Shown in pieces: positions 1-64,000 of a stretch of 64,000 bases of DNA (the stretch's first letter is position 1; each line of letters starts with the position of its first letter). The position numbers were made by a program, and so were the translations under genes. The notes under the pieces were generated by a model, which worked only from the letters and a program-made list of their open reading frames with translations, was not told where the DNA came from and ran no database searches. This DNA is from Candidatus Spongiihabitans thiooxidans (lineage in GTDB: Bacteria > Pseudomonadota > Gammaproteobacteria > Arenicellales > Poriferihabitantaceae). The DNA lies in NCBI GenBank assembly GCA_001543005.1, contig LFLB01000022.1:124001-188000 (forward strand). Direction: 5' to 3'.

Positions 1-61
1 ACTCAGTATTTAATCAGTGTGACAAGATGACGGGCGTAATTGTCGTGGACTGGAAAGAAGA

Positions 62-502
62 CTATTGAATGATTGCCTTTGTCGTCTCATTACCTGCTGA
101 TAACCAGCCTGAAATGCCATTTTTGACATAATAAACCTGTTCAAATTTTAGTTTATCAGTTAAAAATTTAGAGGTATGTCTGGCACGCACATCGGTGTGA
201 CAAATTAAAATAATCGCTTGTTTCTTATCAAATTGAGCCAATTTTTCTAATGATTCTGGTATTGTTTGACCGCGATGATCAAAAACGGTTATTAGTTGAC
301 TGTTTGGTATAACACCTGTATATCGCCATTCTTCTGGGCGGCGAATGTCTACTAAAGCGGTTTTTTGAGATAACAGTTGCTTTAATTTTTGATGCTCTAT
401 ACCTTGATAAGCGGTATTCCCAAATAAATCAGAAAAAGAAAAGGCAGAGAGTAGCAAAATAGATACTAATACTAGCGTTGTTAAGCCAATATTTTTTATC
501 AT
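62..502 (-). CDS. Rhodanese-like single-domain protein, exported or membrane-anchored
   Basis: A 146-residue protein with an N-terminal hydrophobic segment (about residues 4-25) followed by one rhodanese domain. The domain shows the VDIRRPEEW strand and the active-site loop CHTDVRA with the candidate catalytic cysteine near residue 101. Family members transfer sulfane sulfur to thiols or cyanide; here the N-terminus implies action in the periplasm or at the membrane. The reading frame extends 44 codons further upstream, but the internal ATG at 502 is preceded by AGGAGG with six-base spacing, so I chose it. The physiological substrate cannot be inferred. The gene sits alone, divergent from the sugar dehydrogenase, in DNA visibly richer in A+T than the region after 2 kb. 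Confidence 0.82.
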   Translation of the reverse strand: MIKNIGLTTLVLVSILLLSAFSFSDLFGNTAYQGIEHQKLKQLLSQKTALVDIRRPEEWRYTGVIPNSQLITVFDHRGQTIPESLEKLAQFDKKQAIILICHTDVRARHTSKFLTDKLKFEQVYYVKNGISGWLSAGNETTKAIIQ

Positions 503-774
503 ATGTTGCCTCCTGAATGAATAATAACCACTCATTAAATTGAAAAAAACAGTTTCATCGCTTCGCCCATCTTCGTCACTTTTAAAAACCCCGATAAACT
601 TTATCAAGTAAAACCAGGCACTTAAAAAATACAAATTCTAACTATGGTACTACACTTTGTTGTTTTGTATCACTTTTCCAGCGTACAGACTAACCGGTAT
701 ATTAAGCTGGCTTAACAAGGATAATTCATAAGTCTAGGGTCTGGTGTCTCTAAGACGAAATATAAATCAAAACT

Positions 775-1866
775 ATGGCACCCATTAAAAAAACCACAAA
801 CCGCACTCTTTTTATAATTTTTTTACTAAGCGCCCTGGTTTCTTTACAGTCTCCAGGGGCAGAAGTACAGGTCAAGCCTGAGATACTCATTAACAATCTT
901 AATCACCCATGGTCTGTAGTGTTTTTAGATGATAAGCAATTATTGATTAGTGAAAGAAATGGCGATTTATTATTGTTTGATGAGGGCAAAAAAATAATTT
1001 TAGATTTACCTATTGTAGATATTTACGCAACAGGGCAAGGTGGATTACTGGACCTGGCATTGCCACCAAACCATAAAAAAACGGGCTGGATTTATTTAAG
1101 TTACAGTCAAACCAACGATGACTTTCGTTCAACCACTGCATTAACACGATTTCAATTAAAAAATAACCAGATAACTAATTGGCAACTACTTTATGTCGCC
1201 AAACCTTATAGTGGAAACAGTCAGCATTTTGGCGGTCGCATTGCATTTGATAAACTGGGCTTCGTTTATTTATCAGTAGGTGATAGGGGTAATCGCCACT
1301 TTGCACAGAAAACCACTAATGATATTGGCAAAATATTAAGGCTTAATTTAGATGGGAGCATACCAAGTAATAATCCTTTTAATAATGCAATTTATAGTTA
1401 TGGTCATAGAAACCCTCAAGGGCTTATTTATCTTGATAATCATCTTATTGCACACGAACACGGTCCCAGAGGCGGTGATGAGTTAAATATTGTTCAAAAG
1501 GGTGTTAATTATGGCTGGCCAGTAATTAGCTATGGCAAGGAATACATCAGTGGCAGACAGGTTGGTATCGGCACACACAAAGAGAGTATGGCACAACCAA
1601 AATATTATTGGACACCTTCGATCGCCCCATCTGGATTAGCAGGGTTGAGGAAAAATGAGAAAATAATACTCTTTGTTGGTTCATTAAAATTTAAAGAATT
1701 GGTGCAACTAACTTTAAAAAAACAACAAGTATTAAATGAAAGAAAACTTTTTAACAATCGTTTTGGTCGTATTCGCGATGTCAAGATATATAAAAACTAT
1801 TTATACTTACTCACAGATAGCAGTAATGGACAACTCATTAAAATATCTCTAGGAGCACTGCTATAA
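775..1866 (+). CDS. PQQ-dependent sugar dehydrogenase family protein (GSDH/YliI-like)
   Basis: A 363-residue predicted periplasmic beta-propeller enzyme. Residues 1-29 form a signal peptide ending near QSPGA. Family motifs follow in order: LNHPWSVVFL, GGLLDLALPP, HFGGRIAFD, YGHRNPQGL (about 207-215), HEHGPRGGDE and GVNYGWPVISYG. These match the soluble aldose dehydrogenase family, which oxidises aldose sugars with PQQ and calcium. No PQQ synthesis genes are in the window, so cofactor supply is unknown. The length is normal for the family. Upstream is a divergent rhodanese; downstream is the glycan cluster after a 120-base gap. The A+T-rich codon use resembles the rhodanese gene rather than the downstream genes, which may indicate separate ancestry. 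Confidence 0.85.
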   Translation: MAPIKKTTNRTLFIIFLLSALVSLQSPGAEVQVKPEILINNLNHPWSVVFLDDKQLLISERNGDLLLFDEGKKIILDLPIVDIYATGQGGLLDLALPPNHKKTGWIYLSYSQTNDDFRSTTALTRFQLKNNQITNWQLLYVAKPYSGNSQHFGGRIAFDKLGFVYLSVGDRGNRHFAQKTTNDIGKILRLNLDGSIPSNNPFNNAIYSYGHRNPQGLIYLDNHLIAHEHGPRGGDELNIVQKGVNYGWPVISYGKEYISGRQVGIGTHKESMAQPKYYWTPSIAPSGLAGLRKNEKIILFVGSLKFKELVQLTLKKQQVLNERKLFNNRFGRIRDVKIYKNYLYLLTDSSNGQLIKISLGALL

Positions 1867-1989
1867 ACCCCAATATACACACCACTGAGAAATTCGGTAA
1901 ATTCGAGAAGACAAGAAAATAGCACTAAACAATTGGTGTCGTCCAAGATGCTTTAAGGAAAATATTATGGCGATAAGTTATCATAAACT

Positions 1990-3246
1990 ATGAAAAAAAT
2001 TGCCTGTATTTTGAAGGGTTATCCTCGCCTTTCTGAGACATTTATCGCACAGGAAATCCATGCGCTGGAAAACGCCGGTGTTGATATTGTTATCTATTCG
2101 TTACGGCATCCTACCGATGCTGAGGTGCATCCGATTCATAAAGAAATTAGAGCGAAAGTTCATTATTTGCCTGAATATCTTTCTCGGCATCCAATACGGG
2201 TGATGAGTGCATTTATTTGTGCATTGTTTGACCGAAGATTTTACAAAGTTGTTGGTTTATTCCTTAAAGACCTGGCAAGAGATTTCAGTCCAAACCGCGT
2301 GCGTCGCTTCGGCCAGGCTTTAGTGCTGGCCAAAGAAATCGACCCTGATCGTGAATGGCTGTATGTGCATTTTTTGCATACGCCGGCATCGGTTGCACGC
2401 TATGCCAGCCATCTGACCGATATGCCGTGGAGTTGTTCGGCCCATGCAAAAGATATATGGACTTCACCGCAATGGGAGATCAAGGAGAAATTGTCCGAAC
2501 TGCAGTGGTTAGTAACCTGCACTAAATCCAACGCTGATTATTTACGGGGCCTAATCAATCCAACGAAGAGCAATCCATCTGAAAGGCCAGGCGAAAAGGT
2601 TTGTTTGCTTTACCACGGCCTGGATTTAAGCCGTTTCCCCGCACCAAAACGTCATAGCAACGCAAACGCCGATGATAGAAATAATGTTGATAAAAATAAT
2701 ATTGTGCGACTCATTTCTGTGGGTCGGGCGGTAAATAAAAAGGGCTATGATGTGTTGCTCAAGGCCCTGAGTGAGCTGCCCGAAACACTGTGCTGGAATT
2801 TTATACATATCGGCGGAGGACCGTTACTGGAGCGACTCAAACAGCAAGCGGCAGCACTGGAAATTGAGCATAAAATAAATTGGCTTGGCGCAAAGCGTTT
2901 TGAACAGGTACTTGTTCAATATCAGCAAGCTGATGTTTTCATATTAGCCTCACGGATTGACTCTGATGGAGATAGAGACGGCTTGCCGAATGTTTTAATG
3001 GAAGCCATGTCCCAGGCGTTGCCCTGTATCGGAACAAATATATCCGGGATTCCAGAAATAATTGAAGATCAAGTCAATGGAATTTTAGTGCCACCCGAAG
3101 ATACAAGCGCTCTGGCACAGGCAATAATCCGTTTGATTCAATCACCCGAACTGCGTATAAAACTTGGGAAACAAGGTCGTCAAACAGTGCGAAACACTTT
3201 CTCACTGGATGCAAATATCGGGCGCTTGGTAGAGCGGTTTAAATAG
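1990..3246 (+). CDS. GT4-family glycosyltransferase (WcaL/AmsK-like)
   Basis: A 418-residue GT-B fold retaining glycosyltransferase. The N-terminal GYPRLSETFI (residues 9-18) is characteristic of colanic acid and amylovoran glycosyltransferases of the WcaL/AmsK type. The C-terminal half carries the nucleotide-sugar loop VGRAVNKKGYDVLL and the acidic E-x7-E region in DGLPNVLMEAM (about residues 329-339). It should transfer a sugar from a nucleotide donor to a lipid-linked or soluble glycan in the cytoplasm; donor and acceptor are unknown. It is followed after 26 bases by a second GT4 gene and then a phosphatase, suggesting one transcription unit. No flippase, polymerase or export gene is nearby. 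Confidence 0.85.
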   Translation: MKKIACILKGYPRLSETFIAQEIHALENAGVDIVIYSLRHPTDAEVHPIHKEIRAKVHYLPEYLSRHPIRVMSAFICALFDRRFYKVVGLFLKDLARDFSPNRVRRFGQALVLAKEIDPDREWLYVHFLHTPASVARYASHLTDMPWSCSAHAKDIWTSPQWEIKEKLSELQWLVTCTKSNADYLRGLINPTKSNPSERPGEKVCLLYHGLDLSRFPAPKRHSNANADDRNNVDKNNIVRLISVGRAVNKKGYDVLLKALSELPETLCWNFIHIGGGPLLERLKQQAAALEIEHKINWLGAKRFEQVLVQYQQADVFILASRIDSDGDRDGLPNVLMEAMSQALPCIGTNISGIPEIIEDQVNGILVPPEDTSALAQAIIRLIQSPELRIKLGKQGRQTVRNTFSLDANIGRLVERFK

Positions 3247-3272
3247 GGCCCCTATAAAATGCAAGTGCAGAA

Positions 3273-4457
3273 ATGAAGATTGGTTTCTACGCGCCGTTAA
3301 AATCCCCGAATCACCCGGTGCCGTCTGGCGACAGAGCAATGGCCAGGTTGTTAATCAAGGCATTAACAGCATGTGGGCACGAAGTCGAGATTCTATCTGA
3401 GTTAAGAAGCTGGGAAGGTACAGGCTCGCAACGGGCGCAAGGAAAAATAATCGCATTGGCTCAAAAGGAAGTTGAGCGATTAACGAATTATTATCAAACA
3501 AATCAACCTCCAGAGCTGATATTCGTCTACCATGTCTATCATAAAGCACCGGACTGGATTGGCATCGAGTTAGCCAATAAATTGCATGTTCCCTACCTGA
3601 TCGTCGAAGCTTCGTTTGCACCGAAACAAATTCATGGCCGCTGGCACATCGGCCACCAGCAAACCTTAAAATGCATCCGAACAGCCCAAATCATTATCGC
3701 CTTAAATCCGATTGATGTTGAATGTATTAAGCCACTGTTAAAATCTTCACAGTCAATCGAATTGCTCAGCCCTTTTCTGGGTGAATTTCCATCACCACTG
3801 GATAATGTCTCCGCGCTAACAAAGCCCGCACTAAGAAAACCCGCGTTAAGAAAACAACTGGCCGAGCGTCACAATCTTGATTTGAATAAGGTTTGGTTGA
3901 TCACGGTCGCGATGATGCGTGCGGGAGACAAATCCACTTCATATAAACAACTGGCTGAAACATTGAGCCAAATTGATATGGACTTGTGGCAATGGGTTGC
4001 CATCGGTGATGGCGGAAATTTTAATCAGATACAACGCTTTTTCCGGCCGCTCGCCGCAAACTGTTTTTTTACCGGTAAACTTGGTGCCGAATCTATTCAT
4101 CAATGGCTTTCAATCGGTGATATTTTTACCTGGCCGGCGGTCAATGAAGCATATGGCTTGGCATTGCTGGAAGCCCTCGCCGCAGGATTGCCGGCAGTGG
4201 TGCAGAATTACGGTGGGGTTTCGAGTATTGTCGAACATAACAGAACGGGTTATGTCGCCAACCCGGACAATCGGGGTGAGTTTACCCGGTTTTTGGAAAA
4301 ATTAATTGGCGATGAAAAGCGACGTAAAAATATGTCTACCGAGGCCATAAAGAAATTTATATCCGAGCACAGTTATAATACGGCTGTGAGTAATATCAAT
4401 GCCATTTGTAATAATGCTGGGCGCAACCAGGCCGGCCGTAACGGCGTCGCCGCTTGA
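3273..4457 (+). CDS. GT4-family glycosyltransferase
   Basis: A 394-residue protein with the two-domain GT-B layout. The N-terminus MKIGFYAPLKSPNHPVPSGD has the glycine-poor loop common in GT4 enzymes acting on lipid or glycan acceptors. The C-terminal donor domain contains FTWPAVNEAYGLALLEALAAG near residues 285-305, the E-x7-E motif of family 4. An in-frame 15-base near-duplication encodes KPALRKPALRK near residues 188-198 and looks like slippage. The gene lies between another GT4 gene and a histidine phosphatase, with a seven-base gap to the latter, so the three are probably cotranscribed. Sugar specificity cannot be read from the sequence. Confidence 0.83.
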   Translation: MKIGFYAPLKSPNHPVPSGDRAMARLLIKALTACGHEVEILSELRSWEGTGSQRAQGKIIALAQKEVERLTNYYQTNQPPELIFVYHVYHKAPDWIGIELANKLHVPYLIVEASFAPKQIHGRWHIGHQQTLKCIRTAQIIIALNPIDVECIKPLLKSSQSIELLSPFLGEFPSPLDNVSALTKPALRKPALRKQLAERHNLDLNKVWLITVAMMRAGDKSTSYKQLAETLSQIDMDLWQWVAIGDGGNFNQIQRFFRPLAANCFFTGKLGAESIHQWLSIGDIFTWPAVNEAYGLALLEALAAGLPAVVQNYGGVSSIVEHNRTGYVANPDNRGEFTRFLEKLIGDEKRRKNMSTEAIKKFISEHSYNTAVSNINAICNNAGRNQAGRNGVAA

Positions 4458-4464
4458 TTGAATA

Positions 4465-5034
4465 ATGCAAATCCTGTTTTTACGTCATGGCATAACCGAG
4501 TGGAATATCCAGAAAAAACTTCAGGGCCGAACAGATATTGCGCTTGCCGATATTGGAAAATCGCAGGTTCTAAGTTGGAATATACCGGCCGATATCACGC
4601 AGTGGCATGTCAGCCCGTTAATACGCGCCCGCCAAACCGCCGAATTGCTTGGGTTAAAAGACTACCTGGAGTGTCCTGATCTGATAGAAATGGACTGGGG
4701 AGACTGGGAGGGCAAATCACTCAACGATTTACGAAAAATAAACGCCTCAGCGATGATGGAAAATGAAGCCAAAGGACTGGACCTGCGGCCGCCTGGCGGG
4801 GAATCGCCTCGGCAAGTTGGTCAGCGCGTTCACCGATGGATGATCGCATTACCCGAACAGGATTATATTGGCGCTATCACCCATAAAGGCGTTATACGGG
4901 CAGTGTTAAGCCTAGCTACTGACTGGAATATGAAAACCAAACACAGCGTGACAATTTGCCATAACACAGGCTATCTGTTTAGCTGGGCGGCAGGAAAACT
5001 GGAATTTAAAAAAGAAATAGTGCTATGCCGTTAA
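4465..5034 (+). CDS. Histidine phosphatase family protein (phosphoglycerate mutase-like)
   Basis: A 189-residue member of the branch-1 histidine phosphatase superfamily. The catalytic RHG motif is at residues 7-9 (FLRHGITEWN); the second half provides SPLIRARQTAELL, the acidic EMDWGDWEG and a distal THKG histidine near residue 139. Such enzymes form a phosphohistidine and remove phosphate from sugar phosphates, nucleotides or cobamide precursors. Its position seven bases after two glycosyltransferase genes suggests a sugar-phosphate or glycan-precursor substrate, but that is inference. Its 3' end overlaps by four bases the end of the convergent glycosyltransferase gene. Confidence 0.85.
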   Translation: MQILFLRHGITEWNIQKKLQGRTDIALADIGKSQVLSWNIPADITQWHVSPLIRARQTAELLGLKDYLECPDLIEMDWGDWEGKSLNDLRKINASAMMENEAKGLDLRPPGGESPRQVGQRVHRWMIALPEQDYIGAITHKGVIRAVLSLATDWNMKTKHSVTICHNTGYLFSWAAGKLEFKKEIVLCR

Positions 5035-6248
5035 TAACGCCGAAGGATATGATTTTTAACAAACGCCGCCATCCAACTGGCGCCATTAATATCGATCTGT
5101 GGCTTGATCGGTGGAAGCGGTGGGTTGTCAGAATTTTCGCAGTCAGCAATAGTGGTCAGAAGTGCCGATGCCGTCAGGTTTTTCTCTCTTAACAATTTTG
5201 CCATATTGTTTTTTTCGAACACGCGGGCGCGAATTAATTGTTCCTGCTCTGGCGCCTGTTCCGAGTGCCCTTCAAATGGAATGATAACCGCAGGGGTGTG
5301 TGTAACCAGTATGTCCATCATGGTGTTATAGCCGCCCTGAGACACGGAAACTGAGCATTGACAGAGTAAATCAATAAAATCATTTCGATTCCGTTCAATT
5401 TTTAAATTATCCGATTGTCGTGCCTGAATTTCACGAAAATCCACTTCAGACAAATTATTTCCAACCAATATATGCCAATCATATCTCTGGCCTGGAGCGA
5501 GTTTTGACGCGCTAGTCACTGTTTGATATAACTTTTGCCCAACCGCGCCGCCGCCAGCGGAGACCAGAATACTTTTTATATTGCCAGCTTTATTTATTGT
5601 GCCGGTATTTATTGCGCCGCTCAACGGCTTGGTAACGTAACCGGTATAAACCAACTTGTCCTTAAAACTCCCGGCTGCGGGAAACGTTCGATCAAATTCG
5701 ATAAAACTTTTGTCGCCATGGACAAAAATATAATCAAAATACCGCTCCAGCAAATCGAGAATTTCCTGTATGCGCTTCTGCCCGGATTTTGGTTGAATAA
5801 CATCCCTGATAGAACAGGCAACAATCGGTTGAGCGGATTTCTTCTGTTTTATTGCTGGTTGTTTTATCGCTTGTAACAATGGCAGTAATTCAAATCGCAT
5901 TTGCCGTCGACCAAATGGATAGGTTTCTATCAATACCAAATCGGGCATCACATCATTCAATACCTGAAGCAACAGGTCGGTTCGAGATCGCTTAAAATCA
6001 TCAGTTATGGGGTTATCGCATTCATCAAACAAATCGGTAAATGCTGAATCCGTTTTTATAGCGGGTAATTGAATAACAGCTGCCGTGCCAAAATCTATTG
6101 ATTCTGCAACGCCTCCACTAACAACCGTTACCCCAAAGCCGCTGTCTGCCAGTGCTCTGGTTATCAAGGCGGTGCGATGCAAATGTCCTGTACCCAGTAA
6201 ATGCTGGACGTACACTAATATATTTTTTGGCAATATCTTTTTCGGCAC
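5031..6248 (-). CDS. MurG-like GT-B glycosyltransferase
   Basis: A 405-residue protein beginning ILVYVQHLLGTGHLHRTALI; the G-x-GH-x-R loop near residues 19-25 is typical of MurG and GT28-type enzymes. The C-terminal donor site shows VSQGGYNTMMDIL followed by PAVIIPFEGHSEQAPEQEQ, which resembles the UDP-GlcNAc-binding face of MurG. The start used is GTG; no stronger alternative is visible. It is a paralogue of the next gene upstream on the same strand, and the two are separated by 28 bases containing three copies of a short tandem repeat. It probably acts with the facing GT4 cluster on an extracellular glycan; the acceptor is unknown. Confidence 0.8.
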   Translation of the reverse strand: MPKKILPKNILVYVQHLLGTGHLHRTALITRALADSGFGVTVVSGGVAESIDFGTAAVIQLPAIKTDSAFTDLFDECDNPITDDFKRSRTDLLLQVLNDVMPDLVLIETYPFGRRQMRFELLPLLQAIKQPAIKQKKSAQPIVACSIRDVIQPKSGQKRIQEILDLLERYFDYIFVHGDKSFIEFDRTFPAAGSFKDKLVYTGYVTKPLSGAINTGTINKAGNIKSILVSAGGGAVGQKLYQTVTSASKLAPGQRYDWHILVGNNLSEVDFREIQARQSDNLKIERNRNDFIDLLCQCSVSVSQGGYNTMMDILVTHTPAVIIPFEGHSEQAPEQEQLIRARVFEKNNMAKLLREKNLTASALLTTIADCENSDNPPLPPIKPQIDINGASWMAAFVKNHILRRY

Positions 6249-6258
6249 GTTTGGCTGG

Positions 6259-6297
6259 CCTGCTTAATCGACCTGCTTAATCAGCCTGCTTAATCAG
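6259..6297. repeat. Threefold tandem repeat of about 13 bp between two glycosyltransferase genes
   Basis: Three consecutive copies of CCTGCTTAATC with one or two linking bases cover the start of one glycosyltransferase gene and the end of the next. On the minus strand each unit carries a stop-containing GATTAAGCAGG, so the last codons and the stop of the upstream gene lie in the array. It resembles other short slippage duplications in this window. Confidence 0.8.
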
Positions 6298-7503
6298 CTC
6301 GGCCACTCTCTGATTGACGTTCTCCAATCCATTTAATAATTCCCCTGCCCCAAAGCTTGAAGGCAGCGGTTGATCGGGCAAAGATTTCAATGCATCAATC
6401 ATTAATTGTGTATTCTCAGATTCTCCGCACTTTAACATCGAAATCAGACCTTGATTAGAAGCATGATCAGCGCGAATGCGTTGCTCCATTCTCGGCGTTT
6501 CCCTGGGCACCAGAATCGCTCTTTTATCAAAAGACAGAATTTCACAAAATGTGTTATAGCCGCCCATGGCGACAACGCCAATCGCATTGGACATCAGTAT
6601 TTCGATAGAACTGTCAAAAGTTTTTACCTGCAACTGAGGAATTTTCCTGATTCGCGCTCTAAACCCACGCTGTGCCAATTTAGACATAAACGGGCCGAGA
6701 ATAATGAGTCCTGACAGCAATTCATTTTCGCCAGGCTTATTTGCCTCGGCTTCATTTTTTCTGTCCTTTTCATAGGCTCGAATTACCCAGTCAACCATCA
6801 ATTCCCCATCGCCGCCGCCGCCGGTCGTGATCAACAAATACGGCTTGCTTTGATAGTCTCCGGATAAATAGCCATTTTCAGGTAGTTGCCGCCGCAGGTA
6901 GCCCAAATAACGCATTTTCTTTCGAGTGGATTCAGGCAACTCGATGCCCTGGATGGGATTAACGATGGACTTGCTACCGTAAACCCAAATCTCGTCATAC
7001 AGCTTGTCTAACGCGGGTACCACTTGTTTTCTGTCCCATTCAGCCTGCAATGCTTCCGCGTCATCCATGATATCGCGTAACCCCAGCACATTGGTGGTGC
7101 CACGCAGTTTCATTAGTTTTAGCGTTTGCGCGACCTCGCCGCGCAATCCTAACGGCTCTTTATCGACCAGAAAGATATCAGGTGAATAAATCTCGGCGGT
7201 GTGTTGAATTATTGAAGCTCTTATCGCCAGCGTTTGATTGATCTCAACATGCAGCCCCAAAGAGGTGTAATCGCCATTTCGCAGTTTCACAACACCGGGT
7301 ATGCAGATAAAATCAACCCTGGCTTTGAAATCGAATTGGCCGATGATCGGCGAACCCGAAAGAATCAATACCGAGATGCCTTTATAAGCATCAACCAGCG
7401 AATGTGCAATCGCTCGGCATCGTCTTAAATGCCCCAACCCAAAACTGTCATGGCTGTACATCAGAATCTTGGCGTTCTGTAGCCTGTCCAATTGTTGTGC
7501 CAT
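6277..7503 (-). CDS. MurG-like GT-B glycosyltransferase, paralogue of the adjacent gene
   Basis: A 408-residue protein with the N-terminal loop MYSHDSFGLGHLRRCRAIAH (residues 15-34), comparable to GTGHLHR in its neighbour. The donor-binding end has AMGGYNTFCEIL followed by RAILVPRETPRMEQRIRA. Both motifs align with the neighbouring gene, so the pair arose by duplication or acts as sequential transferases. The middle holds ITTGGGGDGELMV, a glycine-rich turn at the domain interface. It is the first gene of a two-gene minus-strand unit. The reaction is inferred to be sugar transfer from a nucleotide donor; specificity is unknown. Confidence 0.8.
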   Translation of the reverse strand: MAQQLDRLQNAKILMYSHDSFGLGHLRRCRAIAHSLVDAYKGISVLILSGSPIIGQFDFKARVDFICIPGVVKLRNGDYTSLGLHVEINQTLAIRASIIQHTAEIYSPDIFLVDKEPLGLRGEVAQTLKLMKLRGTTNVLGLRDIMDDAEALQAEWDRKQVVPALDKLYDEIWVYGSKSIVNPIQGIELPESTRKKMRYLGYLRRQLPENGYLSGDYQSKPYLLITTGGGGDGELMVDWVIRAYEKDRKNEAEANKPGENELLSGLIILGPFMSKLAQRGFRARIRKIPQLQVKTFDSSIEILMSNAIGVVAMGGYNTFCEILSFDKRAILVPRETPRMEQRIRADHASNQGLISMLKCGESENTQLMIDALKSLPDQPLPSSFGAGELLNGLENVNQRVAELIKQAD

Positions 7504-7676
7504 AAGTCAAATTCAAGTCAAATTATTTGTTCAAAACATGATGGTAACTGATATATGCGCAATAAGACAGAATATTGAAAAGCCGGGCATTGGTTTACCG
7601 TTTTTGTGTACTATTGTGGACAAGGTTAATCTAAATAGTTAGTATTCAACCGAATTACACCTGTGGAGGATATCCG

Positions 7677-8636
7677 ATGAAATTAAAATACTGTTCAGCC
7701 GTAATCACCGCGGCGGTGCTGGGATTGGCAACCAATGCCCCGGCAGCAGTGCCCGAGTCCAACGACCCCATCAGACTGGCCATGAATGAATGGACCGGCC
7801 AGCATATTTCAACCCATGTCGCCGGCGAAATACTCAAACGAATGGGCTATAACGTCGAATATGTGACCGCGGGTTACTATCCGCAAATGCAGGCCATGGA
7901 AGACAACACCATCTCCGCCACCATGGAAATATGGAGCTCGAATATCGGCGAACATTACGACAATGCATTAGCATCCGGAAAGGTTGAGGAGATTGGCGAC
8001 CTCGGTCTTGAGTCGGTCGAATCCTGGTTCTTCAACAATGCAGCCAAGGAAAAATGTCCGGGTCTGCCGGATTACAAAGTCTTGAACGATTGCGTTGCAG
8101 CGTTTGCCAATGCGGAAACCTTTCCCAAGGGGCGCTTTGTCGATTATCCAGCGGATTGGGGAACAACCAATGTCGACCGCATCAAAGCCTGGGGGCTGGA
8201 TTACACTTCGGTGCCGGCCGGCAGTGAAGGTGCCCTAATCGCTGAGATGCAGGGTGCCGAAGCGCGCAATGAGCCGTTGCTGGTGATGTTTTGGTCGCCG
8301 CACTGGATTCATGCGGTGGTGGATTTAACCAACGTCAGCCTGCCTCCCTTTGAAGCTGGTTGCAATGACGACGCCTCAGTCGGGGTCAATCCAAACGCGA
8401 CCTGGGATTGCGACTGGGAGCGCGGCTACATCAAGAAAATGGCTTGGACCGGATTAGTAGATAAGTGGCCGGCAGCGCACAAGTTATTGTCCGCCTATAC
8501 CTTGAGAAATAAAGATCAAATTCCGATGATGAACGCCATCGATCAGGATGGCAAAAAATTGGAAGACGTTGTTTCCGCTTGGGTGGATGCCAATGAAGCA
8601 ACTTGGAAACCCTGGGTGGATGCGGCAATGCGATAA
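7677..8636 (+). CDS. proX: Glycine betaine ABC transporter substrate-binding protein (ProX/OpuAC family)
   Basis: A 319-residue periplasmic binding protein with a signal peptide ending near NAPAA (about residue 24). The mature start DPIRLAMNEWTGQHISTHVA and the tryptophan-rich sequence (EIWSSNIGEHY, MFWSPHWIHAV, WDCDWERGY) fit the OpuAC fold, in which aromatic side chains form a cage for the quaternary ammonium of betaine or a related compound. A good GGAGG lies 11 bases before the ATG. It ends in its own terminator. The matching ATPase and permease genes lie 5.4 kb downstream on the same strand, separated by a restriction-modification insertion, so the transporter locus appears split. Confidence 0.88.
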   Translation: MKLKYCSAVITAAVLGLATNAPAAVPESNDPIRLAMNEWTGQHISTHVAGEILKRMGYNVEYVTAGYYPQMQAMEDNTISATMEIWSSNIGEHYDNALASGKVEEIGDLGLESVESWFFNNAAKEKCPGLPDYKVLNDCVAAFANAETFPKGRFVDYPADWGTTNVDRIKAWGLDYTSVPAGSEGALIAEMQGAEARNEPLLVMFWSPHWIHAVVDLTNVSLPPFEAGCNDDASVGVNPNATWDCDWERGYIKKMAWTGLVDKWPAAHKLLSAYTLRNKDQIPMMNAIDQDGKKLEDVVSAWVDANEATWKPWVDAAMR

Positions 8637-8689
8637 AACTAGATGGCCCTTGATGGTGATATAAAAGTGGCCATATCGATATGATATAA

Positions 8690-8722
8690 AACGGCGGTAT
8701 CTAACGACATCGCCGTTTTTTT
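8690..8722 (+). terminator. Rho-independent terminator after proX
   Basis: The stem AACGGCG pairs with CGCCGTT across a loop of about 16 bases and is followed by a run of seven T. It lies about 55 bases after the stop of proX and would separate proX transcription from the restriction-modification genes. Confidence 0.65.
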
Positions 8723-8752
8723 GATCTTTTAGTTTATCGTGAATAAAAACCA

Positions 8753-10924
8753 ATGAACCTGATACCAACAGGAATCGACAAAGGCTTAATCAGATTTGAT
8801 GGTGGTCGAAAATATATTACCTACGTCCATCAAAACAGACGGCGGAATTACGGTAATCCAGAGGAGCGAGTACAGGCGGAATCATTTCTAAAGCTCATAT
8901 TAGTTTATGGTTACGCGCCAGAGCGGATAGAACAATTTGTACCTGTAAAAATCGGCTCAGATACCAGAGAAGCAGACATTATCGTTTTCAATGATGATGA
9001 ACATACATCCGCCCATATCGTTGTTGAATGTAAAAAAGAGGACGTTTCCGAACTGGAATTTAATCAAGCCATCGCACAGGCGTTCAGCTATGCGGCTACC
9101 GACACGGTCAGAGCCAAGTATTTTTGGGTCGCATCGAAAATCAAGAATGCCTATTTTGAGATACCCGATAAAGAGCCTAAAAAATATCATTCTGTTCCCG
9201 ATGTTCCCCAATATGGCGTTGATAAATTAGCCCAATTTAAATACGCAAAAGGTGGCGGTAAGGTCAACGGGCAAAAACTGTTTGAGCTTGATGCGGTAAC
9301 AGAAGACGAATTAACCAGAAGATTCAAGCAGGCGCACCAAGCTCTTTGGGGAGGCGGAGAACTCAATCCGTCAGAAGCCTTTGACGAACTGGATAAGTTG
9401 ATTTTTTGCAAAATCTGGGATGAACGAAAACCTCGAAAAACAGGCGAGCCTTACCATTTCCAGATATTCAGCGAAAGCACAGAAACTAAAACCAACAAAG
9501 AGCTACAAAAACGCATCAACGCCCTTTACGCCGAAGGGCGCAAGAAAGACCCGGAAGTTTTTAAGGATGATATACGCCTTAATCCTGAAAAACTGCGTAC
9601 TGTTGTTGGTTACCTTGAAAGTATTCATCTTGGCAATACCGATTTGGACAGCAAGGGCAGAGCCTTTGAAACTTTTATGGGTTCATTCTTCCGAGGGGAT
9701 TTTGGGCAATACTTCACTCCTCGCCCGATTGTGAAATTTATCGTTGAAACCTTGCCGATTACCTATGCATCATTAGTTTTGGATACGTCTTGCGGCAGCG
9801 GCGGTTTTTTGCTCCACGCGCTTGATAAAGTCAGGCATCAAGCAGGCGAATACTATCCCGACTTTGAAACGAATATGAACGAAACCAGGATCCATTACAA
9901 GAACTGGCACGATTTTGCAGAAAAGAATCTGTACGGCATAGAAATTAACGAGCAGATCGCCCGAACTGCCAAAATGAACATGATCCTTCACGATGACGGC
10001 CATACCAATGTCATTACGATTGATGGCTTATTGCCGATTGACGATATTAAGGACACAGACGGCAATATCACTCAGCAAGGAATATTTTCGCTTACTAAAA
10101 ATAAAGGATTTCAATATAATCGATTCGATTTTATTATCACCAATCCGCCGTTTGGTTCCAATATCAAACAAACCGAACAGGCTTATATGCACCAATACAG
10201 CTACGCGCTCAAGGATGTTGACTGGCTAAACCCAAAAAGCAGACAAACCGCCAGAGACAATCAAAGCACTGAAATTTTGTTTATTGAGCAATGCCATAAT
10301 TTTTTGCGCGAAGGCGGTTATCTGGCCATCGTTATTCCTGATGGGGTGTTGACTAATTCCAGTTTGCAATATGTCAGGGATGGCATTGAGGAAAAGTTTC
10401 GCATTGTGGCGGTGGTATCCATGCCGCAAACGGCATTTCAGGCAACCGGCGCCGGAGTTAAAAGCTCAGTGCTGTTTTTGAAAAAACACTCGGCAGAAAC
10501 TACCGAACAAATACAAAACCAGAAAACAGCACTGCAAGACAGCATCAAGGCAGATAACGGCTACTTAAAACAACTGCAAAAAATTGACAACGCGAAAAAG
10601 CAACACCTCCAAGCGTTAAAAGGCTTTGATAACGCGGATGGTTTAGAGGGCAAAGCACTGACACAATCAGACACTTACAAGGAATGGAAAAAAGAAGTCA
10701 ATGCAGAATACAAGGAAAAAGTGGATGCGCTCAAGGAAACTTTGAGCGAACAGTATTTAGAGCAGAAACAGAAACGGCTGGACGATTACCCTATCTTCAT
10801 GGCAATCGCCGAAGACATCGGCTACGACGCAACAGGAAAGCCAACTAACAATAACGAACTTGATGCTATCGGCATAGATCTTGCTCGGTTTATTGAAGCG
10901 ATTGAAGCGGAGCAACATTTATGA
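8753..10924 (+). CDS. Fused HsdR_N nuclease domain and type I-like N6-adenine DNA methyltransferase
   Basis: A 723-residue protein in two parts. Residues 1-160 resemble the HsdR N-terminal nuclease domain, with a PD-(D/E)xK core seen as READIIVFND and IVVECKK (near residues 73-96). Residues 280-590 are an HsdM-type methyltransferase: AdoMet motif I LDTSCGSGGFLL near 343 and catalytic NPPF in IITNPPFGS near 460. The C-terminal 150 residues are a charged coiled coil. It should methylate adenine in a site chosen by the downstream specificity subunit and may cut unmodified DNA. No ATP-dependent HsdR translocase is present, so the layout recalls BcgI-like type IIB enzymes more than classic type I. 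The stop overlaps the next start as ATGA. Confidence 0.85.
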   Translation: MNLIPTGIDKGLIRFDGGRKYITYVHQNRRRNYGNPEERVQAESFLKLILVYGYAPERIEQFVPVKIGSDTREADIIVFNDDEHTSAHIVVECKKEDVSELEFNQAIAQAFSYAATDTVRAKYFWVASKIKNAYFEIPDKEPKKYHSVPDVPQYGVDKLAQFKYAKGGGKVNGQKLFELDAVTEDELTRRFKQAHQALWGGGELNPSEAFDELDKLIFCKIWDERKPRKTGEPYHFQIFSESTETKTNKELQKRINALYAEGRKKDPEVFKDDIRLNPEKLRTVVGYLESIHLGNTDLDSKGRAFETFMGSFFRGDFGQYFTPRPIVKFIVETLPITYASLVLDTSCGSGGFLLHALDKVRHQAGEYYPDFETNMNETRIHYKNWHDFAEKNLYGIEINEQIARTAKMNMILHDDGHTNVITIDGLLPIDDIKDTDGNITQQGIFSLTKNKGFQYNRFDFIITNPPFGSNIKQTEQAYMHQYSYALKDVDWLNPKSRQTARDNQSTEILFIEQCHNFLREGGYLAIVIPDGVLTNSSLQYVRDGIEEKFRIVAVVSMPQTAFQATGAGVKSSVLFLKKHSAETTEQIQNQKTALQDSIKADNGYLKQLQKIDNAKKQHLQALKGFDNADGLEGKALTQSDTYKEWKKEVNAEYKEKVDALKETLSEQYLEQKQKRLDDYPIFMAIAEDIGYDATGKPTNNNELDAIGIDLARFIEAIEAEQHL

Positions 10925-11775
10925 AAAACGAACTTGTACAAGCTTTCACTCACAGCTTTAACGATCATTCTCAGACCACTGACAGTGGCATTGAATTTTG
11001 GTTTGCCCGCGATTTACAACACTTATTAGGATACGCTGAATGGCGTAACTTTAACCAAGTGATTACCAAAGCAAAGATTTCATGCGAGGCCACGCAAAAC
11101 ACGGTTCCCGACCATTTTGTTGAGGTCAACAAAATGGTCGTGCTTGGCTCTGGCAGCGAAAGAAAAATACAGGATATGATGCTTACCCGCTATGCCTGTT
11201 ATTTGATTGCCCAAAATGGCAATCCCAAAAAAGATGCTATCGCATTTGCTCAAAATTACTTTGCTCTCCAAACTCGCAAACTGGAACTCATTGAGCAGCG
11301 TTTAGAAAACTTAGAACGTCTGCAAGCAAGACAAAAACTAACTCATTCTGAAAAAGAACTGTCTGAATTGATTTTCGAACACACTCGAAGTGATCGTAAT
11401 TTCGGCATTATACGCAGCAAAGGCGATACCGCACTGTTTGGCGGTAGCAGCACCCAAGAAATGAAAAATAAATTACAAGTACCGAAAAATAGAGCATTAG
11501 TCGATTTTCTGCCAGCCATTACTATCAAGGCAAAAGATTTTTCTACCGAGATTACCGTGTTTAGTACCAAAGCCCATCGACTCATTACCGAACATCAAAT
11601 AACAGAAGAGCATATTAAAAACAATCAAAGCGTGCGTAGTATTTTGTTAGAGCGTGGCATAAAACCAGAAGACTTACCGCCAGAGGAAGACATAAAAAAG
11701 ATGGAACGGCGGTTATTGGCAGGAGACAAGAAAATTAGCAAAAATCCAGACAAATTGAAAACCTCCAATGAATAA
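10921..11775 (+). CDS. DinD-like DNA-damage-inducible protein
   Basis: A 284-residue protein similar to DinD, with an N-terminal BRO-like half: FWFARDLQHLLGYAEWRNF (residues 27-45) and the helix MMLTRYACYLIAQNGNPKK near residues 82-100. The C-terminal half has a long helical stretch and IFEHTRSDRNFGIIRSKGD. In E. coli DinD inhibits RecA strand exchange; homologues often sit inside type I restriction operons. Here it overlaps both the methylase (four bases) and the specificity subunit (eight bases), so all three are translationally coupled. It may tune repair or damage signalling when restriction is active; that role is inference. Confidence 0.82.
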   Translation: MKNELVQAFTHSFNDHSQTTDSGIEFWFARDLQHLLGYAEWRNFNQVITKAKISCEATQNTVPDHFVEVNKMVVLGSGSERKIQDMMLTRYACYLIAQNGNPKKDAIAFAQNYFALQTRKLELIEQRLENLERLQARQKLTHSEKELSELIFEHTRSDRNFGIIRSKGDTALFGGSSTQEMKNKLQVPKNRALVDFLPAITIKAKDFSTEITVFSTKAHRLITEHQITEEHIKNNQSVRSILLERGIKPEDLPPEEDIKKMERRLLAGDKKISKNPDKLKTSNE

Positions 11776-13183
11776 TTTTCAGATTTCGCCAGAAGTGGAT
11801 AGAAATAAGGTGTTTCTGATCAATCGCAGTGAGTTGGCAGGGAGAATTGATGCTAACACGCATCACCCTGAACGAAGAGATGCTATTGCACAAATCAAGC
11901 GATCTACTTTTCGTGTTGAAAAACTAGGATTTATTACATCATTTTCCAAAAACATAGTAACAACAATTGTTGTTACCGATATTTATGTCGGATTAGAAAA
12001 TATAGAAAGCAATACAGGCATTTTTATTGACTCCAACAGAAAAGAGAGCATATGCAGTGCATTGTCTTTCAAAACCGGACAAGTTCTCTTTCCAAAGCTA
12101 AGACCCTATTTAAACAAAGTATTTTATGCGAATTTTGACGGGATTTGTTCAACAGAATTTCATATTTTAGACGGTGAAAAGATAGACAATAGATACTTAT
12201 TTTATTTTTTAGGACTAGATATTATTGTGAAGCAAACGTCTTTGTTAATGTCGGGTAATACACTTCCTAGATTACAAACGGAAGATATAAAAAATCTATT
12301 AATCCCCATCCCTCCTAAAGAAACCCAACTTACAATTGTCGCTAAAATGGATGCCGCCTACGCCAACAAGAAACAAAAAGAAACAGAGGCACAGCGGTTA
12401 CTGGATAGCATTGATGATTATCTTTTAGGAGAATTGGGAATTGAACTGCCAGCACGAGAAGAAAACACCCTGCAAAGCCGAATGTTTACACGGCGGTTGA
12501 GCGAGGTATCGGGCGGGCGATTTGATCCTGATTATTTTCAAGAATATTACAGAGAAATACAACAGTCATTACATAACGGGCAGTTCTCATGCAAAGCAAT
12601 AAAAAATGTGGCTGATTTAGTTATCAATGGCAACACGCCTGCAAGCAATGACTATTCTGACAAAGAAACTAATTATCCAATTATCAAGGTAAAGAGCTAC
12701 CAAGGGGATTTTATCTCACTAGAAAAGCTAGACTTTACCAAAGAGAAGAAAATTAAACGGGCTAAAAAGCATGATATTTTCCTGCTATCAGCAGCACATC
12801 AAGCAAGCTATGTTGGGCGATTTATGAAGTATTTGGATAGAGAGCCATTAGAAAATTCGTCATTTGTGGGTGAGCTAATTTGTATTCGAGCTAATAAATC
12901 TACTTGTAATCCTATGTATTTATTCTCACTGTTAAATTCGGAACCGTACAAGATTTTATTAAACAGAGAAAAAACAGGCCAAACATCGCATATATATCCA
13001 ACCGATATTAAGCATATTAAAATTCCAATCCCACCGTTAGAAAAACAAACCGAAATCGCCAATCACATTACCAAAATCCGCAACCAAGCAAAGCAACTCC
13101 AACAACAAGCCAAAACTGAATTAGATCAAGCCAAAAAAGAAGTGGAAGCAATGATTTTAGGTGACGGTGAAAGCAAGGTATGA
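11768..13183 (+). CDS. Type I-like restriction-modification specificity subunit (HsdS)
   Basis: A 471-residue protein with two target-recognition domains, each followed by a conserved helix. The first ends at LLIPIPPKETQLTIVAKMDA, the second at IKIPIPPLEKQTEIANHITK; these paired IPxPPxExQ signatures are diagnostic of HsdS. Each half should read one half of a bipartite DNA site, and the helices set the spacing. The C-terminal helix QAKQLQQQAKTELDQAKKEV probably docks on the methylase. It overlaps the DinD-like gene by eight bases. The recognition sequence cannot be predicted here. Confidence 0.88.
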   Translation: MNNFQISPEVDRNKVFLINRSELAGRIDANTHHPERRDAIAQIKRSTFRVEKLGFITSFSKNIVTTIVVTDIYVGLENIESNTGIFIDSNRKESICSALSFKTGQVLFPKLRPYLNKVFYANFDGICSTEFHILDGEKIDNRYLFYFLGLDIIVKQTSLLMSGNTLPRLQTEDIKNLLIPIPPKETQLTIVAKMDAAYANKKQKETEAQRLLDSIDDYLLGELGIELPAREENTLQSRMFTRRLSEVSGGRFDPDYFQEYYREIQQSLHNGQFSCKAIKNVADLVINGNTPASNDYSDKETNYPIIKVKSYQGDFISLEKLDFTKEKKIKRAKKHDIFLLSAAHQASYVGRFMKYLDREPLENSSFVGELICIRANKSTCNPMYLFSLLNSEPYKILLNREKTGQTSHIYPTDIKHIKIPIPPLEKQTEIANHITKIRNQAKQLQQQAKTELDQAKKEVEAMILGDGESKV

Positions 13184-13267
13184 GTAAAGTGTTGTGCTGA
13201 GAAGTCTATACTTCGGTCTTTATGATTACTGATCTGGATTTTTCTCAACAAACCAAAGGCAAAAAAG

Positions 13268-13882
13268 ATGGAAGATAAAGTACAAAACGTAATCTTGGAA
13301 TCAAAGGAAATAACTCGCTGGATAGACTCAAAGATAGAGAATCTTCAAGTAAATTCTGTGCCAAGAGAAAGAATATCTGGCGCGTGCTTTTCTGTTGCTC
13401 TTGAGTATCACTACTCAATCGTGTTGCTTATATCTAATGGTTTAACTGGTTCTGCATGCTCGCTTCTCAGGCCTCTATTTGAAGCCTTTATTCGAGGTGT
13501 CTGGATACAACATAAAGCTACCGATGAAGAAGTTGATAAATTTATAGAGAAAGACACCATAAATAAGTTGTTTGATGAGTTGGTTAAGGAAGTCGAAACT
13601 GTTCCTGGTTATGATACGGGAGTGTTAATCGAAGCGAAAGAGAAGACTTGGAAAGCCCTGAATAGCTATGTGCATGGCGGTTTTTCGCAAATCAAGAGAA
13701 GAAATACTGCTGATTCTATTGAACCAAATTATAGCGATGAAGAGAAAGTTGAGGCACTCAAAGGTGCAAGCGCCTATGGATTGCTTTCTTTCTTTGGCAT
13801 GGCAGGACTTGCAAATAATTTTGAGCTCCAAAAAAGAATCCATGCCAAGATTGTTGAATTCTCTAACCCGCCCAGACCGTAA
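13268..13882 (+). CDS. Conserved protein of unknown function (DUF6988/DUF5677-like)
   Basis: A 204-residue, mostly helical protein without signal peptide or membrane span. Visible conserved-looking blocks are ARPLFEAFIRGVWIQ-like SLLRPLFEAFIRGVWI and WKALNSYVHGGFSQI. Related proteins with an R-x-LFE-x-hxRG block and a (Y/H)xHGG block are annotated as DUF5677- or DUF6988-like and are common in accessory and defence regions. I do not know the function. It lies 84 bases after the specificity subunit on the same strand and closes the insertion between proX and proV. It may be a defence accessory or an unrelated passenger. Confidence 0.6.
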   Translation: MEDKVQNVILESKEITRWIDSKIENLQVNSVPRERISGACFSVALEYHYSIVLLISNGLTGSACSLLRPLFEAFIRGVWIQHKATDEEVDKFIEKDTINKLFDELVKEVETVPGYDTGVLIEAKEKTWKALNSYVHGGFSQIKRRNTADSIEPNYSDEEKVEALKGASAYGLLSFFGMAGLANNFELQKRIHAKIVEFSNPPRP

Positions 13883-14023
13883 ACCCATACTTCCCACGCT
13901 CGCTTTGGTTGGACCGCCCAATGTCGGCAGGGACACCCTGCAAGGCTTTCTTCAAGGCAAAGACTTCGCTGACTGGTACACTTGCAAGTTGAATCGGCGT
14001 ATGATGTCGATCATGTCAATGTG
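13881..14023 (+). pseudogene. Possible scrap of a GTPase gene (Der N-terminus-like)
   Basis: One frame between the unknown gene and proV reads KPILPTLALVGPPNVGRDTL. Apart from the altered loop this matches the P-loop start of the GTPase Der (LPTLALVGRPNVGKSTL). The lysine and serine needed for nucleotide binding are changed to R and D, and similarity fades after about 20 codons, so nothing functional is encoded. It may be a remnant carried at the edge of the insertion. The match is short and could be chance. Confidence 0.3.
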
Positions 14024-14056
14024 ATTATTGCGTAAAACAACACCAGGTAGCGTTCA

Positions 14057-15108
<1,052 letters not shown>

Positions 15109-15109
<1 letters not shown>

Positions 15110-17190
15110 TGCGAGCCAAATTATTCAGGCAGAATTACCACGGCATTGTGCCCTGGATCGCGGTTATCCTGATAACTTGTGTGTGCCTGCTTTTGCGCGA
15201 CCAGGTTTCCTGGCTGGTTACGCTACCCGTTGAACTGATTATTCCGGTCGCGGATTGGATCAATGTTTTTATGGACTGGTTCATCGGCGCGTTCAAGTGG
15301 TTATTTCGCTCCTTTAACTGGTTGTTGTCGTGGCCCATGGCCGGCGCTCAAGGACTATTACAGTGGCTTCCCTGGCCCGCAACCATGGCAGGTTTTTGCG
15401 TGCTTGCTTACGTTTCTTCAGGTTGGCGATTGTCGCTGTTCACCGGGCTTGCGCTGTTCTATATGGTGTTCACGGGCTATTGGCTGCCGAGCATGAATAC
15501 GCTCGGCATCGTATTCGTATCCATTCCCCTGGCTATTGCAGCGGGTTTGGTGCTCGCTGTCGGCGCGTATAAATCCGCGCGCATCAATAAAATCGTCCAG
15601 CCGATATTGGATTTGATGCAGGCCGTGCCGACTTTCGCCTACCTGATTCCCATCCTGTTGTTGTTCGGTTTCGGGCCGGTGGTGGGCGTGGTCGCCAGCG
15701 CCATCTACGCTTGTCCACCGATGGTGCGCAACACCATCCTTGGGCTGCAAAAAGTACCGAGCGATGTGCTTGAATCCGGCATCATGTCCGGTTCCACTAA
15801 ACGGCAGCTTTTTTGGTGGGTGCAAATACCGAGCGCGTTGCCCAATATCATGGTCGGGGTAAACCAGACCACCATGGCGGCACTGAGCATGGTAATCATT
15901 GCCGCCATCATCGGCGGCTCCGCCGATATAGGCTGGGAGGTACTCAGCACCATGCGCAAGGCGCAGTTTGGCCAAAGTTTATTGGCCGGCACTGTCATCG
16001 CATTGATCGCGATGGTGCTGGACCGAATAAGCCGGGGCTTTATCGATAGAACGCGAGCCGTTGAGCGACAACATCTTAGCCGGGCAGAAAGATTAAAACC
16101 CTGGCTATCCGCTTTTGGTTTGATGGTGATTTTCACCTTGCTTTCGTTATTCATACCGACACTGCGTGTTTTTCCGGAAGCGTGGATTTTTTATCCTGCG
16201 GATTCCATTAATGATGGCTTGCGCTTCATAACCGCCAATTATTCGAACCTCACAGACGCCTTCAAGGAAACCATATTCTTTTATTACCTGTTGCCGCTTA
16301 AAATTGGTTTCGCCAAAGCAATATCGCCGTTTTCCTGGGGGTTTTCACTGACTCCGGCAATGATATCGGGGTATGCTGTTGTGCTGACCGCTCTGGTGGG
16401 TTGGTTATTTGTCAGACGCAGTTGGCAGTCTGCTGTTATGGTTGTCATCATCGGCGGACTGCTCTACTTTGGAATTACCGCAATCCCATGGATAGCGTTT
16501 GTATTGGTGGTAACCTTATTGGCTTGGCAGGTCGGCGGGCTTCAGGTTGCAGCACTATCGTTATTTGGCTGGCTGTTCATGTTGTTTTCCGGGGTCTGGC
16601 CGCAGGCGATGTTGTCGGTGTATATGTGTCTGGCGGCGGTGATCGTATGCTTGCTGATCGGCGGCGGGCTGGGAATCTGGGCGAGCGGCAATCAAGCGGT
16701 GTCGAATTTTTTGCGCCCGATTAACGACACCCTGCAAAGCATGCCGTTGTTCGTCATCTTGATTCCGTTCTTGATGTTTTTTCAAATCGGCGAGTTCACT
16801 TCCTTTTTAGCAATCATCGCCTATGCCATCGTCCCGACAATTCGATATACCGAACACGGTTTGCGCAATGTGCCTCAGGATACTGTGGAGGCGGCGCAGT
16901 CTATGGGCTGCACCAAGCGGCAATTATTGTGGGCCGTGAAAATGCCGCTGGCGATTCCGGAAGTTATGCTCGGGCTCAATCAAACGATATTATTTGCGCT
17001 GGCGATGCTGGTCATCACCGCACTGGTCGGCAGCAAAGGATTGGGGCAATCGGTCTATATCGCGCTGAGTAGCGCAAACGCAGGCCAAGGCATGGTTGCC
17101 GGTTTGAGTATGGCACTGATTGCCATCATCGCCGACCGCATTATTCAATCGTGGAGTAAAAAACGGAAACAAGCGTTGGGTTTGCTGTAA
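15109..17190 (+). CDS. proW: Double-length glycine betaine ABC transporter permease
   Basis: A 693-residue inner-membrane protein that is two ProW-like permeases in tandem. Each half has a membrane permease domain with its own coupling loop: VLESGIMSGSTKRQLFWWVQ in the first and VEAAQSMGCTKRQLLWAVKM in the second, preceded by AVPTFAYLIPILLLFG and SMPLFVILIPFLMFF. Typical ProW has one such domain and works as a dimer, so this protein probably forms the whole membrane pore alone with two ProV subunits. It starts in the TAATG overlap after proV. A Rieske oxygenase gene follows 84 bases downstream. Confidence 0.9.
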
Positions 17191-17274
17191 CCCGTGAGAA
17201 ATATTTTGCTCATACAGAGTATTAAAATAACGCCGAAAAATCAATTCGGGTTCTACTATTTTTAAGAGGTTGTT

Positions 17275-18396
17275 ATGAAACAAGCGCTTCCAGTTTTAAC
17301 TAAACCACTAACAAACGATGCGGCGGAGTCCTATACCTTGTCGTCCGAATACTATCTGAGCCCGGAAATATATGAGCGGGAGAAGCAACAGATTTTTTAT
17401 CGAACCTGGCAGTACGTTGCCCACGAATCCATGCTCGCCCATGTCGGTGACTATATAACCGTAACCATTTGTGATGAAAATATATTTATAATTCGCTCTG
17501 ACGATGGCGAAATTCATGGCTTTTATAATGTTTGCCGTCACCGTGCGCATGAACTGCTCAAGGGTGCGGGCAACACCAATACGGAAATCATCTGTCCATA
17601 CCATGCCTGGACTTACAAAACTGACGGCAATTTGGTGGCCGCCCGACTCAGCGACAAACGTCCGGATTTTGACAAATCCAATTTTGGATTAAAGCGCATC
17701 CGTGTGGAAATATTCTGTGGCTGCGTTTTCGTGAATCTGGATGACCAGGCGGAAAGTCTTGGTTCGATTGCGGGCGACCTTGAAAAAGACCTCAAATCAA
17801 GAACGCCCTGCCTTGATGAAATGATGTACTGCGGCTCTGATTCGCTGGGTGAAACCATAAATCGGGCTGGATGGAAAGTGGTGGTTGATAATTTTCTTGA
17901 ATGTTATCACTGCGCCCCGGCCCATCCGGCTTTCGCGTCGCTGATAGATATGAAAGCATATCAAGTGGAGACATTTAAGTATTGGTCGAGACAAATTGGC
18001 CCAAAAATTCGTAATAAAAACGATGCCTACGAGGTTGATCCAGAGGTTGGAAATCAGTTTGCGATTGCGTGGTTTCTTTGGCCCAATACCACATTCAATA
18101 TTTTACCCGGCTCTTTTGAGTTTTCTATCTATGTGATTCGCCCGATTAGTATCGATACATGCAGCTTCGGCGGGCACTCGCTGTCACCCGATGGCAAGTT
18201 GCATGAATCTCGCGCAAAGTATTCTGCGAATGTTCTGACCCCTGAAGATATTGCATTGTGCGAATCGGTTCAGCGTGGCCTCAAATCCAGCAGTTACGAT
18301 CAGGGTCCCTATATTTACGATCAGGAACATTCCGGCATTAGTGAACACGGCGTTCACCATTTCCACTATTTGCTGCATCAATCGCTTAGTTGTTGA
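17275..18396 (+). CDS. Rieske non-heme iron oxygenase, GbcA-like (betaine or related N-methyl compound)
   Basis: A 373-residue alpha-subunit-type oxygenase. The Rieske cluster ligands are C87, H89, C107 and H110 (C-x-H-x17-C-x2-H). The mononuclear iron site lies in DNFLECYHCAPAHPAF near residues 202-217. Size and motifs resemble GbcA, which with a GbcB-type reductase demethylates glycine betaine to dimethylglycine and formaldehyde; stachydrine and carnitine oxygenases are close relatives. Placement directly after proVW supports a quaternary amine substrate. No reductase partner is visible in the window, so electrons must come from elsewhere. A clear AAGAGG precedes the ATG. Confidence 0.82.
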   Translation: MKQALPVLTKPLTNDAAESYTLSSEYYLSPEIYEREKQQIFYRTWQYVAHESMLAHVGDYITVTICDENIFIIRSDDGEIHGFYNVCRHRAHELLKGAGNTNTEIICPYHAWTYKTDGNLVAARLSDKRPDFDKSNFGLKRIRVEIFCGCVFVNLDDQAESLGSIAGDLEKDLKSRTPCLDEMMYCGSDSLGETINRAGWKVVVDNFLECYHCAPAHPAFASLIDMKAYQVETFKYWSRQIGPKIRNKNDAYEVDPEVGNQFAIAWFLWPNTTFNILPGSFEFSIYVIRPISIDTCSFGGHSLSPDGKLHESRAKYSANVLTPEDIALCESVQRGLKSSSYDQGPYIYDQEHSGISEHGVHHFHYLLHQSLSC

Positions 18397-18540
18397 ACCG
18401 AAACCATTTAGGTATCGGGGTTAAAATTTTTTTACATGCGGCGTCATCATTCCGTATTGTATTAGCCATGAAAAAATGCTTTACTTACCACAGTACCAAT
18501 AACCGAACACACAACTCGATCAAACATGGAAGCACAACCG

Positions 18541-18990
18541 ATGAACTCACTCGCATTCGACACCCACAAAGCGGTAAAGGCGCTCACCCAAGCCGGCGCC
18601 GCTGAGCCACTAGCCGAAGCCGTGGTCGCCACCGTTGGCGCCGCACTCGGCAAACACGCGGCGACCAAGGATGATATAGCGGAGTTGAAAGGGGACATGG
18701 CGGATTTGAAGAGGGAATTGAAGGGAGACATGGCGGATTTGAAGGGGGACATGACGGATTTAAAGAAGGAATTGAAGGGGGACATGACGGATTTAAAGAA
18801 GGAATTGAAGGAGGACATGACGGATTTAAAGAAGGAATTGAAGGGAGATGTGGAAAACAGCGAACAACGCCTGAACATACGCATTGAAAGCAGCGAGCTG
18901 CGTATGACAATTCGCATTGGCGCATCGATTGCCGTTGGGGTTGGTGTCCTCGGTGCCCTGATGACGCTGTTTCAGTTCGGCATAAATTGA
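18541..18990 (+). CDS. DUF1640-like membrane-anchored coiled-coil protein
   Basis: A 149-residue protein in three parts: a head module NSLAFDTHKAVKALTQAGA (DTHKxV as in CCDC90/MCUR1-like DUF1640 proteins) with ATKDDIAELKGDM, a long charged coiled coil built from 11-residue repeats, and a C-terminal transmembrane helix (about residues 124-147). An upstream in-frame ATG exists at 18526, but a paralogue at 21922 has a ribosome site at the equivalent place, so the ATG at 18541 is preferred. Function is unknown; a membrane-tethered scaffold or porin-associated factor is possible. It lies before a porin, and two paralogues lie on the other strand. Confidence 0.7.
   Translation: MNSLAFDTHKAVKALTQAGAAEPLAEAVVATVGAALGKHAATKDDIAELKGDMADLKRELKGDMADLKGDMTDLKKELKGDMTDLKKELKEDMTDLKKELKGDVENSEQRLNIRIESSELRMTIRIGASIAVGVGVLGALMTLFQFGIN
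18694..18846. repeat. 33-bp tandem repeats encoding 11-residue coiled-coil units
   Basis: Four units of 33 bases encode DMTDLKKELKG or close variants, with one shortened 21-base unit encoding DMADLKG. The 11-residue period is a hendecad, suited to a nearly straight coiled coil. The third, fourth and fifth units are nearly identical at the DNA level, which points to recent copy-number change. Confidence 0.85.
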
Positions 18991-19048
18991 CCGCGCGGTT
19001 GCCTATCAGCCATTGAAGCAAGACAAGACATGCCTTGTCTGCTCCGAC

Positions 19049-19112
19049 CGTCATCATCGGTCCTGACCCGATAATCCGTCAAACACAAGCGCCGCAAACC
19101 ACGACATTATAA
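19049..19112. repeat. Copy of a dispersed palindromic repeat
   Basis: A degenerate copy of the element best seen at 21201-21290 and 23374-23466, recognised by GACCCGATAATCCGTCAAACAC and a following CGCCGCAAACC block. It lies between the coiled-coil gene and the porin. Confidence 0.65.
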
Positions 19113-19236
19113 AAAACTGGAGCAGTGAGGCTACGGTCGGTGAGCGGTAAAACCCTTTCTACAAACCAGATTTTCGCCATTTCTTGCCACATATTAACTT
19201 TTTTTAATGTTTATGCAAAAAAAGTGGTGAAAACGC

Positions 19237-19264
19237 TTGCAATGTTGCTAATTATCGGTATAGT
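19237..19264 (+). promoter_or_regulatory. Possible sigma70-type promoter of the porin
   Basis: TTGCAA and TATAGT are spaced by 16 bases, about 90 bases upstream of the porin ATG, in an A+T-rich stretch ending in a TTAAATTAAATTTAATTTA palindrome. The leader just before the ATG (AACAGCC then AGAGAAC) is conserved before the second porin, supporting this as the control region. Confidence 0.35.
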
Positions 19265-19351
19265 CGCCCCTGCAATAGCAAATTATCGCTATTCATTGTT
19301 AAATTAAATTTAATTTATCCTAATAACAGCCTTAATAGAGAACTATATATT

Positions 19352-20791
19352 ATGAACAAGAAATTAATCGCGGCGATTGCCGCAACGACTATGGCAGGGG
19401 CTATCGGATTTGCGTCCGTTGCTTCCGCCATGGAATTCAGCGTGTACGGCAGCCTCCGCGCCGGTGTCTTTCAAAAGGACACCGATAGTGCGTATAAATC
19501 AGACTATGCATCAGAGGCAGTAGATAAGGTAGATGCAGTAGATGCAAAGAATGCTGTTGTGACTAGCGACTACAATCCGGGCAATAAAGTAGCACGTGAC
19601 GCTATAACGGTTGATGTCGTTAGTATTACTGGGGGTGCTCCCAATGAGGAACTTTTCGTCGCGATAGATGCAGCTGCAACTGGCACAGTTGATCCTAGTG
19701 GTGGTGTGATTATTCCCGCGAAGGCAGCAGTGAAAGCAGTGGCAGCAGTGGCAGCAGGAGAGGTAGTAAATCCAAATCCAACTAAATCTGCCGGAGATAA
19801 GAGCACTAGTGCTTGGGACTTTGGCACCTTTAAAGCTGGCAGCAGATTCGGCGTCAAAGGTTCCGAAGACCTCGGCAACGGCTTGTCCGCCGGTTTCAAG
19901 ATCGAAAGAGGCCTCGGTGCGGACGGTTTCACGCTTCGCCATCAGAATGCGTGGCTCAAAGGCGGCTGGGGCACCCTGACCATCGGTCAGCAAGGCAACC
20001 CCTACCGCAACGCCGCCAACTGGGATCAATCTTGGTGGATTGGTGGCGCCAACCGCTACGACGACGGCGGCAGCCGTATCAATGGCATTCGCTACGACAG
20101 CAACTTCGACGGTCCGTTCAGCTTCAGCCTGATGGCGACCGCGGGCGATGGAGACGGTGCGGTAGAAGAAAAGGTGATTTTGGTCAACGATGCAAAGGGA
20201 ACAACTATTGATACTGATACGAATCTTCGGACCACTGTAACCCTTCCTGCAATCCAAGATGAAGACGGCATCGACTCGTTTGTCGCCGCCGGCCACTACA
20301 ACATCGGCGATGTGGCCACCGTCAACCTCGGCTTTCGCGTCAATAACCAGGAACACAATGTGCCGGGCGAGAGTTACGACAACACCGTAATCAGTGTCAA
20401 TGGCGTGGTCGGCCCTTTCGACTGGTATGTCGCCTACGAGGAGAATGACGACAACTTCAAGCGTCCTAGTTTGAGTGGTGGAACCGACGGCTCAGATGGC
20501 AGATCATATGTTGCAAAGAGGTTCAAAGCACAAGATGCGGAAACCCTCGGCGTGTTCCTGAGCCTGAAGTTGGGCGAGAGCGACAAGGTCTATTTCGAAT
20601 ATGAAGATTCCAGCGTAGATGGAGCCGATGAAAACCTTGGAGGTCTCGACAAAGACGCCATTTTGGTTGGCTATTCGCACAAAATTGGCCCAAGCACAAG
20701 TTTCATCGTTGAATATGCAAGCGTGGATAACGAGAGCGACTTTACCGCCGACACCGACACATTGCTGGCATTCCTCAAAGTGGATTTCTAA
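19352..20791 (+). CDS. Outer-membrane general porin with expanded loops
   Basis: A 479-residue porin with a signal peptide cleaved near residue 26 (FASVASA), an initial strand MEFSVYGSLRAGVFQ, and the terminal phenylalanine strand FLKVDF. Internal motifs SRFGVKGSEDLGNGLSAGFK and GGWGTLTIGQQGNPYR are typical of the Porin_4/OmpC-like group. It should form a trimeric 16-strand diffusion channel. Compared with the second porin it has a roughly 90-residue insertion after the first strand, rich in Val and Ala (VDAVDAKNAVV, AAVKAVAAVAAGEVV), and another near residue 275. These are probably surface loops. It ends in a strong terminator. Confidence 0.88.
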   Translation: MNKKLIAAIAATTMAGAIGFASVASAMEFSVYGSLRAGVFQKDTDSAYKSDYASEAVDKVDAVDAKNAVVTSDYNPGNKVARDAITVDVVSITGGAPNEELFVAIDAAATGTVDPSGGVIIPAKAAVKAVAAVAAGEVVNPNPTKSAGDKSTSAWDFGTFKAGSRFGVKGSEDLGNGLSAGFKIERGLGADGFTLRHQNAWLKGGWGTLTIGQQGNPYRNAANWDQSWWIGGANRYDDGGSRINGIRYDSNFDGPFSFSLMATAGDGDGAVEEKVILVNDAKGTTIDTDTNLRTTVTLPAIQDEDGIDSFVAAGHYNIGDVATVNLGFRVNNQEHNVPGESYDNTVISVNGVVGPFDWYVAYEENDDNFKRPSLSGGTDGSDGRSYVAKRFKAQDAETLGVFLSLKLGESDKVYFEYEDSSVDGADENLGGLDKDAILVGYSHKIGPSTSFIVEYASVDNESDFTADTDTLLAFLKVDF

Positions 20792-20810
20792 TCCCCTCGC
20801 TACACCATTA

Positions 20811-20838
20811 AAAAGCCGGGGCTTCGCCCCGGTTTTTT
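20811..20838 (+). terminator. Rho-independent terminator after the first porin
   Basis: A near-perfect hairpin, CCGGGGC paired with GCCCCGG around TTC, preceded by AAAAG and followed by eight T. It starts 20 bases after the porin stop. The same cassette recurs at 21348-21377 and, inverted, after the second porin. Confidence 0.9.
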
Positions 20839-20962
20839 TTCGCCCTCCGCACACCCTGCCCTCGCCCTCCGTTCTCGCCGTTGCCGCGATTGCGGCTAAC
20901 CCCGCCCCTCGCCCTCCTTTCTCGCCATTGCCGAGATGAGCATAAGTATCGGAAGTGAGGCT

Positions 20963-21202
20963 TCAGCCTCGCAAAGCCATTGCAGATGGCGGGACTAAAG
21001 CCCCACGTCCGAGATAGCCCGCATGAACAATATGAGGATACCCCCCCCCCAAAGAAACAGACCACAAACCAAACCAGAATGATAGATACCACGACTCACG
21101 ATTCGCCTTCTGTTCGGCGCTTTCCCGCTCCGCTTTATCCGCCCGCCATTCCAGATTTTGTACGCGCTGTTGGAGATATCTCAAGTCATCTGCGGCCGTC
21201 AT
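20963..21202 (-). CDS. Doubtful small protein containing a G10 homopolymer
   Basis: A minus-strand frame from the ATG at 21202 encodes a charged helix (LRYLQQRVQNLEWRADKAE) and an aromatic segment WYLSFWFGLWSV, a coiled-coil-plus-membrane layout like other proteins of this locus. It then runs into a tract of ten G (plus-strand C10 at 21041-21050), after which each frame reads different, unremarkable sequence. There is no clear ribosome site, and the ATG lies inside a repeat element. It may be a remnant or a length-switched gene. I list it with low confidence. Confidence 0.25.
   Translation of the reverse strand: MTAADDLRYLQQRVQNLEWRADKAERESAEQKANRESWYLSFWFGLWSVSLGGGYPHIVHAGYLGRGALVPPSAMALRG
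21041..21050. repeat. C10 homopolymer tract
   Basis: Ten consecutive C on the plus strand, an unusual tract for this window. It lies within the doubtful minus-strand small ORF, just after its predicted membrane segment, so length changes would switch the downstream frame. Confidence 0.9.
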
Positions 21203-21290
21203 TATCGGGCTTGACCCGATAACCCAGTCAAACACCCGCGTCGCAAGCCGCACCATTATTTTGTATTGCATTCGCCGTGAAAAAATGTAT
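21201..21290. repeat. Dispersed palindromic repeat, full copy
   Basis: About 90 bases starting with the inverted repeat ATTATCGGGCTTGACCCGAT, then CAGTCAAACACCCGCG, an imperfect CGCAAGCCGC arm and TTTGTATTGCATTCGCCGTG. It is nearly the reverse complement of 23374-23466. Other copies are at 19049 and 21958. Confidence 0.85.
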
Positions 21291-21301
21291 AAGTTCAGAT
21301 A

Positions 21302-21328
21302 CATTTGGCGCTCAAAGTGGATTTCTAA
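21302..21328 (+). pseudogene. 3' end of a third porin gene
   Basis: The frame reads HLALKVDF and a stop, followed by the same spacer and terminator as the intact porin. ALKVDF resembles the end of the second porin (LVLKVDF). Upstream sequence is a repeat element, not porin, so only the last codons and the terminator remain after rearrangement. Confidence 0.75.
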
Positions 21329-21347
21329 TCCCCATCGCTACACCATT

Positions 21348-21377
21348 AAAAAGCCGGGGCTTCGCCCCGGCTTTTTT
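21348..21377 (+). terminator. Terminator of the lost third porin
   Basis: A perfect hairpin AAGCCGGGGC/GCCCCGGCTT with a short TTC loop and a T run. It is the same cassette as at 20811-20838, duplicated together with the end of a porin. Confidence 0.88.
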
Positions 21378-21393
21378 CGCCGTCAGAATGTAA

Positions 21394-21413
21394 GGACAGG
21401 TCGCGACCTGTCC
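21394..21413. repeat. Perfect 20-bp palindrome
   Basis: GGACAGGTCGCGACCTGTCC is fully self-complementary and is flanked by TAA and CTA. It has the look of a REP-type intergenic palindrome. Only one copy is in this window. The region 21414-21640 contains no gene that I can support. Confidence 0.8.
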
Positions 21414-21640
21414 CTACAACAAAATGCGAAAACTCACCCCCGGCAAAGACCACGGGAATAGCAAAACGTCAGGAATAAAATAACGTAGGAAAAAACAAGC
21501 AACCGGAACAGCAAAAACCGCTATCCTGTAAAACCGCAAACCAGCTAACGAAAACAATAAATTTGGATACCGCTAACGACACCAGCGGCGGCGATAATTA
21601 TCGTCCCAGGCTAATTATCATGCGCGCGACCATGCGCTGT

Positions 21641-21922
21641 TCAAGATCGTTTTTTCCAAGGATATTCATCTTCGGGTTCATCTCCCGGCATAGGTACTCC
21701 AAACAGGGCGGTCACGATGGTGGCGACCACGGCATCGGCCAGGGCATCACTGGCCCCGGCTTCCTTGAGCGAGTCCACGGCCTTATGCGTGTCATATGTG
21801 ACCGGACTTTTGCCCATGGCGCCCACGATGCTATAGACAACGGCTTCAGCCAGGGGCTCAGCGGCGCCAGCTTGGGTGAGTGCCTTTACGGCTTTGTGGG
21901 TGTCGAATACGAGTGAATTCAT
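21641..21922 (-). CDS. Short DTHKAV-module protein with two head modules
   Basis: A 93-residue protein with the head module of the DUF1640-like paralogues twice in tandem: FDTHKAVKALTQAGAAEPLA (residues 6-25) and YDTHKAVDSLKEAGASDALA (about 43-62). It lacks the coiled coil and membrane anchor and ends in an acidic-basic tail (DEPEDEYPWKKRS). A strong AAGGAG stands nine bases before the ATG, which also fixes the start of the paralogues. The absence of an anchor suggests a soluble partner or competitor of the anchored versions. The function is unknown. Confidence 0.65.
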   Translation of the reverse strand: MNSLVFDTHKAVKALTQAGAAEPLAEAVVYSIVGAMGKSPVTYDTHKAVDSLKEAGASDALADAVVATIVTALFGVPMPGDEPEDEYPWKKRS

Positions 21923-21957
21923 CGGTTGTGTCTCCTTAATGCGTTTAATTGCGGGAA

Positions 21958-22068
21958 GTAAAGCATTTTTTCACGGCCAACGCAATACGGAATAATCAAT
22001 ACGGAATAATGGCGCGGTTTGCGCCGCGGGTGTTTGACTGGATTATCGGATCAAGCCTGATACCGAGG
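21958..22068. repeat. Dispersed palindromic repeat, variant copy
   Basis: An inverted-orientation copy of the 21201 element, with the GCATTTTTTCACGG start, an extra internal duplication of CAATACGGAATAAT, the GCGCGGTTTGCGCCGC hairpin and GTGTTTGACTGGATTATC. It forms the upstream region of the short DTHKAV gene. Confidence 0.8.
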
Positions 22069-22119
22069 CATCCTGCCACCCATGCGGTATGGCAACCGAG
22101 CGGTGTTGCCCGAAAAACT

Positions 22120-22434
22120 TCAGAAAAAAGTTCGGATTACGGCGACAGCCAACCCCCCTATTGCGGCTAACAATATCCCAAACAAATAACGGACAAGTTT
22201 CGACTCTCTGTCCGCAATCAGCGCCTCGATTTTCGCAATCAGCGTCTCGATTTTCGCAACATCTGTTTTGGTTGCCAAATACTCCATGCGTGTTTCCAAC
22301 ACGGATAGGCGTGCCTCAATGCCCGCCAACCTTACATTCGTCCCGTCACCATTACCGCCACTACTGGAGGAGGCCGCCGTAGCGGGCGTCGAAGCGGCCA
22401 ATTTCAAGTCAGGCGATTGATTCCTCCGGCTCAT
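22120..22434 (-). CDS. Small coiled-coil protein with C-terminal membrane anchor
   Basis: A 104-residue protein: a low-complexity Ser/Ala/Gly N-terminus, a helical stretch IEARLSVLETRMEYLATK and IETLIAKIEALIADRESK, then a transmembrane helix LFGILLAAIGGLAVAVI near the C-terminus. The ATG at 22434 overlaps the stop of the preceding gene as ATGA, which fixes the start and implies translational coupling. The architecture (coil then C-terminal anchor) repeats that of the DUF1640-like proteins although the sequence differs. Function unknown. Confidence 0.6.
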   Translation of the reverse strand: MSRRNQSPDLKLAASTPATAASSSSGGNGDGTNVRLAGIEARLSVLETRMEYLATKTDVAKIETLIAKIEALIADRESKLVRYLFGILLAAIGGLAVAVIRTFF

Positions 22435-22700
22435 TGCGGCTTCTCCATCGTCAGCCACTCCCAAAGGCCGGATGAGGCAAAGCCTGAGTAGGCGCCATTC
22501 AATTTAAAAACGGCACCAAACGCATTCTCAATTTTATGCTCGCCTCCAAAGCCCACAGTATCAGCCACTTTTTCCGAAATATCGTCGGTATGAACAAGAA
22601 AGCACTTTTCGTTGATTGGATAGTTGAACTGGTAATGCTCTGCAATCCTCTCGGCTACTTCGCTGTTCTCGTTTTGCAAAATAATGGCATGGATAACCAT
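22431..22700 (-). CDS. Small protein of unknown function
   Basis: An 89-residue soluble protein starting MVIHAIILQNENSEVAERIA, with a middle segment KCFLVHTDDISEKVADTVGF and an end ASSGLWEWLTMEK. No signal peptide or membrane span is visible. GAGAGGAA precedes the ATG. It is coupled through ATGA to the small anchored coiled-coil gene, so the two probably work together. I do not recognise the family with confidence. The 200 bases upstream to 22900 hold no gene. Confidence 0.6.
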   Translation of the reverse strand: MVIHAIILQNENSEVAERIAEHYQFNYPINEKCFLVHTDDISEKVADTVGFGGEHKIENAFGAVFKLNGAYSGFASSGLWEWLTMEKPQ

Positions 22701-22899
22701 AGTGGTTCCTCTCGGGTGGTCTATGGGTGGCGGTCTAAAGGTTAACTATTATCATCCGGCTATTATAGCCAATTCTCAAGACCCTGCGTTCGGGAAAGTA
22801 AATTTCGTTGCCTATTTTACCCAATTTTCGTACTCCCAAGGATAATTTACCTCTTTTTCGGGCAGTTGTACAACATGACAATCCGCCGACCGCTTTGGG

Positions 22900-23313
22900 C
22901 TAAAACAGCCCAACGAGAATGCCAAGGATGACGACACCAGCGGCAACCATCGTCCCAAGGCGAATAGTCATACTCTGTTTGAGGCTGTCTATGTTCGCGG
23001 TCATGCTCTGCTCAAGGCTCTTCATGTTCGCGGTCATGCTCTGCTCAAGGCTATCCATGCGCGCGGTCATGCTCTGCTCAAGGCTCTTCATGTTCGCGTT
23101 CAGACGCTGCTCGCTGTTTTCTATGCGTACGTTCAGACGCTGCTCCATGTTTTCCATATCTCCCTTCAAATCCGCTATATCATCCTTAGTCGCCGCGTGT
23201 TCGCCGAGCGCGGCGCCGAAGGTGGCGACCACGGCTTCGGCCAAGGACTCTTCGGCGCCGGCTTGGGTGAGCGCCTTTACGGCTTTGTGGGTGTCAAATG
23301 CGAGTGAGTTCAT
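22900..23313 (-). CDS. DUF1640-like membrane-anchored coiled-coil protein, second copy
   Basis: A 137-residue paralogue of the gene at 18541. The head NSLAFDTHKAVKALTQAGAE and ATKDDIADLKGDM are nearly identical, but the coiled coil has a different sequence based on SLEQSMTANMK units, again with an 11-residue period. A C-terminal transmembrane helix follows (MVAAGVVILGILVGLF). I chose the second ATG (23313) by comparison with the short paralogue. It lies downstream of the second porin on the same strand, mirroring the plus-strand association. Function unknown. Confidence 0.68.
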   Translation of the reverse strand: MNSLAFDTHKAVKALTQAGAEESLAEAVVATFGAALGEHAATKDDIADLKGDMENMEQRLNVRIENSEQRLNANMKSLEQSMTARMDSLEQSMTANMKSLEQSMTANIDSLKQSMTIRLGTMVAAGVVILGILVGLF

Positions 23314-23373
23314 CGGTTGTGCTTCCATGTTTAAGCAAGTTGTGTGTTTGGTTATCGGCGCTGTGGTAAGTAA

Positions 23374-23466
23374 AGCATTTTTTCACGGCGAATGCAATAC
23401 AAAATAATGGCGCGGCTTGCGCCGCGGGTGTTTGACTGGATTATCGGGTCAAGCCCGATAATGACG
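23374..23466. repeat. Dispersed palindromic repeat, full inverted copy
   Basis: Contains GCGCGGCTTGCGCCGC (a hairpin), GTGTTTGACTGGATTATC and the inverted repeat ATCGGGTCAAGCCCGAT. It differs from the reverse complement of 21201-21290 at only a few positions. A flanking GGGGCGGGGTTAGCCGC block also has an inverted partner near 20890. Confidence 0.85.
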
Positions 23467-23536
23467 GCGGGGCGGGGTTAGCCGCACCATCGCGGCAACG
23501 GCGAGAAAGGATGGCGAGGGGATGGGCAGATGGGCG

Positions 23537-23567
23537 AAAAAAAACCGGGCGGAAGCCCCGGCTTTTT
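23537..23567 (-). terminator. Terminator after the second porin
   Basis: On the minus strand AAAAAGCCGGGGCTTCCGCCCGG is followed by eight T. It is a slightly imperfect version of the cassette after the first porin, 20 bases past the porin stop. Confidence 0.85.
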
Positions 23568-23586
23568 AATGGGTAAAGCGAGAGGA

Positions 23587-24637
23587 TTAGAAATCCACTT
23601 TGAGGACCAGTGCCAGAGTTTGCGTGTCCGCCTGCTTGTCTACATCCGCATACTCCGCGATGAAAGTGACACCGGGGCCAATACTGTGAGAGTAACCCAA
23701 CACAGTGGCACTAGGATCATCGACGACATTATCAACATCGGCTTCTACGTGTTGAACGTAGATATTGTCGCTATCGCCGAGGGCGTATTTCAGGAATACG
23801 CCTACCGTGTCGGCGTCCTGCTTAGCCACTCCATTGAAATTGTCATCGTTGTTCTCGAAGGCAACATACCAGGTGAAGCCCCCGACCGTGCCGTTAAGGC
23901 CGATTGCGGTATTGTCGTAACTCTTACCCGCTTCCAGGTTAGGATTGTCAATACCGCTGTGATGGCCGATACTCACTTTAGCCGGGCCAAAGTCGTAACT
24001 GGCGGCTTGCCCATACTTGGCCTACAGTGTCAGTGCCTACAGCCTCAACAGCCGCTATAGCGGGGACAAGGACAAGTTCAGTGGCGGATGGGTCAGTCCC
24101 AACAGCGAGTTGTTTGGGGTTGGAACCGATTTTGTCAGAGACGATAGCACCTTTAGCGGCTTTGCTGGCAATCATAACGTCAAAGCTGAACGGGCCGCCA
24201 AGGTTGCTTGAATACCTGATGCCTTGGGCATCGTTGTTGTCCTTAAATCGAATGTTCCCGCCTATGAAATAGGTTTGGTCCCAGTTGGCGGCTGTGCGGT
24301 AGGCCGGAGACTGCTCGCCGAAGGTCAGTTTGCCCCATCCGCCACCGATCCAGACATTCTGATCACGTACCGCAAAACCGTCTGCGAGTTTGCGTTCAAT
24401 CTTCAGGCCGGCGGTCTGGCCATTACCGAGGTCGGTGGAGGCTTTGATGCCGAAACGGCTGGAATGATCTGTACCAAGATCCGTAGTGGAATCGCCTTTA
24501 TCCGCATCTTTGAACGTAGCACCCGCTCGGACGCTACCGTACCAGTGGAATTCGGCGGCGGCGGAAGCAACGGACGCAAATCCGGTCGCCCCTGCCATAG
24601 TCGTTGCGGCAATCGCCGCGATTAGTTTCTTGTTCAT
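23587..24637 (-). pseudogene. Second porin gene, frameshifted
   Basis: The first frame (24637-23978) encodes the signal peptide MNKKLIAAIAATTMAGATGF, strand EFHWYGSVRAGATF and porin motifs including GGGWGKLTFGEQSPAYR. It ends prematurely in WASRQLRLWPG. Reading one base out of frame restores YGQAASYDFGPAKVSIGHH and the rest to LVLKVDF. The break lies near 24011-24020, and correction gives about 350 residues, a normal porin length. It is either a real inactivating indel or an assembly error; no long homopolymer is at the site. The paralogue on the plus strand is intact, so outer-membrane permeability need not be lost. Confidence 0.82.
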
Positions 24638-24939
24638 AAAAATAGTCCTCTATATAGGCTGTTACCGAGGACTTGTTTACGAAAAGGCGGGAAACGGCTG
24701 AATCGACTCCTTAAAAATGCAACCTATCCAAATGTCGCAAGAAATGTCGCGGGTCGCCAGGGGGTTAGTGGTTACTGCAATAATGACCTGTTTGGCAGTA
24801 GCCGACTAAAATAGTAGATTGTCTCAAACAGATATCGTCAAAGAAACGCTGGCTGCGCCACTTGGCGGCTGGAATGACGAGATAAGATTTGAATTGATCA
24901 GCCTTTCCCTGATTCTATTCCCTGGCTCTTATCTGGCTC
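24638..24939. other. Intergenic region upstream of the second porin
   Basis: About 300 bases between the second porin start and the SDR stop. The first 45 bases are the porin leader, conserved with that of the first porin. The rest shows no convincing gene; the SDR-proximal end holds GGCTCTTAT repeats that continue into the SDR 3' end. Confidence 0.6.
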
Positions 24940-25695
24940 TTATTGCTGGCTCTTATTTCTGACCACGGATTTTTGCGGGGAAAGATTGATTTGGTCGATC
25001 ACCGACCCGGTTGGCATATCCAGAATCGTTTTTACCGCGTTGGCGACATCATCCGCTTGTAGCGCATTGTCTCTGGATTGCCCTGGTTTAAAATCTAAAT
25101 CATCGAAGAATTCGGTATCAACCATTCCAGGATTAACGATGGCAACCCTGACTCCGCTGGCGGCACATTCCTGTCTCAAAGCCTGGACAAATCCGTTTAG
25201 TCCAAATTTAGTAGCACAATATACCGCGCCTTTTTTACCCCCTTTGAGACCCGATTCAGACCCGATAATGACTAAATCACCACAACCTTGTTTTTTCATT
25301 ATTGGCATTACCAGCCGGGAAATCAACATGACGCTGGTTAAGTTGGTGTCTATTTGACGTTTGATTCTGGCAACTGAAAATTCCTCGAGCGAACCAAAAT
25401 CACCAAAACCATGACACAAAACCACGCCATCCAAACAGGAGATGCTTTTAAGGGTCTGACCAATCGACTCATCCAATGACTCGAAGTCTGACAAATCACA
25501 CTGCATTATTTTAAGTATCCCCTTGCGGGAGGATTGAAAATTTTGCTGTTCACGATTGGAGAAACCTTCACCGGCAATCTTTCGGCGAGAAACCGCAACA
25601 ACCTGCGCGCCATTGTCCAGCAACAGCCTGGACACTGCGGCCCCGATACCGGAGCTGGCCCCGGTTACCAGAAATATTTTACCTGCGTATGGCAC
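24940..25695 (-). CDS. Short-chain dehydrogenase/reductase family oxidoreductase
   Basis: A 251-residue classical SDR. The cofactor loop TGASSGIGAAVSRLL is at residues 11-25, the NAG-like position is CHGFGDFG, and the catalytic Ser and Tyr-x3-Lys are in IIGSESGLKGG and YCATK (near residues 148-166). NPGMVDTEFF follows. The substrate is unknown. It starts nine bases after the serS stop and is probably cotranscribed with it. Two oddities: the 3' end contains a short AATAAGAGCCAG duplication encoding the terminal residues, and codons for SRKGILKI lie in a 24-base sequence that recurs exactly upstream of parC. Confidence 0.85.
   Translation of the reverse strand: MPYAGKIFLVTGASSGIGAAVSRLLLDNGAQVVAVSRRKIAGEGFSNREQQNFQSSRKGILKIMQCDLSDFESLDESIGQTLKSISCLDGVVLCHGFGDFGSLEEFSVARIKRQIDTNLTSVMLISRLVMPIMKKQGCGDLVIIGSESGLKGGKKGAVYCATKFGLNGFVQALRQECAASGVRVAIVNPGMVDTEFFDDLDFKPGQSRDNALQADDVANAVKTILDMPTGSVIDQINLSPQKSVVRNKSQQ
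25506..25529. repeat. Dispersed 24-base element, copy inside the SDR gene
   Basis: The minus strand reads CCCGCAAGGGGATAC followed by TTAAAATAA, identical over 24 bases to 41028-41051 and similar to 27034-27058. It is in frame in the SDR gene. Confidence 0.85.
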
Positions 25696-25704
25696 GCCGA
25701 CCCA

Positions 25705-27003
<1,299 letters not shown>

Positions 27004-27033
27004 TTAATTGAAATTTATTGATCGGGAACGCCG

Positions 27034-27058
27034 TTATTTTTATTATCCCCTTGCGGGG
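27034..27058. repeat. Dispersed GCAAGGGGATA element, variant copy between crcB and serS
   Basis: On the minus strand CCCCGCAAGGGGATAATAAA lies in the short gap between the crcB stop and the serS start. CCCC-GCAA-GGGG can form a tight hairpin. Related copies are at 25506 and 41028. Confidence 0.75.
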
Positions 27059-27060
27059 CT

Positions 27061-27435
27061 CTAGGTTGCCAAACGTCCAATGCCCATGCCGACTAATGCC
27101 CCAAGAATACAGACCAAAACACTACTGATTATATTCAACAATGCCTTATTCCAGAAACCAATTTGTATCAGTTGAAGTGTTTCCAGAGAGAAGGTTGAGA
27201 AAGTCGTAAACCCGCCCAACAGGCCAACAATTATCAGTCCTCGCAAGATTTCATTACCCTGGAATCGCTGCTGAATTATCACGAACAATATACCGATCAA
27301 TAACGACCCGATGGCATTGACTGACAGCGTGCCTAATGGAAAGTTTGCCGGGAATCGGGTTTGTATGGATGTTGACAGCCAAAATCGCAAAACAGAACCC
27401 ATAGCACCCCCCAATGCAATGACCATAAATTTCAT
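27061..27435 (-). CDS. crcB: Fluoride exporter CrcB/Fluc
   Basis: A 124-residue protein with four hydrophobic helices and the family motifs GGAMGSVLRF (residues 8-17), FPLGTLSVNAIGSLLIGI and GLLGGFTTFSTFSLET. These small proteins form antiparallel dimers that export fluoride. The frame extends 15 codons upstream to a TTG, but the ATG at 27435 gives the usual family length. No fluoride riboswitch consensus is visible upstream; the gene appears to be constitutively placed in the lolA-serS operon. Confidence 0.93.
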   Translation of the reverse strand: MKFMVIALGGAMGSVLRFWLSTSIQTRFPANFPLGTLSVNAIGSLLIGILFVIIQQRFQGNEILRGLIIVGLLGGFTTFSTFSLETLQLIQIGFWNKALLNIISSVLVCILGALVGMGIGRLAT

Positions 27436-27509
27436 ATCGGGTTGTGCTTTATTGAAGTGATTTAATAATTGATAACCCAATCGTAATCATACTGGACTGA
27501 ACGTGTCGT

Positions 27510-28163
27510 TCATAGATTTCTGTGGTCAATAATATCCATGCCCTGTGGCGGAATAAAATCGAATGTAGTCGGGGGGATGAGCAAATTTTCCTTTAAATCA
27601 ACAAAAACTATTCGCGTTGTCTGATCCAGATTGTCCAGCAATTCCATCAACCTCAATCGCTTGTCTTCAAATCCGATGCGAATCTCCTTGAATCCGCTGT
27701 CTTCGTTTTTAGGTATCAAGTTGACCCAATCATAACGACCGTGCGTGCCGATATCCTCCACTTTATAGTTTTCCTCCAGATCGCCGGTCCCGGCCAACAA
27801 TATGGCAGGCGATTTACCCAGAGTTTGGTCCTGGTTGCGAACCGTAATCTGTTCGAGTTCGATGTCGTATATCCACACATTTTCACCATCGCCCACAATC
27901 TCCTGAGCATCCGGCGGCTCATAGTTCCAGCGAAACAAACCCGGCCGTTGTATCCACACCCTGCCTTGCCCGTCATCAATTTCCACCATCGACTCATCCA
28001 GCACCTTTTGTCTGAATCTCGCCTCAAAGGCATTAATTTCATTAAAGAAATAATCCAATGACTCCATTCCCGGACTGGCGTTAGCGACACCTATACCAGC
28101 GATGGCGAAACTGGTCAGTATCGGAACCAAACAAATTATGACACGCTTAATAATTTTTTTCAT
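27510..28163 (-). CDS. lolA: Outer-membrane lipoprotein carrier protein LolA
   Basis: A 217-residue periplasmic chaperone with signal peptide ending near GVANA. The mature part begins with ASPGMESLDYFFNEINAFEA and shows GRVWIQRPGLFRWNYEPPD and VNLIPKNEDSGFKEI, typical LolA blocks. It carries lipoproteins such as BamC and BamD, both encoded in this window, from LolCDE to LolB. The frame continues 25 codons upstream into the ftsK 3' end, where QVIAQVIDQV comes from a short DNA duplication; the ATG at 28163 begins the signal peptide and is preferred. It follows ftsK as in most gammaproteobacteria. Confidence 0.93.
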   Translation of the reverse strand: MKKIIKRVIICLVPILTSFAIAGIGVANASPGMESLDYFFNEINAFEARFRQKVLDESMVEIDDGQGRVWIQRPGLFRWNYEPPDAQEIVGDGENVWIYDIELEQITVRNQDQTLGKSPAILLAGTGDLEENYKVEDIGTHGRYDWVNLIPKNEDSGFKEIRIGFEDKRLRLMELLDNLDQTTRIVFVDLKENLLIPPTTFDFIPPQGMDIIDHRNL

Positions 28164-28203
28164 TATTCGCTTTACCTGATCAATGACCTGAGCAATTACC
28201 TGA

Positions 28204-30558
28204 TCAATTTTCCGGCGGAGGCGGTGCCAGCACTTCACGCTTGCCGTTATTCGAGGTTGAAATCACACCACTTTGCTGCATAGTTTCAATCATTCGCGCG
28301 GCGCGGTTATAACCTACACGCAATGCTCGCTGCACGGCAGAAATGGAGGCTTTGCGGCTTTGGGTAACGAAGTTCACCGCATCATCATACAATGGATCAC
28401 TTTCGCCTTCTAAAGATCCTCCGTCGCCCGCAAAACCTTCCGTTTCTCCCTCGGTTATTTCATCCAGGTAAACCGGCGCCGTCATTTTTTTCAATTTGCC
28501 TACGACTTTTGCCACCTCATCATCAGAGACAAAGGAGCCGTGAACCCTTTGGGTAAATCCGGAACCCGGGGGCAGAAACAACATATCACCCTGCCCCAGC
28601 AATTGCTCCGCGCCCATTTGATCCAATACCGTTCTCGAATCCACGCGGGAAGAAACCTGGAATGCAATCCGTGTAGGCACATTTGCTTTAATCAATCCGG
28701 TTACCACATCTACCGAAGGTCGTTGGGTCGCTAATACCAAATGAATTCCTGCCGCTCTTGCTCGTTGGGCAATGCGGGTAATTATCTCTTCAATCTTCTT
28801 CCCGGCAACCATCATCAAATCCGCCAGCTCGTCCACAATCACGACGATATAGGGTAACGAACATAATACATCGGGTTGCATGTCTTCTTCAGGTTCCTGT
28901 GTGGGATCAAACAGCGGCTCTCCAGATTTATTTGCTACTTCGACTTTCTTATTAAAACCAGCAATGTTTCTAACAGAAATAGCCGCCATTAGTCGAAAAC
29001 GTCTATCCATTTCTACAATGCACCATCGCAACGCATTGGCTGCTTTATTCATATCGGTTACCACCGGCGTTAGCAGATGCGGAATACCGTCATACACCGA
29101 AAGCTCCAAAAATTTTGGATCTACCATGATCATCCGTACCTGCTCCGGTGTGGACTTATAGATTAAACTTAGAATTAACGCATTGATACATACCGATTTC
29201 CCGGAGCCCGTAGTCCCGGCAATCAAGACATGAGGCATTTTAATTAAATCCGCAATCACCGCATTGCCGGCGATGTCCTTGCCAAGCACTATTGTTAATG
29301 GCGAAAGACTCTGTTCATATTCCTGTGAAGACAAGCCTTCCACCAACCTCACCGTCTCGCGGTATTCGTTTGGGATTTCGATACCAATCACTGTTTTTCC
29401 AGGAATATTTTCCACCACCCGCACACTGACCACAGACAATGATCGAGCAAGATCCCGGGATAACCCGACAATCTGGCTGGCTTTAATGCCTGGCGCAGGT
29501 TCAATTTCAAATCGGGTGATTACCGGCCCTGGCTGCACGGTCTCAACAGTTATGTCGACGTTAAAGTCTTTTAGTTTTTTTATCAGCAGCTGAGACATGG
29601 ATTCCAGTGCCTCCTGGGAATAACCCTGGCCATCCTGCGTCGGGGCGTCAAGCAAGGACAGCTCGGGCAATACGCCATCAGAAATTTTCTCCGAAAACAA
29701 ACTCGCCTGTCGTTCCTTTTGTTTTCGTTCGCTTTGTACCGGAACATCAATTTTCGGTTCGATCTTTGGTGGGTTTTTCCCCGACAATACTGCTCGAAAT
29801 TTTTTAACGGACGCCTGCCGTTGCCGCCTTACCTCTGCACCTTCTTTACGATCACTCGAATCGCTAATGCGCAATTTAATTCCTCCGGCAAACGCAAATA
29901 CGCCATATCCAACCCGGTCCATTAAATCGAGCCAGGAAACATGTCCCACCAATGTTATCCCGGTAATCAGTAATCCAATAAAAGTAACTGTTGCGCCAAT
30001 AATACCGAAATTTGGGATCAAGCCTCGCGCGCTGAATTGCCCGACAATGCCGCCGGCGTGAAACACGAATTCTGGATTCTGAATCGGAAAATAGATTTGC
30101 TCCAAACCACAGGCACCGATCATCGCCGCGAACAATCCTGCGATGGGCAGGAAATAGTTCCGGTTATAAATTTTCTCATGATTTTTCCCATAATTTTCCC
30201 TTGCCCCACTGTCCTTATAAATCCGCCAAACCATAATCCCCAGCAAAACTGGAAATAGATAAGCCATGGTACCGAAACCGGTGTACAACAGATCGGCGAT
30301 CCAGGCACCCACCACGCCCCCCCTATTTGCAATATCTTTACCGCTGCCGGTATGCGTTGGTCCAGGATCGGCGGCGGAATAGGTCGCCAGGCAGACCAAC
30401 AAATACCCCACCACGGCAAGTAATAATAGCAAGACCACACCGCGTAGCAGCGATGTGATTTTGCCCGATATTTTTCTTGGCATTTTTCTTGGGATTTTTC
30501 CTGGAATGACGGAACTAAATTGGGGTGATTTCCGGGTACGTTGTCTAACCTTGGCCAC
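28204..30558 (-). CDS. ftsK: DNA translocase FtsK
   Basis: A 784-residue septum-anchored motor. Four N-terminal membrane helices (about residues 33-195) are followed by a short linker, then the RecA-like motor: Walker A LIAGTTGSGKSV near residue 450 and Walker B VVIVDELADLMM. The C-terminal gamma winged helix, SISAVQRALRVGYNRAARMI, reads KOPS sequences and activates XerD. The linker is much shorter than in E. coli FtsK. The N-terminus has an in-frame repeat GKIPRKMPRKISGKI arising from tandem duplication. It drives chromosome segregation and dimer resolution during division. Confidence 0.97.
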   Translation of the reverse strand: MAKVRQRTRKSPQFSSVIPGKIPRKMPRKISGKITSLLRGVVLLLLLAVVGYLLVCLATYSAADPGPTHTGSGKDIANRGGVVGAWIADLLYTGFGTMAYLFPVLLGIMVWRIYKDSGARENYGKNHEKIYNRNYFLPIAGLFAAMIGACGLEQIYFPIQNPEFVFHAGGIVGQFSARGLIPNFGIIGATVTFIGLLITGITLVGHVSWLDLMDRVGYGVFAFAGGIKLRISDSSDRKEGAEVRRQRQASVKKFRAVLSGKNPPKIEPKIDVPVQSERKQKERQASLFSEKISDGVLPELSLLDAPTQDGQGYSQEALESMSQLLIKKLKDFNVDITVETVQPGPVITRFEIEPAPGIKASQIVGLSRDLARSLSVVSVRVVENIPGKTVIGIEIPNEYRETVRLVEGLSSQEYEQSLSPLTIVLGKDIAGNAVIADLIKMPHVLIAGTTGSGKSVCINALILSLIYKSTPEQVRMIMVDPKFLELSVYDGIPHLLTPVVTDMNKAANALRWCIVEMDRRFRLMAAISVRNIAGFNKKVEVANKSGEPLFDPTQEPEEDMQPDVLCSLPYIVVIVDELADLMMVAGKKIEEIITRIAQRARAAGIHLVLATQRPSVDVVTGLIKANVPTRIAFQVSSRVDSRTVLDQMGAEQLLGQGDMLFLPPGSGFTQRVHGSFVSDDEVAKVVGKLKKMTAPVYLDEITEGETEGFAGDGGSLEGESDPLYDDAVNFVTQSRKASISAVQRALRVGYNRAARMIETMQQSGVISTSNNGKREVLAPPPPEN

Positions 30559-30695
30559 TTAACTATGATTATAATTACAACAGTGTCTGATTCTATCACT
30601 AACCTGAATGTCGTGGCTAACGCCGCAAGTTTTGATCTGCCTGGTGGCCGTCTGGATCGTGTGTATCATAACCGTATGGCATGGCATGTTTTCTT

Positions 30696-31661
30696 TCAAC
30701 TCTCTAATTTACCGAGTACCGAGAGTAACTGACAAGGTAGCCGGGCTTCCAGAGTGAGTGGTTTGTTGGTTATGGGGTGGCATATTTTTAGTTTGTGGGA
30801 ATGTAGAAACAGGCGACCAAGACCGAGTTTTTTCATTTTCTTGTTAAACTCATTTTCGCCATACAAGCGATCCCCGGCAATGGGGTATCCGCTGCTTGAG
30901 CAATGCACTCGGGCTTGATGCATTCGGCCGGTTTTGAGTTCGATTTCCACCAGAGTTGCCAGGGTCGATTGATGATACCGCGTTATAGGCGAAATTTTAC
31001 TCGTGGCCTGCTGGCCGTTGCGATCAACCACCGAGCGTTTGTCCTTTCCCGTTTCGGTCTTTCTGGTCAGACAGAAATTAACCGTCCTGGTTTTTCCCTT
31101 CCACACCCCTTCCACCAACGCTAAATAATATTTACCCATCGTTCTTTCCTGACCAAGTTGTTGTTGCAGCGCAAGTAATGCTTTTCTGGTCTTGGCCAAC
31201 ATCAGGCAGCCTGAGGTTTCCCGGTCCAGGCGGTGTACCAACTCAAGAAATTCGGTTTCAGGCCGTAATTGCCTGAACGCTTCGATCAACCCGTACTGCA
31301 TACCGGTGCCGCCATGCACCGCCAACCCTGCTGGTTTATCGACCACCAGGAAGTACTGATCCTCGAAAAGCACGGGGATGCTATCCAGCAGATTCGGGGG
31401 AATCACCGCGGGTTGATTAGCCTGAGCATAGCGAATCGGCGGGATGCGTACTTTATCCCCGGATTTTAATTTATACGATACTTTTATTCTCGATCCATTT
31501 ACCCGCACCTCCCCGCTACGCACTGCCTTATAGATTCTGCTCTTTGGCACGCCTTTTAAAACCTTTATCAAAAAGTTATCAATCCGCTGTCCCTGCTCCT
31601 CCGTGTTGACTACCCGGAGTCTTGCTTTCGGCGGCGCGGCCTGTTGCTTGTGCACGGACAA
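30696..31661 (-). CDS. rluC: 23S rRNA pseudouridine synthase C
   Basis: A 321-residue RluA-family enzyme. An N-terminal S4 RNA-binding domain (VNTEEQGQRIDNFLIKVLKG, SGEVRVNGSRIK) precedes the catalytic domain with the aspartate in HRLDRETSGCLML near residue 145 and the TGRMHQARVHCSSSGYPI block. RluC modifies U955, U2504 and U2580 of 23S rRNA in E. coli. It belongs to the same family as the two RluD copies at 45460 and 52410 but is clearly distinct in sequence. Confidence 0.92.
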   Translation of the reverse strand: MSVHKQQAAPPKARLRVVNTEEQGQRIDNFLIKVLKGVPKSRIYKAVRSGEVRVNGSRIKVSYKLKSGDKVRIPPIRYAQANQPAVIPPNLLDSIPVLFEDQYFLVVDKPAGLAVHGGTGMQYGLIEAFRQLRPETEFLELVHRLDRETSGCLMLAKTRKALLALQQQLGQERTMGKYYLALVEGVWKGKTRTVNFCLTRKTETGKDKRSVVDRNGQQATSKISPITRYHQSTLATLVEIELKTGRMHQARVHCSSSGYPIAGDRLYGENEFNKKMKKLGLGRLFLHSHKLKICHPITNKPLTLEARLPCQLLSVLGKLES

Positions 31662-31685
31662 GGGTTGCTCCTGAAAATTATGCGT

Positions 31686-32990
31686 CTAAAAATAATCTTT
31701 CAATTTATAGTAACTCATGGCCGCCACCAATGCCGGGATTCGCAAGACCTTTCCGCCCGGGAAAGTTTTATGCGGCACTTTTTCGAAACAAGCGATCCCT
31801 TCTCTATTGCCCAAAATTGCCTGAGCAAGTAATTTCCCCATGTATCCGGTCAGGGCCATACCATGCCCGCTATACCCCTGGGCAAACCAACTGCGATCAT
31901 CCATCTGACCGATGTGGGGCGCACGATTGCGAGTAATCGCCACATAACCCCCCCAGGAAAAATCAATTTTGACACCTTGTAATTGTGGGAATACTCTGAT
32001 CATTCTACGGTACAGTGATTGGGTCAGTTTCAACGGCTCCAATGTGGAATAGCTGACCCGCCCACCGAACAACATTCTGTTGTCTGCCGACAAACGATAA
32101 TAGTCCAGCACAAAATTACTATCGGCGATTGCCGCGCGGTTGGAAATCAAACCGAGGGCGACCTCTTCCTGCAACGGCTCTGTGGCAATGATATAAGTGC
32201 CCACCGGCATAATTTTGTTGCTGATTTCTGGTGCCAACCCGCTTCCATTAAAGCTGGCGAGATAGGCATTGCAGCCATAGACAACTTGATCGCAACGTAT
32301 GGTTCCATTGCCGCAATAAACGACCTTACCGGTCGCGCTTGATTCGACTTTAACCACGGCGGAATTTTGGAATAGCCTTGCGCCTGCCTCCTTGGCGGCT
32401 TTGGATAGGCCCAGACAATAATTCAATGGATGTAGATGACCGCTACCCGGATCGGATACCCCACCCTGATACAGGTCTGATCCAAGAAACCCGGCCAACT
32501 CGCTTTTATTGTGGTACGCCATAACCGGGTAGTTATAGGTGCTGGACAACTGTTCGGCCCATTGTTCCAACTCTTTGGCATGGCGTTGCTTGACACCAAC
32601 ATGCAAATAACCCATGGTCAGGTCGCAGTCTATGTTGTAGGTTGCTATTAACTGTCGGGTATATTCCACCGATTGAACAGAGTGATCCCAAAGATCTTTA
32701 GCACTATCCATGCCAACCAGTTTTTCCAGAACATCCTGGCCAACCGCGAAACCGTTAATAATTTGGCCACCACTGCGTCCAGACGCGCCCCATCCAAAAT
32801 GCCGCGACTCGACTACCGCCACATCCACGCCACTCAAAGCCAGATGCAAGGCGGTGGAACAGCCGGTTAAGCCGCCGCCGATTATGACCACATCCGCTTT
32901 GATATCCTGTTGCAATTTCGGCGCATCAATTTTGAAGTTGCGGGTGTGTTGGTAATATGACTGTACGGTTTTATCGTCGTTTTTAAACAT
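31686..32990 (-). CDS. FAD-dependent amine oxidase, gamma-glutamylputrescine oxidase-like (PuuB/DAO family)
   Basis: A 434-residue flavoenzyme of the DAO family. The dinucleotide motif VVIIGGGLTGCSTALHLALS is at residues 34-53, and the FAD-contact segment GWGASGRSGGQIINGF follows. C-terminal FSWGGYVAITRNRAPHIG and YSGHGMALTGYMGKLLAQA fit PuuB/OrdL-type oxidases, which oxidise a primary or gamma-glutamylated amine to aldehyde with release of hydrogen peroxide. It is divergent from a PuuA-like gene, which strongly suggests a gamma-glutamylated polyamine pathway. PuuC and PuuD equivalents are not in the window. Confidence 0.85.
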   Translation of the reverse strand: MFKNDDKTVQSYYQHTRNFKIDAPKLQQDIKADVVIIGGGLTGCSTALHLALSGVDVAVVESRHFGWGASGRSGGQIINGFAVGQDVLEKLVGMDSAKDLWDHSVQSVEYTRQLIATYNIDCDLTMGYLHVGVKQRHAKELEQWAEQLSSTYNYPVMAYHNKSELAGFLGSDLYQGGVSDPGSGHLHPLNYCLGLSKAAKEAGARLFQNSAVVKVESSATGKVVYCGNGTIRCDQVVYGCNAYLASFNGSGLAPEISNKIMPVGTYIIATEPLQEEVALGLISNRAAIADSNFVLDYYRLSADNRMLFGGRVSYSTLEPLKLTQSLYRRMIRVFPQLQGVKIDFSWGGYVAITRNRAPHIGQMDDRSWFAQGYSGHGMALTGYMGKLLAQAILGNREGIACFEKVPHKTFPGGKVLRIPALVAAMSYYKLKDYF

Positions 32991-33078
32991 CGGTTTTCAA
33001 ACAGGGTCGGTTTTTAGTATTGTGAACCAGTATAATACGGACGGACCCTACCTTGCCAACAACTGTACATACCATTGA

Positions 33079-34461
33079 ATGTCTAATAACCTCCAAAAGG
33101 AAAACAAAGCCGGCGGAAAATTATCTGTTAATCTAAGAAACTGGCTTGACAGCAATCACATTGAAGAAATCGAGGCCGTCATTCCAGATATGACCGGTAT
33201 CGCAAAAGGGAAAATTCTGCCCGCAAAAAAATATCAGGAAGATGTCGGGCTACGACTCCCTGAAAGTATATTCGGTCAAACCGTTAACGGTGACTACCCG
33301 GAGGAATGGGATGTGCTGGGTGCAGAGGATGGTGATATTTTTCTTAAACCCGATCCCTCTACAGTCAGATCAGTGCCTTTCGCCAACAAACCAACGGCGG
33401 TGATTATTCACGACTGCTATCATTTCGATGGCAAGCCTGTGGAGGTTTCACCCCGGCAAGTTCTGCGCCGGGTATTAAATTTATATAAAAAACAAGGCTG
33501 GGAAGCCGTGGTTGCGCCGGAAGTCGAGTTCTATCTGGTAAAACCCAATCCCGATGCCGATTATCCTTTGGAGCCACCGATAGGTCGCTCCGGTCGCCCG
33601 GAATCGGGTCGGCAATCGTTTAGCATCGATGCCGTGAATGAATTCGAGCCCCTATTTGAAGAGCTGTACGACTATTGCGAAACTCAGGCAATCGCTATCG
33701 AAACCCTGACCCATGAATCCGGGGTCGCGCAAATGGAAATTAATCTGTTACATGGCAATGCGTTGGAGCTTGCTGATCAGGTTTTTCTTTTTAAACGCGG
33801 ACTAAGAGAGGTCGCCATGCGCCATAAAATATATGCCACGTTTATGGCTGCCCCTATGGAAAAGCAACCAGGCAGCGCGATGCATCTCCATCAAAGCGTG
33901 GTCGACCGGAAAGAGGGCAAAAATATATTCAGCAACCGCAATGGTAAAGAGAGCAGGTTGTTTCGATGGCACATCGGCGGCCTGCAAAAATATTTACCCG
34001 CAGCGATGGCATTGATTGCCCCCAACGTAAATTCCTACCGGCGATTAGCGCCCAATGAATTTGGGACGCCGATTAATATTGAATGGGGTTACGACAATAG
34101 AACCGCCGGGTTGCGTATCCCGGTATCAAACTCACAAGCACGACGAGTTGAAAACCGTATCGCCGGTGCCGATGTTAATCCTTACCTTGCCATCGCCGCC
34201 TCGCTTGCCTGCGGTTATTTAGGGATGAAGGAACAGATCAAACCCAAGCAGCCGATTGAGGGCGATGCGTATAGTCTGGAAACCACCCTACCGCATACAT
34301 TGAGAGAAGCGGTAAACGAATTACTCGACTGTAAAGCCCTGTATCCCATCCTTGGCGATAAATTCGTGCGTCTGTATAGCAGCGTCAAACACCATGAATA
34401 CAATATTTTCCTGAATGTTGTGAGCGCCTGGGAACGGGAGCATTTATTGCTTAACGTGTAG
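33079..34461 (+). CDS. Glutamine synthetase family protein, gamma-glutamylpolyamine synthetase-like (PuuA)
   Basis: A 460-residue GS-fold ATP-dependent ligase. The metal-binding region VAPEVEFYLVKPNPDADYPL near residues 145-165, the ESGVAQMEINLLHGN block, the SAMHLHQSV metal/ATP motif and NSYRRLAPNEFGTP are all present, while features of assimilatory GlnA such as the adenylylation loop are not. These fit PuuA or GlnA3-type enzymes that join glutamate to putrescine or other amines. The divergent oxidase supports that assignment. The polyamine-type importer at 57.5-62.3 kb could supply the substrate, but a direct link is inference. Confidence 0.87.
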   Translation: MSNNLQKENKAGGKLSVNLRNWLDSNHIEEIEAVIPDMTGIAKGKILPAKKYQEDVGLRLPESIFGQTVNGDYPEEWDVLGAEDGDIFLKPDPSTVRSVPFANKPTAVIIHDCYHFDGKPVEVSPRQVLRRVLNLYKKQGWEAVVAPEVEFYLVKPNPDADYPLEPPIGRSGRPESGRQSFSIDAVNEFEPLFEELYDYCETQAIAIETLTHESGVAQMEINLLHGNALELADQVFLFKRGLREVAMRHKIYATFMAAPMEKQPGSAMHLHQSVVDRKEGKNIFSNRNGKESRLFRWHIGGLQKYLPAAMALIAPNVNSYRRLAPNEFGTPINIEWGYDNRTAGLRIPVSNSQARRVENRIAGADVNPYLAIAASLACGYLGMKEQIKPKQPIEGDAYSLETTLPHTLREAVNELLDCKALYPILGDKFVRLYSSVKHHEYNIFLNVVSAWEREHLLLNV

Positions 34462-34464
34462 AAA

Positions 34465-34515
34465 TTAACCTGCGGAAATTAACATGCGGAAATTAACATG
34501 CGGAAATTATTGAAA
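34465..34515. repeat. Threefold 16-bp tandem repeat after the PuuA-like gene
   Basis: TGCGGAAATTAACA recurs three times immediately downstream of the stop codon (34461). The rest of the 34462-34693 gap shows no gene; a GATCATGCCAGGGAATTGATC imperfect palindrome lies near 34579. Confidence 0.8.
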
Positions 34516-34693
34516 TTATTATATTTAGAAAGGTTATAATTCACCGTAATCTTGTAGTAAAATAAAAACAGGACTAATGATCATGCCAGGGAATTGATCA
34601 GGGTACACAGCAGCTTCTTTTATTCTCTTAATTAAAATGAGTGAATTTACCAGGCAGGAGTCTGATTAACAATGACATACAGGAGTAGTTATT

Positions 34694-35605
34694 ATGGAAA
34701 AATCACCGGACAATACCGGCTCAACTCAAATAATCTTTCGCCAGCGGTTTATCGGGTTTGATGATGTAACGAGCCATTTCTCGATACATAAATCAATCAA
34801 ATTATTTTTAATTCTATTATTATCGCCCGCTGTTTTTGCGGACAAGCCCGATCTCTTCTTGCTTAAAACCTATGACAACCGCCAAAATGTAGTGGGTTGG
34901 GTGATGAGTGAAAAGTTGGATGGCATCAGGGGATTTTGGGACGGGCAGCAATTATTGACCAAGAGCGGTAAGGCAGTGAATCCGCCTGCTTGGTTTGTGG
35001 CGGATTATCCGCCGTTTGCCATTGATGGTGAATTGTGGACCAAGCGCGGGGATTTTGAGCAGGTTGTGTCTATTGTGCGCACTGAAAAACCTGATGAACG
35101 CTGGCGCCATGTTACCCACCAAATATTTGAAGTGCCTGATCAGCCAGGCGGTTTATTGAACAGGCTGTCGATATTGGCTGATTATTTAACAAAACACCGC
35201 AACACGTCCATTCGCATAATCACTCAGATACCGATAACGAAACAAGCACAAGTTAATGATTTTTTGCGTGAAATTGTAGCAAAAGGCGGCGAGGGAATTG
35301 TGCTTCGCAACCCCAACACGCCCTATCAAACAGGGCGATTATCTTCTGCATTGAAAGTTAAACAGCATTTAGATACCGAATGTATTGTGCAAGAAATATT
35401 AGCGGGCAAAGGTAAATATAAAAACAAAATGGGGGCAATATTATGCCAAATGAACAACGGAAAACAGATTAAAATAGGCACCGGCTTTAGCGACAAAGAG
35501 AGAGAAAATCCGCCCGGCATTGGCAGTGAAATCACCTTTAAATACTATGGTTTAAGCAAAAAAGGCCTGCCAAAATATCCTGTCTATTTACGCATAACGC
35601 CGTAG
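34694..35605 (+). CDS. ATP-dependent DNA ligase, LigE-type with signal sequence
   Basis: A 303-residue minimal DNA ligase. Motif I is SEKLDGIRG with the adenylated lysine near residue 72, motif III FAIDGELW, motif IV EGIVLRNP and motif V ALKVK; the OB domain follows to the C-terminus. Lig E enzymes of proteobacteria carry a leader for export to the periplasm and are thought to act on DNA during uptake or in the extracellular matrix. Here the hydrophobic leader (LFLILLLSPAVFA) lies at residues 37-49 after an unusual polar extension; GGAGT precedes the ATG and no later start codon precedes the leader. The extension could alter export. Confidence 0.85.
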   Translation: MEKSPDNTGSTQIIFRQRFIGFDDVTSHFSIHKSIKLFLILLLSPAVFADKPDLFLLKTYDNRQNVVGWVMSEKLDGIRGFWDGQQLLTKSGKAVNPPAWFVADYPPFAIDGELWTKRGDFEQVVSIVRTEKPDERWRHVTHQIFEVPDQPGGLLNRLSILADYLTKHRNTSIRIITQIPITKQAQVNDFLREIVAKGGEGIVLRNPNTPYQTGRLSSALKVKQHLDTECIVQEILAGKGKYKNKMGAILCQMNNGKQIKIGTGFSDKERENPPGIGSEITFKYYGLSKKGLPKYPVYLRITP

Positions 35606-35892
35606 GGGATGGTATGCATTCTCCAGCACATCGCCTTTTGATAAGGCCTAAGATATGACACGGATCGCTTTCGTAAACGGTTGCACCCAACCAGAGGGGT
35701 GTCTGTCCAACTCTGGCCGAACCAAATTAACACACGACTTTTGTAATAGACGCTGCTATGAAATTTACTGGAACAAATAATTACATATCCGTATCGTTAG
35801 ATGGCACCCGTTCTATTAACCTAAAAGAACCTCTCAAGTTATCTTGACCCCCATTAATGTAGATCGGCAATATAGATGGGCAAGACCACAAA
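35606..35892. other. Intergenic region without recognised feature
   Basis: Almost 290 bases between the DNA ligase and fxsA, which converge. All frames are broken by stops and I see no terminator hairpin with a T run, repeat or RNA gene. Confidence 0.5.
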
Positions 35893-36372
35893 TCAGTCTA
35901 TCTTCCTGTAGTCAACATCAATCACTTTACCCCTGTTACTCTTATTGCCTTGGCGATTTTGCGGGCCGCCATGGTCGTTGCTGTCATATTCAGGTTGTAT
36001 CGGCGCACCCGCAAAGGCACGAAATAGTCCGCGATTTATCATGCTATGGATGATAAATCGCCTCAGGGGCGGGGTCAGGAGTATGAAACCAATGGTATCA
36101 GTGAAAAATCCTGGGGTTAGCAGCAAAACGCCGGCGATGAATAAACATAATCCTTCTACAATTTCCAGCGCGGGTATCTGCCCCCGAGCCAACTGCATTT
36201 GGACTCTAGCTAAGGTGGAAAACCCTTGTGTCCGTACCAGGAACGCACCCAATACCGCGGTAAACACAACGAAAAATATAGTTGTGCCAGCTCCCGCCAT
36301 ATTGCCTATTTTTATCAGTAAATAGATTTCAATTAGCGGAACGAGGAGGAAAATCAAAAATAGTCTTTTCAT
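35893..36372 (-). CDS. fxsA: FxsA family inner-membrane protein
   Basis: A 159-residue membrane protein with the signature start RLFLIFLLVPLIEIYLLIKI, then FFVVFTAVLGAFLVRTQGF and the hydrophobic LFIAGVLLLTPGFFTDTIGF block, typical of FxsA. Hydrophobic helices occupy about residues 4-22, 28-47 and 74-98, and the C-terminal tail is polar. In E. coli FxsA overproduction relieves F-plasmid exclusion of phage T7; its native role is unclear. AGAGGAAG-like sequence is not obvious before the ATG. Confidence 0.9.
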   Translation of the reverse strand: MKRLFLIFLLVPLIEIYLLIKIGNMAGAGTTIFFVVFTAVLGAFLVRTQGFSTLARVQMQLARGQIPALEIVEGLCLFIAGVLLLTPGFFTDTIGFILLTPPLRRFIIHSMINRGLFRAFAGAPIQPEYDSNDHGGPQNRQGNKSNRGKVIDVDYRKID

Positions 36373-36384
36373 TTAATAATCTAA

Positions 36385-36603
36385 TCAACTTATAGGTAGT
36401 GTCAAGGATGCCGTCCATCCTGCGTTATAATATGTTGGTTCATTACCCGATAACCAGTGCTGGTACGGAATATTTCCGTATTCGGCAATTAAGGATACCA
36501 TTAGACTCGCCCCGGTAACAGGGTCATGCAAGATTTGTTTAACTGTGAACTTCAACTTTATCATAGGGTCAACTAATCTATCCCGGCAATCCAGACACGA
36601 CAA
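36385..36603 (-). CDS. Doubtful small ORF with beta-barrel-like C-terminus
   Basis: A 72-codon frame beginning at TTG just upstream of fxsA on the same strand. Its end, NEPTYYNAGWTASLTLPIS, with alternating hydrophobic residues, looks like the closing strand of an outer-membrane protein. There is no signal peptide or ribosome site, so if real it is a fragment of a larger lost gene. Confidence is low. Confidence 0.25.
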   Translation of the reverse strand: MSCLDCRDRLVDPMIKLKFTVKQILHDPVTGASLMVSLIAEYGNIPYQHWLSGNEPTYYNAGWTASLTLPIS

Positions 36604-36651
36604 TCCATATGGCTACTTTGAAACTACTTTCGGGTTTAAAAATTATTACCG

Positions 36652-38760
36652 TTGAATAGAATACGATTATTACTGACCGTTTTATTACTGCAGGCCGCTG
36701 GCGCGTCTGGGGTTATTAGTTCCAGCACTGTTGGGCTTCCGCCAGCCGAGCAGGCATTCAGGTTCAGTCGCATTGGCGGCGAAACGCTGGCGGTCGTCTC
36801 CAGTGAACAACCGATTATCCCGGTGCAGTCAAGCGCTATCGACATGGGGAATTTTAGTACCGTGGACGACCTGCGCTGGTTGCTCGAGACCGGATTTCAA
36901 CAGCAGGATTTTCTGGATGTTGACCAAGCCTTTAAGTTGCGTATCCAAGCCATTCAGAAAAATAAAATCATGGCGGTGTTTGAGATTGCGGATGGATATT
37001 ACCTGTATCGGGATAAAATCACGTTCAGCAACGACGGAGAAAATCGCATTAACCGGGTTGCTTTGCCAGCGGGAACGGTTAAAGAAGATGAATACTTCGG
37101 TGAAGTCACTGTGTTCAATAGCGATTTTTCCTTTCCTGTCGAATTGAGCGTCCCTTATGATGGACCGGATGATGGACCGGATGATGACCTGAATAATCTG
37201 ATAATTCATGCTAACTACCAGGGCTGTGCAGAAGACGGAATATGTTATGCCCCGGTGAACAAATCATTCGATATTACCGGTCTCACCGTGATTCCTGTTG
37301 CTCAAGCCAGCCACCAAACAACATCCGGCCAAACAACATCAAGATTGAATGCGGAAATTTTCAAAGACCAGGCGGCTGCCATCGAAGCCGCCGAGTCAAC
37401 GTCCAGGGGCGGCGATCAATACACGGACCAATACACGGACATGGAAGTATCCTTCGTGGCTCGATTGCCGTTGCTATTGGGCGCATTGTTTGCCGGTATT
37501 CTGCTTACTTTCACGCCCTGTGTTTTACCGATGATACCCATTTTGTCCAGTATCATCGCCGGTCAAGGTAATAATTTGACCAAGACCAAGGGCGGAATAC
37601 TCGCCACAACCTATGTATTGGGTACCGTGGTGACTTATGCAGGAATGGGTGCCCTTGCGGGTGCTACCGGCGATCAACTGCAAGCTTATTTTCAGAATAT
37701 CTGGGCTATCGGCGTATTAAGCGCTTTATTTTTTATCATGGCATTGTCCATGTTCGGACTATTTGAAATCCGCATACCGGAATTTATTCAATCCAAAGTG
37801 CAGGCTAAAACCAGGAGCATGAGCGGTTCCATTCCCCTGGTGTTTTTATTGGGACTAGGCTCGGCTTTGGTTCTCGGTGCTTGTATTTCGCCGGTCTTGA
37901 TCTCTTTCCTCGGTATTGCGGTTACCACAGGCGACCCGCTACTCGGTGCCCAGCTAATGATGGTAATGGCCGTAGGTATGGGACTGCCTCTAATCGCTCT
38001 CGGATTTGGTGCCGGTCATTTTATACCCCGAGCCGGCAAGTGGATGGTAAAGATAAAGCAGGGGTTTGGCGTGATGCTTATTGCCGTAGCAATCTACCTG
38101 TTAGGCATCCTTCCCCAAGTGCCTGTTTTGCTATTGTGGGGTAGCTTCTTTATCATTCTCAGCATATTTTTGGGCGCTACCCAAAAAATCCCTGCCCAGG
38201 AAATTCATGAACGCGCATCAAACTGGCAGCGAATTGAAAAGGGCCTGGGTATCATACTTTTGGTATGGGGCATCTTTCTAATCGCTGGTGGACTTTTTGG
38301 CCAACGGGATATATTAAGACCTCTCCCGCTAAACTTGTTGTACTCAATTTCGGGTACTGCCAGATTTGCCGAACAAAGTACAAGTCAAAGCACCAACCAC
38401 CAATTTACCCGGGTGAGTAATAATGATGAGTTAGATCAGCAGCTGGTGCGCGCTCGCGCTCAAAACAAACTGGTGTTAATCGATTACTACGCTGATTGGT
38501 GTGTGGATTGCATACGTATGGAAAAAACCACATTTGCAAACCCTCAGGTAAAGGCGGTGTTAGATGAAAAGTTTATCACCGTGCAAATTGATGTGACCGA
38601 CCCACAAGATATCGACAATAGAGCATTAAAACAGCGCTTTGATGTTTTTGGGCCGCCTGCAACTTTGTTTATTGATCGTGATGGTACGCCATTAAAGCAG
38701 ATGAATTTCTACGGTTATATGGAAAGTGATGAGTTTTTGTCGCTGATAACCGAGTTGTAG
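36652..38760 (+). CDS. dsbD: Thiol:disulfide interchange protein DsbD
   Basis: A 702-residue three-domain reductant conduit. The signal peptide covers about residues 1-19. The N-terminal periplasmic domain has its cysteine pair in YQGCAEDGICYAPV near residues 189-202; the eight-helix membrane domain has FTPCVLPMIPIL and LGACISPVL; the C-terminal thioredoxin-like domain has YADWCVDCIRME near 618. Electrons pass from cytoplasmic thioredoxin to periplasmic DsbC- or DsbE-type proteins. Start codon is TTG. Two in-frame 12-base duplications encode DGPDDGPDD and QYTDQYTD. A TlpA-like thioredoxin follows, a plausible client. Confidence 0.95.
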   Translation: MNRIRLLLTVLLLQAAGASGVISSSTVGLPPAEQAFRFSRIGGETLAVVSSEQPIIPVQSSAIDMGNFSTVDDLRWLLETGFQQQDFLDVDQAFKLRIQAIQKNKIMAVFEIADGYYLYRDKITFSNDGENRINRVALPAGTVKEDEYFGEVTVFNSDFSFPVELSVPYDGPDDGPDDDLNNLIIHANYQGCAEDGICYAPVNKSFDITGLTVIPVAQASHQTTSGQTTSRLNAEIFKDQAAAIEAAESTSRGGDQYTDQYTDMEVSFVARLPLLLGALFAGILLTFTPCVLPMIPILSSIIAGQGNNLTKTKGGILATTYVLGTVVTYAGMGALAGATGDQLQAYFQNIWAIGVLSALFFIMALSMFGLFEIRIPEFIQSKVQAKTRSMSGSIPLVFLLGLGSALVLGACISPVLISFLGIAVTTGDPLLGAQLMMVMAVGMGLPLIALGFGAGHFIPRAGKWMVKIKQGFGVMLIAVAIYLLGILPQVPVLLLWGSFFIILSIFLGATQKIPAQEIHERASNWQRIEKGLGIILLVWGIFLIAGGLFGQRDILRPLPLNLLYSISGTARFAEQSTSQSTNHQFTRVSNNDELDQQLVRARAQNKLVLIDYYADWCVDCIRMEKTTFANPQVKAVLDEKFITVQIDVTDPQDIDNRALKQRFDVFGPPATLFIDRDGTPLKQMNFYGYMESDEFLSLITEL

Positions 38761-38789
38761 GGATCGAAATACGGTAAATTGAAATATCA

Positions 38790-39311
38790 ATGATGAAAAG
38801 ATCGAGATTAATTTTTCTGCTCGGCTTGGCCGGCATTCTGATAGGCAGCTATTTTGGCATGCAAAAATTCGTGTTGGAAAGGAGTTCCTCAGCGGCAACA
38901 ACTTTGCAGGCAATCGAATTACCTGACGTACACAAAAACCTTAGAAAAGGCAAAGAATGGCTAGGCAAGGTGGTGGTAGTCAATCATTGGGCCTCATGGT
39001 GTGCGCCATGCCGGGAAGAAATACCCATGCTAATCGACTACCAGCAACAAATGCAAGCCAAGGGCGTGCAGATAGTGGGAATAGCCCATGATTCACTAGA
39101 AGCGACCCGAATATTCGGCGATGAAATTGGCATTACCTACCCCTCTTTGTGGGTAATCGCTGGCCGAACCGAGTTGCTGGCAAGCCACGGAAATAGGTTG
39201 GGCGCACTACCCTTTACCGTTATTTTTGATCGCAACGGAAAACTGGCTGGAACGAAACTCGGCATAATTTCCGCCCAGGAACTAAACGCCCTGGTTAATC
39301 CTTTACTCTAA
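38790..39311 (+). CDS. TlpA/ResA-like periplasmic thiol-disulfide oxidoreductase
   Basis: A 173-residue membrane-anchored thioredoxin-fold protein. An uncleaved N-terminal helix spans about residues 5-23, and the redox motif is NHWASWCAPCREEIPML near residues 65-81. The cis-proline region is GALPFTVIFDRNGKL. Such proteins reduce specific periplasmic cysteines, for example in cytochrome c or oxidase assembly; no client gene is adjacent. It begins 30 bases after dsbD, which probably supplies its electrons. Confidence 0.88.
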   Translation: MMKRSRLIFLLGLAGILIGSYFGMQKFVLERSSSAATTLQAIELPDVHKNLRKGKEWLGKVVVVNHWASWCAPCREEIPMLIDYQQQMQAKGVQIVGIAHDSLEATRIFGDEIGITYPSLWVIAGRTELLASHGNRLGALPFTVIFDRNGKLAGTKLGIISAQELNALVNPLL

Positions 39312-39574
39312 AAACCGTAGAGAAAAGCCACGCTTCTCAAATATTACCAAGCCGCACTTCGGACTAATATTTTATACCTCGCTACATGAATATTTTTAAG
39401 GAACGGGCACGAGCCTGAATTAAAATACATTAGCTTATTAAACCTATACTTGATGCCACGTTCAAAGAATAACTAAACGAGGTGAAGGATTCGAGTACCG
39501 AGCCTTTTCTTTATTAAACACTTTATTTAAACAAACACTCGCGCCCGAACAAAATTAAATATCTAAACGAGCCG

Positions 39575-40018
39575 TTATTGATTCACCCCACTACTCACCC
39601 AGCGTTGTTCGGATTCGAGAGTTTCCTTTTTCCAAAATGTTGCGCTTGATTTCAAGTATTCCATTATTTGTCGACAGCCATCAAATGCGGCAGCCCGGTG
39701 AGCGGACCACACTGCCACCAAAACGATAGGCTCGTTAGGATTGATGTCGCCCACTCGGTGCACAATAATCAAATCGAGGAGTTGGTATTGCGACAACGCT
39801 TGCTCGGCTATTTTGGATAACTGGTGTTCGGTCATGCCCGGATAATGCGTCAGTCGCATCCGTTTTACCTTATCGCCCTGGTTAAAATCCCGCAGAGTAC
39901 CTACGAATGTCGCACAAGCACCATAGCTGCCAGGAACCAATCCGCAGTTTTCCTGATAACGACTGATCTCTTGCCACGGATCAAATGCCTGATTTCGTAT
40001 TTCGATTAACATGCTCAA
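39575..40018 (-). CDS. moaE: Molybdopterin synthase catalytic subunit MoaE
   Basis: A 147-residue protein with family blocks GACATFVGTLRDFNQGD, MRLTHYPGMTEHQL, IVHRVGDINPNEPIVLVAVW and the catalytic lysines in EYLKSSATFWKKE. MoaE inserts two sulfurs, delivered on the MoaD C-terminus, into cyclic pyranopterin monophosphate to form molybdopterin. Its start overlaps the moaD stop by four bases. The 263 bases between tlpA and moaE, which converge, contain no recognised element. Confidence 0.95.
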   Translation of the reverse strand: MSMLIEIRNQAFDPWQEISRYQENCGLVPGSYGACATFVGTLRDFNQGDKVKRMRLTHYPGMTEHQLSKIAEQALSQYQLLDLIIVHRVGDINPNEPIVLVAVWSAHRAAAFDGCRQIMEYLKSSATFWKKETLESEQRWVSSGVNQ

Positions 40019-40260
40019 CCGCCATTCACCGGCGGGAAGAACGCAACTTCATCACCGTCTTTCAGATGCTGTTTGAAATCAGCATATTCATGATTAAGCG
40101 CACAAAGCAGGTTTTCAGGCGGTGGACGGTCAGCAACCTCGCGCCAGACTTCCTCAATCGTCAACGGGGATTTATGCGCCACGGTTTTTCGATCAAGGGT
40201 TTTTTGATCAAAACCAAGCTCCTCGGCCAGGCTAGCGAAAAATCTTACCGTTATGCTCAT
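40015..40260 (-). CDS. moaD: Molybdopterin synthase sulfur carrier subunit MoaD
   Basis: An 81-residue ubiquitin-fold protein starting SITVRFFASLAEELGF and ending in the required VNGG. The terminal glycine is adenylated by MoeB and converted to a thiocarboxylate that supplies sulfur to MoaE. DEVAFFPPVNGG is the typical tail. Overlap with moaE indicates coupled translation. It is divergent from moaB, with an 82-base shared control region in which I see no clear operator. Confidence 0.95.
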   Translation of the reverse strand: MSITVRFFASLAEELGFDQKTLDRKTVAHKSPLTIEEVWREVADRPPPENLLCALNHEYADFKQHLKDGDEVAFFPPVNGG

Positions 40261-40342
40261 GATTTATGTTCGTGATCTGATTATATTCCTATACGCGCTT
40301 ATTTCAGATACTATAGCATTTTATTTCATTACTTAGCTTCTA

Positions 40343-40870
40343 ATGAACCGGTCCAGTCAACGCTCACTCATCCCGGTCAACATCGCAGTGCTGACCATTT
40401 CCGATACCCGAACGGAAAAAGACGACAAGTCAGGCGATACCCTTGTAAGAAAATTGATTGGAGCGGGTCATCGCCTGCAAGAAAAAACGATTGTCGCGGA
40501 TGACCTGTATCAAATTCGGGCGGTGGTATCCGCATGGATCGCCAATGCGGATGTTCAGGTTGTTATTACAACAGGTGGCACTGGAGTAAGTGGTCGGGAC
40601 GGCTCGCCTGAAGCCGTAGCACCGCTATTAGATAAAACGCTGGATGGGTTTGGTGAAATGTTCAGAGCACTATCCTACGAGGATATTGGCACATCAACAT
40701 TACAGTCCCGTACCCTGGCAGGGGTTGCCAACGGCACTTATATTTTTGTCCTTCCCGGCTCTCCCGGGGCGGTAAAGCTCGCCTGGGAAAAACTAATATC
40801 CCACCAACTGGACTATCGCACCCGACCGTGTAACCTGGCAGAGATGATGCCGCGATTGCTTGAGAAGTAA
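40343..40870 (+). CDS. moaB: Molybdenum cofactor biosynthesis protein MoaB/MogA family
   Basis: A 175-residue MoCF-domain protein with LTISDTRTEKDDKSGDTL (residues 16-33) and the nucleotide/pterin loop ITTGGTGVSGRDGSPEA near residue 77, followed by LPGSPGAVKLAWEKL. MogA-type members adenylylate molybdopterin before molybdate insertion; E. coli MoaB is a close homologue of uncertain role. Divergence from moaED places it in the cofactor pathway. Confidence 0.9.
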   Translation: MNRSSQRSLIPVNIAVLTISDTRTEKDDKSGDTLVRKLIGAGHRLQEKTIVADDLYQIRAVVSAWIANADVQVVITTGGTGVSGRDGSPEAVAPLLDKTLDGFGEMFRALSYEDIGTSTLQSRTLAGVANGTYIFVLPGSPGAVKLAWEKLISHQLDYRTRPCNLAEMMPRLLEK

Positions 40871-40969
40871 CATGCCCGGACGGTACTCCCGGTTTATCAT
40901 CCTGAAATGGCGAGTAGGGAGCCTCGTTCACTCCTCCTTCGGAATCTCTATAATTATTTACCTTCATGG

Positions 40970-40989
40970 TTATAGCCGACCGGCTATAA
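40970..40989. promoter_or_regulatory. Operator-like palindrome upstream of parC
   Basis: TTATAGCCG and CGGCTATAA form perfect nine-base arms with a two-base centre. The right arm ends in a TATAAT that could be a -10 element. It lies 68 bases before the parC start. No regulator is identified. Confidence 0.4.
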
Positions 40990-41027
40990 TGCCCCTGCTT
41001 CTATAATTTGTGAAATAAAACTGTCGC

Positions 41028-41051
41028 CCCGCAAGGGGATACTTAAAATAA
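41028..41051. repeat. Dispersed 24-base element in the parC leader
   Basis: CCCGCAAGGGGATAC plus TTAAAATAA, ending five bases before the parC ATG, identical over 24 bases to the copy inside the SDR gene (25506-25529, opposite strand). The CCCC-GCAA-GGGG hairpin just ahead of the start codon could affect translation. Confidence 0.85.
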
Positions 41052-41056
41052 CAATC

Positions 41057-43345
41057 ATGGCAAGAAAATCCACAACATCATCGAAAAAAGGCCGAATCGC
41101 CCATCGCAATCCACTCTCGCCGATCAAGCTCAATATCCTGCCCATGGCGGAATTTACGGAAAATGCATACCTGCATTATTCGATGTACGTCATTCTCGAC
41201 CGTGCCCTCCCCAGCGTTGCTGATGGCTTAAAACCGGTTCAACGGCGAATCATCTACGCCATGTCTGAGCTGGGTTTGCACGCGGCCGCAAAATATAAAA
41301 AATCTGCGCGCACTGTGGGTGATGTCCTGGGCAAATTTCATCCCCACGGTGACAGTGCCTGCTACGAAGCCATGGTTTTGATGGCCCAGTCATTCAGTTA
41401 CCGTTATCCCTTGATTGATGGTCAGGGCAATTGGGGTAGCCAGGATGATCCGAAATCCTTCGCTGCTATGCGTTACACAGAATCGCGGTTGACTCGCTAT
41501 GCCCGGATATTGCTTGAGGAACTGGGCCAGGGTACGACGAATTGGGCGCCGAATTTCGATGGCACTCTGGAAGAACCCAAAACCCTGCCCGCTCGTCTGC
41601 CTAATGTGCTGCTAAACGGCGCAACGGGCATTGCTGTGGGCATGTCCACGGATATTCCACCCCACAATATACGCGAGGTCGTGACCGCGTGCGTGCGGTT
41701 ACTGGATGACCCAAAGACCACTCTGGAGCAAATATGCGGCCATATTAAAGCACCGGATTTCCCCACAGAAGCTGAAATTATTTCTACTCCGGAAGAAATT
41801 TTTGAAATATATAAAACCGGTAATGGCACTCTGCGACAGCGCGCGGCGTGGCAAAAAGAGGGCACCGACATTATCATCACCGCCCTGCCCTACCAGGTTT
41901 CCGGATCGAAAATTCAAGAACAAATTGCTGCTCAAATGCTGGCCAAAAAATTACCTATGGTCACAGATTTAAGAGACGAATCGGATCATGAAAACCCGAC
42001 CCGTTTAGTCATAGAACCGAGATCCAATCGGGTTGATACCGATGCGTTAATGCAACATCTGTTTGCCACCACGGATTTAGAAAAAAGCTATCGGGTCAAT
42101 CTCAATATGATCGGAATTGACCGCCGCCCCAGGGTATTCGACCTGAGATCGCTACTAATCCAGTGGCTGGACTACCGCATCGGAACGGTTAAGCGGCGGC
42201 TCCAATTTCGATATGACAAGGTTGTCGACAGACTGCACATTCTTGATGGCTTACTGATTGCATTTTTGAACATTGATGAAATAATCCGTATCATTCGCAA
42301 TCAGGATCATCCCAGGCAAGCACTAATGACGCAGTTTATGCTTAGTGAAGTTCAGGCCGATGCGATTCTTGATTTGCGCTTGCGCCATTTGGCAAAGCTG
42401 GAAGAAATTAAAATTCAGACTGAACAAAATGAACTTGATAAAGAGCGCAAACATCTCGACTCTTTGCTCAAGTCCCGGGCAAAATTGAAACGCCTGGTGC
42501 GCGATGAACTGTTAGCGGACGCCGAAGAATATGGCGACAACCGACGTTCTCCAATCATCGAAAGGACTGCCGCAAAAGCACTGGATCATCATGCATTGGT
42601 TGCCGCAGAACCGATCACTGTTGTTCTTTCCACAAAGGGCTGGATTCGCGCCGCAAAAGGACACGAGGTTGAGGGGCCGAGCCTCAATTTCAAACCCGGT
42701 GACCAATTTCTATGTTCTGTCCAGGGTAAAACCAATGACATTTTGGTCTGCCTGGATTCAAATGGTCGGACTTATTCCATCGCCGCACACAGCCTGCCCT
42801 CGGTGCGTAGTTTTGGTGAACCCCTGAGCGGCAGTTGCAACCCGAAACCCGGCGCAACTTTCCGTGGCTTGATGATTGGCAATGCCGAAACCGAGTATCT
42901 GCTGGCTACCAATGCCGGCTATGGCTTTATTGCGCCATTGGGCGAATTAAATACCCGAAACAAGGCAGGCAAAGCGACCCTTAGAGTTGCCGATGGCACC
43001 AAAGTCCTGATACCCCAATCGGTTAACGATTTTGATGATGACTGGATTGCGGTAATCACCAATGTTGGTCGGCTGTTAATTTTTACGGTGGGCGAGTTAC
43101 CGCAATTATCAAAAGGCAAAGGCGTTAAACTAATCAATGTTCCAACCGCAAAGTTTAAAGCCAGGGAAGAATTTGTTGTGGACATCACCCTGTTTCAAGA
43201 AGGCAACAGTTTGCGGGTATACAGCGGTAAACGCTATCTGAACCTCAAATCCGTAGACTTTGACAATTATGTTGGGGCGCGCGCGCAACGCGGTAAATTT
43301 TTACCGCGCGGCTTCCGACAAGTACAATCCATTATTACCGTTTAG
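41057..43345 (+). CDS. parC: DNA topoisomerase IV subunit A
   Basis: A 762-residue type II topoisomerase A subunit. The winged-helix region has [17 protein letters not shown] and [17 protein letters not shown], so the serine and glutamate linked to quinolone resistance are in the wild-type state. The catalytic tyrosine is in [10 protein letters not shown] near residue 140. The C-terminal beta-pinwheel begins near residue 510 and ends with the [11 protein letters not shown] tail. With ParE, not encoded here, it decatenates daughter chromosomes. A dispersed repeat forms its leader. purC follows after 29 bases. Confidence 0.96.
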
Positions 43346-43374
43346 ACGCAAATCAAGACGAGCATCTTATATTT

Positions 43375-44259
43375 ATGAGCCAAGCATTATTCCAGTCTGA
43401 ACTCAGTCATTTAGAAATGACGCACAGAGGCAAAGTTCGAGATATCTATGCGGTTGGTACCCGCCATTTGCTGATTGTTGCCAGCGATCGACTTTCGGCA
43501 TTCGATGTCATCCTTCCCCAACCTATTCCGGGCAAAGGAGAAGTGCTGACCCGAGTTGCGAATTTCTGGTTTAACCGCACACGAAATCTATTGCCTAATC
43601 ATCTAAGCGACCGATGTTTGGCGGAAGTTGTGCCCGATCGTAGTCAGCGCGAGACCTTGGGAGCACGCGCCATTGTGGTTAAAAAGTTAACGCCTTTACC
43701 TGTTGAGGCAATTGTCAGAGGGTATTTAATCGGCTCGGGATGGAAAGAGTATCAGCGCACCGGTAGCGTATGCGCTATACCGTTGCCACAAAACTTGCAA
43801 CAGGCTGATAAATTACCGCAAGCAATTTTTACGCCTTCAACCAAAGCCGAAGTCGGGCATCACGATGAGAATATCAGTTATGCACAAACCATTGATCTAC
43901 TTGGTCAATCCATGGCTGATCAGGTAAGAAGCTTCAGTTTGAAAATTTATTCCGAAGCCGCCGCTTATGCTAAAGATCGGGGTATTATCATCGCCGATAC
44001 GAAATTTGAATTCGGCATCGATGAAAACAATACTTTGCATCTAATAGACGAGGTGTTGACCCCGGATTCGTCAAGATTCTGGCCTGCGGACCAATATCAA
44101 CCGGGCATCAGTCCACCGAGTTATGACAAACAATATGTACGGGATTATCTTGAGACCCTGGATTGGGATAAAACACCGCCCGGCCCCAATCTACCCGATG
44201 AAATAGTGCGCAAAACAGCAGAAAAATATGCTGAAGCAGAGCGAGTGTTAACCCAATAG
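43375..44259 (+). CDS. purC: Phosphoribosylaminoimidazole-succinocarboxamide synthase
   Basis: A 294-residue SAICAR synthetase of the longer, yeast-like form (short bacterial PurC is near 240). Diagnostic blocks are [20 protein letters not shown] near residue 17, [36 protein letters not shown] and [17 protein letters not shown] near residue 223. It joins aspartate to CAIR with ATP in purine synthesis. Placement downstream of parC suggests cotranscription. Confidence 0.96.
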
Positions 44260-44305
44260 CCCCGGGGTTATTTGACAATCAGGCTCTCTGATCAAGCGGC
44301 AGCGA

Positions 44306-45178
44306 TTAACTGGAAGGCTTGTCGGTCTTCGACCAATTAAACAAGGACGAAAACCATCCTTTCTTTTGTTGCTTGGGTTTGTCGGATTTTGGGCTGTATT
44401 TATTGAAAAATTTAACCGTATCAGTGGTTTGATTCAGATACCCGCTTTGCGGAAAATTTAGCGCCAACACCCTGCGCGCATCGCCAGCTAAATCGTCGAA
44501 CCCCATATTTTTGTAGCCGAACATTAATAGCGCCAGTGCCTGTTCAACCGCCAGCGTAGTTGAATAGTTTTCGATTACCCCTTTTGCCCGATTCACCACG
44601 GCGACATACGCCTTTCGAGTATAGTAGTAATTAGCCACGGCAGTTTCATTTCTAGCCAAGGCTTCCAGCAAATATCCAGCTCGTATCCTGGCATCTGGTG
44701 CATATTGGCTGTCTGGAAATAAGGTATACAACTCCTTAAATGCAACCATGGCATTTCGGATAGCGGTTGCATCACGATCGCTTAAATCATCCCGGCCTGT
44801 GAGCGCACCGAATAGCGATTTGTTTTCACTAAAACTCGCCAGGCCTTTTAAGTAATACGCATAATCAACGGCTTTGTGGGTCGGATGTAATTTTATAAAT
44901 CGGTCTGCCGCTGCAATAGCAAGACCGCGTTGTTCGCTCCGATAGTAAATGTAGACAGTATCAAGCTGCGCCTGCTCGGCGTATACGCCGTAGGAATATT
45001 TCGCCTCCAATGTTCTAAGCGTTTCCAATGCAGACTGCCAATTCTTTTTAGACATCTGCTGTTTAGCGATCTCGTATAGCTGTTCCACAGATTCAGCCTC
45101 ATCTTCTTTTTCTTTTCTGAATACTGAACAGCCTGACGCCAGCACGCCTGCGATCAGTAGCACCATAATGCGATACAC
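44306..45178 (-). CDS. bamD: Outer-membrane assembly lipoprotein BamD
   Basis: A TPR lipoprotein of the BAM complex. The lipobox LASGC and a short leader MVLLIAGV precede a mature chain with ESVEQLYEIAKQQMSKKNWQ and later TPR helices; length fits BamD plus a basic C-terminal tail. The frame continues up to a GTG at 45322, but a remnant of a second bamD at 51536-51604 is alignable only from the ATG at 45166, so I place the start at the nearby GTG at 45178, which adds an arginine to the leader; the exact start is uncertain. BamD supports folding of porins such as those at 19-24 kb. It is divergent from rluD as in other gammaproteobacteria. Confidence 0.9.
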   Translation of the reverse strand: MYRIMVLLIAGVLASGCSVFRKEKEDEAESVEQLYEIAKQQMSKKNWQSALETLRTLEAKYSYGVYAEQAQLDTVYIYYRSEQRGLAIAAADRFIKLHPTHKAVDYAYYLKGLASFSENKSLFGALTGRDDLSDRDATAIRNAMVAFKELYTLFPDSQYAPDARIRAGYLLEALARNETAVANYYYTRKAYVAVVNRAKGVIENYSTTLAVEQALALLMFGYKNMGFDDLAGDARRVLALNFPQSGYLNQTTDTVKFFNKYSPKSDKPKQQKKGWFSSLFNWSKTDKPSS

Positions 45179-45232
45179 GATGTGTTTATTGGGAACGCGC
45201 GGGCCATCGTACTGAACGTGACCGCGACTCAA

Positions 45233-45459
45233 TATATTTAGCATGGTATTTAGCATGAAATTGTTGATATAGCGTAGAATAGAATTAATTATTGAGTGCC
45301 TGGACGGAAATATTCCAGGCACCTATAGTGCCATAATTTATTCACTGAATGTCAGATTCTGAATCATACCTTTTTCATAATATGCTTAGATATGGTGCGA
45401 GTCGATATGAAAATACATGTCTTAAATAAACTATCACTTGCGCCCCCTCCAAAAATACT
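45233..45459. repeat. bamD-rluD intergenic segment, native copy of a duplication
   Basis: The segment before the first rluD copy matches 52190-52409 base for base in long stretches (for example CCATAATTTATTCACT and TTTTTCATAATATGCTTAGA) with scattered changes. It also contains an inverted repeat TGCCTGGA/TCCAGGCA near 45297-45321 that has decayed in the other copy. Confidence 0.85.
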
Positions 45460-46216
45460 ATGAAGAAGGTGTATTTTTGTCTTCAAATTCCAGCGGAAAT
45501 GGAAGGTGTGCGGGTCGATAAAGCACTGGCCGAATTACTTTCAGAACATTCCCGAGGAACGATACAGCAATGGATAAAACAAGGATTGGTGTTGGTTGAC
45601 GGCGAGATTACAAAACAAAAACTGAAGCTCTGCGGCACCGAGATACTCGAATTTACGCTGCCGTCTCCACAGCCCAGCCAATCGCCTGCTCAGGATATTG
45701 ATATGGACATTGACCTGGACATCATTGAAGAAGATGACCATTTGATAGTAATCAATAAACCAGCCGGACTGGTGGTTCATCCCGGCGCCGGCAATCAGGA
45801 CCACACCCTGCTTAACGGGCTTTTGCACCATCATGCTGATGCTGCATTCCTGCCCCGAGCTGGCATTGTCCATCGCCTGGATAAAAATACCACGGGACTC
45901 ATGGTGGTCGCCAAAACCGAACAAGCAAGACAGCATCTCATCGAGCAACTCAGCAATCGGCAGATGCTTCGCCAGTACCTGGCTCTGGTCAATGGCGTTA
46001 TGATTTCCGGGGAAACCATCGACCAACCGATTGGGCGGCATCGGAAAACCTGATTCAATCATTACAGGGATTTCAACGCCCAGCGCTTCACGCACAAAAA
46101 TTGTCGCTTATTCATCCACACAGCGGCGAACAAAAAACATGGCGGCAAAACCCGCCGGAGGATATGCGAACGCTGATGAAATTACTGAAAGAAGATGCCG
46201 AAACCCATTGCGGGTA
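45460..46216 (+). pseudogene. rluD: Truncated first copy of rluD
   Basis: The first 190 codons match the intact copy at 52410, including the S4 domain and catalytic HRLDKNTTGLMVV. At 46036-46042 the sequence CGGCATC is followed directly by the 3' end of the gene. In the intact copy CGGCATC occurs at 52986 and again at 53200, so about 214 bases were lost between direct repeats, shifting the frame to a stop at 46053. The catalytic aspartate remains, but the C-terminal core is missing, so activity is unlikely. From 45487 to 46042 the DNA appears identical to the other copy, while the 3' remnant is visibly diverged. Confidence 0.9.
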
Positions 46217-46316
46217 GAACATGGAAGACATGCCACTTGCACCTGTTGCATTTTGAGGTTTGCTGGGAAACCTGTGGGTATCGCGTTTTCGACTCTGGAT
46301 TTTCTTCTTGTTCGTC

Positions 46317-46379
46317 GTTCCCGCGAAAGCGGGAATCCAGTTAAACAATATCCTTGTTCCCGCGAAGGCGGGAATCCAT
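46317..46379. repeat. Pair of REP-like palindromes
   Basis: Two copies of TTCCCGCGAAxGCGGGAATC, each a hairpin with CCCGC/GCGGG arms, lie 15 bases apart in the same orientation between the truncated rluD and the MFS gene. They could end convergent transcription. The rest of 46217-46409 shows no gene. Confidence 0.85.
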
Positions 46380-46409
46380 AAGCTGACCGAAACCTCACAT
46401 TTGGGTCTA

Positions 46410-47633
46410 TTATCCAATAATGCGACAGTTTTCGGCAGTACCCACCTTTTTTTTCGCTGGCAACATGAATATCAGGGCAAACAATGCCAAAATGACAGAG
46501 ACAAAAGCACATGCCCAATAATAGGCATCTAGAGTCAGGAACCATTCCGACAGTTGTCCACCGATTATATTCCCAATCACTGTTCCAAGCCCTAGAATTA
46601 CGCCGCCAGCAGAAAAAAGCTGTACCGAAATATGCGCCGGATAGTGTATGCTCAAATAGGCAGGCAAAAGACCAGGCATACAATAATAAGCCAGAGAAAA
46701 AACAAAAGCAGTTGCCAAAAACCAGATGGGTTCATGGATTTCTATCAACATCAAGACCGATGCAACAAGCAACAAACTTGCCAGTATCATGGTGTTTCTT
46801 ATACCAAAACGATCTCCCAGATATCCCATAAAAAGCCCAGCCCAAGTTCCGACCAGTCCAATTGTCAACCACGTATTTCCTGCAACGGTTACACTGAATC
46901 CTAACTCATCACGAATATAGGTCGAAAGGAAAATTTGGAATGGATGAACTGTGAAACCTACCATGAAAAACATGCACAATATTCCCCCTAGTCGGACATC
47001 GAGATATGTTCTTAATCTTTGTTGTTGCGCTAGCTCTCCAACAGATTGCCTTACCTGATTCCTCTTGCTAAGTATTCCAAAATGGGCAATGACGATTAAG
47101 CCGACAAACACAACCACCCAGGTCAGAGCCGCCGCCGCCATCAGTGCTTCCCTCCAGGAATAGTTTCCGACAAAATAGGGTGAAAACAAACCGGCTAGAC
47201 TGGTGCCTATTCCGGCACCTGCGATAATCGCGCCAAATGCTTTCGTCCTGTTTCCTTCACTCACGAATATTGAGAAAACACCAGTCATGGGAACCCAAGA
47301 CAATGAGGTACACACGCTGATAAGGAAGATTGTGACAGCTACCCCCGTGGCTGAATTCGTATTTGCCAAGCCAACCATCGTGGCACCACATCCCAATGTA
47401 GCAAGCACCACTATTAATGTCGGTGCGATATAGGCGGCAAGAAGACCGGCAATTATAGCACCCGCGACGAACCCCAATCGACCAATTCCTGTGACCCATC
47501 CGATGTCCCCGTCAGTCAGGCTAAAGGTCGTCTTAATGTCAGGCAAAAGATTAGAAATCAGATCTAGACCGAACCCAAAAGTGCTTCCCATAAACAGGGC
47601 GAACACAAATACTAGCGCAATTGTTTTTATCAT
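46410..47633 (-). CDS. Major facilitator superfamily transporter, likely exporter of the island product
   Basis: A 407-residue protein with about 12 hydrophobic segments, starting ALVFVFALFMGSTFGFGLDL. Loop motifs such as GYLGDRFGIRNTMILA between helices (MFS motif A type) and the central polar loop near residues 190-215 mark the family. Its ATG follows the stop of the methyltransferase-like gene with no gap, making it the last gene of a five-gene minus-strand operon. Position at the end of a biosynthetic operon suggests export of the product, but import or an antiport role is possible. Confidence 0.82.
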   Translation of the reverse strand: MIKTIALVFVFALFMGSTFGFGLDLISNLLPDIKTTFSLTDGDIGWVTGIGRLGFVAGAIIAGLLAAYIAPTLIVVLATLGCGATMVGLANTNSATGVAVTIFLISVCTSLSWVPMTGVFSIFVSEGNRTKAFGAIIAGAGIGTSLAGLFSPYFVGNYSWREALMAAAALTWVVVFVGLIVIAHFGILSKRNQVRQSVGELAQQQRLRTYLDVRLGGILCMFFMVGFTVHPFQIFLSTYIRDELGFSVTVAGNTWLTIGLVGTWAGLFMGYLGDRFGIRNTMILASLLLVASVLMLIEIHEPIWFLATAFVFSLAYYCMPGLLPAYLSIHYPAHISVQLFSAGGVILGLGTVIGNIIGGQLSEWFLTLDAYYWACAFVSVILALFALIFMLPAKKKVGTAENCRIIG

Positions 47634-48476
47634 TTAGCCTACCTTTAGCCCTCGCTTTTCAGCGACCCAAAGCACTATATGCCCATATAGAGGATCATCA
47701 GTAATCGTAATGGTTTCAAGTTCCCTAACTTCCAGATTTGCATCGACGATAGCGTGTTTGATGACATTTGCATCAAGATATGATGTGTCATTACCGTCTT
47801 CTGCAATTCTAAACTTTGAATGCCTGATCCAGTCTGCTCCCAGAAAAATGCCATTCGTCTCGAGGTTTTCTGCTACTTGACGAACAGCAGTAGAATATTG
47901 CAATTCACCGACACAAATAGAAAGCACACCATAGGCTGAAATTCGTGCATATTGATGATCGCGTATAAAAGCAGGCCAGGGAGAAAAACAATCAAATACT
48001 GCAAAATCCGCTGGCAAATCAAAAACATTATCCAGTTGTACTTCAGGTGTCTGTATGAAATTCATAGCCTGCCGATAGCAATCAGGATAATTTCTATCTC
48101 TCCTGAATTTCATCAAGACCAACAATGCTTCGGTAATAACATCGCTAAATGTAAATGATTCCGCATGGGATAGCGGCAAACACCAGAACAAACCAGTCGG
48201 TCCAGATCCCAAATCAAGATACGAGCCAATGGGTTGATAACGTCCAGCAAGCTCAAGCAGCTCTTCTGCGCCTTGTCCTCTGATGAAATCGCCTTGAAAA
48301 TAATCGGTGGCGTATTGCTTGAAATAAGACAGCTTTTCCTCGTCTGGGACAATCCCAGTATCATCGCAAAATATTTTGGCGTCTTTCACGTTATCAAAAT
48401 GCTGATACGTTTCTCTCAATCGTCCCGATACGGGGAGCCTGTCTCGATCTTGACCCTCATATTCATCATAAAACAC
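47634..48476 (-). CDS. Rossmann-fold SAM-dependent methyltransferase-like protein
   Basis: A 280-residue protein with the AdoMet loop YLDLGSGPTGLFWCLPL near residues 86-102 and the acidic strand SFTFSDVITEAL after it. DLGSGPT resembles small-molecule N-methyltransferases of the NNMT/PNMT type; the GGGDG motif of spermidine synthases is absent. C-terminal strands DANLEVRELETITITDDPLYGHIVL complete the fold. The frame opens at a TTG at 48500, but a GTG at 48476 has AGAGG six bases upstream and directly follows the stop of the preceding gene. It may methylate, or with a SpeD product aminopropylate, an island intermediate; substrate unknown. Confidence 0.65.
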   Translation of the reverse strand: MFYDEYEGQDRDRLPVSGRLRETYQHFDNVKDAKIFCDDTGIVPDEEKLSYFKQYATDYFQGDFIRGQGAEELLELAGRYQPIGSYLDLGSGPTGLFWCLPLSHAESFTFSDVITEALLVLMKFRRDRNYPDCYRQAMNFIQTPEVQLDNVFDLPADFAVFDCFSPWPAFIRDHQYARISAYGVLSICVGELQYSTAVRQVAENLETNGIFLGADWIRHSKFRIAEDGNDTSYLDANVIKHAIVDANLEVRELETITITDDPLYGHIVLWVAEKRGLKVG

Positions 48477-48477
48477 A

Positions 48478-49848
48478 TTAAACCTCTTTCTGGGATACAA
48501 ATTCTGTCAATTTCATATATTCGTACAAGGAATAAAGTTTCATTCCGTTTGCAAAGCAGGTTCGTTTTTTGCCCGTGTTTTCTCGATAATCAAGCCGATC
48601 CATTAACTCCTGCTGCGTATTTATGTCACTGATTGCCTCTATTATCAAGCTAACCTGTCGATCAATCAGTTTACCGGTTCCCCCCCATAAAGGTTGGGTC
48701 CCAGCAAAATAGATACAAAGCCAGTCTTGCGAAAAAATATTTGCAATCAATCTTTGGCGCCTCTTCGTACAATCAACGAAAATGCTCTGCCCTGCTTCAT
48801 AGTCGGTACACATGACAATAATGTCGTAGGAAACAACATTGCCATCCTCAAACCGAATATAATCGTTACTGATTATTTCTACTTTGGGCTTTATTTGCAC
48901 CTTTCCCTTCTGGAGCAAATCGATAAGCCTGTCGTTTTTGACGATACGAGAGAAACGATAGTCAATGGCTTCAAGGGCTTCTGGGTCGCTTGAATAAACT
49001 TGCTCCCGAATATGCGCATATAATTTTTCAGGATATTTCTCACCATGCAGTCTCTGCTGATTCTGGACAACTTTATCTATCAATTCACCATCAATATATT
49101 TTGGAACGACCCAAGTCGGGTTTTGTGTAGAAATATTTACCACGCAGTCTTTACGTTCTAGTGCAACTGTGTAGTCCCCCGCTGTATTTCCAAACCCAAC
49201 CAAAAGGACTTTACTACCCGATCTAATATATTCTGGCGAGATTTCCGAGCTGTGATAAACCCGCACTTCTTCCATGCGTTGTTGTCGTAGCAATGAACTT
49301 CTCGGTATATTGCAAGCACCTTGGCACACGACAATGTAACCAATATGAAAGGCTATCTTTCTGACATTCTGATTGCAGCCAATGCTGCTGTCTTCCACTT
49401 CGACAACGGCAGATGAATAAATCGAGACCGAAGATTTTTGGATGCTCGTTACCCGACAGTTCAGGTAGATGTCCTTCTGATCAATATACTGATCGACAAA
49501 TTCCGATAAATACTTGGAATAACTTTGCCAGCTCACATAGCCGTCACGATCATCTTTCATGCAAAAATTGTCATCAATTAGCATTTGCTGCAAAGAGGTA
49601 TTTAATATCAGTCCTGGATACACAGCTTGATGTGGTGACTTACTCCAAACACCGCCAACAGTATCGCGCATTTCCAATAAAAGAGTGTCAACATTTTTCT
49701 TCTGAAGTTCATATAGAACCTTTAGACCGGCTATCCCTCCCCCGAGCACAAGGACGGTTGACTGTACATCAATTGCGTTAGTGCGTAGCTTCAATCGCTC
49801 AAAACCACATACATGCACCTCAGACATTTCGCTTGGACTGTCTTCCAC
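48478..49848 (-). CDS. Flavin-containing monooxygenase-like protein
   Basis: A 456-residue protein with two dinucleotide folds. The FAD loop is VLVLGGGIAGLKVLYEL (about residues 32-48) and the NADPH loop is LLVGFGNTAGDYTVALE near 218. VRVYHSSEIS stands at the FMO fingerprint position, and a Baeyer-Villiger or FMO-type core GVWSKSPHQAVYPGLILNT follows the first loop. Such class B enzymes oxygenate N, S or carbonyl groups of small molecules. The GTG start at 49848 abuts the upstream stop; an ATG at 49827 is an alternative. It is the third gene of the operon. Substrate unknown. Confidence 0.78.
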   Translation of the reverse strand: MEDSPSEMSEVHVCGFERLKLRTNAIDVQSTVLVLGGGIAGLKVLYELQKKNVDTLLLEMRDTVGGVWSKSPHQAVYPGLILNTSLQQMLIDDNFCMKDDRDGYVSWQSYSKYLSEFVDQYIDQKDIYLNCRVTSIQKSSVSIYSSAVVEVEDSSIGCNQNVRKIAFHIGYIVVCQGACNIPRSSLLRQQRMEEVRVYHSSEISPEYIRSGSKVLLVGFGNTAGDYTVALERKDCVVNISTQNPTWVVPKYIDGELIDKVVQNQQRLHGEKYPEKLYAHIREQVYSSDPEALEAIDYRFSRIVKNDRLIDLLQKGKVQIKPKVEIISNDYIRFEDGNVVSYDIIVMCTDYEAGQSIFVDCTKRRQRLIANIFSQDWLCIYFAGTQPLWGGTGKLIDRQVSLIIEAISDINTQQELMDRLDYRENTGKKRTCFANGMKLYSLYEYMKLTEFVSQKEV

Positions 49849-50997
49849 TCAGGCTACATCAATCAGATGATCTGATAGCTCGTAGTTCTCATAATCTCTG
49901 CTCTCGATTTTACTAAAATCTGAAAGCACATGAGGATGAACGACCGCTCCTTTTTTTAGTATCTGACCGTTTCGGGAAACAATGTCCTGTTTAGCTTCGT
50001 CAAAAATCATTTCGCCCAAAGCCAGCAAATAGGGAGCATACAATTGACTGGCATTTTGAACTGCACTCAAGGGTGCCATAGCTGGAAATCTCGGGTTTTT
50101 TAGATGCAGCACCCCATGTCTTTCGTAGGGACCGACACCGGGCATCGTTATTTTGTCAGCTGTGGGCATATACCCTTTGCCATAGCCACAAGTTACATCT
50201 ACTATGACTGACCCCCTTTTCATTTTCCGAACCATGTATTCAGTCAGCATTGCCGGAGTATCGTATGTTGAAATCAAGATTGCGCCGACCACGATATCCG
50301 CTTCAAGAACAACCTGCTTAAACTCTTGATCACTCACAAGCACACAATCCATTGCAGGATGCTGGTTGGCAAACCTCTTTAGGCTTTCGTGTGATCGTCC
50401 TGCAACAGTAACTTCTGCCCCTAATGAAAGGGCGGTCCGAGCCGCTGATTTGCCAACATTGCCGTGACCAATAACGACAACTTTTGATTGCTGACTTTGG
50501 TGCATCCCGCCAAGAACAATACCACTACCTCCAAAGGTTGATTGCAAATAAAATGCGGCATTTAGCAATGCAAGCCTTCCACTGATCCACCCGTCCGCTA
50601 CCATCATGGGAAACCGTCCGCAGTCGTCCTCGAAATATTCGTAGGAATAGGCATTAATTTCACTAGAACACATTTTTTGAATCAAATGATAATTCTCCCC
50701 TGCATAAAAAAATGCAGATAGATGCATATCTTTACGCAAATATTGCAATTCATTTTCAGTGATGCACAATAATTTTGGAATGTAATTGCTGTAACCCCAA
50801 GCCTCCTCCCTACTTACGATTGATGCACCAGCATTAACATATTCTTCGTCAAAATATCCGATTTGGGCTCCAGCATTAGTTTCCACGAAAATTTCATACC
50901 CACTGTCAATGAACATACCTAAATCATGTGGTAGGAGAACAATTCGCGTTTCTTGAAATCGTGTTTCCTTCACAATTGAGATGGTTTTTGACGACAT
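49849..50997 (-). CDS. Alanine dehydrogenase/PNT family protein, possible opine-type dehydrogenase
   Basis: A 382-residue NAD(P)-binding protein of the AlaDH/PNT fold: N-terminal KETRFQETRIVLLPHDLGMF, then Rossmann KVVVIGHGNVGKSAARTAL near residue 172. Where alanine dehydrogenases have KxKEP and YLHL catalytic residues, this protein reads LLCITENELQYL and AFFYAGEN, so it is probably not an alanine dehydrogenase. Related AlaDH/PNT proteins include N5-(carboxyethyl)ornithine synthase and lysine-pathway dehydrogenases. I prefer the ATG at 50997 because AAGGAAAAA precedes it. It is the second gene of the operon, 25 bases after the SpeD-like gene. Confidence 0.72.
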   Translation of the reverse strand: MSSKTISIVKETRFQETRIVLLPHDLGMFIDSGYEIFVETNAGAQIGYFDEEYVNAGASIVSREEAWGYSNYIPKLLCITENELQYLRKDMHLSAFFYAGENYHLIQKMCSSEINAYSYEYFEDDCGRFPMMVADGWISGRLALLNAAFYLQSTFGGSGIVLGGMHQSQQSKVVVIGHGNVGKSAARTALSLGAEVTVAGRSHESLKRFANQHPAMDCVLVSDQEFKQVVLEADIVVGAILISTYDTPAMLTEYMVRKMKRGSVIVDVTCGYGKGYMPTADKITMPGVGPYERHGVLHLKNPRFPAMAPLSAVQNASQLYAPYLLALGEMIFDEAKQDIVSRNGQILKKGAVVHPHVLSDFSKIESRDYENYELSDHLIDVA

Positions 50998-51022
50998 TTT
51001 TTTCCTTTGCAGAAACAATTAA

Positions 51023-51435
51023 TTAGATTGGTCCACGATCTAGTTTTGTAATTTTTGAATTTTTGGGTCCAAATACGCTGGACAATACGTCCATAGCATT
51101 TGATGGATCCATCATTCCACAAAGGAATATGTCTATCGCTGCATATGAATGTTCAGGCCACGTATGAATGCTGATATGGGATTCAGCGAGTACTGCAACC
51201 CCCGTACTGCAACCCCCGTTACGCCACAATCTGGTCCAAACGAATGCATTTTATTGAACAGGACTGTGGCACCAGCGGCTTCAGCGGCTTCGTGAAGCGC
51301 ATGTTCGATAATTTCAGTCTGTGTAATGGTATTTAGATCAGGGATGTCAAAGAACTCTACAATCCAGTGCTTGCACAGGGCGCTTCGTTGAAGGGTAGAG
51401 CAACCGACTATTGGCGAGCATGTCAAATTTTTCAC
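51023..51435 (-). pseudogene. SpeD-like S-adenosylmethionine decarboxylase, interrupted by a 14-bp duplication
   Basis: Two frames together give a complete SpeD-type proenzyme of about 130 residues: [44 protein letters not shown], then [20 protein letters not shown] and IFLCGMMDP. The serine of ESH would become the pyruvoyl group after self-cleavage. Between GVAV and LAESH a 14-base tandem duplication (51190-51217) shifts the frame; with a single copy the sequence reads [11 protein letters not shown] without a break. SpeD enzymes make decarboxylated AdoMet for polyamine synthesis; some homologues decarboxylate ornithine or arginine. The start is GTG at 51435. It heads the five-gene operon. 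Confidence 0.85.
51190..51217. repeat. 14-bp tandem duplication inside the SpeD-like gene
   Basis: GTACTGCAACCCCC occurs twice in direct succession (51190-51203 and 51204-51217). Removal of one copy restores the SpeD reading frame. The unit is not a multiple of three. Confidence 0.95.
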
Positions 51436-51535
51436 CTTTGTTTTTATTTTTTAGACACAACCCACCCGCTGAATCGATACGTCTCGTTTCAGATTGTGCG
51501 CTATGTACATCAGCTCAAAGCAGGTACGATTACGA

Positions 51536-51604
51536 CTAAGCCTCATATAAGTCCTTTTTCGATGACGAACAACCGGACACCAGTATGCTGGCAATCAGCA
51601 CCAT
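51536..51604 (-). pseudogene. Remnant of the 5' end of a second bamD
   Basis: From the ATG at 51604 the frame reads MVLIASILVSGCSSSKKDLY followed by EA and a stop. The intact gene begins MVLLIAGVLASGCSVFRKEK. The lipobox cysteine and leader are conserved, and nucleotide similarity extends over about 60 bases. It shows that the duplication around the island included the start of bamD. Confidence 0.7.
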
Positions 51605-51635
51605 TATTATGTAAGGGTCATAGGAAGTTAAGACG

Positions 51636-51815
51636 TTAAATTGGCTGCTCACGAAGCAGTTTGAGCATGACCTGATAAAGGCTGTCACGACGATGATTAA
51701 AACGAAATTCAGTTTCTTTGAGAGGGTAATAAAACCTAGGTTTGTGAATCCCTTTCGACTTGCTCAACCGCAATTTGGCGTGAGCCCGAAATGACTCGAT
51801 GCCATTAATATGGGC
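51636..51815 (-). mobile_element. 3' fragment of an IS1595-family transposase gene
   Basis: One minus-strand frame reads AHINGIESFRAHAKLRLSKS, then GIHKPRFYYPLKETEFRFNH and RRDSLYQVMLKLLREQPI with a stop at 51636. HINGIESF and the LKExEFRFNHR block are the C-terminal signature of IS1595-group transposases. Only about 60 codons remain, so it is inactive. Its upstream edge fuses directly to an IS481-type fragment. Confidence 0.7.
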
Positions 51816-52086
51816 GTTAACAAAAATAAAATATCATCTAAGGCAAACTTGGTAATGCGCCTTACTTCGCAGATAACTTGATCTTGCTCTTGGGTCAATG
51901 AACGAGAGCGCCTGTTACCGCCGGAAAGACCATCTTCAATTGTTTTAGACGCTTTCCCCACTTACGGATGGTTTTAGGGGTTAAATGGTAAATTTTTGCT
52001 AGCTCAGAGATGCTCGCACTAGAGTTTTGTATTTCTTTTCTGATTCTTGGCGTTGTCGTGGCATTGCCATGTAATATACTTGCCAT
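51816..52086 (-). mobile_element. 5' fragment of an IS481-family transposase gene, frameshifted
   Basis: The start MASILHGNATTTPRIRKEIQ and ISELAKIYHLTPKTIRKWGK match the helix-turn-helix of IS481 transposases. A one-base shift near 51945-51960 leads to SKTIEDGLSGGNRRSRSLTQ and EQDQVICEVRRITKFALDDI, the next IS481 block. The catalytic DDE domain is absent. The sequence stops at the IS1595 fragment. Confidence 0.75.
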
Positions 52087-52189
52087 AAGTTAATCTCCTG
52101 TATTGTATCAATGGTGTAAGATATTTTACAAGAGAGTGGCACTAAACATGTAATACAGAATATGTTTGTAGATAGGCGTGCGACCTGAT

Positions 52190-52409
52190 GTATTTAGCAT
52201 GGAATTGTTGATATAACGTAGAATGGAATTAATTGGTTGAGTGCCCGGACACAAATATTGACACAAATATTTCAAGTGACTATTTTGCCATAATTTATTC
52301 ACTAAATGTCGGATTCCGAATCATACCCTTTTTCATAATATGCTTAGATAGGGAGCCTATATGAAAATACATAACTTAAATAAACTATCACTTCCATCCA
52401 AAAAATAAA
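52190..52409. repeat. bamD-rluD intergenic segment, second copy
   Basis: A diverged duplicate of 45233-45459, joined to the intact rluD. It includes a local 13-base duplication (GACACAAATATT) near 52249-52272. The 52087-52189 stretch between it and the IS scar has no gene and may hold the IS481 end. Confidence 0.85.
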
Positions 52410-53381
52410 ATGAAAATGGGGCGCTTTTTTATTCGAATTCCAGCGGAAATGGAAGGTGTGCGGGTCGATAAAGCACTGGCCGAATTACTTTCAGAACATT
52501 CCCGAGGAACGATACAGCAATGGATAAAACAAGGATTGGTGTTGGTTGACGGCGAGATTACAAAACAAAAACTGAAGCTCTGCGGCACCGAGATACTCGA
52601 ATTTACGCTGCCGTCTCCACAGCCCAGCCAATCGCCTGCTCAGGATATTGATATGGACATTGACCTGGACATCATTGAAGAAGATGACCATTTGATAGTA
52701 ATCAATAAACCAGCCGGACTGGTGGTTCATCCCGGCGCCGGCAATCAGGACCACACCCTGCTTAACGGGCTTTTGCACCATCATGCTGATGCTGCATTCC
52801 TGCCCCGAGCTGGCATTGTCCATCGCCTGGATAAAAATACCACGGGACTCATGGTGGTCGCCAAAACCGAACAAGCAAGACAGCATCTCATCGAGCAACT
52901 CAGCAATCGGCAGATGCTTCGCCAGTACCTGGCTCTGGTCAATGGCGTTATGATTTCCGGGGAAACCATCGACCAACCGATTGGGCGGCATCGAAATGAC
53001 CGACTGCGCATGGCCGTAACAAAATCCGGTAAACCGGCGATAACTCATACTCGGGTATTGAGGAAATTCCGCAACCACTGTCTGCTACAGGCAAACCTGG
53101 AAACCGGTCGCACCCATCAAATTCGCGTGCATCTGAGTTGGCGTGGTCATCCTGTGGTCGGAGACAAGCGCTACGGTCATAGATATCGACCGCCTCCGTC
53201 GGCATCAGAAAACCTGATTCAATCATTACAGGGATTTCAACGCCAGGCGCTTCACGCACAAAAATTGTCGCTTGTTCACCCCAAAAGCGGCGAACAAAAA
53301 ACCTGGCAACAAGCCCCGCCAGAGGATATGGTAACGCTTGTAAGATTACTTAAAGAGGATGCACAAACCCATTCCGGGTAG
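52410..53381 (+). CDS. rluD: 23S rRNA pseudouridine synthase D, intact copy
   Basis: A 323-residue RluA-family enzyme: S4 domain with VDKALAELLSEHSRGTIQQW, catalytic IVHRLDKNTTGLMVVAKTE near residue 140, and the RNA-contact block LETGRTHQIRVHLSWRGHPV. RluD makes pseudouridines 1911, 1915 and 1917 in helix 69 of 23S rRNA, needed for normal ribosome assembly and termination. The N-terminal ten residues (MKMGRFFIRI) differ from those of the truncated copy (MKKVYFCLQI). As the only full-length copy it should supply the activity. The duplicated leader lies directly upstream. Confidence 0.95.
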   Translation: MKMGRFFIRIPAEMEGVRVDKALAELLSEHSRGTIQQWIKQGLVLVDGEITKQKLKLCGTEILEFTLPSPQPSQSPAQDIDMDIDLDIIEEDDHLIVINKPAGLVVHPGAGNQDHTLLNGLLHHHADAAFLPRAGIVHRLDKNTTGLMVVAKTEQARQHLIEQLSNRQMLRQYLALVNGVMISGETIDQPIGRHRNDRLRMAVTKSGKPAITHTRVLRKFRNHCLLQANLETGRTHQIRVHLSWRGHPVVGDKRYGHRYRPPPSASENLIQSLQGFQRQALHAQKLSLVHPKSGEQKTWQQAPPEDMVTLVRLLKEDAQTHSG

Positions 53382-53468
53382 CGCGTCGAATTCGCCCATA
53401 TTACTTTTGCCACATCCACCAAAGGGTGCCGGATCAAACACGCCAGTCAATTCCGCAAACCGAGCAAA

Positions 53469-55121
53469 CTACTGCGCGTAACGCGCACGCAATACCTTCT
53501 TGTCCAGCTTGCCCACGCTGGTTTTGTCGATCTGGTCAACAAATTCCACTCGCTCCGGCAGCGCCCATTTGGGCAGCTCGCCGCTATCCACATGGACTCG
53601 AATCGCCTCTCGTATTTGTTCGGCAGTGATGTTTGATTTTGCATCGGCAACCTGGGCGACAATCAGCATGGGGCGTTCGCCCCAGCGCTCATCCGGTATG
53701 CCAATGGCAGCCACTTCCCGCACACCCTGGCAACGCGATACGATGTTTTCCAGATCGAGTGAAGAAAGCCACTCGCCTCCGGATTTGATGACATCTTTTA
53801 TGCGATCGGTTATCAACAGCGAACCGGTTTCATCAAAGCGACCGACATCGCCGGTATGTAGATACCCGCCGTGCCACAACGCTTGTGTCGCCTCGGGGCT
53901 TTTGGTGTAAGTTTGGGTCAGCCACGGTGCGCGGACAACAATTTCTCCGCTGGTTTTGCCGTCTCGGGGAATATCGTTCATGTCTTGGTCAACCACCCGC
54001 ACTTCGACCAGGGCGCAAGGTTTGCCGGGCTTACGACGGCGTGCAAGATCCTCATTCGAGCCACGCTCACAAACCGATGCGGATAAATCCGCGGTCGTTA
54101 TTACCGGACAAGTTTCCGACAAGCCGTAAGCGGCAAAAACTTCGATACCAAAATCCAGGGCTGTTTTAGCTAATCCTTCGGGCAGCGCAGCACCGCCGAT
54201 AACGATCTTCAATCTTGACAAGTTTACGTTGCGCGCTTGCGCGGCAGAAAGTAGCATTTGTAATATTGTCGGCACACAATGGGAAAATGTTACCTGTTCG
54301 CTTTCGATCAGGTGCAGTAATTTTTCCGGATCATAGCGCCCGGGATAAACCTGCTTAACGCCCATCATGGTCGCGGCATAGGGCATGCCCCAGCCATGAA
54401 CATGAAACATCGGGGTCATCGGCATATAGACATCTTCCTTATGGAAGCGATTATTTCCCGACGCTGTGGAAAACGCCGCGATCAGTCCAAGGGTATGCAA
54501 GACCAACTGACGATGACTATAGGCAACCCCTTTCGGGTCGCCGGTGGTGCCGGTCGTGTAAAATGTTGTGGCCGTGGTGTTCTCGTCAAAATCCTGGAAA
54601 TCAAACCCGCCGTCTGATGCACTCAACCAGGATTCGTACTCAGCAACATAACCTGATGGCAGATTTGGCGTATCCGCGCCATCATCCAGCAAAACTAATT
54701 TAACCGGTCGCTCAAACCGTTCCGATATCTGGTCGAGGATGGGAACAAAATCCGTATGCACGAGAATAATATCATCTTCGGCGTGATTGATTGTGTAAAG
54801 AATCTGTTGCGGCGACAGCCTGATGTTCACCGTATGCAATATTGCGCCCATCATCGGCACCGCAAAAAAACATTCCAGATAACGATGGCTATCCCAATCC
54901 ATCACCGCAACAGTATCGCCCATAGCCACGCCCAGAGATGACAGACTGCTCGCGAGACTTCCGATTCGCTGGTAAAATGCGCGATAATTATAACGCCTGA
55001 CAGGGCTACCAGGGCTGCTAACGATTTCCTGATGCGGCGCATTTGCCAGCGGCGTAAGGAGAATTTGTTTGATGAGTAGCGGATAGTGGTAGGCCGAAGC
55101 CGCCTCAGGGGTATTAACCAT
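53469..55121 (-). CDS. AMP-forming fatty acyl-CoA ligase
   Basis: A 550-residue ANL-superfamily enzyme. The P-loop TFYTTGTTGDPKGVAYSHRQ is near residues 187-206, the core motif YGLSETCPV near 338, the hinge region YLHTGDVGRFDETGSLLITD near 420, and the catalytic lysine in TSVGKLDKK near the C-terminus. Length and motifs fit medium- to long-chain acyl-CoA synthetases (AlkK/FadD-like). It activates fatty acids to CoA thioesters with ATP. It is a single-gene unit converging with rluD. Chain length cannot be read from sequence. Confidence 0.9.
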   Translation of the reverse strand: MVNTPEAASAYHYPLLIKQILLTPLANAPHQEIVSSPGSPVRRYNYRAFYQRIGSLASSLSSLGVAMGDTVAVMDWDSHRYLECFFAVPMMGAILHTVNIRLSPQQILYTINHAEDDIILVHTDFVPILDQISERFERPVKLVLLDDGADTPNLPSGYVAEYESWLSASDGGFDFQDFDENTTATTFYTTGTTGDPKGVAYSHRQLVLHTLGLIAAFSTASGNNRFHKEDVYMPMTPMFHVHGWGMPYAATMMGVKQVYPGRYDPEKLLHLIESEQVTFSHCVPTILQMLLSAAQARNVNLSRLKIVIGGAALPEGLAKTALDFGIEVFAAYGLSETCPVITTADLSASVCERGSNEDLARRRKPGKPCALVEVRVVDQDMNDIPRDGKTSGEIVVRAPWLTQTYTKSPEATQALWHGGYLHTGDVGRFDETGSLLITDRIKDVIKSGGEWLSSLDLENIVSRCQGVREVAAIGIPDERWGERPMLIVAQVADAKSNITAEQIREAIRVHVDSGELPKWALPERVEFVDQIDKTSVGKLDKKVLRARYAQ

Positions 55122-55205
55122 TTATTTGTATCCTATATGAATATATTTTTCGTAAGCATGTTTGCCGAATGATAAAATCCTGCTTTCATAAAATGAGAAG
55201 CCTCC

Positions 55206-56630
55206 TTGGAATATATTAGCACTCGGGGACAAGCCCCTAATCTGGATTTTGAGAATGCAACGCTTGTCGGTCTTGCAAGCGATGGCGGGCTATACATTCC
55301 TGATAAGTGGCCTTGTTTGAGCATCGACGATATCCGCGCCCTGCAAAATAAAAATTACCCTGAACTCGCCTCTGCCATTCTCAGTCTGTTCGTGGGTCAA
55401 TCGATTGCCTCCGATGACCTTGACCAATTGATGTCCAATGCTTATGCAAATTTTTCTCACGATGCCATCGTACCATTGAAGCAACTCGACGATAAACTGT
55501 TTTTTATGGAGCTGTTTCATGGCCCCACCCTGGCATTCAAGGATTATGCGCTACAAATGTTGGGACAATTCTTTCAATATTTTCTCAAAAAAAACAACTG
55601 TTCCCGCACAATTGTAGGCGCCACCTCTGGCGATACCGGATCTGCCGCCATTGCCGGACTTAGAGGTTTGTCGGCAGTGAATTTGTTTATGCTGCACCCG
55701 CGAGGCCGGATATCCGAAGTGCAACGCAGACAAATGACCACGGTTCAGGATGAAAATATTCATAATCTTGCCGTGGAGGGCACATTTGATGACTGCCAAA
55801 ATCTGGTAAAAGCACTGTTCAATGATGCTGAATTTCGGCAACGTCATTCATTAAGCGCGGTTAATTCAATCAACTGGGCGAGGATTGCCGCCCAGGTTGT
55901 TTACTACTTCAAGGCGGCGTTAGTCCTGGGCGCGCCAGATCGGGAAATAAATTTCTCGGTGCCAACGGGTAACTTTGGCAACGTGCTGGCCGGCTATGTC
56001 GCAAAGCAGATGGGACTACCCATTCGCAGACTGATTATTGGCTCAAATCAAAATGATATATTGACCCGCTTTTTCGAAACCGGCGTGATGGAAAAAACCG
56101 GTGTGACCCCTACGCTGTCGCCAAGCATGGATATTCAAATATCGAGTAATTTTGAGCGCTATTTGTTTGAACTGCTGGGGCATGACAGTGATCAGCTAAA
56201 CCACATTATGGCATCTTTTAATGAGTCCGGTAAATTTACGCTTGACAAAAGCTTACTGCAAAAAGCGCAGCAAAGCTTTGGCGCATACCGAATGGATGAC
56301 AAACAAATCAAAACAGATATTAACCAAATCTACAAATCCACTGGAGAGATTATCGACCCGCATTCTATCATCGGGGTTTCCGCTGCCAAAAATGCGGCAA
56401 AAAATACAGCCAAAAATAAGCATGACCCATCGTTGCCTACAGTGGCGATCGGCACCGCACATCCAGCAAAATTTCCGCAAGCAATCAAACTGGCAACCGG
56501 CATCGATGTTACGCTTCCAGCCCGTCTGTGGGATTTAATGAGTCTGGAAGAAAAAGTTGAGAATGTCGATAACGACCTTGAATCCATTAAAACAAGAATC
56601 GACTGTTTTGCGCGTATTCATGAAGTTTAG
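55206..56630 (+). CDS. thrC: Threonine synthase
   Basis: A 474-residue PLP enzyme. It begins EYISTRGQAPNLDFENATLV at a TTG start, the usual N-terminus of the family. The PLP lysine is in FHGPTLAFKDYALQML near residues 103-118, and GATSGDTGSAAIAGLRG and SVPTGNFGNVLAGYV bind phosphate. It converts O-phosphohomoserine to threonine. Homoserine kinase and dehydrogenase genes are not in the window. Near the C-terminus an Ala/Lys/Asn-rich insertion (AAKNAAKNTAKNKHD) comes from repeated AAAAAT-type DNA. The last codons overlap the next gene by 11 bases. Confidence 0.95.
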   Translation: MEYISTRGQAPNLDFENATLVGLASDGGLYIPDKWPCLSIDDIRALQNKNYPELASAILSLFVGQSIASDDLDQLMSNAYANFSHDAIVPLKQLDDKLFFMELFHGPTLAFKDYALQMLGQFFQYFLKKNNCSRTIVGATSGDTGSAAIAGLRGLSAVNLFMLHPRGRISEVQRRQMTTVQDENIHNLAVEGTFDDCQNLVKALFNDAEFRQRHSLSAVNSINWARIAAQVVYYFKAALVLGAPDREINFSVPTGNFGNVLAGYVAKQMGLPIRRLIIGSNQNDILTRFFETGVMEKTGVTPTLSPSMDIQISSNFERYLFELLGHDSDQLNHIMASFNESGKFTLDKSLLQKAQQSFGAYRMDDKQIKTDINQIYKSTGEIIDPHSIIGVSAAKNAAKNTAKNKHDPSLPTVAIGTAHPAKFPQAIKLATGIDVTLPARLWDLMSLEEKVENVDNDLESIKTRIDCFARIHEV

Positions 56631-57522
56631 TGTTGCAGACTATGTTCGCCGCCATTGGAAAGGTAAGTTATCATTATCCCTCTCGTTCTGGATAAACTTT
56701 TTCTTTTTCTATATCGTTCTTGCGTTCCTTGAGCGATTCTTGTCGCCGCCCTATCTATTAGACCAACTGGCAGTTTCATATTCTGTTGCAATATTCTCAA
56801 TCGTCGTGCGCTTGATTATCTATCCTTGGCAAATCGTCGGGGTTATCAGAGCCTGTGACAATGCCATTGACTCTAACATTAACCGTATCTGGATCATCGC
56901 CGCTCAGGCGGTTGTGGTGATGAGCATTGTGGCGACATTGACATTGACCTTCTCAAGCTATCAATCTTTGTTGGAATACAAACACAGCCTGCTGCCTCCC
57001 AAAAGCTTTGAAATTGCACCAAAATATACCTTGGATTTGGTCAAACAGGGGACGCTATTACACTTACGCGGACCAATGCAGTCCGGAATAACCCGGCGGG
57101 TTTCAGAATTTCTTCGGCAACATCCAGCGGTTACCGGAATTATTCTCGATAGCAAGGGCGGAAAAATTTCGGCCAGCCGCGGCTTGGCGAAAATAATCAG
57201 GGAAAATAAATTGGACACCTACAGCTTGGAAACTTGTATGTCAGCATGTACTACGGCATTTGCTGCTGGGGTGCATAGGGCATTAGGCACGAATGCCAAA
57301 CTGGGGTTTCATCAATATCAGGCCTTCACTGTGTATCCGCACTTCGATATCGACCAGGAGCAGGCTAAAGATATTGCATGGTTCAAAGAGTATGGAATAT
57401 CAGATTCATTTTTGAAAAAAATTTTTAGTCAACCACCCGAAAATATGTGGTGGCCGGATAACCAGGAATTATTGCAGGCGAATTTTGTTCACCAAATCAA
57501 CTTTAAACTTAATGAGGAGTAA
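56620..57522 (+). CDS. Membrane protein with a ClpP/crotonase-like domain (COG3904-like)
   Basis: A 300-residue protein with three predicted helices at about residues 18-38, 53-72 and 88-112, then a periplasmic domain. That domain shows TGIILDSKGGKISASRGLAK, the possible nucleophile region SLETCMSACTTAFAAGVHRA and GFHQYQAF, the serine-and-histidine layout of ClpP-like proteins in COG3904. It may be a membrane-tethered peptidase or an inactive relative. The ATG at 56620 overlaps thrC; an earlier in-frame start would lie deeper in thrC. The 3' end overlaps by 14 bases the convergent permease gene. Function unknown. Confidence 0.65.
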   Translation: MKFSVADYVRRHWKGKLSLSLSFWINFFFFYIVLAFLERFLSPPYLLDQLAVSYSVAIFSIVVRLIIYPWQIVGVIRACDNAIDSNINRIWIIAAQAVVVMSIVATLTLTFSSYQSLLEYKHSLLPPKSFEIAPKYTLDLVKQGTLLHLRGPMQSGITRRVSEFLRQHPAVTGIILDSKGGKISASRGLAKIIRENKLDTYSLETCMSACTTAFAAGVHRALGTNAKLGFHQYQAFTVYPHFDIDQEQAKDIAWFKEYGISDSFLKKIFSQPPENMWWPDNQELLQANFVHQINFKLNEE

Positions 57523-58360
57523 TGCCTCGAAGTCTTTCGCCTCGACGTCTTAGCAATTCCATAGTACACAGCAACAGAATGGATACGATTACCAATAAAG
57601 TCGCCACCGCGAGAATGGTTGGACTGATTTGCTCGCGAATCCCCGAGAACATCTGCCACGGGATGGTTCGTTGTTTGTAGCTGCCAACGAATAACACGAC
57701 AACAACTTCATCAAATGAAGTAATAAATGCAAATAGTCCCCCTGAAATTACGCCGGGCAAAATTAATGGCACAATAATCTTGAAAAATGTTGTGACTGGC
57801 GATGCCCCCAATGTGGCGGCAGCACGAATCAAACTATGGTCGAACCCAACTAAGGTTGCGGTCACGGTGATGACCACGAATGGCGTGCCTAGTGCGGCAT
57901 GCGCTAATATGACGCCTAAATGGGTTGAAGACAATCCGATCTTGGTATAGAAAAAATACATGCCCGCCGCAGAGATAATCAAGGGCACAATCATGGGCGA
58001 AATTAAAATGCCCATTATCACCGATTTATAGGGCATGTCTGCGCGGCTGAGTCCCAATGCCGCGATGGTGCCTAAAGTGGTTGAAATCAGTGTGGCAAAA
58101 ATAGCGATGATAAAACTATTATTTACCGCGCCTTGCCAATTTAAACTGGTAAAAAAGTCTTCATACCACTTCAATGAATAGCCAGCGGGATCTAATCTCA
58201 GCATTTCTTCAGTAAAAGTGAAGAACGGCACCGCATTAAACGAAAGCGGCATGATCACCACAATCGGCGCAATCAAGAAGAAAAAAATCAGCCCACAAAT
58301 AAAAAGATAGGTATAGTGCCAGATTCTTTCCAGTGGTGTGGTGTAAGCCGGTAGCGCCAT
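57509..58360 (-). CDS. potI: Polyamine-type ABC transporter permease (PotI/PotC-like)
   Basis: A 283-residue permease with six helices. The ATPase-coupling loop is AAATLGASPVTTFFKIIVPL near residues 177-196, and SFDEVVVVLFVGSYKQRTIP is typical of PotI/PotC proteins. It pairs with the larger permease encoded 24 bases upstream. The two genes are separated by a direct repeat of CCAGTTATCCGAGTTT (58364-58396), which includes the end of the first gene. It is the last gene of the importer operon. Confidence 0.88.
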   Translation of the reverse strand: MALPAYTTPLERIWHYTYLFICGLIFFFLIAPIVVIMPLSFNAVPFFTFTEEMLRLDPAGYSLKWYEDFFTSLNWQGAVNNSFIIAIFATLISTTLGTIAALGLSRADMPYKSVIMGILISPMIVPLIISAAGMYFFYTKIGLSSTHLGVILAHAALGTPFVVITVTATLVGFDHSLIRAAATLGASPVTTFFKIIVPLILPGVISGGLFAFITSFDEVVVVLFVGSYKQRTIPWQMFSGIREQISPTILAVATLLVIVSILLLCTMELLRRRGERLRGITPH

Positions 58361-58384
58361 ATTCCAGTTATCCGAGTTTCCCAG

Positions 58385-59632
58385 TTATCCGAGTTTCATG
58401 TTGTCGATGCCGACAATTCTGTCATACAAAAAGTAAAGTATTAAAACAATCGCGAGTAATATCGCACCCAACGCGGCCGCCAGACCCCAGTTCAAGGAGC
58501 TCGACATGTGAAACGCGATAAAATTGCTAATCAGCGTTCCGCTTTGTCCGCCAACCAGCGCAGGCGTAATGTAATAACCAATTGACAGTATGAATACCAA
58601 TATTGCACCAGCGCCAATTCCCGCAACGGTGTTAGGCATGTAAATTCTGACAAATGCTGTGAATGGCGTTGCGCCCAGAGATTTTGCCGCTTTCATATAA
58701 CTTGGGGGGATGGTTTTCATTACACTGTATAAGGGCAATACCATAAACGGCAACAAAATATGCACCATAGCAATTATGGTTCCTGTACGGTTGTGTATCA
58801 TACTCAACCGATTATCATCCGCTACAAAACCCAACCAAACGATTAAATCATTTATAACACCTTCTTGTTGTAACAGCGCGATCCATGCTGTTGTCCGCAC
58901 CAATAACGAGGTCCAAAATGGCAGTAACACCAAAATGATAAGTAAATTACTCTTTCGGGTCGGTAATGCAGACAACAAATAGGCAATCGGATAAGCCAAA
59001 AACAGGCATATCACTGTAATCAACGAACTCATCCATACAGTACGCCAAAACAGTTTAAGGTAGATTCGCCTGTCATCCTTGTTTCTTACTATTTCTCCCG
59101 TTTCGCCATACCCCAGGTCCACCGCTGCCAGATAATAGGAAATGGTGTATGGGGCACTCTCGCGCTTGAAGATTTTCCAGTTTTCGACATCGCCCCATTT
59201 CTGGTTGATGTCGATAAAAGATTGTTGATACGGCGCTTCCAGGCTGCCTGCTTTGCGCGTGGTTTTTCTGAACAAGCCGGAGAAACCTGGTTTTTCGTAG
59301 TTCAATCGGCGACCTACTCTGCCACCCAATTTAGTTTCATTCGCTTCGATAAAATCTTCCGCCAAGGCAGCGAACACCTCCTCTGAGGGCAATTCCCCGC
59401 TTTGCTCATCCCAATTATTCAGCAACGGCACGGTGCGGTGCATGACTTCGCCAACCAGTTGATTCTCGACGCTGCGAAACAGCATGTCGAGTATCGGCAC
59501 GAAAAACGTAACGAGTATAAAAAGAAACAAGGGGACAACCAGCCCTATGGCCTTCAACTTGCCACGGCGCTGAGCGCGGGCCAGGCTGACTTTCAGCGGT
59601 ACGCCGTCAACGGTGACTAATGTTTGACTCAC
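58385..59632 (-). CDS. potH: Polyamine-type ABC transporter permease with large periplasmic insertion (PotH/PotB-like)
   Basis: A 415-residue permease; PotH proteins are usually near 300. The extra length is a hydrophilic segment of about 130 residues between the first helix (VPLFLFILVTFFVPILDMLF, about 33-52) and the second (near 192-212). It contains charged, aromatic sequence such as FIEANETKLGGRVGRR and FIDINQKWGDVENWKIF and probably lies in the periplasm. The coupling loop AAKSLGATPFTAFVRIYMPN near residue 308 is normal. The insertion may help dock the binding protein; that is inference. It follows two tiny membrane-protein genes. Confidence 0.87.
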   Translation of the reverse strand: MSQTLVTVDGVPLKVSLARAQRRGKLKAIGLVVPLFLFILVTFFVPILDMLFRSVENQLVGEVMHRTVPLLNNWDEQSGELPSEEVFAALAEDFIEANETKLGGRVGRRLNYEKPGFSGLFRKTTRKAGSLEAPYQQSFIDINQKWGDVENWKIFKRESAPYTISYYLAAVDLGYGETGEIVRNKDDRRIYLKLFWRTVWMSSLITVICLFLAYPIAYLLSALPTRKSNLLIILVLLPFWTSLLVRTTAWIALLQQEGVINDLIVWLGFVADDNRLSMIHNRTGTIIAMVHILLPFMVLPLYSVMKTIPPSYMKAAKSLGATPFTAFVRIYMPNTVAGIGAGAILVFILSIGYYITPALVGGQSGTLISNFIAFHMSSSLNWGLAAALGAILLAIVLILYFLYDRIVGIDNMKLG

Positions 59633-59659
59633 TTAACGATTCTGCTAGCCGCCAGTGCC

Positions 59660-59800
59660 CTACGTACCGTGCTGCGATGGACGTTCAATCGGATTGCCCT
59701 CTTCATCAAGGCCATGCCGCTCATTCCACCACCCCGCAAAAAATATCGCTCCCGGTACTGCAATTAACACAAACAGCAACGCCACATAATAGTAATCCAC
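59660..59800 (-). CDS. 46-residue single-span membrane protein in the importer operon
   Basis: A 46-codon frame with a GTG start and AGGAGG six bases upstream. It encodes one transmembrane helix (YVALLFVLIAVPGAIFFAGW, residues 5-24) and a polar tail WNERHGLDEEGNPIERPSQ. It starts three bases after the stop of the preceding small gene and ends 27 bases before the PotH-like gene, so it is probably translated as part of the operon. I do not recognise the family. Its size is below usual gene-calling limits. Confidence 0.7.
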   Translation of the reverse strand: MDYYYVALLFVLIAVPGAIFFAGWWNERHGLDEEGNPIERPSQHGT

Positions 59801-59803
59801 AAC

Positions 59804-60022
59804 TCACCTCCTCGGCGGATTAGCCGTCGTTTTTCCAGCACCAACTTTCGGTTGCCGAATCGTTACACTGAACATATACAAAATAAAACCGACGAAAATC
59901 AGTCCGAGTTCTTTCACCCCAGATCCGGATTCAATGAAATAAGCAATTAGCCCGGCGGCCATTACCAACACACCGAGCTGATTGCCGCCGATACGAAGCA
60001 ATCTTTCATTAATGCCAAGCAC
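59804..60022 (-). CDS. 72-residue two-span membrane protein in the importer operon
   Basis: A small protein with two helices (LGVLVMAAGLIAYFIES and LGLIFVGFILYMFSVTI, about residues 16-32 and 39-55) and a basic tail. It lies between the binding-protein and permease genes on the same strand, 23 bases after the former. With the next 46-residue gene it forms a pair inside the transporter operon. Function unknown; an accessory subunit of the importer is a reasonable idea. Confidence 0.65.
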   Translation of the reverse strand: MLGINERLLRIGGNQLGVLVMAAGLIAYFIESGSGVKELGLIFVGFILYMFSVTIRQPKVGAGKTTANPPRR

Positions 60023-60045
60023 CGCAACATTTCACTGTGTAGTGA

Positions 60046-61140
60046 TTACTGAGCCAGCCAAGCATTGAACTGCTCGGTTAAATCATCCTTGTTGTCGGCC
60101 CAGAACTCATAATCATAGATTAATGTGTTCTTGGCATTTTTCGGGTCGGTCGGCATATGCGGGGCCATTGCGATGCCCAATTTAGCGTGTTTGCCAACAA
60201 GCGGGGCAGAGGATTTTCGCGCCGGACCATAGGAAATATATTTTGCCTGATCGGCGAGGTGCTGCGTATCGGTGGCGAACTTTAGATACTTCATCACCGC
60301 GGCTTCGTTCTTGCCGCCCTTAGGCACAATCCAACCATCAAGGTCAAACGCCTGCCAATCCCACAACATGGCAATCGGTTGTTTCTCTTCCACAATCGCC
60401 GAGAACAATCTGCCGTTGTAAGTTGAGCCCATCACCACTTCCCCATCGGCGAGAAGTTGCGGGGTTTGCGCACCTTTCTCCCACCAGATAACTTGGTCTT
60501 TAATGGTGTCAAGCTTTTTTAATGCGCGTTTCACGCCTGCTTCGGTACCGAGCTCTGCATAAACGTCGCCCACCGCAACGCCATCGGCGAGCAATGCCCA
60601 TTCCAGATTATTGATCGGCCTTTTCTCCAACGCACGTTTGCCCGGATATTTTTTCAGATCAAACACATCATTGATGCTGGTCGGCGGATTGTCGCCGACT
60701 TTGTCGGTGCGATAGCCAAAAGTGGTTGAATACACGATTTGTGGAATAAAGCACGGAGACACAATCAAATCGCCAAAGTCTGCGGAAGCGAGCGTGCCGT
60801 CTGGAGCCTTGGCCAAATCTTTGTCGTGATTGATTTCAATCGCCAAACCCTCATCGCAAGCCGTGATCGCAGCCGATGCCACGACATCAACCAAATCCCA
60901 AGTGACATTGCCGGCTTCCTGCATCGCGCGCAGTTTTGACAATGCCTCGTTGGCAGAATCGTCATTGATGATTTTGATGTCGGGATTAGCCGCCATATAA
61001 GGTTCGTGGTACGCCTTTTGCTGGCTTGCGGTATAGGCACCGCCCCAAGACACGACGACTAATTCGGTTTCCGCATGTGCTGCGGATACCAAACCAAATG
61101 CCGCCGATGCCAGCAGGGTTTGTTTTAAAATCTTGTTCAT
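60046..61140 (-). CDS. potF: ABC transporter periplasmic binding protein, PotD/PotF family
   Basis: A 364-residue binding protein with signal peptide ending SAAHA (residue 23). The mature chain begins ETELVVVSWGGAYTASQQKA and shows NDDSANEALSKLRAMQEAGN, WDLVDVVAS and WALLADGV, consistent with the polyamine-binding family. The frame opens six codons earlier, but the ATG at 61140 has AGGAG upstream and starts the signal peptide. Whether it binds putrescine, spermidine or another amine cannot be settled by eye. The neighbouring ATPase and permeases complete a full importer. Confidence 0.87.
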   Translation of the reverse strand: MNKILKQTLLASAAFGLVSAAHAETELVVVSWGGAYTASQQKAYHEPYMAANPDIKIINDDSANEALSKLRAMQEAGNVTWDLVDVVASAAITACDEGLAIEINHDKDLAKAPDGTLASADFGDLIVSPCFIPQIVYSTTFGYRTDKVGDNPPTSINDVFDLKKYPGKRALEKRPINNLEWALLADGVAVGDVYAELGTEAGVKRALKKLDTIKDQVIWWEKGAQTPQLLADGEVVMGSTYNGRLFSAIVEEKQPIAMLWDWQAFDLDGWIVPKGGKNEAAVMKYLKFATDTQHLADQAKYISYGPARKSSAPLVGKHAKLGIAMAPHMPTDPKNAKNTLIYDYEFWADNKDDLTEQFNAWLAQ

Positions 61141-61221
61141 TAGGAATTCTCCTCTCATAGGTTATTCTAGATATAAAAAATCACGAAATTTGTCGTACCG
61201 ACTCACACTGCCAATCAACTA

Positions 61222-62316
61222 TTAATCTGACGGATCAAGAGCACGACAATCTTCCATATTCCAGCCGATTTTAACCGTATCCCCTTCTTGAAGACTAGCA
61301 TGGGCAGCTGAATTTGGAATTTTTACAATAAAGTCATCATGACCACAAACGGTGAACCGGGTCCTAATATGGTCACCAAGATAAATTAGTTCTTCGGCTT
61401 TGGCACTAAACTCATTGGGCAAGGAGCCTTCCTCCGGGGCGACCACAACCCGCTCCGGGCGTAACGACAAAGTTGATCTTTCGCCAACCCCTCCGACATT
61501 GACTTTCTTGGCGTGGACTTCGCCACCCTGATCAATTTTGACTTTAACACTATCACCAAAGTCTTCTATAACCTTGCCGAACAGACGATTATTTTCACCA
61601 ATAAAGTTGGCGCAAAACGCATTGGCAGGTTGTTCATACAATACTTCCGGCGGCGCACATTGTTGAATAATGCCATCGTCAAACACGGCAATGCGGTTAG
61701 ACATGGTCAGGGCTTCACTTTGGTCGTGGGTCACATACACTACGGTCAGGCCGAGATTTTCGTGAATATGCTTGATTTCATACTGCATTTGTTCGCGCAG
61801 GTTTTTGTCAAGTGCGCCAAGGGGCTCGTCCATCAGCACCAGGTCGGGGTCGAAAACCAGCGACCTCGCCACCGCCACCCGTTGCTGCTGTCCGCCCGAC
61901 AATTGCGACGGCCGGCGGTCGCCGAAGGGGCCGAGTTGCACCATGTCCAGCGCCCGCTTGACCCGTTGTTCACGCTCGCTTTTGTCCATCTTTCGAACTT
62001 CAAGGGGGAACGCCAGATTTTCAGCCACCGTCATGTGCGGAAACAACGCATAATTCTGGAACACCATGCCGATGCCGCGTTTATGTGGCGCAACGTTGTT
62101 GATGCTCTGATCCTTGAGATAGATCTCGCCGTGTGTTGCTGGCTCAAATCCAGCGAGCATCATTAAGCAAGTCGTTTTTCCAGAACCTGATGGGCCTAAC
62201 ATGGTGAGAAATTCCCCTTCTGCCACATCCAGATTAAGGTTTTTTACGACCAGAATCTCTCCATCATAACTTTTTTGAATATCGACAAAGCGAACCAGGG
62301 GTTTAGCGTTGGACAT
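61222..62316 (-). CDS. potG: Polyamine-type ABC transporter ATP-binding protein (PotA/PotG-like)
   Basis: A 364-residue ATPase. Walker A is LGPSGSGKTTCLMML near residues 40-54, Q-loop GIGMVFQNYALFPHMTV, signature LSGGQQQRVAVARSL near 138, Walker B LVLMDEPLGALDKNLR. A C-terminal TOBE/OB domain (LSLRPERVVVAPEE) is typical of PotA/PotG. It is the first gene of the operon, upstream of the binding protein by 81 bases. It powers import of a polyamine-like amine. Confidence 0.92.
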   Translation of the reverse strand: MSNAKPLVRFVDIQKSYDGEILVVKNLNLDVAEGEFLTMLGPSGSGKTTCLMMLAGFEPATHGEIYLKDQSINNVAPHKRGIGMVFQNYALFPHMTVAENLAFPLEVRKMDKSEREQRVKRALDMVQLGPFGDRRPSQLSGGQQQRVAVARSLVFDPDLVLMDEPLGALDKNLREQMQYEIKHIHENLGLTVVYVTHDQSEALTMSNRIAVFDDGIIQQCAPPEVLYEQPANAFCANFIGENNRLFGKVIEDFGDSVKVKIDQGGEVHAKKVNVGGVGERSTLSLRPERVVVAPEEGSLPNEFSAKAEELIYLGDHIRTRFTVCGHDDFIVKIPNSAAHASLQEGDTVKIGWNMEDCRALDPSD

Positions 62317-62488
62317 AAAGATTTTCTAATGAGTTTGCCAATGGGTTTAGTTCAGTTAATGAAACGCTATTTATTATAGCATACCCCACCACGGAGCGCC
62401 CTATGCGAGATTTCTCCACAAGTTGCATTTAGGCAGTTGCATTCAGGTTGAATTTTTTCCTGGCTTATTAAAGAAACTGTTTTTACAG

Positions 62489-63286
62489 TCACGCGGATTG
62501 GTCGAATATTAAAATGATATTTTGCAAGAAGTCAGCGATTCGCTCGGGGTTTGGGGGCAACTCCACCCACTCAAATGTGGTTATCTTTCTACCGGACTCA
62601 ATGGCTTTTCTCGCAGTAACCCGGTGGCTTACAAACATTGCCGTTTTGTTCGGTGATACTCGTTCAAATCTAAGGCGATATTTGTCGAGCGAAGTATTGC
62701 GGTTGATCGTGGCTTGCAACAAGCTCTTGAATAGTTGCTTAACCACTGACCCTTCTTCATCCAGTGCGATTTCTCGTTTAATCCATTCAGTCTCCATCGT
62801 ACCCGCTTCGGGGTTATAGTCAACCAGGCTCACGCCGTTAGTTACCCAGTATTCACTGATGGTCTTCCATGCTGATTCGACATTGGTATCGATTTCCAAC
62901 CAGATTTTTTCGTCCTGCTTATTTATCCTGGCACCAATAACTTCCGGCAGCACTCTGGTTTCAGAAAACGGATTAGCATTTTCTTGCACCTTGGCATTCG
63001 AGCTGCCCACCAAATCTGGCGGCAGTTCAAGAGGTTTGGTCGTTTTTGCTCTGGCTAATTCCCGTTTGGTTACTTTAGACGATTTCCTTAACTTCGTTTG
63101 ATTGGCTTCCGGATCAATGTTTTTAGGGCTCCGAACACTTTCTGTCTTGTCTTGAGACGCCGCTGTTGTGGATTTGCTTGAATATTTATCTCCTGTAAAT
63201 GAGCAGGATGCGCTCAATATGCAGAAGATTGTTAAAAATAAAATTCGAAAAATCACTTTTTTTGTATCCAAAATTGTAAGAACCAA
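62489..63286 (-). CDS. bamC: Outer-membrane assembly lipoprotein BamC
   Basis: A 265-residue lipoprotein with lipobox LSASC near residues 23-28. A disordered Lys/Thr/Ser-rich N-terminal stretch (about 30-90) contains ELPPDLVGSSN, as in BamC regions that bind BamD. Helix-grip domains follow: ESAWKTISEYWVTNGVSLVD and AGTMETEWI. It is shorter than E. coli BamC (344), probably with one main globular domain. It stabilises the BAM complex together with the BamD encoded at 44.3 kb. It lies 188 bases after panB on the same strand. Confidence 0.82.
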   Translation of the reverse strand: MVLTILDTKKVIFRILFLTIFCILSASCSFTGDKYSSKSTTAASQDKTESVRSPKNIDPEANQTKLRKSSKVTKRELARAKTTKPLELPPDLVGSSNAKVQENANPFSETRVLPEVIGARINKQDEKIWLEIDTNVESAWKTISEYWVTNGVSLVDYNPEAGTMETEWIKREIALDEEGSVVKQLFKSLLQATINRNTSLDKYRLRFERVSPNKTAMFVSHRVTARKAIESGRKITTFEWVELPPNPERIADFLQNIILIFDQSA

Positions 63287-63473
63287 AGCAATCTGGAATT
63301 TAGCATATATCGGCGAATAGTCCCACTTAAAGTTACTGTTTACACAATATTCTGGATAAACTTATCGGAAATCAGCGCAATTTGAGGAAATACACCAAAC
63401 TCTTGCAACGACTGGCAGGTATTAAGGAGAACTTCAGGAAACCCTGATTGATTCAGCGCTTCCTTATTAGTGA

Positions 63474-64000
63474 TTAGTAACTGTGTTCGGCGTCAGGAAA
63501 CTTGCCTTGTTTAACCTGCGTTACATACTCTGCCAGCGCGCCTTGAATTCCGAATTTGTTTCCCTCAAGAAAATTCTTCACGAATTTTGCAGTCCTGCCC
63601 GGATAAAGGCCCAGCAAATCATGCCAAACCAATATTTGGCCATCCGTTCCTGCGCCAGCGCCAATCCCTATCACTGGGACATTGAGGCTGTTGGTCAATG
63701 TCACGCCAAGCGTCTGAGGGACACACTCAATCAAAATGACACTTGCGCCCGCCTGTTGCAACACTTTAGCTTCATCGATGATCGCTTGGCCCTGCGCCGG
63801 GTCCCGGCCTTGCACCCGATGCCCGCCAAGATGATTGATGGATTGCGGCGTCAGCCCCATATGCGCACAAACCGGAATACCCCTTTCAGTTAACAGCCGT
63901 GTGGTCTCCGCCAGCCAGGCTCCGCCTTCCAGTTTGACCATTTGCGCACCTTCACGCATCAGTATTGCCGCGCTTTTCAGGCTTGCGGTTTCAGAGTAAT
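63474..64000 (-). CDS. panB: 3-methyl-2-oxobutanoate hydroxymethyltransferase (PanB), 5' end outside window
   Basis: The C-terminal 174 codons of PanB; the frame runs open through the window edge, reading YSETASLKSAAILMREGAQM just inside it. MVKLEGG binds substrate, and VCAHMGLTPQSINHLGG, ECVPQTLGVTLTNSLNVPVI and IGIGAGAGTDGQILVWHDLL are family blocks. PanB adds a hydroxymethyl group from methylene-tetrahydrofolate to alpha-ketoisovalerate in pantothenate synthesis. It is about two thirds of the usual 263 residues. bamC lies downstream. Confidence 0.95.
   Translation of the reverse strand, partial: YSETASLKSAAILMREGAQMVKLEGGAWLAETTRLLTERGIPVCAHMGLTPQSINHLGGHRVQGRDPAQGQAIIDEAKVLQQAGASVILIECVPQTLGVTLTNSLNVPVIGIGAGAGTDGQILVWHDLLGLYPGRTAKFVKNFLEGNKFGIQGALAEYVTQVKQGKFPDAEHSY

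Follow-up and report, generated by a model that had tools for sequence, protein, structure and literature searches.

A DinD gene as apparent cargo between the methylase and specificity genes of a putative type IIB-like restriction-modification operon

Once DNA has been restricted, its fate depends mostly on general repair enzymes. The described restriction-modification (R-M) systems closest to the one presented here are those of type IIB (BsaXI/BcgI). Alanine mutants of BsaXI residues E73, D90, E105 and K107 are inactive, and a structural element termed the paddle is limited to long BsaXI-like proteins (PMC11997821). The literature found on DinD together with R-M is scarce, consisting of one mobile-element case and of Btr190I from Bibersteinia trehalosi, in which a dinD-hsdS fusion works as the specificity subunit (PMC4996451). 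E. coli DinD is reported to inhibit post-synaptic RecA filaments (Uranga 2011, cited in PMC10602874). On the E. coli chromosome, dinD usually stands by itself.

The operon analyzed here belongs to Candidatus Spongiihabitans thiooxidans and lies in a window of 64,000 nucleotides, the whole stretch of DNA that was studied. A first-pass annotation, made from the sequence alone, had recognized at 8753-13183 a nuclease fused to a methylase, a DinD-like gene overlapping both its neighbors, and an HsdS gene. ORF calls, Pfam and the NF008573 family model bear out this assignment, and both overlaps are present. The features, with their basis in brackets, are the following:

8688..8722, plus strand: hairpin resembling a terminator, with a T-run behind it, shortly before the RM start (computed folding)
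8753..10924, plus strand: RM subunit, 723 amino acids (ORF call, Pfam, alignment, structure model)
10921..10924, plus strand: ATGA stop/start overlap of RM and DinD, 4 nt (sequence)
10921..11775, plus strand: DinD, 284 amino acids (ORF call, Pfam, NF008573 family model)
11768..11775, plus strand: overlap of DinD and HsdS, 8 nt (sequence)
11768..13183, plus strand: HsdS specificity subunit, 471 amino acids, with two target-recognition domains (ORF call, Pfam)
13268-13882, plus strand: gene of a DUF6988/DUF5677 protein, PADLOC defence candidate PDC-S52 (domain search)

The RM and DinD genes are not chance ORFs: RM has 80 relatives at 56-85% identity, and 38 invariant columns are common to 31 aligned DinD proteins. 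The GC content of the island is low (0.43 for RM, 0.40 for DinD and 0.36 for HsdS) as compared to 0.53 in the flanking genes, which we take, from a reading of their sequences, to be proX, proV and proW. As the island separates the proX-like from the proVW-like genes of one betaine-type transporter (7677-17190), this transporter operon may have been split. The DUF6988/DUF5677 gene starts 85 bases 3' of hsdS and probably belongs to the island, since its GC content is equally low. The hairpin is either the end of the proX-like gene or the leader of the RM operon. No clear ribosome-binding site for hsdS is visible by eye at the DinD-HsdS overlap, which, together with the 8-nt overlap itself, suggests translational coupling of the two genes.

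The RM subunit is composed of a PD-(D/E)xK nuclease head (~36-152), followed by a helical connector and an N6-adenine methylase; Pfam identifies HSDR_N_2 at 36-152 and N6_Mtase at 299-590. The nuclease motif residues are D75, E92, K94 and Q109xxxY113, and the methylase motifs are DTSCGSGG (344-351) and NPPF (464-467). The best solved relative is type IIB RM.BsaXI, and the homology extends from the nuclease head almost to the C-terminus: phmmer aligns the two proteins over residues 25-587, together with a motif at 673-698 (E 1.3e-46). With the AlphaFold model of RM (mean pLDDT 84), BsaXI is the best Foldseek match (4e-31) and reaches a Z of 27-28 in VIA-align, type I M subunits coming next at ~22. 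D75, E92 and K94 align with BsaXI D90, E105 and K107, while the counterpart of BsaXI E73 is unsure. The first-pass annotation had seen the type I nuclease head as a departure from the type IIB layout. This point has to be abandoned: RM.BsaXI possesses the same head, which therefore does not set the window enzyme apart. Being ~190 amino acids shorter (723 instead of 916), the window RM probably lacks the BsaXI paddle. HsdS contains two Methylase_S stretches (Pfam), and S.BsaXI is among its PDB matches.

As in the type IIB enzymes BsaXI and BcgI, nuclease and N6-methylase share one chain, the PD-(D/E)xK residues are intact, and a separate subunit with two target-recognition domains provides specificity. 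The HsdR motor-nuclease subunit characteristic of type I is absent from the island, as is any other motor gene. The 80 RM relatives, originating from many phyla, were compared together with flanks of at most 8 kb in either direction; an HsdR profile search finds no ATP-dependent motor within this distance of any of them, and as the profile was built from few seeds (the HsdR proteins of the host genome), a divergent motor could be missed. In most of these relatives S follows M directly, usually overlapping it, and four of the 80 (L057, L058, L059 and L074) are longer, have no separate S and were read as M-S fusions, the S part being confirmed by blast in L059. Only three plasmid homologues of RM were found by a plasmid search, all weak. 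Membership of MADS was rejected, the mad2 and mad5 scores (315 and 81 bits) being under the curated cut-offs (720 and 400 bits).

These data bear on the possibility that RM is the modification subunit of a type I system served by HsdR in trans, its nuclease head being vestigial. PADLOC indeed calls the RM family a Type I methyltransferase, and HsdR genes are present elsewhere in the host genome, on contigs C7, C16, C17 and C22. However, those on C7, C16 and C17, hence most of them, have their own M and/or S nearby, the best structural match of RM is BsaXI, and M-S fusions exist in the family. Above all, D75, E92, K94, Q109 and Y113 (the last two forming the QxxxY motif) are invariant in 80/80 RM family sequences, and no motor is found near any relative; on these two grounds the reading was discarded as very improbable. 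Loss of the PD-(D/E)xK residues and an hsdR gene acting in trans were precisely the findings that the first-pass annotation had named as fatal to its proposal; the absence of an HsdR motor and the likeness to a type IIB layout that it had put forward both stand, the latter as a motor-free RM and S pair whose RM is an end-to-end homologue of RM.BsaXI. On this sequence evidence, the window enzyme appears to belong to a broad, motor-free type IIB-like R-M family.

An insert is found between M and S in about 20 of the 80 RM relatives. The cargo is diverse:

protein of 476-527 amino acids with a nucleoside-deoxyribosyltransferase/TIR-like C-terminal part, 10 loci: L055, L079, L103, L104, L107, L108, L118, L122, L125, L131
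RhuM, 3 loci: L075, L092, L097
another Bro-N protein, PADLOC group PDC-S13, 2 loci
IS200-like transposase, 2 loci: L078, L102
AlbA, 1 locus
PDDEXK_3 protein, 1 locus
DinD, 1 locus: L123

The methylase/specificity junction is a recurrent insertion slot, and the ~500-residue family looks like an uncharacterised R-M-linked effector. To note, the host genome itself contains a second HSDR_N-N6_Mtase gene, on contig C30 (L278 2665-7288, minus strand), with a RhuM gene between M and S.

The closest relatives of the window RM (78-85% identical) have no DinD. Within its clade on the RM tree, the window harbors DinD and L055 the ~500-residue protein, while L054 and L056 carry nothing; in L053, 85% identical, M is frameshifted and S overlaps M by ATGA. 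In the three cargo-free loci (L053, L054 and L056), M is joined directly to S by an ATGA-kind overlap, and as M and S have both retained their adjoining ends at the window joint, DinD entered cleanly. The DinD-bearing RM genes (the window, L043 and L123) fall into three distinct lineages of the RM tree; in L043, S is reduced to a short start behind DinD, and an Mrr nuclease gene comes next. Since the closest relatives do without it, DinD is an optional and recently acquired cargo of the window operon. The first-pass view of three coupled genes therefore holds for the overlaps, but not for an obligatory unit.

The window DinD scores 356.8 bits against NF008573 (family cut-off 242) and comprises a Bro-N domain (20-109), a long helix (105-155) and a helical C-terminal domain. 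Full-length genes over the family cut-off were surveyed in two whole-genome samples, 369 of the class and 398 of the phylum. Among the 32 distinct genes retrieved, 19 have R-M genes on one or both sides, as judged by reading the neighborhoods by eye: 11 with type I, five in or adjoining type III mod/res operons (L038, L044, L165, L169 and L172), two with IIB-like systems and one with a decayed type I (L176). For a random gene, the expected share in R-M operons is well below 1%, a figure that we estimated and did not compute. The 13 remaining chromosomal genes were not seen adjoining R-M genes; one neighbors a type I-F Cas3 (L037) and others stand by nothing telling. Among viral contigs with DinD, a recognised R-M gene is nearby in 6/80 and none in 74/80. 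Because of these viral and chromosomal genes without R-M neighbors, the basic job of DinD does not require R-M. Mapping the labels type I, type III, IIB and none onto the DinD tree takes 12 changes; DinD has thus moved among R-M systems repeatedly.

Several individual loci are worth describing. One type I operon contains both DinD and RhuM, each between M and S (L034 3750-8693, minus strand). A DinD gene adjoins a Wadjet JetA-like DUF3375 gene (L035 4146-6855, minus strand), and a full-length dinD separates ureC from ureE in a urease operon (L042 4095-7387). On contig C7 of the host genome, a fragment of DinD lies close to an HsdR gene (L049 12783-13085, minus strand); it may be what is left of a further embedded dinD.

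The survey first bears on whether dinD is a mere passenger, the M-S junction being a tolerant landing site for mobile genes without any functional tie to restriction. IS200-like transposases do occupy the same slot (L078 and L102), and many viral contigs carry DinD without R-M. Yet the 19/32 association is far above what a random gene would give, covers three R-M types and several positions, and goes with reading frames that are kept and overlapping. The passenger reading is weakened by this association, even if DinD also travels without R-M, and we regard it as unlikely. Still less probable is a regulator of transcription, assembly or restriction alleviation, whose Bro-N domain would delay or limit the nuclease, for example on entering a new host. 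The Bro-N domain is there, and with dinD placed between RM and S in overlapping frames, S output may depend on DinD translation. However, the 78-85% identical relatives with a direct M-S overlap manage without DinD, and it is less likely that a single regulator would serve enzymes of types I, III and IIB.

A third possibility is that DinD is an R-M guardian or effector, which the RM-S complex would keep silent until a phage inhibits restriction; PrrC behaves in this way with EcoPrrI. The R-M guardian concept is established (PMC12707154), and the company kept by DinD is suggestive: the same slot holds RhuM, the deoxyribosyltransferase/TIR-like ~500-residue protein, AlbA and PDDEXK_3 proteins, and PrrC-like AAA_13 genes adjoin DinD in L039 and L040. 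The DinD-HsdS fusion of Btr190I demonstrates physical association in one system (PMC4996451). DinD is moreover PADLOC defence candidate PDC-S13, so that its association with defence is not wholly new. Conversely, Pfam finds only Bro-N in DinD and no toxic or catalytic domain, DinD occurs with unrelated R-M types, and the chromosomal E. coli gene stands alone. A guardian role thus keeps a minor but real share of our credence.

Control by the SOS response was considered and rejected for the window operon. E. coli dinD has the LexA box CTGTATATAAATACAG upstream, whereas no such box (CTGT-N8-ACAG) lies near the window operon; one-mismatch LexA-like matches in the 64,000-nt window are at chance level (15 versus 14.2 expected), none of them near the operon. 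No LexA box was found within 300 bases upstream of the R-M-embedded DinD genes, the sole one among the surveyed genes belonging to a stand-alone gene (L159). The host genome yields no LexA match over the cut-off, though recA is present, and the stretch read upstream of recA contains no LexA box; the host SOS system may be absent or divergent. As neither the box nor a canonical LexA was found, the label "DNA damage-inducible" is not transferable to the window DinD. The epithet "RecA-modulating" given in the first-pass annotation fares no better, its source being E. coli DinD, with which the window protein shares only about 36% identity; the window-type and E. coli-type proteins form two deep groups on the DinD tree. 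The idea that E. coli dinD is the remnant of a type III operon was dropped, a long match with the methylase occurring in only 2/5,426 genomes.

The predicted structure of DinD points elsewhere. A model was built from a 42-sequence alignment of the window protein with proteins from related loci and viral contigs (pLDDT 90.5), and its sole convincing Foldseek match is DdrC of Deinococcus radiodurans (8.6e-6). DdrC is a Deinococcus damage-response protein that binds and stabilises DNA breaks; we know of no tie between it and R-M. VIA-align superimposes 200 residues (model 9-246) with a Z of 14.2, a value that helical models can reach by chance, the gap to the next unrelated chain (5.7) being wide here. 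The rmsd is large (9.7), the domains being shifted against each other. Two DinD sequence profiles, not fully independent as their alignments have members in common, rank DdrC first through the C-terminal part (E 0.007 and 0.01); single DinD sequences retrieve nothing from the PDB with phmmer, DdrC being found only by profiles and fold search. DinD is thus predicted to adopt a DdrC-like fold over most of its chain. The sequence link is weak and fold kinship is no proof of a common function, but the predicted fold makes a link of DinD to break handling plausible.

Altogether, the reading that we favor, with measured confidence, is that of a type IIB-like R-M system with DinD as an optional, DdrC-like cargo, most likely binding the ends or nicks made by restriction. 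By analogy with BsaXI, RM and S probably form an (RM)2S complex. HsdS would recognise a bipartite site, at which the complex would methylate adenine on both strands; unmodified DNA would be cut beside the site, presumably on both sides, without ATP-driven translocation. DinD, made in the same translational chain, would be produced next to S, bind the resulting ends or nicks, and hold them and/or block their RecA-dependent rejoining. As a result, cut invading DNA would stay dead, or self-inflicted cuts would be contained. The presence of DinD in type I, III and IIB operons suggests that its target is the broken DNA that all of them produce and not any single enzyme, and the working dinD-hsdS fusion indicates that DinD can ride on the specificity subunit (PMC4996451). 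A bolder proposal, which we make tentatively, is that DinD is a mobile general restriction subunit that sits beside HsdS, captures ends and blocks recombinational repair, making type I, III and IIB cuts irreversible. Against such cooperation, close RM relatives lack DinD, and its position could reflect a tolerant insertion slot. If the proposal is true, the recurrence of a break-binding protein in three R-M types would imply that restriction systems supply an end-handling factor of their own, and DinD, an SOS gene of unclear purpose, would gain a natural context. As far as could be checked, three points are new: the view of the M-S junction as a cargo slot, how often DinD occurs in R-M operons of several types, and its DdrC-like fold.

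Compared with known systems, the window operon is closest to BsaXI (PDB IDs 8w0p, 8w2p and 8w2q), with which it shares the nuclease-connector-methylase chain, a separate two-domain S, the catalytic D, E and K, and a conserved DYPIFMA motif near the end of RM. It differs by the size of RM (723 instead of 916 amino acids), by an identity of about 22-29% and by the extra gene between RM and S. In terms of gene organisation, BcgI-like systems such as Btr190ORF12260P are likewise two-gene RM and S systems without a motor, but DinD is not reported for them. With the PrrC/EcoPrrI pair, the window has in common an accessory gene inside an R-M operon; PrrC, however, is an anticodon nuclease, and DinD has no such domain. 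DdrC (PDB IDs 7udi, 7qvb and 8u0g) resembles the predicted DinD in fold over 200 residues and by a weak colinear sequence match to its C-terminal part, with an identity of 13-15%. E. coli DinD belongs to the same NF008573 family and has the same domain layout, but lies on the other deep branch of the tree. Finally, in Btr190I as in the window, DinD is physically tied to the specificity gene, there in an active methylation system (PMC4996451); Btr190I is a type I system with a separate HsdR, and its fusion takes the place of the overlap seen in the window.
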